Shown here one piece after another: positions 1 to 26,926 of a stretch of 26,926 nucleotides of DNA. The position numbers and the translations under genes were made by a program. The notes beneath the pieces are model-generated. The model ran no database searches. It saw only the letters and a list, made by a program, of their open reading frames with translations, and was not told the origin of the DNA. Origin of the DNA: a virus; IMG/VR virus record IMGVR_UViG_3300033148_006061, positions 1-26,926 of that record. One strand, 5' to 3'. Within the stretch, counting starts at the first letter, position 1. Every line of letters starts with the position of its first letter.

Positions 1-1
1 G

Positions 2-2089
2 ATGGTAACTAAAAGCGTCAAGCAACCCACCACGTCTAAAGAGCCGGTTCAGCATATCCGGCTCGATGATTTGATACCGAATCCATACCAGCCCGAAACC
101 AGGATAGAGATGGACCCAGACACGGCAAAGAAGTTCGCCTACTCCATCCAGGAGCACGGCCTGATCCAGATGCCGGTGGTCCGCCCGGGCAAAAATGGCA
201 AGTATGAAATAGGGGATGGCTGGCTTCGCAGAGCCGGCTTTCTTTTTAACTTCAAGGAGTTCGGCCTGCAGGACTATGCCGAGATGCCATGCGTGGTCAA
301 GGACCTGACAGACCAGCAGATGGCCGACATGGTGATGGAGGCAAACACCATCCGCAAGGACCTGAATCCTATTGAGCTGGCGAAGCTCTACAGGCGGTAC
401 CTGGAGGACTTCAAGATACCGCAGATAGAGCTGGCCAGGAAGCACAACTGCTCCCAGGGTGAGATAGCCAACACCATCCGGCTGCTGGAGCTGCCGGCAG
501 ATGTCCAGGAGAAGATTATTTCTCAGGAAATATCGGAAACCCATGGGCGGCAGCTGCTGAGGCTCAACTATAGCACCGAGCTGCAGAAGGAAGTACTGGA
601 CAGGTCTATCGAGGACGCCTACTCCGTCAACCAGCTTTCGAATGAAGTCGCCAGGACGATGTATTACAAGTCAAACAATATCGACCCTGACGACTATCCC
701 AAACCGAGTTTCGATGTCAAGGACTGCGAGAAGTGCCCTCACCGCGTGAAGCTGGGTACGCCATACTCGAACGAAAGGAAGCGATGGCGCTGCCTGGACA
801 CGGCGTGCTTTGAGAAGAAGACGAAGCAGGCCGAGAAAGAGCGCATCAAAAAGATGGAGGCGGAGATTGCCGCGGCTAAGGAGGGCACCGGAGATGACAA
901 GAAAGACGGCGTCCTCGACCTGGACAAGCTCACTTGGCGGGACTATCAGCGCTTTGAAAGCTACCGTCCTATCGATAACCCGAAGGAGTGTGAGGGCTGC
1001 CAGCGGCGAGCTGTAGGCAAGCTCTGGAACGGCCGGACAGAGACGGTTTGTATAGACGTTAAATGCTTCAAGGCCAAGGAGAAAGCCTACCAGGATAAGG
1101 CGGCTACCAAAGCCCGGGAAGAAGAGAAGAAGCTCACCGAGCGAGTCAAGGCAGCCTGTGACCAGCTGAGCAATGAGTCCACCGCCTTCAAAGTCATCAC
1201 CGATTATCTTCTCATGCATTCCAGGGAGGATACTAGGGAGAGGTTTGCCCGGATATATGGCATACCGGACCCGGGTGGATATTTCGCCTCGGGCAATGAG
1301 GTAGACACCATCCAGAAAACAATTGCCCTGGTACTAACCCTGGAGCGGTACGAAGGAAAGAAGGGCATGTTCAACAAGATGCTGGCAGACCTGGAAGGTA
1401 CCGGCGGCAAGGTGGAGAAACAGATCGCCGCTTTCCGGGAGAAGCATTGTAAGACCTGCCGGCATGATAAGGGCGGATGCAAGACCCTGATGCAGGTCTA
1501 CCTTGAAGGGAAGTGCTGGAAGAAATCGGCTAAGGATGAAGAGGATGACAAAGAAGAGGACGCCGGTGCTGAAGTAGAATGCCTTGCCGATGAAGACATG
1601 TATCGGATGGAGAGGGAGCTCGATGCTGCCAGTGAAGCGGAGCAGGCGGAGGCTAACAGCGATGAGCAGGAGCTGCTTTCCTTCCAGTTCAAGTATTGCG
1701 ACGGCTGCCACTGGGCAGACCAGGAGAAGGTCGGCACCGGCCGGCCCTGCTGCACCTTTATCACCTCGCCTCACATCGTGGACGGAGAGTGCCGGACTCG
1801 GAAGGTAAAGGAAAGCACTTCTGATAGCACTTCTGATAGCACTTCTGATAGCAAAGACCCACTTGCTGACCTGGTCATTCACACGGCCACCGATGGGGAG
1901 AAGGAACACAGCTTCAAGCTGGGTGAGACAGAAGTCCGCGGCAAGACCATGAGAGGTTGCGTCCTGGCCCTGGGCAAGCATATGGGCTGGGGAAGTACTG
2001 CCGCTACCATCCTTGAGAACTTGAGGAATCTGCCGTCCTCCCAGAACTCAGAGCTGCTGGTGAGCATCCTGGAGGGAGACAATGCCTAA
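2..2089 (+). CDS. ParB-like nuclease-domain protein with four cysteine clusters
   Basis: A 695-residue protein. Residues about 17-110 form a ParB/Spo0J N-terminal domain (IRLDDLIPNPYQP, then IQEHGLIQMPVV, then GDGWLRRAG in place of the usual GERR box). Residues about 138-168 look like the KorB/ParB helix-turn-helix (IPQIELARKHNCSQGEIANT). After that come four cysteine clusters, starting near residues 242 (CEKC...C....CF), 330 (CEGC...C....CF), 483 (CKTC...C...C) and 566 (CDGC...CC...C), probably zinc sites. An acidic stretch lies near 510-560 and a serine/aspartate repeat near 605-617. Typical ParB proteins are about 300 residues, so the C-terminal half is an addition. The role is probably sequence-specific DNA binding, in segregation, regulation or nuclease action; which one cannot be read from sequence. 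The ATG lies at base 2, so a more upstream start cannot be excluded. The stop overlaps the next gene. Confidence 0.82.
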   Translation: MVTKSVKQPTTSKEPVQHIRLDDLIPNPYQPETRIEMDPDTAKKFAYSIQEHGLIQMPVVRPGKNGKYEIGDGWLRRAGFLFNFKEFGLQDYAEMPCVVKDLTDQQMADMVMEANTIRKDLNPIELAKLYRRYLEDFKIPQIELARKHNCSQGEIANTIRLLELPADVQEKIISQEISETHGRQLLRLNYSTELQKEVLDRSIEDAYSVNQLSNEVARTMYYKSNNIDPDDYPKPSFDVKDCEKCPHRVKLGTPYSNERKRWRCLDTACFEKKTKQAEKERIKKMEAEIAAAKEGTGDDKKDGVLDLDKLTWRDYQRFESYRPIDNPKECEGCQRRAVGKLWNGRTETVCIDVKCFKAKEKAYQDKAATKAREEEKKLTERVKAACDQLSNESTAFKVITDYLLMHSREDTRERFARIYGIPDPGGYFASGNEVDTIQKTIALVLTLERYEGKKGMFNKMLADLEGTGGKVEKQIAAFREKHCKTCRHDKGGCKTLMQVYLEGKCWKKSAKDEEDDKEEDAGAEVECLADEDMYRMERELDAASEAEQAEANSDEQELLSFQFKYCDGCHWADQEKVGTGRPCCTFITSPHIVDGECRTRKVKESTSDSTSDSTSDSKDPLADLVIHTATDGEKEHSFKLGETEVRGKTMRGCVLALGKHMGWGSTAATILENLRNLPSSQNSELLVSILEGDNA
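517..532. repeat. Dispersed 16-bp palindrome, copy 1 (parS-like)
   Basis: Reads TATTTCTCAGGAAATA, one base different from the copies at 12405 and 19948. It lies inside the ParB-like gene, in the codons for IISQEI. It is one of five related sites in the window. Confidence 0.55.
1814..1852 (+). repeat. Three tandem 12-bp repeats within the ParB-like gene
   Basis: AGCACTTCTGAT occurs three times head to tail (1814, 1826, 1838), followed by AGC. It encodes STSD three times. The copies are identical at the DNA level, which suggests recent slippage expansion in a flexible linker between the last cysteine cluster and the C-terminal domain. Confidence 0.9.
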
Positions 2090-2498
2090 GCCAGGCATGC
2101 CGATAATATCCTTTGCCTGGACTACGCCGGCAGTTGAAGCTCGCCTGAAGACCTGCACCCGCCGGGAATGGAATGATGACTACGCCAGGCGGTTCAAGGC
2201 GGGGCAGTTGGTGGCCGGCTATAACCGGAGTGCCCGGTATGGTGGCCAGCAGATAACCGTTATTAAGCTGGCTATGCCGCCATACAAAGAGCCATACTGC
2301 CGGGTACCGGACTCAGACTGGAAAGCCGAAGGGTTTGCCTACCTGGAGAGCATCGGGGCCCGGGTAAACGGCATGACTCCGCGTGAGCTCTGGGAGAGAT
2401 GGAAGTCCGCACCCATGTCTGCTACTTGCTATGTGGTGCGGTTCTTTTACGTGGAGGTGGATGAAAGCGGAGTACCAAAAATCGGGGGGGGGCGGTGA
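2082..2498 (+). CDS. Small protein, possible ASCH/PUA-like fold
   Basis: A 138-residue protein whose ATG overlaps the end of the ParB-like gene by 8 bases, with GGAGGGAGAC just upstream, so translation is probably coupled. The N-terminus (ISFAWTTPAVEARLKTCTRREWND, then FKAGQLVAGYNRS) resembles the start of ASCH-domain proteins, where a KT.T.R signature is followed by a strand containing a G-x-x-V turn. ASCH proteins are RNA-binding or nucleoside-processing PUA relatives and are common in phages. The match is by eye only and weak. The C-terminal end passes through a run of nine G (2484-2492), a place where a sequencing length error would shift the stop. Confidence 0.6.
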   Translation: MPKPGMPIISFAWTTPAVEARLKTCTRREWNDDYARRFKAGQLVAGYNRSARYGGQQITVIKLAMPPYKEPYCRVPDSDWKAEGFAYLESIGARVNGMTPRELWERWKSAPMSATCYVVRFFYVEVDESGVPKIGGGR

Positions 2499-3167
2499 AT
2501 GAGCACCCGGACATGCCCGAAATGCCAGGGGCTGATGCTTCTGGAGCCTGAGGAATATGGATCCGTTTGGGCATGTCTCAACTGTGGGAAGAGGATAAGT
2601 CTGAAAGAAATGGAGGTGATTATGACAACACGGCATGAAGAGGAAGCTAATAGCACCAAAGAGCCTTTATTAGCTCCAAGTAGCTCTAATCAGCCCGAAC
2701 TGGCAGCTACTGAACCTGAAATGGCGCCGGTGGCCATCAGGAGAGAGCGACTGGCTGAAGCCCGGAAGCTGAGAGGCAAGAAGTGCCAGACGTGCGAACA
2801 CAGCTATGAGCACGATGAACAGCGTTGGTGCTCGAAAAAGAAATGCCCCTCCAGGATCCCGGGGAATAATCGCTTGCAATACCGCCCGTTGCCACCAGGT
2901 GAGGGAACTCCGGCTAAGGTGGAGGCATTCCACAAAGTGGCCAAGGTGCCGGCCAAGTCACCTTCTGCTACTAAAGTGAACAAAAGTAAACCATCTACTA
3001 CCAAAGTAGACAAAGGTGACCATGTGGTACCGGCCAGCTTTCAGGTGACCATCATCCGGTTGCCGGCATCATCTAATTTGCCGGGGCTCCCCGCTTTCAA
3101 TCCCAAATGGAAGAAGGAAGTGCAGCTCAAATGGCTGGATACTTACCGGGAGCTAGCAAGGAGATAA
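2499..3167 (+). CDS. Zinc-ribbon protein with two cysteine clusters
   Basis: A 222-residue protein of unknown function. Residues 6-29 form a classic zinc ribbon (CPKCQGL...WACLNCGKR). A second cluster lies near residues 98-118 (KKCQTCEHS, WCSKKKCPSR). Between and after them are low-complexity S/T/P/K stretches, including imperfect repeats of TKVNKSK and TKVDKGD near residues 157-172. The C-terminal 40 residues (FNPKWKKEVQLKWLDTYREL) look folded. The ATG directly follows the upstream stop. A second in-frame start at 2622 has the better ribosome-binding site, so a shorter 181-residue product lacking the first ribbon may also be made. DNA or RNA binding is likely, with no specific role assignable. 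Confidence 0.75.
   Translation: MSTRTCPKCQGLMLLEPEEYGSVWACLNCGKRISLKEMEVIMTTRHEEEANSTKEPLLAPSSSNQPELAATEPEMAPVAIRRERLAEARKLRGKKCQTCEHSYEHDEQRWCSKKKCPSRIPGNNRLQYRPLPPGEGTPAKVEAFHKVAKVPAKSPSATKVNKSKPSTTKVDKGDHVVPASFQVTIIRLPASSNLPGLPAFNPKWKKEVQLKWLDTYRELARR
2612..2624 (+). promoter_or_regulatory. Internal ribosome-binding site and start in the zinc-ribbon gene
   Basis: GGAGGTGAT at 2612-2620 sits one base before an in-frame ATG at 2622 (codon 42 of the longer frame). The complementarity to 16S rRNA is much better than before the 2499 start, though the GGAGG-to-ATG spacing is 5 nt. Either the first zinc ribbon was fused on later, or two products are made from one frame. Confidence 0.45.
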
Positions 3168-3169
3168 GC

Positions 3170-3805
3170 ATGTCGACTAAAGAAATGCTATCTTCAGCCG
3201 GCATCAAGGGAGGGCAAGCTCCGAAGCACCGGTGGACGGATGAGGAGCTGGAGATAGTCCGCCGTGATTACAGGGGCACTAATGCCAGCGCCCAGGATAT
3301 AGCCGACAGGCTCGGCGTTACGAAATGGACGGTCAAGGGGCAGGCTGCCAAGCTGGGAATACTTCAGCAGAAAAGCCCGGACTGGTCACCGAAAGAGCTA
3401 GAGCGGCTCCGGGATCTCATTCATAGGCATTCAGTGCCTCAGATAGCCAAGATGCTGCACCGGTCACCCAACGCGGTAAAAGTGAAAGCCACCAGGCTGA
3501 AGCTGGGGTTGCGTTGCAGGACTGACTGGTATACCAAGAGGGAAGTCTGTGAAATCCTGGGAGTTGACCATAAGAAGGTGCAGTCCTGGATTGACAGCGG
3601 TGCCCTGGTAGCTACCTGGCACAATGGGCATAGACCTCAACAGAATGGCATGGCCATGTGGCACATCACAACTGAAGCTCTCAGGAGCTTTATCATCAGA
3701 TACTCAGGAGAATTACTTGGAAGGAATGTTGATATTCAGCAAATAGTCTGGATCGTGGCCGGCTCTATGTCCACGTATCGAGAGCTGGCGGGAGGGAAGA
3801 AATGA
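3170..3805 (+). CDS. Multi-HTH DNA-binding protein (Myb/SANT-like plus MerR-like helix-turn-helix)
   Basis: A 211-residue protein. The start at 3170 is chosen because AAGGAG lies 6 bases upstream; the frame stays open to 3107 but without a good site. Three DNA-binding units can be seen. Two tandem Myb/SANT-like repeats lie at residues about 19-65 (WTDEELEIVRRDY...AQDIADRLGVTKWTVKGQA) and 70-116 (WSPKELERLRDLI...VPQIAKMLHRSPNAVKVKA). An excisionase/MerR-like helix-turn-helix lies near 121-155 (WYTKREVCEILGVDHKKVQSWIDSGAL). Such proteins are common regulators in phages and mobile elements. It is the first of six genes that overlap at start/stop junctions, so it probably opens a coupled cassette. 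Confidence 0.72.
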   Translation: MSTKEMLSSAGIKGGQAPKHRWTDEELEIVRRDYRGTNASAQDIADRLGVTKWTVKGQAAKLGILQQKSPDWSPKELERLRDLIHRHSVPQIAKMLHRSPNAVKVKATRLKLGLRCRTDWYTKREVCEILGVDHKKVQSWIDSGALVATWHNGHRPQQNGMAMWHITTEALRSFIIRYSGELLGRNVDIQQIVWIVAGSMSTYRELAGGKK

Positions 3806-4077
3806 GCGATAAACTTATAACTCACGATGAATTCAAGAAACTGAAATACAAAGGCAAGCCAGGAGAGAAACGCTTTCGGGTCGGTGACATCGTGGTACTC
3901 AGCGAGTCGTACGGAAGATCGTTGCGTGACAAGTTCCGAGGAGAGATTGTAGGTTATTCAAAGGGGCCCGGGGATATAAACGGCAATCCCTGTGTCCGTG
4001 TTAAGCGCCTCGATTTGGCATCCGGGAGCATACAGGTCTGGGGTCAAGGATGGCTGGAGAGGGAGGCGGAAGGATGA
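3802..4077 (+). CDS. Hypothetical SH3/KOW-like small protein
   Basis: A 91-residue protein that starts with an ATGA overlap on the preceding stop. The basic N-terminus is followed by beta-rich segments (RFRVGDIVVLSES, FRGEIVGYSKG, CVRVKRLDL) typical of small barrel folds such as KOW or SH3-like domains. I do not recognise the family. Its only clue is position: it is translationally coupled to the regulator upstream and the Gp37/Gp68 protein downstream. Confidence 0.65.
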   Translation: MSDKLITHDEFKKLKYKGKPGEKRFRVGDIVVLSESYGRSLRDKFRGEIVGYSKGPGDINGNPCVRVKRLDLASGSIQVWGQGWLEREAEG

Positions 4078-4907
4078 ACCATACTTCCATCGAGTGGGTA
4101 AGGAACCCCGATGGATCCCAGGGATATACATGGAATCCTATAACCGGCTGTCTCAATGGCTGCGAGTACTGCTACGCCCGGAAGTTGGCCAACGGCCGGC
4201 TCAAGACGAGGTACCTGGCGAATACCAATGTAGCAGATATACACTTCAAGAGTGACGGGGTTGATGCCCTCAATTATGCATTAGCAACAACGAATCCCTT
4301 CTATCCACGCTTCTGGGAGTCAAGGCTCCACGACAGGGGGCTATTCCAGGAAGAGCCGAGGGGGATATTCACCTGTGACATGTCCGATCTATTCGGTATC
4401 GGAGTTCCCGAAGCATGGACTGACAGAGTTATAGACCAGGTAAAAGTGCATCGGCAGCACCGGTTTTATCTGCTTACCAAGCAACCCCAGAATTTGCCGA
4501 CATCACCAAGCTACTTTCCAGATAATTGCTGGGTGGGCGTGAGCGCTACAGGCGCCCAGATGTTTATTGATGCCGGCCACGCGCTGGAGGGCATCAATGC
4601 CAAGGTCAAGTACATATCAGCAGAGCCACTATTGGACTGGGACCTCGGCGGCGCCGGCTTCATAGCGACGATGCTCAAACAGTGGGGCATCAGCTGGATC
4701 ATCATCGGCGCTCAGACCAAGCCATTCAGACCACCAAAGATAGAGTGGGTGAAGGAGATATTATCGGCTTCCGATAAAGCGGGAATACCCATCTTCCTGA
4801 AGGATAACCTTCAGCCTCTGCTGGGCGCGAGAGAAGCTGGCATACAGATAGGCAGCCACAAAGAAATCATCATCAGGGAACTCAGACAGGAGGTGCCAAA
4901 TGACTAA
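4074..4907 (+). CDS. Phage Gp37/Gp68 family protein (DUF5131), radical-SAM-like
   Basis: A 277-residue protein that matches the Gp37/Gp68 (DUF5131) family throughout. The N-terminus SIEWVRNPDGSQGYTWNPITGC is the family hallmark. Cysteines 26, 30 and 33 make a CX3CX2C motif (CLNGCEYC) followed by YAR, as in radical-SAM enzymes that bind a 4Fe-4S cluster. Family segments FTCDMSDLFG, FYLLTKQPQN, WVGVSATG, YISAEPLL and WIIIGAQT are present in order. The substrate of the family is not established to my knowledge. The start at 4074 gives an ATGA overlap; an upstream in-frame ATG at 4050 lies inside the previous gene and is less likely. The partner TcmP, often encoded nearby, was not seen. Confidence 0.9.
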   Translation: MNHTSIEWVRNPDGSQGYTWNPITGCLNGCEYCYARKLANGRLKTRYLANTNVADIHFKSDGVDALNYALATTNPFYPRFWESRLHDRGLFQEEPRGIFTCDMSDLFGIGVPEAWTDRVIDQVKVHRQHRFYLLTKQPQNLPTSPSYFPDNCWVGVSATGAQMFIDAGHALEGINAKVKYISAEPLLDWDLGGAGFIATMLKQWGISWIIIGAQTKPFRPPKIEWVKEILSASDKAGIPIFLKDNLQPLLGAREAGIQIGSHKEIIIRELRQEVPND

Positions 4908-5121
4908 GAGGTGCAGGCATGAGTATGAAACGAAAGATGGCTACCCAGACGATATCATTTGCCGTAAGTGCGAGACCATCTGGACGATAACTGATTACTT
5001 GTGTTGGACGGCGAAGCAGCTAATGACTTTGCCTATGCCAATCAGACGGGAAGTCTTGAAACGACAGGCGGAGCAGTTTGATAAAGACAATCCTGATTAC
5101 TATCGGGAGGTGCCGGCATGA
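4900..5121 (+). CDS. Small cysteine-containing hypothetical protein
   Basis: A 73-residue protein that overlaps the Gp37/Gp68 gene by 8 bases with AGGAGGTG upstream. C5, H7, C21 and C24 (RCRHEYETKDGYPDDIICRKCETIW) could form one zinc site, a pattern found in small phage zinc-ribbon proteins. The rest is helical and charged. No function can be assigned. Confidence 0.65.
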   Translation: MTKRCRHEYETKDGYPDDIICRKCETIWTITDYLCWTAKQLMTLPMPIRREVLKRQAEQFDKDNPDYYREVPA

Positions 5122-5501
5122 GCTTATTTCGGCAAGGTAATTTCAGGCTCCACTCGGGTTCAAAGTCCTGGTTCAAGATAGCGTGCGCCTTTCTGGCTCC
5201 GGAGGATTGGATAACAATTGCCAGGCTCATCAGCAGGGTAATTGAGTTCAAGGAGGTAATAGGAATCGCTACTGGGGGATTAAGGCTGGCAGAAGCGCTG
5301 AAGTTTTACCGAACTATGGATGACAATCTGCCGACCCTCATTGTTGACGATGTATTGACGACCGGACGGAGCATGGAGAAGTTAAGGGCTAAGGTTAAGG
5401 GTGAGACTATCGGTGTGGTCCTGTTTGCCCGGGGGGATTGCCCGGAGTGGATTATACCGGTCTTTACAATGACGCCCACTTTTATAGGAGGTCTCTCATG
5501 A
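5118..5501 (+). CDS. Type I phosphoribosyltransferase-like protein
   Basis: A 127-residue protein with the type I PRPP-binding signature at residues 73-85 (TLIVDDVLTTGRS), where D77, D78 and the TTG loop hold the ribose-phosphate. An upstream strand-loop EVIGIATGGLRLAEAL (about 46-61) fits the PPi-binding loop. The protein is short next to orotate phosphoribosyltransferase (about 200 residues) and ends soon after the PRPP motif and one more strand, so it is a minimal version. The expected activity is transfer of ribose-5-phosphate between PRPP and a base, or the reverse. Its substrate is unknown. It starts with an ATGA overlap and sits next to the radical-SAM-like gene, which hints at a shared nucleotide-modification role (inference). 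Confidence 0.8.
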   Translation: MSLFRQGNFRLHSGSKSWFKIACAFLAPEDWITIARLISRVIEFKEVIGIATGGLRLAEALKFYRTMDDNLPTLIVDDVLTTGRSMEKLRAKVKGETIGVVLFARGDCPEWIIPVFTMTPTFIGGLS

Positions 5502-5734
5502 ACCTCACCAGCTGCATTAAAGGCGGAGATGCTCAGGGGAGACCCGGCTGGCTGATCCAGTTCCGGTATGATGCCGAGTTCGTGGAGAAGCTGAAGGAGA
5601 CCATAGACCACCGGCACCGGGAGTGGCGGCCGGACACCAAGACCTGGTGGATAGATGAAGTGTACGAGCCGGAGCTAGACCAGCTCTTCAATAACTGGTA
5701 CGCCCTGGCGAAGATGCAGGGGAACTTGTTGTGA
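5498..5734 (+). CDS. Stand-alone HARP-like mini-protein
   Basis: A 78-residue protein. TAGGAGG ends 6 bases before the ATG, which overlaps the previous stop as ATGA. The frame is open for 20 codons upstream, but the ribosome-binding site fixes this start. The pattern GWLIQFRYDAEFVEKLK...REWRPDTKTWWIDEVYEPEL resembles the short domain found just before many SNF2-type helicases (HARP-like), where a x-F-x-Y-x-x-x-L-V segment precedes R-x-W-x-x-x-x-x-x-W. In helicases this module binds DNA or contacts the motor. Here it stands alone, with no helicase in the window. Confidence 0.6.
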   Translation: MNLTSCIKGGDAQGRPGWLIQFRYDAEFVEKLKETIDHRHREWRPDTKTWWIDEVYEPELDQLFNNWYALAKMQGNLL

Positions 5735-5775
5735 GGGGACGATTCTGTGTGCAAAGAAATATAGAGGAATTTTGA

Positions 5776-6627
5776 ATGGCGAAACCTCAATTAGAGGATG
5801 GTCACACCAAGATAGCCAATGAGATAGTAGAGGCCCTGGCCCGGGTAAACCTCTCGGCCTATGAAAGCCGGGTGATCTGGTGCATCTTCCGGAAGACCTA
5901 CGGCTGGAATAAGAAGAGCGACCGCATCAGCTACAGCCAGTTCGAGGAGCTCACCGGCATGGACCGCCGGCACCTCGGTCGCACCATAAAGCTGCTAGTA
6001 GAACGGCGTATGATTACCTGCCAGGGCGAGGGGCAGCAGTTGGACTATGCCATCCAGAAGGATTATGACCTATGGGGCGAAGTGAATAATACACACCACG
6101 AACCATTGCCTAAGGGGGCAATAGATGTTACAGGCTCAACCATTGCCGAAGGGGGCAATAGTGAAAACGATAATAACCATTGCCTAAGGGGGCACGAACC
6201 ATTGCCTAAGGGGGGGGAGCTATTGCCTAAGGGGGCAACGAAACCATTGCCTAAGGGGGCAAACACAAAAGCAAGAAAGCATCTAACAAAAGCATTAGAC
6301 AAAAGCAACAAGACGACGTCGTTTGAGGACTTTCAGGAATCCTTAAGAGAAAGATTTAAGGACCTGGACTTTGACGGGGAACTGGAGAAGTTTCACCTGT
6401 ACTGGTATGAGGGCCGGCGCAAGCCGCCTTCAAATAAAAAACTGGCATTGCTTAATTGGATGCAGAAGGCGCGGAAAATCTCGGCGGAGAGTGATGCCCT
6501 GGCTCAGGCCAGGAGAGTGTCAGCGCGAGGAAACGAGCGTCTAAAAGGAGGTGATCATGGTTCTGAGAAGAATCGGGGAATCCCTGGAAACCGCCCGGCA
6601 GGGGCTTTCGACGACCTCGAGTCGTAA
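5776..6627 (+). CDS. Replication initiator, lambda O-like (Phage_rep_O N-terminal domain)
   Basis: A 283-residue protein. Residues about 6-98 match the phage replication protein O N-terminal winged helix (DGHTKIANEIVEALARVNLSAYESRVIWCIFRKT, then SYSQFEELTGMDRRHLGRTIKLLVERRMI). Residues about 108-165 are a low-complexity linker whose DNA carries six iterons. The C-terminal part (FEDFQESLRERFKDLDFDGELEKFHLYW...NWMQKA) resembles the C-terminal region of other phage initiators that contacts the helicase loader. By analogy with lambda, the protein binds the iterons in its own gene and recruits the DnaC-like protein encoded next. The start has AGAGGA upstream after a 41-base gap. Confidence 0.85.
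   Translation: MAKPQLEDGHTKIANEIVEALARVNLSAYESRVIWCIFRKTYGWNKKSDRISYSQFEELTGMDRRHLGRTIKLLVERRMITCQGEGQQLDYAIQKDYDLWGEVNNTHHEPLPKGAIDVTGSTIAEGGNSENDNNHCLRGHEPLPKGGELLPKGATKPLPKGANTKARKHLTKALDKSNKTTSFEDFQESLRERFKDLDFDGELEKFHLYWYEGRRKPPSNKKLALLNWMQKARKISAESDALAQARRVSARGNERLKGGDHGSEKNRGIPGNRPAGAFDDLES
6103..6262 (+). repeat. Six origin iterons inside the initiator gene
   Basis: Six copies of a 19-bp unit, consensus CCATTGCCTAAGGGGGCAA, begin at 6103, 6140, 6177, 6199, 6220 and 6244. Copies 1 and 6 are exact. Copies 2, 3 and 5 differ at one base. Copy 4 has eight G in a row and lacks the terminal CAA. Each unit holds an inverted repeat (TTGCC, six-base spacer, GGCAA). The copies are read in all three frames of the gene (LPKG in copies 1, 4, 5 and 6, IAEGG in copy 2, HCLRG in copy 3), so DNA rather than protein is conserved. 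Spacing is 37, 37, 22, 21 and 24 bp. This matches the layout of the lambda origin within gene O. Confidence 0.85.
6261..6320 (+). other. A-rich tract next to iterons, probable origin unwinding region
   Basis: Directly after the last iteron lies a purine-rich, strongly A-biased stretch with repeated ACAAAAGCA-like words and few GC pairs, in an otherwise GC-rich gene. In lambda an A+T-rich tract follows the four iterons and is the first region to melt. The position and strand bias here are the same, so I read it as the unwinding element. Confidence 0.6.
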
Positions 6628-7417
6628 AGAGGAGCGGACGTGTGACGAGTGCGGTGCCTCTTTCGAGACTACGGTCTGGATAAGGCCCGACGGTAGCGAG
6701 TTGTCTCCGGATAAACAGTGCCCGGAGTGCCGGCGCAAGCAGCGTGAGAAAGAGGATATCGAACGGTACCATCAGGAGCTGGAGGAAGCGAAGGAGGAGC
6801 AGCGGGATGCATGGTACGATCAGTTCGGCGTCAGCGGAATATTTCTTGAGAAATCATTCGAGAATTTTAAGCATAATCTGCAGCCGAAGGCCTTCGATGC
6901 TGTGAAGGGGTGGAAGGATAAGTCGATGGTCCTGCTATCACCCGGCGTCTACGGCGTGGGGAAAACGCACCTGGTATGCGCCCTGGCAAATCACCTTGTG
7001 GAGACACTGGAAACGGCGAAGTTCCAGAAGGGCTCTTACTGGGTTATAAGGCGGAAATGCCCGGTGTTCTTTACCTCGGAGTCAAAGCTATTGGCTAGGA
7101 TCCGTCAGACATATAATCGCCACGAGGATACGCGGGCGGAGACGGAGGACGGCGTGTATAGTTCGCTGGCGCGGTTCCCACTTCTGATTATCGATGATGT
7201 CGGTAAGGTACGGCCGCGAGATTATTCCTTCCTGCAGGGAGTCTACTTCAACATCATTGATGACCGCTATGTGAATGCTCAGCAGGTTGTTTTGACCACA
7301 AATCTCGATTTCAAGGAACTGGAGGAGCATATCGGCGGCGCCAACGCGGACCGGCTCCGAGAGATGTGTGGCAAAGAGGGCTTTATCAAGATGGCCGGTA
7401 AGAGCTACCGGCGTTAA
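6557..7417 (+). CDS. DnaC/IstB-like AAA+ helicase loader
   Basis: A 286-residue protein. C29, C32, C55 and C58 (CDECGAS...CPECRRK) form an N-terminal zinc ribbon, followed by a charged coiled-coil-like helix. The AAA+ core has Walker A at residues 130-137 (GVYGVGKT, K136), Walker B at 208-214 (LLIIDDVG, D213/D214), a sensor-like VVLTTNLDF, and a terminal arginine-rich segment (NADRLREMC) where DnaC-type loaders keep their arginine finger. It probably loads the host replicative helicase at the iteron origin, as lambda P or DnaC does. The start is set by AAAGGAGGTGATC directly upstream, close to a full match to the 16S anti-Shine-Dalgarno. The GTG at 6551 lies inside that site and is rejected. 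Confidence 0.88.
   Translation: MVLRRIGESLETARQGLSTTSSRKEERTCDECGASFETTVWIRPDGSELSPDKQCPECRRKQREKEDIERYHQELEEAKEEQRDAWYDQFGVSGIFLEKSFENFKHNLQPKAFDAVKGWKDKSMVLLSPGVYGVGKTHLVCALANHLVETLETAKFQKGSYWVIRRKCPVFFTSESKLLARIRQTYNRHEDTRAETEDGVYSSLARFPLLIIDDVGKVRPRDYSFLQGVYFNIIDDRYVNAQQVVLTTNLDFKELEEHIGGANADRLREMCGKEGFIKMAGKSYRR
6840..6855. repeat. Dispersed 16-bp palindrome, copy 2
   Basis: Reads TATTTCTTGAGAAATC on the + strand. Its reverse complement, GATTTCTCAAGAAATA, differs at one base from the copies at 12405 and 19948. It lies inside the helicase-loader gene. Confidence 0.55.
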
Positions 7418-7447
7418 TTTACACACCCAAAAAAAGGAGGCTACGCA

Positions 7448-7612
7448 ATGGAAAATCTAGAGATAAAGATATTCCAGGACGGAGACAAGCTGTGTGCCTT
7501 GCTGGGAGACAATATCCAGGAGGGTACGGCTGGCTTTGGAACTGACCCATATGAAGCGCTTCATGAGTTAATCAACGAGTTGCAAGCCGGTGAAAATTGG
7601 AGGCCGGACTGA
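7448..7612 (+). CDS. Small acidic hypothetical protein (54 residues)
   Basis: Starts with MENLEIKIFQDGDKLCALLG and ends NELQAGENWRPD. AAAAAAAGGAGG lies 6 bases before the ATG, one of the best ribosome-binding sites in the window, and the stop shares a base with the start of the RuvC-like gene. The pattern of two strands followed by a helix (DPYEALHELINEL) is common in tiny phage proteins placed beside recombination genes. No function can be assigned. Confidence 0.75.
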   Translation: MENLEIKIFQDGDKLCALLGDNIQEGTAGFGTDPYEALHELINELQAGENWRPD

Positions 7613-8094
7613 TGCAGATCCTGGCGGTAGATCCCTCGAGTACTACCCTCGGCTGGGCGGTGATGGACGGTGATAACCTGGTGGGTTATGGCCTGATCAC
7701 CACCAGCAAGGTCTCGTATGACCACCGCTTCTCTCACATCACCGGGGAGCTTGGAAAGCTTCTGGCGCAGTACCGCTTTACCGAGGTGGCATGCGAGCGG
7801 GCATTCACGGCGCCAGGGCATAACACGGCAGCTCTCCAGGTAGCAGTCACCACGATTAAGCGTTTCTGCCGCCGGCACCGGTTAATCATGGCGCTGTACT
7901 CCAACAACGAGTGGAAAGTCAGCGTGGCCGGCGCCGGCAATGCCGATAAGGCCGCGGTGGCCAGGGTGATATGCCTGGAGTACCGCCGGCTGCCGGAGGA
8001 TGTGAGCGACCATATTACTGACGCCATCGGTATAGGGCAGCATCATCTGGCGATCAGGAAGCTGCAGGCCATGGCGCAGCCGAGGGAGCAATAA
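7612..8094 (+). CDS. RuvC-like Holliday-junction resolvase
   Basis: A 160-residue protein, the usual length for RuvC. The catalytic residues are in place: D7 in ILAVDPSSTTLGWAV, E62 in VACERAF, and the C-terminal D133/H134 and D137 in VSDHITDA. The RNase-H fold segments between them follow RuvC order, including the NADKAAVARVICLEY helix that precedes the last motif. It would cut four-way junctions and could resolve branched replication DNA before packaging. The ATG shares its A with the preceding stop and has GGAGG 8 bases upstream. The earlier in-frame TTG at 7597 is unlikely. Confidence 0.85.
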   Translation: MQILAVDPSSTTLGWAVMDGDNLVGYGLITTSKVSYDHRFSHITGELGKLLAQYRFTEVACERAFTAPGHNTAALQVAVTTIKRFCRRHRLIMALYSNNEWKVSVAGAGNADKAAVARVICLEYRRLPEDVSDHITDAIGIGQHHLAIRKLQAMAQPREQ

Positions 8095-8095
8095 G

Positions 8096-8302
8096 ATGAC
8101 ATGTTCTTTGTGCAGGGATACGGGATGGCTATTAGAGTGCAAAGATAAGAATGGGGTTTCTACTCTGGAAGTTATTCCGTGCCTTATTCCTGACTGTGTC
8201 AATTCAGGTAAGCGTATAGAGTTGATGTCTATTGATTGTATGGAGTTCAGGAAGGCGGCAATTCACCCAAAAGATGGGTATATAATGTCGGTTTCCAAAT
8301 AG
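8096..8302 (+). CDS. Small cysteine-rich hypothetical protein
   Basis: A 68-residue protein beginning MTCSLCRDTGWLLECKD. The C3-x2-C6-R-D-T-G start recalls one DnaJ-type zinc knuckle, with further cysteines at 15, 29 and 34. It starts two bases after the resolvase stop. Codon use is more AT-rich than its neighbours. Function unknown. Confidence 0.6.
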   Translation: MTCSLCRDTGWLLECKDKNGVSTLEVIPCLIPDCVNSGKRIELMSIDCMEFRKAAIHPKDGYIMSVSK

Positions 8303-8318
8303 AGAAGGAGGTAGTCAA

Positions 8319-8654
8319 ATGAGCGACAGGAGAATACTGGTATTGGCAGAGTCCGGGAAACAATACGAGGAGGAAGCGCTGGAGCAGATGGTGGCCGGCT
8401 TCCCGGGCAAAGCTCCTTTGAAGGACGAGCAGGGACAGATAGTCGGCTGGATAGACCAGGTCACCATGGAGAAAGGCCGTGTCCTGGGCCGGCTCTCAGG
8501 TATAGACCCCGCATTCCTTGCAAGGCTCGACGCCGGTGATATTGAGCTGGGTATTCAGAAGCCCTTGCAAGGCTCGACGCCGGTGATCCAAGCGGTCCGG
8601 CCGGACATGCCGCAGTTCCAGCCGAAGAGGGGGAAGAAGCATGGCGCAGCCTAA
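8319..8654 (+). CDS. Hypothetical protein carrying an internal 25-bp duplication
   Basis: A 111-residue protein with AGAAGGAGG upstream. The middle section GQIVGWIDQVTMEKGRVLGRLSGIDPAFLARLDAGDIELGI looks folded. The last 30 residues come after a perfect direct repeat that is read in two different frames, so the C-terminus may be a rearranged product. No family recognised. Confidence 0.6.
   Translation: MSDRRILVLAESGKQYEEEALEQMVAGFPGKAPLKDEQGQIVGWIDQVTMEKGRVLGRLSGIDPAFLARLDAGDIELGIQKPLQGSTPVIQAVRPDMPQFQPKRGKKHGAA
8516..8587 (+). repeat. Two identical 25-bp direct repeats, 47 bp apart
   Basis: A 25-bp unit starting with the palindrome CCTTGCAAGG and ending GCCGGTGAT is found at 8516-8540 and 8563-8587 without any mismatch. 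The offset of 47 is not a multiple of three, so the same bases encode LARLDAGD first and LQGSTPVI second. Confidence 0.9.
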
Positions 8655-8853
8655 GTGCAGAGTGCCGGGCTGCGAGGGCAAGCAGATCCCGGGCCGGTCT
8701 CCGCATGGACTCTGCTACAAGCACGAGGACATGATGAACTGGTTCCAGTGGGTGCTGGACGAGATAGAGAAGCATGAGAAGGGAGACGCCCACGGAGGCC
8801 TGATCATACCTGGGCAGCAGCGGGTTAACTTCCCCTTGAAAGGACTTAAATGA
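8641..8853 (+). CDS. Small zinc-finger-like hypothetical protein
   Basis: A 70-residue protein that overlaps the previous gene by 14 bases. The pattern KCRVPGCEGKQIPGRSPHGLCYKH has C6, C11, C25 and H28 spaced like the short zinc fingers seen in many phage and mobile-element proteins, followed by a helix (MMNWFQWVLDEIEKHEK). DNA or protein contact is possible; no role known. Confidence 0.65.
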   Translation: MAQPKCRVPGCEGKQIPGRSPHGLCYKHEDMMNWFQWVLDEIEKHEKGDAHGGLIIPGQQRVNFPLKGLK

Positions 8854-9044
8854 CAGGTTATATCGTCGGGCTGATCGGGATGTGGGTCATGTCAGACGGC
8901 TTATATAGCATCGCCCTTTACCTGGGAGCGCCGAGCTTCAGAGAAGGGGAGCGGCAGAGCTGGCGGAAAGATCACGCCATACGGTTAGCCCGAGTGGGCT
9001 GTGGTATCATATTGATGATTGCAGGAGCGATTGTTCATGATTAA
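8850..9044 (+). CDS. Small two-helix membrane protein
   Basis: A 64-residue protein with an ATGA start overlap. Two hydrophobic segments can be seen: residues about 3-26 (GYIVGLIGMWVMSDGLYSIALYLG) and 47-62 (ARVGCGIILMIAGAIV), with a charged loop (REGERQSWRKDH) between. It is probably an inner-membrane protein. A holin is possible by topology alone, but no endolysin lies nearby, so I do not claim it. Confidence 0.6.
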   Translation: MTGYIVGLIGMWVMSDGLYSIALYLGAPSFREGERQSWRKDHAIRLARVGCGIILMIAGAIVHD

Positions 9045-9249
9045 CGGGGTGCAGCTGATAGACTGTAAGTTGACACCGCTGCAGGCGGCGCTTATCGAAT
9101 GGGGCCGTCAGAACCCTTATGGGCGCATCACGATAGTCTTCCAGGATGGCGTGCCGGTGCAAGCCCTGGTGCCGACCGAAGACGGCGCCGGTGTGCAGAC
9201 CGTGTTGTTTGAGAAGGTGGCCAGGAAGGCCGGACTGCTTAACAAGTAA
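9037..9249 (+). CDS. Small hypothetical protein, last gene before a terminator
   Basis: A 70-residue protein starting MINGVQLIDCKLTPLQAALI, which overlaps the membrane protein by 8 bases with GCAGGAGC upstream. The mix of helix and strands (PYGRITIVFQDGVPVQALVP) looks folded. The 12-bp sequence covering its last codons and stop (TTAACAAGTAAA) is repeated at 9257-9268. Function unknown. Confidence 0.65.
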   Translation: MINGVQLIDCKLTPLQAALIEWGRQNPYGRITIVFQDGVPVQALVPTEDGAGVQTVLFEKVARKAGLLNK

Positions 9250-9291
9250 AGCATGATTAACAAGTAAATACACGCTGACTCAGGAAATGAG

Positions 9292-9342
9292 AGGCGAAGT
9301 CTGTGAGAGCCGTAGAGGCTCCGGGCTTCGCCTTTTTGTTTT
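9292..9342 (+). terminator. Intrinsic terminator closing the replication/accessory operon
   Basis: AGGCGAAG (9292-9299) pairs with CTTCGCCT (9326-9333), with an inner GAGCC/GGCTC stem, followed by TTTTTGTTTT. It lies between the 9037 gene and the LexA-like gene. It separates transcription of the replication block from the regulators. Confidence 0.85.
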
Positions 9343-9354
9343 AGGGAGGTGACC

Positions 9355-9681
9355 ATGAGCCAAGAGAATACGACCGGTGAGGATAGGATGATAAAGACCG
9401 TCTTCTGCGTGAGCGATAACCTGAACGATCGGGACTGGAGCATCTTCGACTTCATTGAGAGGTTCAGCCGAGAGAAGGGATACTCACCTAACCGGCGAGA
9501 GATCATGAAGGGCGCCGGTGTCTCTTCCTCAACCCAGGTAAGCAGTTCCCTCCGGAAGCTCCGGGATGCCCGGGTACTGACTTATGTAGACGGGATATCC
9601 AGGAGCATATCGGTTGTCAGGGTGTCTCTCACCCCGAAAGGAATGGCCGCAGCGAGAGAGCTTGATGGAGAAAGACAGTAG
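9355..9681 (+). CDS. LexA DNA-binding-domain-only regulator
   Basis: A 108-residue protein. Residues about 26-92 match the LexA N-terminal winged helix (DWSIFDFIERFSREKGYSPNRREIMKGAGVSSSTQVSSSLRKLRDARVL). There is no S24 peptidase domain, so it cannot cleave itself in the way LexA and CI do. AGGGAGG lies 5 bases upstream of the ATG. The only candidate promoter signals lie at or before the terminator, so it may depend on readthrough. It may be a phage repressor or a decoy for host SOS operators. Confidence 0.72.
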   Translation: MSQENTTGEDRMIKTVFCVSDNLNDRDWSIFDFIERFSREKGYSPNRREIMKGAGVSSSTQVSSSLRKLRDARVLTYVDGISRSISVVRVSLTPKGMAAARELDGERQ

Positions 9682-9910
9682 ACCGGAGATTGTTCACTAC
9701 AAGGACGAGGGTTGCGAGCTGGCGCCGTCCTGTCTGGAGTGCCCTTTTGACAGGTGCGTCCTGGAAGAAGGCGGCGTGGCCAGTGCGCGGAAGAGGGAGC
9801 GTAATCAGGAGATAAAGGAGTTAGCTAATCAGGGAGTAACAGTGCCGGAGCTGGCCGAGAGGTATGGAGTCAGCCTCCGGACGATACAGCGAATCTTGAG
9901 CAGCAAATGA
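9665..9910 (+). CDS. Cys-cluster helix-turn-helix protein
   Basis: An 81-residue protein. The N-terminal half has CELAPSCLECPFDRC (cysteines 18, 24, 27 and 32), a pattern typical of small mobile-element proteins in anaerobes. The C-terminal half is a helix-turn-helix (NQEIKELANQGVTVPELAERYGVSLRTIQRILS). It overlaps the LexA-like gene by 17 bases; the start at 9665 lacks a strong ribosome-binding site, and the frame is open to 9614. It is a likely transcription regulator. Confidence 0.68.
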   Translation: MEKDSRPEIVHYKDEGCELAPSCLECPFDRCVLEEGGVASARKRERNQEIKELANQGVTVPELAERYGVSLRTIQRILSSK

Positions 9911-10302
9911 GCAGTGGTTACAGTATCGCGTTGATAAGAAAGTTACTGGCCAGCTATGCCGCCCTGGAAGCCGGGCAACTACCGGTTTCAGACAGCGGCT
10001 ATGCTGAGTACTGGGGCCCGCGGATGACCAGGCGCGGCAGCTCGCGGTCGCCGTTTGAGATGGCAGTGCTCTTAAAGGCTGATATTGATAGGGCGATACA
10101 GCAGCTGTCTCCGGAGCAGAAGTTCGTGCTGCTTGCTGTCAACATCGATGAGCGGAGCCCCGGGGATTGCGCATACTGGCTGGGGAAGACGGTAAGCCAG
10201 GTCATGGCGATAGAGGATAGGGCTGTCTACCGTATGGCCGGCATCCTGAGCGGGAAGACATGGGGAGGTACCCGGCCCGGCGCCGGCAGGAAATCAAGTT
10301 GA
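9907..10302 (+). CDS. Sigma-70 region 4-like phage regulator (possible late activator)
   Basis: A 131-residue protein with an ATGA start overlap. Residues about 50-118 (FEMAVLLKADIDRAIQQLSPEQKFVLLAVNIDERSPGDCAYWLGKTVSQVMAIEDRAVYRM) have the look of sigma-70 region 4 or of the ArpU/RinA-type late regulators of Gram-positive phages. The tail TWGGTRPGAGRK is a basic motif often found at the start of terminase small subunits. It lies directly before the promoter and leader of the packaging genes, the position where late activators are encoded. The assignment rests on pattern and position. Confidence 0.6.
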   Translation: MSSGYSIALIRKLLASYAALEAGQLPVSDSGYAEYWGPRMTRRGSSRSPFEMAVLLKADIDRAIQQLSPEQKFVLLAVNIDERSPGDCAYWLGKTVSQVMAIEDRAVYRMAGILSGKTWGGTRPGAGRKSS

Positions 10303-10329
10303 AGCTAACGTTTTTCAAGTTGGAAAATG

Positions 10330-10357
10330 CTGTCTGAGGCTAATTCGTGCCTGACAG
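10330..10357. promoter_or_regulatory. Inverted repeat just upstream of the -35 box
   Basis: CTGTC (10330-10334) and GACAG (10353-10357) form the outer arms, and GGC (10338-10340) and GCC (10349-10351) the inner arms, around an AT-rich centre. It ends 6 bases before the -35 box. The location suits an activator or repressor site. There is no T-tract, so it is not a terminator. Confidence 0.45.
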
Positions 10358-10363
10358 TGGGGG

Positions 10364-10390
10364 TTGACACCTCAGAATCGATGGTATAAT
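10364..10390 (+). promoter_or_regulatory. Sigma-70 promoter with extended -10
   Basis: TTGACA at 10364-10369 and TATAAT at 10385-10390 are both perfect, with TG at 10382-10383 giving an extended -10 (TGGTATAAT). The spacer is 15 bp, shorter than the usual 17; TAATTA at 10387 with a 17-bp spacer is the alternative. Transcription should begin near 10397. It is the clearest promoter in the window and it faces the packaging genes. Confidence 0.75.
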
Positions 10391-10396
10391 TAATAA

Positions 10397-10514
10397 CAGA
10401 TGGAGTGTGAAGCGGCTCCATCGGACGTAGCTTGAGGGGCGCTGGACTGGAAGGTCGAACCAGGAAGGCGCCCAATGTTATTTAGAGCTCGGGTAATCCC
10501 CGGGCTTTTTATTT
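10397..10514 (+). ncRNA. Structured leader or small RNA ahead of the packaging genes
   Basis: Between the promoter and the 10485-10514 terminator lies about 118 nt with no plausible reading frame. Hairpin 1 is GATGGAG (10399-10405) with CTCCATC (10416-10422). Hairpin 2 is GGGCGC (10437-10442) with GCGCCC (10468-10473) and an inner CTGG (10447-10450) with CCAG (10460-10463). These are separated by a symmetric 4x4 internal loop, TGGA facing GAAG, which could form tandem G-A pairs. The third hairpin is the terminator. It could act as a free small RNA, as an attenuating leader, or as an antitermination site of the put or Q type. I do not recognise a named RNA family. Confidence 0.6.
10485..10514 (+). 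terminator. Intrinsic terminator directly before the ParB-methyltransferase ribosome-binding site
   Basis: GCTCGGG (10487-10493) pairs with CCCGGGC (10499-10505) around a five-base loop, with one T-G pair, followed by TTTTTATTT. The Shine-Dalgarno GGGAGG of the next gene begins right after the T-tract, so expression of the packaging operon from the upstream promoter requires readthrough. Confidence 0.8.
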
Positions 10515-10523
10515 GGGAGGGAC

Positions 10524-11820
10524 ATGGAGAATATCGCTGAAGGACTGGCACCCCTGGCGGTGGATATCGATTCCGTCCGGGAGGACCCGCAGAACGCTAG
10601 GAAGCATTCATCCCGCAACCTGGCTGCTATCAAGAAGAGCCTCCGGACTTATGGCCAGAGAAAGCCTATCGTCGTCAACAGCGAGACGGGCATCATCGAG
10701 GCCGGCAACGGGCTATGGAGAGCGGCGAAGGCACTGGGATGGACACGGGTAGCGGCCGCCATGGTGAAGGATGACCCAGCCACCGCCAAGGGTTATGCAC
10801 TGATGGATAACCAGTCCGCGCTGCTGGCCGACTGGGATATGCCAGTCCTCAGTGAATTGTTAAAGGAACTCGATGCCGGCGTCTTCGATATGGAGCTTAC
10901 CGGGTTTAGTGAGAGAGAGATTGAGAACCTGTTAGCTGAGATACCGGAGCCAACGGTCGGCTTAATTGATGATGACGAAGTACCGGAGGGGGAGGATACG
11001 GCCTGCAAGTTCGGGGACCTGTGGCAGCTGGGGGATCACCGCCTACTATGCGGTGACTCGGCGCAGCGTGCCGATATCCAGAAGCTGATGGGCGGTGCCC
11101 TGGCAGACCTGGTAATCACCGACCCGCCCTATAACGTGAACTATAAATCCAAGGCCGGCAATACTTACACCGGTGGCAAATACGGCGGCAAGCTGAAGGC
11201 CTTTGAGGATGACAAGACCCTGGCTGGCTATCATTACTTTCTTACCGCGGTCATCGAGAACATCTTCAACTTCACCGCGGAGAAGGCGCCGGTCTATATG
11301 TGGTACCCGGTACAGTATCCAGCCATCTATTATCTGGCTGAAAGACAACATTGTCTTCGGCTACGGTACCTATCACAAGTGTTACGAGGCGGCAGCCTAT
11401 TGCTGGAAGAATGGCAAGAAGCCCTACGAGAACAAGAAGGCCACCGCCAAGGAGCGTGATGTCTGGATGGACCGCATGACCTTCATGGATTACCTGGACG
11501 TGTGGTACGTGCCCCGGGATGTCCGCAATGAGTATGTGCATCCTACTCAGAAGCCGGTGGCCCTGACCGAGCGGATGCTGAGGAATAACAGCAAGGAAGG
11601 TGACCGGGTCCTGGATACATTCGGCGGGTCCGGCAGCGTGCTCATCGGCTGTGAAAAGATGAGCCGGCGGTGCTACATGATGGAACTCGACCCCCACTAT
11701 TGCGACGTCATCATCAACAGGTGGCAAAAGTACACCGGTAAAAAAGCGATCAGGATCAATAGTGGGCAGGAAGACGAAACTAAATCCGCAGCTGCAGGAG
11801 CGAATATGCCAGCTGATTAG
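10524..11820 (+). pseudogene. ParB domain/beta-class DNA methyltransferase, frameshifted
   Basis: The first part (10524 to about 11315) encodes a ParB-like domain (residues about 12-110, with EAGNGLWRAAKALG) and the start of an N6-adenine or N4-cytosine methyltransferase with DPPY at residues 200-203. The rest, in the +1 frame from about 11326 (IIWLKDNIVFGYG), supplies HPTQKPVALTERML and the SAM-binding DTFGGSGSV box. The DPPY-before-FGGSG order is that of the beta class. The two halves meet near 11310-11326. Relatives usually have some 20 residues between the YMW strand and the IIW strand, and here there are about eight, so a small deletion of a length not divisible by three is likely. The first frame alone would give a 311-residue protein without the SAM site. 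Such fusions are common next to phage terminases. Confidence 0.8.
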
Positions 11821-12202
11821 CGCCGGCAATTACATCAAGACGGCGTGTCAGGCTGTCGGTATCAGCGAGCAGACTTATATCAATTGGATGAAGCGGGGAG
11901 AGAAGAGCCAGAAAGGCTTATATTTTGAGTTTTTTGAGTCGGTAAAAAAGGCCGAGGCTCAGTCGATAGCCCGCAATGTCGCCGTCATCCAGTCCGCCGC
12001 CAAGGATACCTGGCAGGCAGCTGCCTGGTGGCTGGAGCGGAAACACCCGCAGGACTGGGGGAAGAAGGAGCGGCACGAGCATGTCGGCAAGAACGGAGAG
12101 CCTATCCAGCTGGATGTAGACCCCAAGGACAAGCTGATGTCCAAGCTACAGAATATCGCTCGGAACGAGAGCATCGCCGCGGGGGATGATAATGAACCCT
12201 AA
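11762..12202 (+). CDS. Terminase small-subunit-like HTH protein 1
   Basis: A 146-residue protein that starts at GTG 11762, with AGGA 7 bases upstream, and overlaps the methyltransferase frame by 59 bases. Residues about 6-42 form a helix-turn-helix (LNPQLQERICQLISAGNYIKTACQAVGISEQTYINWMKRGE). The following helices (FFESVKKAEAQSIARNVAVIQ, then WQAAAWWLERKHPQDWG) are the usual layout of phage terminase small subunits that recognise the packaging site. The C-terminus (NGEPIQLDVDPKDKLMSKLQN) matches that of the second small-subunit-like gene at 12368. Confidence 0.7.
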   Translation: MGRKTKLNPQLQERICQLISAGNYIKTACQAVGISEQTYINWMKRGEKSQKGLYFEFFESVKKAEAQSIARNVAVIQSAAKDTWQAAAWWLERKHPQDWGKKERHEHVGKNGEPIQLDVDPKDKLMSKLQNIARNESIAAGDDNEP

Positions 12203-12423
12203 AAGTACGGATAGCGCAGTGTAAATTAAGATGCGAGTTCTGCCCGGCGCCCATCAAGACCGGGCATTCTTATGTATTCGTCCAGGTACGGCGTGGCCAG
12301 ACTATCCACCTGCGGAGGGCGCATCCCGAGTGTGCCGCCAGAGCCGTGTCGGAGACAGGTGATACTGATGGCTGCGAAGCTGACAACCAAACAATGCAAG
12401 GAATTATTTCTCAAGAAATATGA
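12196..12423 (+). pseudogene. Zinc-ribbon gene relic between the two small-subunit-like genes
   Basis: An open frame from 12196 to the stop at 12421 encodes a protein-like segment, KLRCEFCPAPIKTGHSYVFV followed by a stretch containing HLRRAHPECAARAVSETGD, with a C-x2-C...H..C zinc-site layout. The frame has no ATG, GTG or TTG before the ribbon. A start at 12192 (MNPKSTDSAV) lies one frame away and stops at 12222, so a single lost or gained base near 12222 would join them. Its 3' end overlaps the next gene. It may be a decayed gene or a sequencing error. Confidence 0.4.
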
Positions 12424-12826
12424 GTATTACGGTGCCGTCTGGCCGGCGTGCAGGGCGGCGGGTATCAAGAGCCGGAAGACGCCATATAACTGGTGCAAGT
12501 CCGATAAGGATTTCGCCGAGGCATTTGAGGAAATACAGTCAAGGGTAGAGGATGAGCTGGCGTCTCGCCTTATCCTGCATGCCAGGGGCCGGGCGAAGAT
12601 GGACGCCGACCAGATCAGGTCTTCTATCTTCACGCTGAAGGCACTGAACCCGTCCAAGTATGCCGAGAAATACCAGGTCGGAGGGAATAACGGCGGTCCG
12701 CTTGAGGTGGACGTAGATGTTAAAGGAAAACTCATTAGCCTACTCGATCGCCTTGCTGCCCGAGCAGGAGAGGCGGAAAGCAATACAGAATCTCAGCCAG
12801 AAGGAAGCGGAGGTCCTGCTTCATGA
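12368..12826 (+). CDS. Terminase small-subunit-like HTH protein 2
   Basis: A 152-residue protein starting MAAKLTTKQCKELFLKKY. The frame stays open to 12272, but the segment before 12368 belongs to the zinc-ribbon relic in another frame. Residues about 5-45 form a helix-turn-helix (YYGAVWPACRAAGIKSRKTPYNWCKSD). The middle helices and FTLKALNPSKYAEKYQ correspond to the WWLERKHPQDW segment of gene 11762, and NGGPLEVDVDVKGKLISLLD matches its C-terminus, so the two genes are paralogs. This copy lies directly against the large subunit, which makes it the better candidate for the working packaging subunit. Confidence 0.72.
   Translation: MAAKLTTKQCKELFLKKYEYYGAVWPACRAAGIKSRKTPYNWCKSDKDFAEAFEEIQSRVEDELASRLILHARGRAKMDADQIRSSIFTLKALNPSKYAEKYQVGGNNGGPLEVDVDVKGKLISLLDRLAARAGEAESNTESQPEGSGGPAS
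12405..12420. repeat. Dispersed 16-bp palindrome, copy 3
   Basis: TATTTCTCAAGAAATA, identical to the copy at 19948. It lies within codons 13-18 of the second small-subunit-like gene (LFLKKY) and just before the stop of the zinc-ribbon relic. Confidence 0.6.
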
Positions 12827-14072
12827 CTGGTCATTTTGGGCACGCCCTAACCAGATGCCCCCGGACTGGGAATGGTATATCTGGCTGCTGCTCAGCGGGC
12901 GCGGCGGTGGCAAGACACGGACCGGTGCCGAGCTGGTCAATCGGTGGGCACATGACTTCTCACCAATAGCACTTGTAGGTCAGACGAAGGGGGATGTCCG
13001 GGACACCATGGTGGAGGTCGGCGAGTCGGCGATCCTCAACGTTTCGCCGCCCTGGTTCATGCCGGAGTATGAACCTTCCAAGCGCCGGCTGACCTGGCCG
13101 AATGGCGCCATGGCGATCATCTACTCCGGAGACGAGCCGGATCAGCTCCGCGGTCCCCAGCATGCCAAGGCCTGGGTAGACGAGCTGGCCAAGTTTAAGT
13201 ATCCCCAGGAGACATGGGATAACCTGATGTTCGGCCTGCGCATTGGCGAGAAGCCGCAGGCCGTGGTTACTACGACACCGCGGCCGATACCAATAATCAA
13301 GACCTTGGTGCAGGATGTGAGGACAGCGGTGACCAGAGGGCATACCCTGGAAAACAGGGCTAATCTGGCGCCGGACTTTCTGAAGTATATCCTAAGTAGA
13401 TACGAGGGCACCCGGATAGGCTGGCAGGAGCTGGCAGGAGAGATACTGGAAGACAACCCGGATGCTCTTTGGAAGCGCAAGCAAATTGACGAGCTGAGGG
13501 TCAGGGAAGCTCCCGACCTCCTGCGCATAGTAGTAGGAGTAGACCCGGAGGCCAGCAACACGGAGACATCTTCCGAGACAGGGATTGTCGTCGCCGGCAT
13601 AGCCAACGTTAATGGATCCACTCACGGATATGTCCTGGATGACTTGACGGTTAAGGCCTCACCCGGCGGATGGGCGAGCGCCGCCATCACCGGCTTTTAC
13701 AAGTTCAGAGCGGACCGGGTCATCGGTGAGGTCAATAATGGCGGTGACATGGTCGAACATACGATAAACAGCGTAGATTCCAGAGTGCCTTTCAAGCAGG
13801 TTAGAGCCAGCCGGGGCAAGCTGGTCAGGGCGGAGCCGATATCGGCTCTATACGAGCAGGGCCGGGTGCACCACGTAGGTGTCTTCCCTGAGCTGGAAGA
13901 CCAGATGTGCGAATGGGTGCCCGGGGACAGGTCACCTGACCGCATGGACGCCCTGGTCTGGGCCCTGACGGAACTCTTTGAGCAGGGCGAGCCGGGCAAG
14001 GTGGAGAGCAGTGGCGCCGTTAAGGGTAAATCAGAGCTGGCCTTCGGAGGCATAAGGAGAAGGGACTTTTAA
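12717..14072 (+). CDS. Terminase large subunit
   Basis: A 451-residue protein. The family opening is present (LLPEQERRKAIQNL...LHDWSFWARPNQMPP). The ATPase has Walker A at 61-67 (GRGGGKT, K66), Walker B at 153-156 (WVDE) and the coupling motif VVTTTPRP at 183-190. The nuclease half has D276 in VVGVDPEAS and D411 in SPDRMDALVWAL as metal ligands. It cuts and pumps DNA into the prohead with the small subunit and the portal. The start at 12717 overlaps the small-subunit-like gene by 110 bases, with GAGGTGG upstream. Starting at TTG 12753 would also keep all motifs. Confidence 0.93.
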   Translation: MLKENSLAYSIALLPEQERRKAIQNLSQKEAEVLLHDWSFWARPNQMPPDWEWYIWLLLSGRGGGKTRTGAELVNRWAHDFSPIALVGQTKGDVRDTMVEVGESAILNVSPPWFMPEYEPSKRRLTWPNGAMAIIYSGDEPDQLRGPQHAKAWVDELAKFKYPQETWDNLMFGLRIGEKPQAVVTTTPRPIPIIKTLVQDVRTAVTRGHTLENRANLAPDFLKYILSRYEGTRIGWQELAGEILEDNPDALWKRKQIDELRVREAPDLLRIVVGVDPEASNTETSSETGIVVAGIANVNGSTHGYVLDDLTVKASPGGWASAAITGFYKFRADRVIGEVNNGGDMVEHTINSVDSRVPFKQVRASRGKLVRAEPISALYEQGRVHHVGVFPELEDQMCEWVPGDRSPDRMDALVWALTELFEQGEPGKVESSGAVKGKSELAFGGIRRRDF

Positions 14073-16171
14073 TGAGCATATTCACTCAGGTGTTCAGAGA
14101 GCGTAAGAAGCCTGCGCCGCCGGTTGAAGAGCACGGCGTCCCAGGAACTGTTTTCATATCGGGGCAGCTGGTAGAAGAGGAATATAACGCTGACCTCCGC
14201 GGCTCCAAGGGGCTAACTGTCTTTGACAAGATGCGGCGGTCGGACGGCCAGGTGAAGGCTACTCTTCTGGTATGTGAGCTTCCCTTGAGGTCGGCCACCT
14301 GGGATGTCGAGCCTGCCAGCGATGACTCCAAGGACGTGGAGATAGCCGAGTTTGTAAAGAACAATTTCTTTGAAGAGATGACCATAACCTGGGACAGCTT
14401 CCTGAAGCATGCCCTGATCATGCTGTGGGCCGGCTTTATGGTCTTTGAGAAGGTGTGGATTATCGAGGACGGCATGGTGAAGTACCGCAAGCTGGCGCCG
14501 CGACTGCCGAAAACCATCTACAGCTGGGATATGGACGAGAATGGCGGGCTGAAAGGCATCACTCAGTACGCCTACCGGGGCAGCAACTATCAGATGATAC
14601 CCATCCCGGCCGAGAAGCTGCTCATTTACACCAACGATAAAGAGGGCAGCAACTTCGAGGGAATATCCATACTCCGAGCAGCCTATAAGCACTGGTACTA
14701 CAAAGACCAGCTCTACAGGATAGATGCTATCTCGGCGGAGCGGCATGCCACCGGCGTGCCTAAATTCACGCACCCGGCGAACGCCAAGGATGATGATAAA
14801 AATAGGCTGGACGAGATAGGGCAGAGACTTTACGCCCATGAGCAGATGTACGTCCGCCTGGCTGAAGATTACGGCTTCACCATCGAGGGATTGACCGGCA
14901 GCATACGGAGTGTGATGCCCTCGATAGAGCACCATGACAAGATGATAGCGAGGTCCGTGCTGGCACAGTTCCTGAATCTCGGCTCCAGCGATGTGGGCAG
15001 CTTTGCCCTGGCCAGAGACCAGAGTTCCTTTTTCCTCATGGCGCTGAGGTCCGTGGGGATCAACATCTGTGATACCACCAATCGGTACGCTATCCCCCAG
15101 CTGGTGAATTATAACTATAACGTTGACCACTATCCCCGACTGACGGTCTCCGGTCTGGAAACCAGGAATGTCAAGGATTACGCCGAAGCCATCACCGGGC
15201 TTATTGGACAAGGCGCACTAACTCTGGATGATGACCTGGAGAATGACCTCCGGGCGATGCTCAAGCTGCCGCCCAAGGCAGAAGAGGAGCCGGCCGAAGA
15301 GCCGGAGCCAGACAAGAACCCGGGGCCCGATACTCCGGATAAAGACGAGAATAAGGAGCGGAAGGTATTCCAGTCAGCCGAGGTCCCGAAGCGGCGCCGC
15401 GAGCTGACCTATGCCGAGGGCTTTGTAGCCTTCGATGAGATTGAGAAGGTTCTTGACTCCGGCGGAGAGAAGTTCGTTGACGCCACCAAGGATGTCATGG
15501 AACGCCAGATCGATAACCTGGTGGAGACGGCTACCAAGATTATCGAGAAGAAGCAGCTGGGTAAGATTGAGGATATCCAGGTGAGGTACCAGACCCAGAT
15601 GGCCGACAAGATGGCCGGGGTCCTCAAGGATATGTTCAACTATGGCCGCCTGCAGGTAAAGAAGGAGCTGTCCGCTCAGAAGCATACCGAGATGGCCGAG
15701 GTACCGTCGCCGCTTGGTGATGACGAGGAGATGGTTGCCGAGTTCCTGAAGACCAGGACGAAGGCCAGCGCCGGCGTCATGGCTAACAAGCTGAAGACGG
15801 CTACCAGCTTTGAAGCTCTCAGGCAGATTAAAGCCGGGGTAGTCGACAAGAAGGGACTGAAGTCCACACTAATGGACCTGTCTGATAAAGAGCTTATTGC
15901 TTCCGCCCGATATTCGGTCGCTGAGGCCTTCAACTTCGGACGCAGAATCGAGGCGGAGAAAGAGAAGGATGATATTGACAGGGTGCAGTACTCCGCCATC
16001 ATGGACGCTCACACATGCTCCAGCTGCGCTTCCCTGGACGGGCAGGAATGGGATTATGACGATCCCTGGACGGCGAAATATGCCAGCGGCAACCCGGACT
16101 GTGAAGGCAGGGAGCTGTGCCGCTGTGTGCTCGTATTTATAGCGAAGGCGGAGACGCCGGCAAGGAGGTAA
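14072..16171 (+). CDS. Portal (Mu gp29/DUF935-like) fused to MuF-like minor head protein
   Basis: A 699-residue protein. Residues about 1-400 are a DUF935-type portal (LRGSKGLTVFDKMRRSDGQV, then LLVCELPLRSATWDVEP, EGISILRAAYKHWYYKD, SVMPSIEHHD, LGSSDVGSFALARDQ). The portal is the DNA entry ring. After an acidic/proline linker (about 405-440), residues about 450-695 match the MuF/SPP1 gp7-type minor head protein, ending in the family signature DAHTCSSCASLDGQEW (cysteines 649 and 652) and CEGRELCRCVL (677, 683, 685). In Mu these are the separate genes 29 and 30. The start shares one base with the terminase stop. Confidence 0.9.
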   Translation: MSIFTQVFRERKKPAPPVEEHGVPGTVFISGQLVEEEYNADLRGSKGLTVFDKMRRSDGQVKATLLVCELPLRSATWDVEPASDDSKDVEIAEFVKNNFFEEMTITWDSFLKHALIMLWAGFMVFEKVWIIEDGMVKYRKLAPRLPKTIYSWDMDENGGLKGITQYAYRGSNYQMIPIPAEKLLIYTNDKEGSNFEGISILRAAYKHWYYKDQLYRIDAISAERHATGVPKFTHPANAKDDDKNRLDEIGQRLYAHEQMYVRLAEDYGFTIEGLTGSIRSVMPSIEHHDKMIARSVLAQFLNLGSSDVGSFALARDQSSFFLMALRSVGINICDTTNRYAIPQLVNYNYNVDHYPRLTVSGLETRNVKDYAEAITGLIGQGALTLDDDLENDLRAMLKLPPKAEEEPAEEPEPDKNPGPDTPDKDENKERKVFQSAEVPKRRRELTYAEGFVAFDEIEKVLDSGGEKFVDATKDVMERQIDNLVETATKIIEKKQLGKIEDIQVRYQTQMADKMAGVLKDMFNYGRLQVKKELSAQKHTEMAEVPSPLGDDEEMVAEFLKTRTKASAGVMANKLKTATSFEALRQIKAGVVDKKGLKSTLMDLSDKELIASARYSVAEAFNFGRRIEAEKEKDDIDRVQYSAIMDAHTCSSCASLDGQEWDYDDPWTAKYASGNPDCEGRELCRCVLVFIAKAETPARR

Positions 16172-16178
16172 AACGGCA

Positions 16179-16403
16179 ATGAAATACAGGGTTAGGCTGG
16201 ACATGTCTTTTGACAGGGAAGAGGATGCCCGGGCGCTACTAGCTCAAGCCCATGGCATGGTGGGCAAGGCCAAGAACATGAACCCGGGAGCAGCCAACGA
16301 GGAGATATCCTTTGTCGACCTGGAGATATGCCGGCATGATGAAGGCCTGCCGTGCATCCACCTCGAGCGCACTGAGATAAAGTCAGCGAAGGAGGTAGCC
16401 TGA
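16179..16403 (+). CDS. Small protein, paralog of the 21721 gene
   Basis: A 74-residue protein starting MKYRVRLDMSFDREEDARAL, with AAGGAGG 12 bases upstream. The first 13 residues and the DNA that encodes them are nearly the same as those of the gene at 21721 (MKYRVRLDLSFD). The rest contains CRHDEGLPCIHLE. The pattern of a first strand followed by a helix (EDARALLAQAHGMV) suggests a small ferredoxin-like fold. Function unknown; it lies between the portal fusion and the protease. Confidence 0.7.
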   Translation: MKYRVRLDMSFDREEDARALLAQAHGMVGKAKNMNPGAANEEISFVDLEICRHDEGLPCIHLERTEIKSAKEVA

Positions 16404-18139
16404 TGCCTTACACGATAGATAAACCACCGGATCAGATTAAGGGATTGCCAAAGCATGCCCAGGAGATATGGATATCCGCTTTTAACAGCGCCTATGACCA
16501 GTATGACAAAGATGAAGCGAAGGCTGCAGCTACTGCTTGGGCTGCCGTGAAGGAGGCCTATAAGCAGGGCGCCGATGGCAACTGGGTAAAGCTCGAAGAA
16601 TTAGCACATCCACATGGTGAGCATATCTGTGTCTGCCCTGACTGTGGCAAAGAAGTAACGGTGGCTGAGAATATCAAATGCAATACTCAGAATTGCCCTG
16701 AATGTGGAATCAGGATGAGAGCTAAAGAAATCGGCGAGAGAAGGGACATGGACGAGAATATAGAGACAGTCGATATCGATAATGTGGAGGTCCTGGCGGT
16801 AGGTACCTGGAGAGGCACGCCGGAGACGAAGACCTACACCAAGAAGGACCTGGACGAGGTAGTCAAGTCCTTCAAGGAGCTTACCGGCAACAAGCAGCTG
16901 AACTATGAGCCTCCGGTAAAGCTCGGGCATGACGCAGGGCAGAAGCTGCTGCAGAAAGACGGATACCCGGCTGCCGGCTGGATTGAGTCCCTGAAGAGAG
17001 TGGGAGATAAGCTGGTGGCCAACATCCGGGATGTTCCCAAGAAGATAGGGGATATCGTGAAGGCCGGGGGCTATAAGAAGGTCAGCTCCGAGGTCTACCA
17101 TGACTATGAGATGGGAGGCAAGGTCTATCCCCTGGTGCTGAAGGCAGTGTCATTCCTCGGTGGAGATATCCCCGCGGTGAAGACTCTGCAGGATATCATT
17201 GCCCAGTATGGCGATAACCAGGAAGACCAACTGGACATCGTTATCTACGAGATGGGCGAGAAGTCGGAGGTCAGCTATGATGAGCTGTCAGCCGGTCTGG
17301 AGGAATGGCTCTCCAAGGTAGAGGACAAGATCAAGGGGAGAGTCGGAGCCCCTGCCTTCCGGACGTTTGCCAGCGAAATCAAGGGCAGGCTGAAAGCGAT
17401 GCTTGCCAAGGAGACACAGCACGAGGAGAGCCTGCAGGCAAAGATAGATCAGGTCAGGCAGGCATACTATGCCCAGACCGCCTCCATCGCTAACAAAGAA
17501 TCCTGGGTAAGGGATATCTACGATGATGCTATTATCGTCGATACGCCGGCCGGGATGTTCAGGCTACCGTTCACGATGAATGGAGAAGGCGTTATCGCCT
17601 TTGACTTCGATAAGCAGGTAAAGGTCGAACTTACCTACACGCCGGTCCCAGAGACCGACAACGAAACCGAAAACAAAAAGGAGGAACTCATGTTAAAGGA
17701 ACTCAGAGAAATGTATGGTCTTCCCGAAGATGCTACTGAGGAGCAGGTCCTAGAGGCCGCCAAGGGCATCAAGATAAAGGCCGACAGCGCTCACAGCTCC
17801 CTGTCGGAAGCGGAGCAGGTGGGCAAAAAGGTGACTGATCTGGAGACGAGGCTGGCAGAGAGAGATCGTGATGAAGTCATCACCAAAGCCATCAACGCCG
17901 GCAAGTTAGTCCCGGCTCAGAGAGAATGGGCTGAGGAATACGCGCTGAAAGATCCCCAGGGGTTCGCAGCGTTTGTCGAAGCCCAGCCGAAGGTCGTCTC
18001 CCTCGGGGAGATCGGCACCAGTGAAGAAGCCGAAGTCGCGGAGCTTTCCGGAACTGACAAGAGCGTGGCCAGCCAGCTCGGGCTTTCCGATGAGTCCATG
18101 ACGGAGGAAAGAAAACTCGAAGCTAAGGAGGTCAGGTAA
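16403..18139 (+). CDS. ChaB-zinc ribbon-Mu gpI-like prohead protease and scaffold polyprotein
   Basis: A 578-residue protein. Residues 1-64 are a ChaB domain (DQIKGLPKHAQEIWISAFNSA...AAATAWAAVKEAY...NWVKLE). Residues 78-104 are a zinc ribbon (CPDCGKE...CPECGIR). Residues about 118-270 match the Mu gpI-like protease (VLAVGTWRG, VKLGHDAGQKLL, PAAGWIESLKRVGDKLVANI, KVSSEVYHDY, FLGGDIPAV). Residues about 350-425 (WVRDIYDDAIIVDTPAGMFRLPF) are a beta domain seen in other phage head proteases. From residue 430 the sequence is helical and charged like a scaffold. The protease would cleave scaffold and itself in the prohead. It starts on the preceding stop with AAGGAGG upstream. A weak second start at 16748 would give a product without ChaB. 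Confidence 0.85.
   Translation: MPYTIDKPPDQIKGLPKHAQEIWISAFNSAYDQYDKDEAKAAATAWAAVKEAYKQGADGNWVKLEELAHPHGEHICVCPDCGKEVTVAENIKCNTQNCPECGIRMRAKEIGERRDMDENIETVDIDNVEVLAVGTWRGTPETKTYTKKDLDEVVKSFKELTGNKQLNYEPPVKLGHDAGQKLLQKDGYPAAGWIESLKRVGDKLVANIRDVPKKIGDIVKAGGYKKVSSEVYHDYEMGGKVYPLVLKAVSFLGGDIPAVKTLQDIIAQYGDNQEDQLDIVIYEMGEKSEVSYDELSAGLEEWLSKVEDKIKGRVGAPAFRTFASEIKGRLKAMLAKETQHEESLQAKIDQVRQAYYAQTASIANKESWVRDIYDDAIIVDTPAGMFRLPFTMNGEGVIAFDFDKQVKVELTYTPVPETDNETENKKEELMLKELREMYGLPEDATEEQVLEAAKGIKIKADSAHSSLSEAEQVGKKVTDLETRLAERDRDEVITKAINAGKLVPAQREWAEEYALKDPQGFAAFVEAQPKVVSLGEIGTSEEAEVAELSGTDKSVASQLGLSDESMTEERKLEAKEVR
17690..18139 (+). CDS. Nested scaffold protein (Mu gpZ-like), in frame with the protease
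   Basis: An in-frame ATG at 17690 (codon 430 of the protease gene) is preceded by AAGGAGG at 17678-17684 with a 5-base gap, a ribosome-binding site as strong as that of any separate gene here. The 149-residue product (MLKELREMYGLPEDATEEQV...) is helical and acidic, as scaffolds are. In Mu the scaffold gpZ is made in the same way from an internal start in the protease gene, so I read this as the free scaffold. Confidence 0.75.
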   Translation: MLKELREMYGLPEDATEEQVLEAAKGIKIKADSAHSSLSEAEQVGKKVTDLETRLAERDRDEVITKAINAGKLVPAQREWAEEYALKDPQGFAAFVEAQPKVVSLGEIGTSEEAEVAELSGTDKSVASQLGLSDESMTEERKLEAKEVR

Positions 18140-18921
18140 TGACTATCTTAAGTGCAGATATTGAAACCTCCCGAAAGGTAGGCGGGTTAAAATCCTACCT
18201 AATGGGGACGGACATCATCTACAAGGGTAGCTTTGTGGCCATTAACGAGGCTGGTCTTGCCGTAGCTTTCCCAGTAGCCGCATCAGCGGTTGGCCTGCGT
18301 TTTGCGGGAGTGGCTATGGAGAAGGTCGATGACAGCGCTGGAGCTGGTAATAAATGGGTCCGTGTTTTTACCGAAGGCGAATTCCTGTTTGTCGCCAGCA
18401 GCATTACGCAGGTCATGGTCGGCGAGATGATGTACCTGGTGGACGACAACAACATGGACGATGTACCGGGTACCTACAGCATACCGGTAGGCATCCTTAC
18501 TGAGTATGTCAGCACGACATCAGGCTGGATTAACATCGGCCCGGCAGTAGCGAAGGAGCGCAATGCGAAAGGCCCGCTCGACTTCGTCACCAAGACGGAT
18601 AATTATACCGTGAAGGTAACGGAATCCGGCACCAAGTTTGCCATTGCCACCGATGCCAAGGTATTCACCCTGCCGTCAACAGCCAAGGGGCTGGTTTACC
18701 AGTTCTGGAACACCGGAGCTGACGGCAATAACATCATCACCATTAGCCCTGCCGCAGCCGATAGGATAGGTGGTGGCGGCTTGGGCACTGGCGTTGACAA
18801 CAAAGACCTCATCAACACCAAGGCCACGGCTTTATATGGCGATATGGTCGAGATCGTCGGGGATGGGGCTGATGGCTGGATCATCACCAAAATAGTCGGC
18901 ACTTGGGCGAAGGAAGCCTGA
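18139..18921 (+). CDS. Capsid decoration/cement-like protein with extra C-terminal beta domain
   Basis: A 260-residue protein. Residues about 1-135 (TDIIYKGSFVAINEAGLAVAF, VGLRFAGVAMEKVDDS, VRVFTEGEFLF, GEMMYLVDDN, IPVGILTEYVS, WINIGP) have the pattern of DUF2190-like head decoration and cement proteins. Residues about 150-258 form a second beta-rich unit (DNYTVKVTESGTKFAI, YQFWNTGADGNNIITISPA, DMVEIVGDGADGWIITKIVG) similar to surface domains of virion proteins. It sits between scaffold and capsid, the usual place for a decoration gene. A short hairpin (AGCCC AAA GGGCT, 18926-18938) follows the stop, without a T-tract. Confidence 0.7.
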   Translation: MTILSADIETSRKVGGLKSYLMGTDIIYKGSFVAINEAGLAVAFPVAASAVGLRFAGVAMEKVDDSAGAGNKWVRVFTEGEFLFVASSITQVMVGEMMYLVDDNNMDDVPGTYSIPVGILTEYVSTTSGWINIGPAVAKERNAKGPLDFVTKTDNYTVKVTESGTKFAIATDAKVFTLPSTAKGLVYQFWNTGADGNNIITISPAAADRIGGGGLGTGVDNKDLINTKATALYGDMVEIVGDGADGWIITKIVGTWAKEA

Positions 18922-18964
18922 GGATAGCCCAAAGGGCTGAATAAAGAGAAAGGAGATTTAAGAA

Positions 18965-19876
18965 ATGCTTGTCAATTCTCAGACGTTAGCCGCGGTGCGA
19001 ACTGGATTCAGGGCTATCTTCAAGGACGCTCTTGGCAAATACCAGGAGGACATGGCCACGTGGAAAAAGATAGCCACTGTCTTCGACAGCACCACGGAAA
19101 AGGAAACCTATAACTGGCTGGGCGCCGTCCCCTCCATGTCGGAGTGGAAAGACCAGCGGCAGCTGCACGGCCTGCGCAACTTCGACTACACGCTGACCAA
19201 CAAGGACTGGGAGGCTACAGTCGAGGTGGAGAGGAACGCCATCCGGGATGATAAACTCGGGATGGTCACTCCCAGGATTCGCAGTCTGGCCAGGGCATAC
19301 CTCCGCTTCATCTTCGAGAAGGTTTTCAGCCAGCTCGACGATGGAGCCACCCTGCTTGCCTATGACGGCACGGCGATGTTTGCCGATACCAGGACGATCG
19401 GGGCGAGCGCTAATATCGATAACCTCTTGAGCGGCGCCTACTCCGGGAGTTCGGCAGAAATCCGAGCCGCCATCTCGGCAGCTATGGTGGCCATGGCTGC
19501 TTATCAGGATGATTGGGGTAAACCGATGAACCTGGTACCGGATACCATCGTCTGTAGCCCGAGTATGTACGTCGCTATCAGGGAGGCTCTGAAGGCGGAT
19601 GTGGCCGGGCAGCAGAGGACTGAATCGGAGTTTATCAAGAACATCATCTCTTCACCATGGATAGACAGCGATGTCCTCGACTGGTACCTGCTGTGCACCA
19701 CGGAAGAGGTGAAACCCATCATCTTCCAGAACCGCCAGAATGCGGAGTTTAACCAGGTGGATAACCCGAACGACAGCCACGTATTCCTGCACAAGACGTT
19801 CCTGTACGGCGTGGACTGCCGGTTCCAGGTTGGCTATGGTGACCCGCGCACGGCCATCAAGATAGTCGACGCCTAG
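18965..19876 (+). CDS. Major capsid protein, Mu gpT-like
   Basis: A 303-residue protein, the usual length for Mu-like major heads (about 300). It shows the family order: N-terminal LVNSQTLAAVRTGFRAIFKDAL, then YNWLGAVPSMSEWKDQRQLHGL, DYTLTNKDWEATVEVERNAIRDDKLGM, IFSQLDDG-type helix, and the C-terminal IIFQNRQNAEF...FLYGVDCRFQVGYGDPRTAIKI. It forms the HK97-fold icosahedral shell with the scaffold and protease encoded upstream. AAAGGAG lies upstream of the ATG. The gene keeps the strong GC bias of the head block. Confidence 0.92.
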   Translation: MLVNSQTLAAVRTGFRAIFKDALGKYQEDMATWKKIATVFDSTTEKETYNWLGAVPSMSEWKDQRQLHGLRNFDYTLTNKDWEATVEVERNAIRDDKLGMVTPRIRSLARAYLRFIFEKVFSQLDDGATLLAYDGTAMFADTRTIGASANIDNLLSGAYSGSSAEIRAAISAAMVAMAAYQDDWGKPMNLVPDTIVCSPSMYVAIREALKADVAGQQRTESEFIKNIISSPWIDSDVLDWYLLCTTEEVKPIIFQNRQNAEFNQVDNPNDSHVFLHKTFLYGVDCRFQVGYGDPRTAIKIVDA

Positions 19877-19902
19877 ACTTGAAGGCTTGTGTTGTTTGCC
19901 AC

Positions 19903-19930
19903 ACGAGGGGAGCGGAGGCGTTCCCCTCGT
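19903..19930 (+). terminator. Stem-loop after the capsid gene, possible attenuator
   Basis: ACGAGGGGA (19903-19911) pairs with TCCCCTCGT (19922-19930), a perfect 9-bp stem with a 10-base loop. No T-tract follows, so it is not a classic intrinsic terminator. It could trim or stabilise the capsid mRNA or reduce expression of later genes. Confidence 0.5.
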
Positions 19931-19947
19931 CTACAAAGGGCACAAGA

Positions 19948-19963
19948 TATTTCTCAAGAAATA
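19948..19963. repeat. Dispersed 16-bp palindrome, copy 4 (intergenic)
   Basis: TATTTCTCAAGAAATA, identical to the copy at 12405. It is the only copy outside a gene. Its right end touches the AAAGGAGG ribosome-binding site of the next gene, so a bound protein would block translation or transcription there. Confidence 0.65.
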
Positions 19964-19975
19964 AAGGAGGCAATG

Positions 19976-20287
19976 ATGTTAGTCGACGTGATTATCTTCG
20001 GCAAGGTCAATATCGAAGAGGATGACCTGGACACACTGAAGGCGCAGGCTCCCATAGATGCAGCTGAAATACTCTTCCAGAAGGGGGAGCGGATAGGCTT
20101 GAGAGTAGAGCCTGCCAAAGTCAATAAGGTGCCTACGGAGCTACTCCAAGCAATCTCTGAAGAAAATGCCATAGAGGTGACTGTGGGTCCCTCATTGGAG
20201 GCAGCTGAGCAAGCCTTGGTTGATATGAAGAAACTGACCGCAAGAACTAAAAAGGGGGTAAGCGATGGCAGTTACAGATCAGGATAA
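19976..20287 (+). CDS. Hypothetical protein after the capsid gene
   Basis: A 103-residue protein starting MLVDVIIFGKVNIEEDDLDT. AAAGGAGG at 19963-19970 favours the ATG at 19976 over 19973. The frame is open to 19889, but that part crosses the hairpin and palindrome. It looks like one small alpha/beta domain, rich in acidic residues. Not recognised. Overlaps the next gene by 23 bases. Confidence 0.68.
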   Translation: MLVDVIIFGKVNIEEDDLDTLKAQAPIDAAEILFQKGERIGLRVEPAKVNKVPTELLQAISEENAIEVTVGPSLEAAEQALVDMKKLTARTKKGVSDGSYRSG

Positions 20288-21017
20288 ATTGACTCCACAA
20301 ATCGCAGGGGAGAGCGATAGTGGTGGCCCTAAAAGGTTATCAGTAGATGACGATGGCAAGATTAATATAGCGCCTAACCAGATGGGGGAAGTCCAGGAGA
20401 CGCCCACTGAATACACGCTGCTACGTCGGCTGAAAGACATACTTACCGGGATAGTCCTGGCAGCCGGCACCAATGTCATCGGTAAGGTGCGCCTGGTCAC
20501 ATCAGGTGGAGACGAGCTCACTAATGATGACTCGGATGCAATCAAGGTGGACAACGAGCTGCAAGAGAAAGTGAGGCATCCCTTCGGAAAGGGTGCTCTC
20601 ACTACGGATGGTATCCAGTACTCCGCCGAGCATACTACCACCACGGATGATTACGAGGCCGTGGAGACAATCACCTTCTATAACCTGCCCGGTCATACTC
20701 TGGAAGAGATAGAGTTGGGGCTGACCATGGCCATCAAGTCCAGCGGCGCCTCGGAGAGCGTGCTGTGGAAATGGCAGGGCTCCGATAATGGCACCGATTG
20801 GGAGGACCTGATTGCCGAGCAGACCCGGGCAGCCGATGCCTCCGCCTATCAGGATGTCACCGCCTCCGGAAGGTTTGCACCGACCGGGAACTTCCTTGGC
20901 ACCGGTGCAAGCTTCCAGGTCAGGGCAATGATCAAGAGCGGCGGAGCTGGAGGTGAGACAGCATCGGGCAAAACTAAAAATTCCAGCTATATCAGGGCTT
21001 TATACCGGAGGACTTAA
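20265..21017 (+). CDS. Probable virion structural protein
   Basis: A 250-residue protein with GGGGGT upstream. The first 100 residues are polar (DQDKLTPQIAGESDSGGPKR, then TEYTLLRRLKDILTGIVLAAG). The C-terminal part (EAVETITFYNLPGHTLEEIELGL...WKWQGSDNGTDWEDLI...FQVRAMIKSGG) is a beta-sandwich pattern with a G-S-D-N-G-x-x-W turn seen in carbohydrate-binding-like virion proteins. It is probably a head or neck surface protein. The exact role is unknown. Confidence 0.65.
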   Translation: MAVTDQDKLTPQIAGESDSGGPKRLSVDDDGKINIAPNQMGEVQETPTEYTLLRRLKDILTGIVLAAGTNVIGKVRLVTSGGDELTNDDSDAIKVDNELQEKVRHPFGKGALTTDGIQYSAEHTTTTDDYEAVETITFYNLPGHTLEEIELGLTMAIKSSGASESVLWKWQGSDNGTDWEDLIAEQTRAADASAYQDVTASGRFAPTGNFLGTGASFQVRAMIKSGGAGGETASGKTKNSSYIRALYRRT

Positions 21018-21718
21018 TGCGTACAGTACTAGAGGAAAGAGATAACAACCACCTGATATTTAACCCCCCTGAACTAGGCTGTGTTCTCTATCTGCCAGGT
21101 TTACCTGGCGGTGGAAGTAGAATATATGACCGCAGCCCTTATGGTAATCATGGCACAATAACAGGGGCAACTTGGAAGAGGTTGCCTAGTGGGCTTTGGT
21201 ATCTGGACTATGATGGCGTTGATGACAGAACTGCTTTTGGAACTACGGGGCTGCCTACTGTCGATGCACCCTTTACAAAAATGGCATGGGTTAAACCTGA
21301 TTCTCACACCAAAAACGGACACATTATTTCGTGGGGCAATAAACAAAGCAACCGTGCAAATATGCTCTGGCTTACTTCTACTAACGGTTATATAGCTTGC
21401 GGGTTTTATGCTAATGACCACATCAGCGCATCAGTAGTTGGCATTGCGGCATTGCACTTTGTGGCAGTTACTTTTGATGGCGCGACAACCACTCGACTTT
21501 ATATAGACAAAGCATTAGTTTCAACTAAGGCAGACCACGCAGTTCCCAATGTGGCAAACACAATGCCAGGGATGGGTCAGTTCATTGCTAGGGCTGGTGA
21601 TAATAGTTCTGAATTTGATGGGGGGCTAGCATTGCCTAGAGTATTCTCTACGCTTTGGAGTACTGCGGAACTAAACGATGTTTGCGATACAGAAAAGCAT
21701 TTATTTGGAGTGTGGTAG
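21017..21718 (+). CDS. LamG/concanavalin-like domain protein (accessory virion gene)
   Basis: A 233-residue protein that is almost all one LamG/laminin-G-3-type jelly-roll: LYLPGLPGGGSRIYDRSPYGNHG, LDYDGVDDRTAFG, FTKMAWVKPD, HFVAVTFDGATTTRLYIDKALVS, and the closing FDGGLALPRVFSTLWSTAELNDV. Such domains bind sugars or proteins. Its codon use is visibly more AT-rich (many TTT, AAA, ATA) than the capsid genes on either side, which suggests a later acquisition, a moron. It may decorate the head and help adsorption to cell-surface glycans (inference). Confidence 0.8.
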   Translation: MRTVLEERDNNHLIFNPPELGCVLYLPGLPGGGSRIYDRSPYGNHGTITGATWKRLPSGLWYLDYDGVDDRTAFGTTGLPTVDAPFTKMAWVKPDSHTKNGHIISWGNKQSNRANMLWLTSTNGYIACGFYANDHISASVVGIAALHFVAVTFDGATTTRLYIDKALVSTKADHAVPNVANTMPGMGQFIARAGDNSSEFDGGLALPRVFSTLWSTAELNDVCDTEKHLFGVW

Positions 21719-21720
21719 AC

Positions 21721-21855
21721 ATGAAATACAGAGTAAGGCTGGACTTAAGTTTTGATACCGGAAGTGACGCTCAGGAGCTGATGGACTATCCTGTACCAGA
21801 TTGGACAGGGTTGAAGTCAGAACAGCTGGGAGATTATAGAGATGCCGTATTGTGA
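21721..21855 (+). CDS. Short paralog of the 16179 gene
   Basis: A 44-residue protein starting MKYRVRLDLSFD, which matches the first 12 residues of the 16179 protein except for one. The rest (SDAQELMDYPVPDWTGLKSEQLGDYRDAVL) differs and is shorter. It starts two bases after the LamG gene and overlaps the next gene by 14 bases. It may be a fragment copied with the LamG insertion. Confidence 0.55.
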   Translation: MKYRVRLDLSFDTGSDAQELMDYPVPDWTGLKSEQLGDYRDAVL

Positions 21856-22294
21856 TATTGATGATTTGAAAGTCCATAACCCCAAGCGGACATATTCAGC
21901 TAACACTACTCCCACGGAAGACCAGGTCAACGAACTGATAGACCAGGTGGCAGCCGACATCGATAACGCCCTGCAGAGCCAGGGTTACACGGTACCGGCC
22001 ACCAGCCCGGCGAACTTCGTAGAACACCTGAAGTGGGTCAACGCTATGGGAGCTGCTGCCCTGGCAGAGATGGGCATGTTTCCCGAGTCTCAGGTAGGCG
22101 CCACGCCACACGGCAACGCTCTTTATAAGGTCTACAAGGACAAGCTGGACGCACTGCGCCGGGGAGAGATCCCCGCGGAGCTGGCGCCGGGATCCAGCTC
22201 ATCGCCGGTGGGAAGCTATTATACCGATGTGGCTGACCAATCAGCCTACCCTGACCCGGCGTTCCGGAAGAGTTCGAATGATATGGAGTTCTGA
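21842..22294 (+). CDS. DUF1320/Mu gp36-like head-tail connector protein
   Basis: A 150-residue protein with the family opening MPYCDIDDLK, then QVNELIDQVAADIDNALQSQGYTVP and HLKWVNAMGAAALAEMGMF, the helical core of DUF1320 (Mu gp36) proteins. These act at the head-tail junction after the capsid. The C-terminal part (SSSSPVGSYYTD...DPAFRKSSNDM) is extended. It sits in Mu order: gpT, then gp36-like, then the gpG-like protein. Confidence 0.85.
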   Translation: MPYCDIDDLKVHNPKRTYSANTTPTEDQVNELIDQVAADIDNALQSQGYTVPATSPANFVEHLKWVNAMGAAALAEMGMFPESQVGATPHGNALYKVYKDKLDALRRGEIPAELAPGSSSSPVGSYYTDVADQSAYPDPAFRKSSNDMEF

Positions 22295-22824
22295 TGGCAC
22301 ATCTGCAGTTTGATGTTATGGGCGATCAGCAGGTGGTACGCAGCTTTTCACGCTTTGCTGAAAGCGTGAAGGACCTGAGCGAACCGTTCCGGGAGATAGT
22401 CCGTGACTTCCATGAAATAGAGAAGAAGCAGTTCGAGTCCGAGGGCGGCTATGGCTCCGGGGGATGGCAGCCCCTGGCCAGTTCCACGATAGAAGAGAAG
22501 CAGCGTCGTGGCTTTCCTCTGCAGATCATGGTTCGTACCGGAGACCTCCGTGATGTGTTGACTGGAGGGAAGTCCGGGTATGAGGATATTAAGCCTCTCG
22601 AGCTGAAGATCATGATGTTGGCCTATGGTAAGTATCACCAGAGCACGGCGCCACGTACCAAGCTGCCGCGGAGACCTTTAATCGAGCTTACCGAGGGTGA
22701 TAAGACCAGGTGGACTAAGATTATTCACCAGTACCTGGTGAAAGAAGCCAGAAGGGAATTTGCCGACCTCATGCCGACCATAGGCGCCGGCACGTCACAC
22801 CTGAAGGCAATCCAGAAGGAGTAA
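22294..22824 (+). CDS. Virion morphogenesis protein, Mu gpG-like (Phage_tail_S family)
   Basis: A 176-residue protein that starts on the preceding stop. It follows the family pattern: FEIEKKQFESEGGYGSGGWQPLASSTIEEKQRRGFPLQ is close to the family's F-x-x-x-G-x-x-W-x-P-L core (residues about 46-74), followed by MVRTGDLRDVL and the C-terminal PRRPLIELTEGDKTRWTKII. These proteins help complete and join the tail. A perfect 24-bp hairpin lies in its first 30 codons. Confidence 0.85.
   Translation: MAHLQFDVMGDQQVVRSFSRFAESVKDLSEPFREIVRDFHEIEKKQFESEGGYGSGGWQPLASSTIEEKQRRGFPLQIMVRTGDLRDVLTGGKSGYEDIKPLELKIMMLAYGKYHQSTAPRTKLPRRPLIELTEGDKTRWTKIIHQYLVKEARREFADLMPTIGAGTSHLKAIQKE
22347..22370. repeat. Perfect inverted repeat in the gpG-like gene
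   Basis: TTCACGCTTT (22347-22356) and AAAGCGTGAA (22361-22370) are exact inverted arms around GCTG. It lies about 50 bases into the coding region (RFAESVK). The arms are long for chance and might form an mRNA hairpin or a protein-binding site. Confidence 0.7.
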
Positions 22825-22827
22825 TGC

Positions 22828-23292
22828 ATGGCACTGGAACTGATAGAGGGCGCCGTAGACGCCGTTAAGACCTATCTGGATGATAACTTTGCCGCCAAGG
22901 TGACAGCTCTTAATACCGAGTACGATGACGGCATCACCATCGAGGACATGAAGGCCTGGTATATCGAGTACCAGGCGGAGGTGCCCGAATTCCCTGCCTG
23001 CATTGTGCTGGGGCGCCGGGGCCGGCCGGAGAATGAGGGCGAGGGATGGATGAAGGCTGAGCATGCGATAGACATCATCTTCCTGGCCACCGACCAGGAT
23101 ACCGAGACATTGAAGCGCAAGCTCTACAGGTATATCCGGGCCGGGATAGAGCTGATGAAGGAATCCCGGGCGAGCATCGGTTATCAGATCAACATCGGCG
23201 ATTGGGACTTCTCCGACACCTATGCCTCCCAGTCGTCTTTTTTAAGCGGAGCCAAGCTAACGATATTTCCCAAGAAATACGAGACCACATAA
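22828..23292 (+). CDS. Tail terminator/completion-like protein (gp37/DUF1834-like region)
   Basis: A 154-residue protein with AGGAG upstream. Layout: N-terminal helix (ALELIEGAVDAVKTYLDDNF), strand ACIVLGRRGRPE, strand HAIDIIFLATDQDTETLKRKLYRYIRAGIELM, and C-terminal INIGDWDFSDTYA...GAKLTIFPKKY. This alpha/beta order and length match tail completion or terminator proteins that cap the tail tube near the head. The position before the tube gene agrees. Family assignment by pattern only. Confidence 0.7.
   Translation: MALELIEGAVDAVKTYLDDNFAAKVTALNTEYDDGITIEDMKAWYIEYQAEVPEFPACIVLGRRGRPENEGEGWMKAEHAIDIIFLATDQDTETLKRKLYRYIRAGIELMKESRASIGYQINIGDWDFSDTYASQSSFLSGAKLTIFPKKYETT
23264..23279. repeat. 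Dispersed 16-bp palindrome, copy 5
   Basis: TATTTCCCAAGAAATA, one base different from the copies at 12405 and 19948. It lies in the last codons of the tail completion-like gene (IFPKKY). Confidence 0.55.
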
Positions 23293-23307
23293 GGAGGTAA
23301 CAGGAAG

Positions 23308-24291
23308 ATGGGTCAGAGAGCTTTTCGCAAGATACAAATCGGGGAGGAAGCCACAAAAGGCACGGCAGTAGCGGCATCTGCAGCCCTGCTGGGAGCTCTC
23401 ACCATGAAGAGCAGCCCTACGATTCACCGGCCGGTGGAAGAGCGGGGCACCCTGGCAGAGTTCAGCCGCAGCGTCAAGGTGGCCAACCTAGCGGAGCTGA
23501 CCTTTGAAGGGGATGCTACCTTTGAGCAGATTCTCTATCTGCTGCACATGGGCGTCCTGGGCAATGTCACGCCTTCCACGGTAGACACCTCTGCCAAGCT
23601 GTGGACATTCACCCCGGCAATGACGGGCGCCGGCACATTCGATAGCTTCACTATCGAGTACGGCGATGATGTCCAGGCCTGGGAGACGGAGTTCTGCATG
23701 GCCCGGAGCATAGAAATCAGCGGCGCCATGGGCGAGGCCATGAGGATGCGGGGAGATATCTTCGGGAGGAAGATGACGGCAGTCAGCTTTACCGGGGCAA
23801 TCAGCCCGCCGACCGTTGAGTCCATACCCACGCAGAAGGCAAAGCTATATATTGATGATGAGGATGGCACCATCGGCACAACTGAGAAGTCCAGCACCCT
23901 AATCTCGTTCACCTACACCATCAACACCGGACTGGCGCCAAAGCGGTATGCCGACGGCAGCATTGACTTCAGCAGCTATGCCGAGATGTTCAAGGGAGTG
24001 GAACTGCGGGCAACGTTTGCCTTCAACAGCGCGGCGGAGGCTGAGAGAGTCTTATTCGATGGCGAGACCATGCGGCTGATCAGGATAGAGGCGGAGGGCA
24101 GCTTGGTAGGAGATGTAGACGCCCTGAAAACGCTTACCCTGGATGTCTGCGGTATCTACACCGACTTTGCCACACTCTCGGAGAGGGATGGCGAGGATGT
24201 GGTCGAGATTACCCTATCATCCCAGAGAGGTACTAACTACACCAAGCTGTTTGAAGTCGCAGTTCAGAACGATGTAGAGACATTACCATAA
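23308..24291 (+). CDS. Major tail tube protein, siphovirus type
   Basis: A 327-residue protein with AAGGAGG upstream. The opening MGQRAFRKIQIGEEATKGTAVAASA is typical of phage tail tube proteins (QIGxExxxGTAV), followed by HRPVEERGTLAEFSRS, TFEGDATFEQILYLLHM and a C-terminal beta domain (FKGVELRATFAFNSAAEAE). It stacks into the non-contractile tail tube. No sheath gene lies before it, unlike Mu, so the tail is non-contractile. Confidence 0.82.
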   Translation: MGQRAFRKIQIGEEATKGTAVAASAALLGALTMKSSPTIHRPVEERGTLAEFSRSVKVANLAELTFEGDATFEQILYLLHMGVLGNVTPSTVDTSAKLWTFTPAMTGAGTFDSFTIEYGDDVQAWETEFCMARSIEISGAMGEAMRMRGDIFGRKMTAVSFTGAISPPTVESIPTQKAKLYIDDEDGTIGTTEKSSTLISFTYTINTGLAPKRYADGSIDFSSYAEMFKGVELRATFAFNSAAEAERVLFDGETMRLIRIEAEGSLVGDVDALKTLTLDVCGIYTDFATLSERDGEDVVEITLSSQRGTNYTKLFEVAVQNDVETLP

Positions 24292-24309
24292 ATTGAGTAG
24301 GAGGCTATC

Positions 24310-24660
24310 ATGGGACATTTTGTTTATGAGGAAGTAGACCGTATTAAGCTGGGAGACGAGGACTGGGTCGATGTTAAGCGGCGCATGTCCTACGGAGACC
24401 ATCAGAAGCTGGTAGCCGCCTACATGCAGCTGCAGCAGCAACTGAAGCCAGGGCAGGTCAAGAACGTTCCCAATGTCGAGGTGAACCTGCAGACGGGGAA
24501 TATCATGCTGCTGTTGATTAACATTAAGGCATGGAGCCTGAAAGATAAAGATGGCAAGATAGCGCCTGTGAACGAGGAGTTTATCCGGCAGCTGGACATC
24601 AACACGGCCGACAAGATCATCGAAGCTATCAATAAGCGGAACCCATCCCCAAAAGTCTAG
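24310..24660 (+). CDS. Tail assembly chaperone, short form (lambda G-like)
   Basis: A 116-residue protein in the place of lambda G, between tube and tape measure. The N-terminus (FVYEEVDRIKLGDEDWVDVKRRMSYGDHQKLVAAYMQLQ) is typical of these chaperones, followed by helices (MLLLINIKAWSLKDKDGK, TADKIIEAINKR). It binds the tape measure during tail assembly. The stop TAG (24658) follows a slippery CCCAAAA, so most ribosomes would make this form and some the longer one. Confidence 0.78.
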   Translation: MGHFVYEEVDRIKLGDEDWVDVKRRMSYGDHQKLVAAYMQLQQQLKPGQVKNVPNVEVNLQTGNIMLLLINIKAWSLKDKDGKIAPVNEEFIRQLDINTADKIIEAINKRNPSPKV

Positions 24661-24884
24661 ATTTCGATGACGACCTGTGGGCATTTTTTGAAGCCAGTGA
24701 CCAGGCAGAGAAAGAGATAGAATCCAAGCCTCACCAAGTGCCCAAGGCGTATATCGAATACATGGTGATGAAGGAGATGGGATGGAGCTACCAGGACCTG
24801 CAGGAATGTCCTGCTGAAATGGTGGCCAACATCATTCGGTACTTGAACACCGAGGCTAAATACTATAAACAGAGGTCGAAATAA
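24310..24884 (+). CDS. Tail assembly chaperone, long frameshift form (lambda GT-like)
   Basis: The -1 frame opens at 24636 (stop at 24633), only 12 bases before the slippery site, and runs to TAA at 24882. It has no start codon of its own until deep inside the domain. Slipping at 24648-24654 fuses 115 residues of the short chaperone to 76 more (SLDFDDDLWAFFEASD...EYMVMKEMGWSYQDLQECP...YYKQRSK), about 191 in all. The extension (MKEMGWSYQDLQECPAEMV) is of the T-domain type that recruits the tape measure, whose gene begins on its stop. Confidence 0.75.
24648..24654 (+). promoter_or_regulatory. Programmed -1 frameshift site CCCAAAA
   Basis: In the chaperone frame the bases read C CCA AAA, a perfect X XXY YYZ heptamer, two codons before the TAG. 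After a one-base slip the ribosome continues with AGT CTA GAT into the open -1 frame. This is the place and form of the frameshift used in lambda G/GT and many other tailed phages. Confidence 0.75.
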
Positions 24885-26548
24885 TGCCAGATGCGAAAGC
24901 AGAAATTGCAGTTTTGGTGAGCGCAAAAGATGAAGCCAGCCGGCAGCTCAAAGGCATAACTGGGCAAATCCAGAACATGTCCAAGCAATTTAAGATTGCC
25001 GGCGGTATTATGATGGGCGCTGGCGCTGGTATCACCGCGGCACTGGGCTCCGCCATGAAAGCAGCCGCCGAGGAAGAGGCTGGCATTGTCAGGCTTTCTA
25101 CCGCCATGCATAACATGGGCATCGAGTATGACCAGGTGAAGGATAGCCTGGAGGGGTGGATTGATGCGCAACAGCAGAAGACAGCTATAGCGGATGATGA
25201 ACAGAGGGAATCACTAGCCCAGCTTATCACTATGACGGATAACTTAGCAGAAGCACAAGATCTATTAACGGTGGCCATGGACATGTCAGCAGCCAGGGGT
25301 GAAGACCTTTCCAGTGCTACGAGCAAGTTGGGTTACGCCCTAAGTGGTAATTGGGGCATGGTGGAAAGAATGATACCTGCCCTTAAGGCGGCGCAAACGG
25401 AAGAAGAAAAGTGGATGATGCTCAGGCAGATGTTCGCTGGCCAGGCTGAGGCATACGGGCAGACGATGGCGGGGCAAATGAAGCTAATGCAGCACAATCT
25501 CAGCGACTTGAAGGAGAGTATAGGTGCAGTAGTATCTGAGGCAGTGGCGCCAGCAATTGGGAGGCTCAGTGATTTCATCAGGAATCTAAAAGAGACCAAC
25601 CCTGAACTACTAAGAATGGGCACAATGGGAGCTATGGCAGGGGCGGGGTTGTTGACAGTCGGGGGCGGGCTATTGTTGGCGCTTGGTTTTCTACCACAAG
25701 CGATTGATGGTATTAAAAGGTTGAACATAATGTTGACTACTACACGTACGGTAGCATTTGGCGTGCAGACATCCATAAGATCAATGGCTGCTGCCATGTT
25801 CGCACTGGGCTATATAGCCATTTATATCGCCTCGGCAATCCGTGTACAAGCTCTGCCCTCTTTTGAAGATATGGGCGATACCATCAAAGAGGCCATCAAT
25901 CCTCTTATGGCTTGGGTCGATGGTTTATTCGAAGGAGAGGAAAGGCTGAAGGAATATACTGATGCTGTACTACCGGCAATAGATGCCATCGACAAAATGA
26001 AGAAGGCACTGGCTATATCCGAGGAGACGATTGAAGGAGTTGTCTACCAGACTATACTCTATTCCGAGGCCGAGATAGAAGCGGCCTCAGCATCGGGACT
26101 TCTTGTTACCAGGCTGGATAGTGTGACCGATGCAATAAAAGCCCAGGGGGATGAGCAGGAACGGCTGAACTACGAAATGGAGAGAGGGCTGGCATTGGCC
26201 ATGGCTTACAGTAATGCTCCATCCAAGGAGCAGGCGCAGGACTTTGCTAAATATTATATTGCGCACATGGGAGAGGTAGAGCTGGCAAGATACCCGTTCG
26301 TTAGCCAGTCTGCGCTTGATGCCATCGCCGGGATGCTATCTTTCGAACATGGGGGAGTAGTGCCCGGCCCTATCGGTCAACCCGTACCTATTATGGCACA
26401 TGGCGGGGAGATGTTCCTTGGAGCTTCACGAGGAGGTAGTCGTGCTCCAATCCAAAACATCATTCAGATTTATATTGATGGAAGAGAAGTCAGTGAAAGC
26501 GTGATAGACCACCTCACGGAAAAAGTTAAGCTGCAGGGAGGATTATAA
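24884..26548 (+). CDS. Tail tape measure protein
   Basis: A 554-residue protein. The N-terminus (AEIAVLVSAKDEASRQLKGITGQI) is the usual tape-measure opening. Long helical stretches follow with alternating charges and A/M-rich faces, and two hydrophobic segments at about 245-268 (GAMAGAGLLTVGGGLLLALGFL) and 303-320 (MFALGYIAIYIASAI). The C-terminal LSFEHGGVVPGPIGQPVPIMAHGGEMF is typical of tape-measure ends. The tape length sets the tail length; with the usual 0.15 nm per residue, about 80 nm. The gene is more AT-rich than the head block. Confidence 0.88.
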   Translation: MPDAKAEIAVLVSAKDEASRQLKGITGQIQNMSKQFKIAGGIMMGAGAGITAALGSAMKAAAEEEAGIVRLSTAMHNMGIEYDQVKDSLEGWIDAQQQKTAIADDEQRESLAQLITMTDNLAEAQDLLTVAMDMSAARGEDLSSATSKLGYALSGNWGMVERMIPALKAAQTEEEKWMMLRQMFAGQAEAYGQTMAGQMKLMQHNLSDLKESIGAVVSEAVAPAIGRLSDFIRNLKETNPELLRMGTMGAMAGAGLLTVGGGLLLALGFLPQAIDGIKRLNIMLTTTRTVAFGVQTSIRSMAAAMFALGYIAIYIASAIRVQALPSFEDMGDTIKEAINPLMAWVDGLFEGEERLKEYTDAVLPAIDAIDKMKKALAISEETIEGVVYQTILYSEAEIEAASASGLLVTRLDSVTDAIKAQGDEQERLNYEMERGLALAMAYSNAPSKEQAQDFAKYYIAHMGEVELARYPFVSQSALDAIAGMLSFEHGGVVPGPIGQPVPIMAHGGEMFLGASRGGSRAPIQNIIQIYIDGREVSESVIDHLTEKVKLQGGL

Positions 26549-26926
26549 TGAATAGAGAAATCAACGGAACTTTTATTTATAATGGAGCTCCGCAGAACGG
26601 TGCCACAGCAAAACTTTGGAAGATAACGGGGTTCGCCTCTTATGCAGATAGCACCGATACGGTCCAGGATAACCCACTGGCATCAGCCTCGATAGAACTG
26701 AATGTCGCAGACGGAACTAAGTTTGCGGTAGGCGATGTTATTAAAATTGGGGATGAGCTACTGTGTATCTGGGCTATCTCAACCAACCTGCTTTATGTAA
26801 TCAGGGGTTACAGGGGAACGACTCCTGCGGAACACGCCCAGACTACGACTATTTATGACGAAACAATTACCGAACCTGCCCAAGATGATGACGAACCTGC
26901 TGGAGGCTATCAACAGGGCAGTAATA
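26548..26926 (+). CDS. Distal tail or structural protein, 5' part (runs off the window)
   Basis: The ATG shares a base with the tape-measure stop, with GGGAGGATT upstream. At least 126 residues are visible without a stop: MNREINGTFIYNGAPQNGAT, then ASIELNVADGTKFAVGDVIKIGDELLCI and YVIRGYRGTTPAEHAQTTTIYDE. The RGYRGTTPAEHA motif is common in phage tail and fibre-associated proteins (G-T-T-A-A-x-H-x box). The C-terminal part is outside the window. Confidence 0.68.
   Translation, partial: MNREINGTFIYNGAPQNGATAKLWKITGFASYADSTDTVQDNPLASASIELNVADGTKFAVGDVIKIGDELLCIWAISTNLLYVIRGYRGTTPAEHAQTTTIYDETITEPAQDDDEPAGGYQQGSN

Follow-up and report, generated by a model that had tools for sequence, protein, structure and literature searches.

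Phage-specific iterons inside O-like initiator genes: a very probable lambda-type replication origin and its covariation with the recognition helix

The window, that is, the whole stretch of DNA analysed here, is the complete IMG/VR record IMGVR_UViG_3300033148_006061 (26,926 bases) and is probably a fragment of a virus genome. One strand carries its main genes, and the GC skew is positive over the full length, with no switch found anywhere in this 27-kb fragment. The features on which the analysis draws are listed below, with the repeats numbered as iterons.

5776 to 6627, + strand: O-like replication initiator gene, 283 amino acids (PF04492 Phage_rep_O, PHROG, AF2)
5965 to 6003, + strand: codons of the recognition helix (residues 64-76; AF2 helix 64-76)
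5971 to 5973, + strand: codon of residue 66 (His), whose column shows the strongest covariation with the arm base of the iterons among N-domain columns
6013 to 6029, + strand: aTTACCtgccagGGCGA, putative degraded iteron within the codons of the wing, in the register of the intact copies of relatives (residue 80.3)
6103 to 6121, + strand: iteron 1, CCATTGCCTAAGGGGGCAA, exact, read LPKGA
6140 to 6158, + strand: iteron 2, one substitution, read IAEGG
6177 to 6195, + strand: iteron 3, one substitution, read HCLRG
6199 to 6217, + strand: iteron 4, right arm lost (CAA to GGG), read LPKGG
6220 to 6238, + strand: iteron 5, one substitution, read LPKGA
6244 to 6262, + strand: iteron 6, exact, read LPKGA
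6263 to 6311, + strand: presumed unwinding element, an A-rich tract that contains CAAAAG at 6266-6271, 6287-6292 and 6300-6305
6557 to 7417 (start codon 6551 or 6557), + strand: DnaC-like helicase loader gene (phrog_50, PF01695)

The product of 5776-6627 matches PF04492 Phage_rep_O in a profile search (E 1.2e-23, 83.9 bits against a cut-off of 28.7), and its PHROG matches are families named as O-like replication initiators. The protein is laid out as an N-terminal winged helix (residues 1-100), a linker whose DNA holds the repeats, and a C-terminal part. The AlphaFold2 (AF2) model of residues 1-104 is a winged helix with a mean pLDDT of 86; a PDB sequence search with the initiator returns only weak winged-helix matches, and a Foldseek search only generic winged helices, with no close structural relative. 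The next gene, which overlaps the 3' end of the initiator gene, matches phrog_50, DnaC-like helicase loader (E 3.6e-49), as well as PF01695.

An earlier note, made from the letters alone, claimed six copies of a 19-mer in the linker. The six repeats are real and in register at 6103-6262, inside the linker of the Phage_rep_O initiator, although "six copies of" the 19-mer is slightly generous wording: copies 1 and 6 are exact and copies 2, 3 and 5 are one base off, but copy 4 is without its right arm, a loss that the note does not mention. Similarly, the inner dyad TTGCC-6-GGCAA that had been ascribed to each copy is intact in copies 1, 2, 5 and 6, but not in all six. The spacing does change from 37 to about 22 bp as described (start-to-start distances of 37, 37, 22, 21 and 24), and the three-frame reading is reproduced, with LPKG from copies 1, 4, 5 and 6, IAEGG from copy 2 and HCLRG from copy 3 (frames 2, 0, 1, 2, 2 and 2 for iterons 1 to 6). 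In dinucleotide shuffles of 6051-6330 (n=40), no 15-mer recurs even once with at most one mismatch, against six copies in the real region.

The rest of the window outside the array holds no copy of the 19-mer at one mismatch or fewer. Just 5' of the array, over the conserved DYDLW codons, ATGACCTATGGGGCGAA at 6065-6081 agrees with the repeat in 12 of 17 positions, a match that could be due to chance. The iteron 18-mer occurs once in each of two other viral contigs (within a helicase-like reading frame in L041, in sequence not annotated here in L040), without an array in either, and the other viral contigs searched contain no tandem array. A dispersed repeat element was rejected on these single occurrences without arrays.

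To place the repeats among relatives, we collected O-like genes from IMG/VR and genome loci with patterns from the initiator protein and with N-domain alignments. About 300 loci are among the matches listed, many of them overlapping records. After removal of N-domains at least 70% identical, the first set contains 60 genes and a second set, scored with unchanged parameters, 51 further genes; the comparison spans 110 diverged O-like genes, and combined counts are given over 111 genes (60 + 51). The N-domain ends at a conserved Trp, and only DNA 3' of this Trp was used to derive the repeat of each gene. Lambda O served as the positive control: when the repeats in the corresponding part of that gene are simply listed, the four annotated iterons of lambda are recovered.

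Linker repeats are present in nearly all relatives, with a dyad specific to each phage (TTACC-6-GGTAA, TTATC-6-GATAA, TTAGC-6-GCTAA, TTGCC-6-GGCAA and others). The relatives retain the DNA repeats while the peptide and the frame vary, the reverse of the outcome that the earlier note named as refuting its reading. Named phages carry linker repeats in most cases (lambda, ES18, IPK, Acba_4, Jimmer1, CBP1, Mimir87, FSL SP-016, a Yersinia phage and others). Seven of the loci, L056-L062, come from genome assemblies with no relation to one another (Streptomyces, Shewanella, Bradyrhizobium and others), on contigs about 48.5 kb long or on pieces; judged by title, length and O sequence, they appear to carry phage lambda itself, probably as control DNA left in public assemblies.

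Directly 3' of the repeats lies the A-rich tract that had been described, with 24 A in 40 bases and three CAAAAG motifs. Over the 330 bases after the N-domain, each relative has on average 2.65 CAAAAG, where the remainder of its locus predicts 0.19; at least two are found after the N-domain in 50 of 60 relatives, and all three frames are used. The lambda O linker encodes the same TKDTITK stretch, and the lambda origin has CAAAAG too. A lambda-origin design in unrelated sequence, as first proposed, thus fits the iterons, which are indeed unrelated, but not the A-rich tract, where CAAAAG is held in common with lambda. Since the motif is common to lambda, the relatives and the window, the unwinding tract is the shared part of these origins and the iterons are the differing part.

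We turn to the protein that would read the repeats. Of all N-domain columns, the one that shares most mutual information with the linker arm class is residue 66 (z 11.6, 0 of 400 permutations), which the AlphaFold2 model places third in the recognition helix (64-76). Of 34 genes with C as the middle arm base, 29 have His66, and of 28 with T, 19 have Asn; the association has a Fisher P of 9e-13, kinship ignored. G or A is often found with Ser66, in small numbers. The best N-domain tree yields 18 independent pairs, of which 12 co-change, none change in the opposite sense and 6 are without change, on forks that are mostly weak and with only one independent pair left by the strongly supported branches. 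The window, with His66 and TTGCC, is as the C-His pattern predicts. Nothing else speaks as strongly as this covariation, a correlation across relatives, for repeats that are the targets of the surrounding gene's own product, and it bears only indirectly on binding of the iterons by O. The phage-specific linker repeats with CAAAAG after them, and the wing matches described below, point the same way.

The same data bear on the reading that the repeats are sites of another protein, such as a repressor, or an RNA element, and control the expression of O instead of marking the start of replication. The repeats do lie within the transcript of an early replication operon, and autoregulation by O binding within its own gene would be compatible with such sites. 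However, it is O's own residue 66 that covaries with the repeat, and the repeats are followed by a conserved A-rich tract, as in the origin of lambda. An RNA element was rejected: Rfam gives no match, there is no tRNA, and the fold of 6090-6270 is not unusual (z -1.5). We consider control of expression alone to be very unlikely.

The arrays of the relatives have a counterpart within the DNA-binding domain. When the motif derived from the linker is run over the rest of each locus and the best match is recorded, this match falls in the DNA of the wing, or of the preceding helix end, in 74 of 111 genes against 1.5 expected (38 of 60 in the first set, with 0.74 expected, and 36 of 51 in the second, with 0.73 expected); the region scored starts at the end of the recognition helix, includes the wing and comprises about 30 codons. 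The copy usually sits at codons 80-86, in the first strand of the wing and the turn, and sometimes a second one precedes it by about 22 bp, at codons 74-79. Frame 1 predominates among the wing copies and frame 0 among those of the linker. The named phages given above, from lambda to the Yersinia phage and others, have no clear wing copy.

Agreement between wing and linker is close within each gene. The wing match exceeds synonymous recodings made with the codon usage of the locus itself (combined P 4e-28 in the first set, with many single genes only at P 0.01-0.05). Own wing-linker pairs score 0.65 of the maximum, against a permutation maximum of 0.38, and among genes whose arm class is assignable in wing and linker alike, the two classes agree in 25 of 26 of the first set and in 47 of 48 of both sets (the permutations reach at most 16 and 29). 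The linker classes of the first set hardly cluster on its N-domain tree (18 changes against a shuffled mean of 20.1), and therefore kinship alone is not the source of this agreement. The second column of high mutual information is residue 84, in the wing; Gly and Asp predominate there, which is what the retention of GGT or GAT arms at that place would lead one to expect. A wing residue as the sole determinant of specificity was rejected: in genes without a wing copy, the wing residues do not follow the iteron class (judged by eye), and residue 66 is thus the better candidate. From the wing copy to the first linker iteron the distance is 68-69 bp in most genes, or about 6.5 turns; because a fixed protein length largely accounts for this value, the idea that wing copy and array are in phase on the DNA helix was dropped and nothing is concluded on it.

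Could the array and the wing copies of the relatives be passive by-products of tandem duplication, rather than maintained sites? Repeats can grow by slippage, and some relatives have long exact tandem units (L011, with a 21-bp period). Against this, wing and linker copies share an identity of 0.92 over a stretch of about 18 bp, and of 0.33 beyond it. This confinement shows that the wing match is not the remnant of a longer duplication, and an extended duplication of the wing was rejected on the flank identity. The arm class, moreover, agrees in 47 of 48 genes though the classes are scattered over the tree, and we give passive duplication little credence. Least credible of all is a feature of the protein, a repetitive linker peptide of LPKG type from which the DNA similarity would follow: LPKG is indeed read from four of the six window copies, and the linkers of wing-positive relatives use frame 0 most often, but the frame changes already contradict it (copies 2 and 3 lie in two other frames, and frames 0, 1 and 2 are used 85, 50 and 10 times among the 145 linker copies of those relatives), dyad arms are kept while peptides change, and the wing copies exceed their synonymous recodings.

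In the window, the scan with the linker-derived motif finds no intact wing iteron, only a copy that matches the repeat at 11 of 17 letters. This copy, at 6013-6029, reads ATTACCTGCCAGGGCGA, with 8 of 10 arm positions and the usual 6-bp spacer, a match that is partly forced by the protein, as Thr and Gly are common there. The wing copy is exact in L071, a near relative, and L072 carries a dyad of the same arm class in its wing, with only a moderate match to its own linker repeat. We read the window as a phage with a degraded wing copy.

Combining the wing, the linker and residue 66, we favour, with some reserve, a joint reading in which the wing DNA is a working iteron in a large group of O-like genes, so that the protein would bind DNA that encodes its own surface; wing, linker and residue 66 would change together, and the copy in the window would be decaying. 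The code in this joint reading is C-His, T-Asn and probably G or A-Ser, and iteron classes would switch often between related phages. The wing copy may serve as an extra site of the array or as a self-repression site, or may result from an origin that grew from an early in-gene site. If the wing iteron works, a single mutation there can change the site and the protein at once. One wing-positive gene, on IMGVR_UViG_2894675838 (L313, 3001-6306), is possibly a cultivable test case, since the form of the record number points to an isolate genome.

As for the array itself, the O-like initiator gene very probably contains a replication origin of lambda type, with the repeats as its iterons. This reading is supported by homology, anatomy and covariation, from which we infer origin activity. 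The lambda-type features found are dyad iterons in the gene after the DNA-binding domain, an A-rich tract, and a loader gene downstream; the points against are the first two spacings (37 bp), looser than those of lambda, iteron 4, which is a half site, the weak forks of the N-domain tree, and a GC skew without a switch in the fragment, which does not decide where an origin lies. In the proposed mechanism, the winged helix of O would bind the TTGCC-6-GGCAA dyads via the recognition helix, whose His66 probably contacts the arm at its middle C and reads it. Several copies of O would load onto the array and assemble; O would then help to melt the adjoining A-rich CAAAAG tract, by analogy with lambda, and the DnaC-like protein encoded next door would deliver the replicative helicase.

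Origins inside initiator genes are known from lambda and the Stx phages (PMC7466680) and from SPP1 (PMC6316719), and the mechanism of O at the lambda origin is tested biology (PMC7466680). Lambda and the Stx phages 933W and P27 share with the window the Pfam initiator family and the dyad iterons in the linker (PMC7466680), and in lambda, too, the A-rich tract with CAAAAG comes right after the iterons and the helicase-loader gene is next. The iteron sequence of lambda (CCCTC...GAGGG) is not that of the window (TTGCC...GGCAA); unlike lambda, the window has two 37-bp spacings and a DnaC-like loader instead of lambda P, and the lambda wing is without an iteron copy, unlike that of most relatives of the window. 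In SPP1, likened here by description and not by sequence, oriL lies in gene 38 (replisome organiser gp38), with direct repeats and an AT-rich unwinding element in the initiator gene and the helicase loader next (PMC6316719); SPP1 differs by a second origin, oriR. The RepA_N initiators of plasmids and satellites also bind semi-palindromic repeats with an N-terminal DNA-binding domain (PMC7145576), but they belong to a different family, and the repeats of the satellite PLE are in a non-coding region. The window is thus an unexceptional member of the origin-in-initiator-gene kind, with its own iteron. For wing-encoded iterons and a residue-66 code, the open-access papers searched hold no earlier description, an absence that is weak evidence.

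How initiators and their binding sites shift specificity together without loss of replication is a long-standing question. Among the roughly 100 diverged phage genes the iteron class switches many times, residue 66 emerges as a candidate for recognition, and sites are overlaid on the coding frame, including the wing. Predictions for residue-for-base swaps follow, which are testable in vitro with short oligonucleotides, and origins become predictable from sequence in uncultivated phages.

Two further observations concern other parts of the window. The head module at 12717-19876 is Mu-like (Mu-type portal PF06074, gpT-like capsid PF10124), and the replication module is lambda-like. The overlapping frames 10524-11459 and 11203-11820 resemble two halves of one ParB-like DNA methyltransferase, with DPPYN in the first and HPTQKP and DTFGGSGSV in the second, which suggests a frameshift near 11.4 kb.

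Follow-up and report, generated by a model that had tools for sequence, protein, structure and literature searches.

The window analyzed here is the whole of IMG/VR virus record IMGVR_UViG_3300033148_006061, a stretch of 26,926 bases. At 10303-10523 it contains a gap between a small regulator gene and a run of late genes, and within this gap lie a candidate promoter, two hairpins and an intrinsic terminator (Table 1). A preliminary description had called this gap the longest in the window. It is among the longest but not clearly so, the open reading frame (ORF) list having slightly longer ones at 5502-5775 and 24661-24883. The latter, ahead of a tape-measure-like gene, seems to be filled by a second-frame extension of ORF 24310-24660; the layout of 24310-24885 fits a frameshifted tail assembly chaperone.

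The genes that follow the gap had been described as packaging genes. Terminase genes are indeed present, but a ParB-domain methyltransferase comes first; past the terminases are a Mu/P23-45-like portal gene and then further structural genes. The window ParB-methyltransferase is divided between ORFs 10524-11459 and 11203-11820, which overlap and are read in different frames, while its counterparts in three other viral contigs (L002, L004, and L058) are single ORFs of 424 to 429 amino acids. The split could reflect a frameshift, a pseudogene or an assembly error.

Table 1. Features of the regulator gene, the gap and the first late genes, in window coordinates.
Feature	Position	Strand	Basis
131-amino acid regulator, candidate Q-like late antiterminator	9907-10302	+	Predicted fold, position
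Inverted repeat CTGTCTGAGGC-N8-GCCTGACAG, directly upstream of -35	10330-10357		Sequence; hairpin when folded
-35 TTGACA	10364-10369	+	Sequence, perfect hexamer
-10 TATAAT, extended (TGG-TATAAT)	10385-10390	+	Sequence, perfect hexamer
Candidate late promoter TTGACA-N15-TATAAT, extended -10 TGG	10364-10390	+	Sequence and scan
Predicted terminated leader RNA, ~118 nt	10397-10514	+	Inferred from promoter and terminator positions
Hairpin 1, 8 bp, 8-nt loop, at predicted 5' end	10399-10422	+	Folding
Hairpin 2, symmetric 3x3 internal loop GGA/GAA	10437-10473	+	Folding
Intrinsic terminator, tR'-like, 10-bp stem, 5-nt loop	10484-10508, T-rich tail to 10514	+	Sequence, folding
First late gene: ParB_N domain and N-terminal part of DNA methyltransferase	10524-11459	+	
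Methyltransferase continuation, other frame	11203-11820	+	
Terminase small subunit candidate genes	11762-12202, 12272-12826	+	
Terminase large subunit gene	12717-14072	+	

Promoter, leader RNA and terminator

The perfect -35 and extended, perfect -10 reported for the gap are both present. Their spacer is 15 bp rather than the optimal 17, which is why a consensus scanner missed the promoter. In our own scan, an extended -10 earns a bonus and a site scoring at least 11 of 14 counts as strong. The promoter is the sole plus-strand site in the window at or above this score, and the scan found no second strong plus-strand promoter in the window for the 16 kb of late genes. The terminator lies 100 nt downstream, where shuffling of the window alone leads one to expect 0.05 such pairs. 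The inverted repeat just upstream of the -35, absent from the preliminary description, is a possible operator; we saw no counterpart in L004, the closest relative.

Folding recovers both hairpins and the terminator as previously described, with GGA/GAA as the internal loop of hairpin 2. The 124-nt leader is considerably more stable than its dinucleotide shuffles (-51.4 kcal/mol versus -38.0 ± 3.5; z = -3.85), with none of 200 shuffles as stable. The terminator lies close to the next gene, as stated earlier, its T-rich tract ending at 10514 and the start codon being at 10524. An attenuator or riboswitch was considered and rejected: in the predicted fold, the terminator is independent of other pairings. 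Searches of the window and four relatives against Rfam 15 gave no match at the gathering score (best subthreshold E-value, 0.45), in agreement with the earlier statement that no named RNA family is recognizable.

In the available data, only the window has hairpins 1 and 2. The exact sequence of hairpin 1 has no match among the viral contigs, and hairpin 2 has no counterpart in L004, L058, or L077. In L077, a hairpin is found as far from the -10 as hairpin 1 is in the window, and in L058 that place is taken by the terminator itself. The predicted leaders of L004 (~50 nt) and L058 (~40 nt) contain neither hairpin. Since no relative carries the window hairpins, there is no covariation to count.

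Predicted fold of the regulator

None of the Pfam, PHROG, and NCBIfam models reaches its threshold with the product of the 9907 gene. The best weak family match is Sigma70_r4_2 (E-value, 0.003), and sigma-70 region 4 (PF08281) scores 17.6 and 18.9 bits, under the curated cut-off of 25.7. By sequence, the protein falls outside the Q families. PF03589 (Q21/Antiterm) gave no match in a Pfam scan at an E-value of 10 or in a six-frame search of the record, and neither PF06530 (Q82/Phage_antitermQ) nor PHROG 79 (Q-like) matched anywhere in the record. Among seven relatives, PHROG 79 matched one, and only at an E-value of 0.29. A PDB sequence profile search with four regulators was uninformative, returning only engineered repeat proteins and weak matches.

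The AlphaFold2 model (pLDDT 77.5) is all-helical, and its predicted similarity to sigma region 4 is clear despite the subthreshold sequence score. Foldseek placed sigma factors on top; isolated region 4 domains superpose at 1.1 Å over 59 to 64 residues, but all E-values were 0.001 or higher. In VIA-align, the match to Q21 in its loading complex (6p18_Q) has a Z score of 8.7 over 104 residues spanning 3-131, with an rmsd of 7.6 Å; this is the longest alignment listed for the model, and its Z score is tied with many sigma region 4 entries. Lambda Q is absent among the structures listed, which is uninformative either way. Viral structure matches include DUF1492 and “transcriptional activator” entries. 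The regulator of L058, which is of another type, gave a low-confidence model (pLDDT 60) whose best matches include sigma region 4 together with 6p18_Q, 6p1b, 6jny, 6p1c, and 6p1a. The Q21 entries align with this model over 83 to 86 residues at ~3 Å (6p18_Q: Z score 6.7, 83 residues, rmsd 2.9 Å).

Directly preceding the Q-like gene, 9614-9910 encodes a small protein with a Cys-rich motif, a resolvase-type helix-turn-helix and a weak match to PHROG 836 “late transcriptional activator”. We rejected it as the switch protein because L004 has a counterpart of 9907 but none of this gene in the corresponding position.

Recurrence of the layout in related viral contigs

The order of regulator gene, promoter and terminator is found in five lineages of uncultivated phages, with a promoter-terminator interval of ~10 to 95 nt. 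Contigs L004 and L005 have, at the same place, a gene whose product is 57 to 59% identical to that of 9907. In L004, the regulator is followed by the promoter TTGACATTTCAAAATCAGTGATATAAT (15-bp spacer, TGN), ~30 nt, the terminator AGCCCTGGCTTTCCCAGGGCTTTTTC and the ParB-methyltransferase. The two promoters agree to an unusual degree, with the 15-bp spacer, GGGG ahead of the -35, TCA-R-AATC in the spacer and TGN before TATAAT in common; the spacer core is TCAGAATC in the window and TCAAAATC in L004. The TCA-R-AATC element is limited to these two lineages, and is a candidate Q binding element between -35 and -10. When a degenerate form of the promoter was searched for in the viral contigs, the only relatives among the 37 matches were L004 and L005.

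The remaining three lineages encode the second type of regulator. L058, found by searching with the methyltransferase, has a different, distantly similar regulator at 154-681, followed by TTTGGTATAAT and, ~8 nt past this promoter, the terminator GCCGAATGG-CCATTCGGTTTTTT. L002, found via the window ParB protein, has a relative of the L058 regulator, then TTGACA-18-TATATT and two terminator hairpins. L077, found via these two second-type regulators, has a regulator, TTGACA-17-TAAAGT, a hairpin and a terminator, with a terminase small subunit gene 1.1 kb further on. The -10 is extended in L058 and L077 as well, and the ParB-methyltransferase follows the layout in all lineages but L077.

We counted as a pair any promoter no more than 160 nt ahead of a terminator. 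On both strands of the five lineages (the window, L004/L005, L058, L002, and L077; 62 kb) there are five such pairs, compared with a mean of 0.2 in dinucleotide shuffles (60 runs, maximum 3). Thirteen promoters passed the scan in these lineages; five are paired with a terminator, and all five pairs are directly behind a regulator gene. The control, 107 kb from other viral contigs, contains 15 promoters and 42 terminators but no such pair. When tried on known Q systems, the scan misses lambda's own pR'-tR' and, after HK022 Q, detects the terminator only, so that it is not calibrated on such systems. A negative scan result would therefore mean little, and we use only the positives, whose excess stands. 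L078 and L079 have relatives of the regulator and no adjoining promoter-terminator pair. Searches with tblastn for relatives of the 9907, L077, and L058 regulators gave no match in the phage collection, and regulator relatives were absent from the genome contigs as well.

Two further observations concern similar elements elsewhere. By eye, three unrelated viral contigs (L029, 1039-1160; L030, 9545-9660; L037, minus strand, 1367-1393) have a TTGACA-15-TGNTATAAT promoter and then a terminator-like hairpin, which in L037 precede a small protein reading like a terminase small subunit. In addition, the regulator block in the window, L002, and L004 is preceded by a bipartite hairpin (9291-9334, 2733-2768, and 3532-3575, respectively) that is strong and terminator-like and has a T tract. 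Its outer stem, AGGCGA/TCGCCT, is kept, and its inner stem differs in sequence and still pairs. Transcription may already terminate once at this hairpin, in the manner of a two-step antitermination cascade.

A candidate late switch and the alternatives

We consider it likely that the window carries a late switch of the lambda Q/pR'/tR' kind, with a Q-like protein that has gone unrecognized. The position of the regulator gene, a promoter that looks self-sufficient and a terminator ahead of the first late gene together lead us to argue for antitermination, that is, that initiation would be constitutive and that the regulator would set the read-through. Given the consensus hexamers and extended -10, host RNA polymerase would read the promoter unaided, and by default transcription would end at the terminator, leaving the ~118-nt leader RNA that is expected as a by-product of the switch. 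As the 9907 product accumulates, it would bind DNA in or near the promoter via its predicted sigma region 4-like helix-turn-helix and load onto RNA polymerase, enabling it to read through this terminator and those further on. Transcription would then extend over the genes for the methyltransferase, terminase, portal, and tail, from 10524 to the end of the window. A late leader needing antitermination, as at pR'-tR' with Q, had been among the options offered in the preliminary description; it is well supported by the recurrence in five lineages and by the 9907 product, singled out in that description, whose predicted fold resembles sigma region 4 and Q21.

In the lambda Q/pR'/tR' system, the gene for Q lies immediately ahead of pR', a late promoter of the constitutive type with a terminated leader, the 6S RNA; the regulator and candidate late promoter of the window stand in this same order. 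The lambda late leader is 194 nt, and unlike the window, lambda has its lysis genes first. Lambda Q has a different fold outside the helix-turn-helix (PMC6606751). The phage 21 system of Q, pR'21, and tR'21 (6p18, 6jny) resembles the window in its order of regulator, late promoter, intrinsic terminator and late genes, and in its small regulator with a sigma region 4-like fold, which in the window is predicted. 21Q has a helix-turn-helix of this type, and its binding site lies between -35 and -10 (PMC6606751). In contrast to phage 21, the window regulator has no PF03589 match, the window promoter has no visible TGAGCA direct repeat, and the first late genes are the methyltransferase and terminase genes. 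AlpA, which acts at the Pseudomonas aeruginosa alpB promoter, is an antiterminator that also loads in the region separating -35 from -10 and enables read-through of a terminator close behind the promoter (PMC7969949); unlike the window regulator, it is predicted to have a winged-helix fold and belongs to a cell-death pathway encoded on the chromosome. Lambdoid Q proteins need a -10-like pause element. Within the first transcribed bases, as placed by predicted start sites, we find weak candidates in the window and L004 and better ones in L058 (GATAAT) and L002 (TACTAT). With no clear element in the window or L004, loading may differ from the lambdoid picture. This lack counts against the Q reading, as do the missing Q family match of the regulator, the high rmsd and tied Z score of its 6p18 alignment, and the regulators of L078 and L079 that have no pair beside them.

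Alternatively, the 9907 product could be a RinA/ArpU-type activator of initiation at the late promoter, with the terminator merely shielding the late operon from upstream read-through. The sigma region 4 fold is common to plain phage activators, which counts against the Q reading, and the viral structure matches noted above include such entries; moreover, the 15-bp spacer is suboptimal, so the promoter might need help, and no pause element is seen. We nevertheless regard this reading as unlikely. Because the promoter is followed by the terminator in every one of the five lineages, an activator alone would only raise the amount of terminated RNA, and the model leaves the terminator unexplained. 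In L058, the terminated RNA would be ~40 nt, with the terminator almost at the start site, and in the window promoter both hexamers are already perfect and the -10 is extended.

The other readings place the function in the RNA itself. Its own promoter, stable fold (z = -3.85) and own terminator would suit a stand-alone small RNA of ~118 nt that targets host or phage RNAs in trans, and there is a precedent in StxS of Stx phages: this terminated pR' transcript is a working small RNA (PMC7873438) and, like the predicted window leader, a short by-product of a late antitermination switch. However, conservation does not extend to the body of the leader, with predicted termination after ~50 nt in L004 and ~40 nt in L058; hairpin 2 is without a counterpart, and Rfam gave no match. 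This makes a dedicated small RNA improbable, although such a role need not exclude the switch. Hairpins 1 and 2 might also act in cis, modifying RNA polymerase without a phage protein, since they form two stem-loops near the start spanning ~75 nt, as in HK022 putL (PMC9378689); put is a ~70-nt element with two stem-loops past a phage promoter. This suggestion, made in the preliminary description, is disfavored and in our view very improbable: the short leaders of L004 and L058 leave no room for such an element between promoter and terminator, both of these relatives lack it and keep the terminator, and HK022 put sits at early promoters, while the window promoter is a candidate late promoter.

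It is possible, if doubtful, that both regulator types (that of the window and L004, and that of L058, L002, and L077) form a new family of sigma region 4-like antiterminators in uncultivated phages, loading at the promoter without the sigma-dependent pause of lambdoid Q, and that the terminated leader is a functional RNA in some lineages. The late switch proposed here would be of a type already known from phages, in a group that has not been studied and with a regulator that escapes current family models. What is understood of Q-type antitermination comes from a small number of lambdoid phages. The layout of a regulator, a near-consensus promoter and an immediate terminator allows late-gene switches to be spotted from sequence alone, and also flags candidate new antiterminators in uncultivated phages that family models miss.
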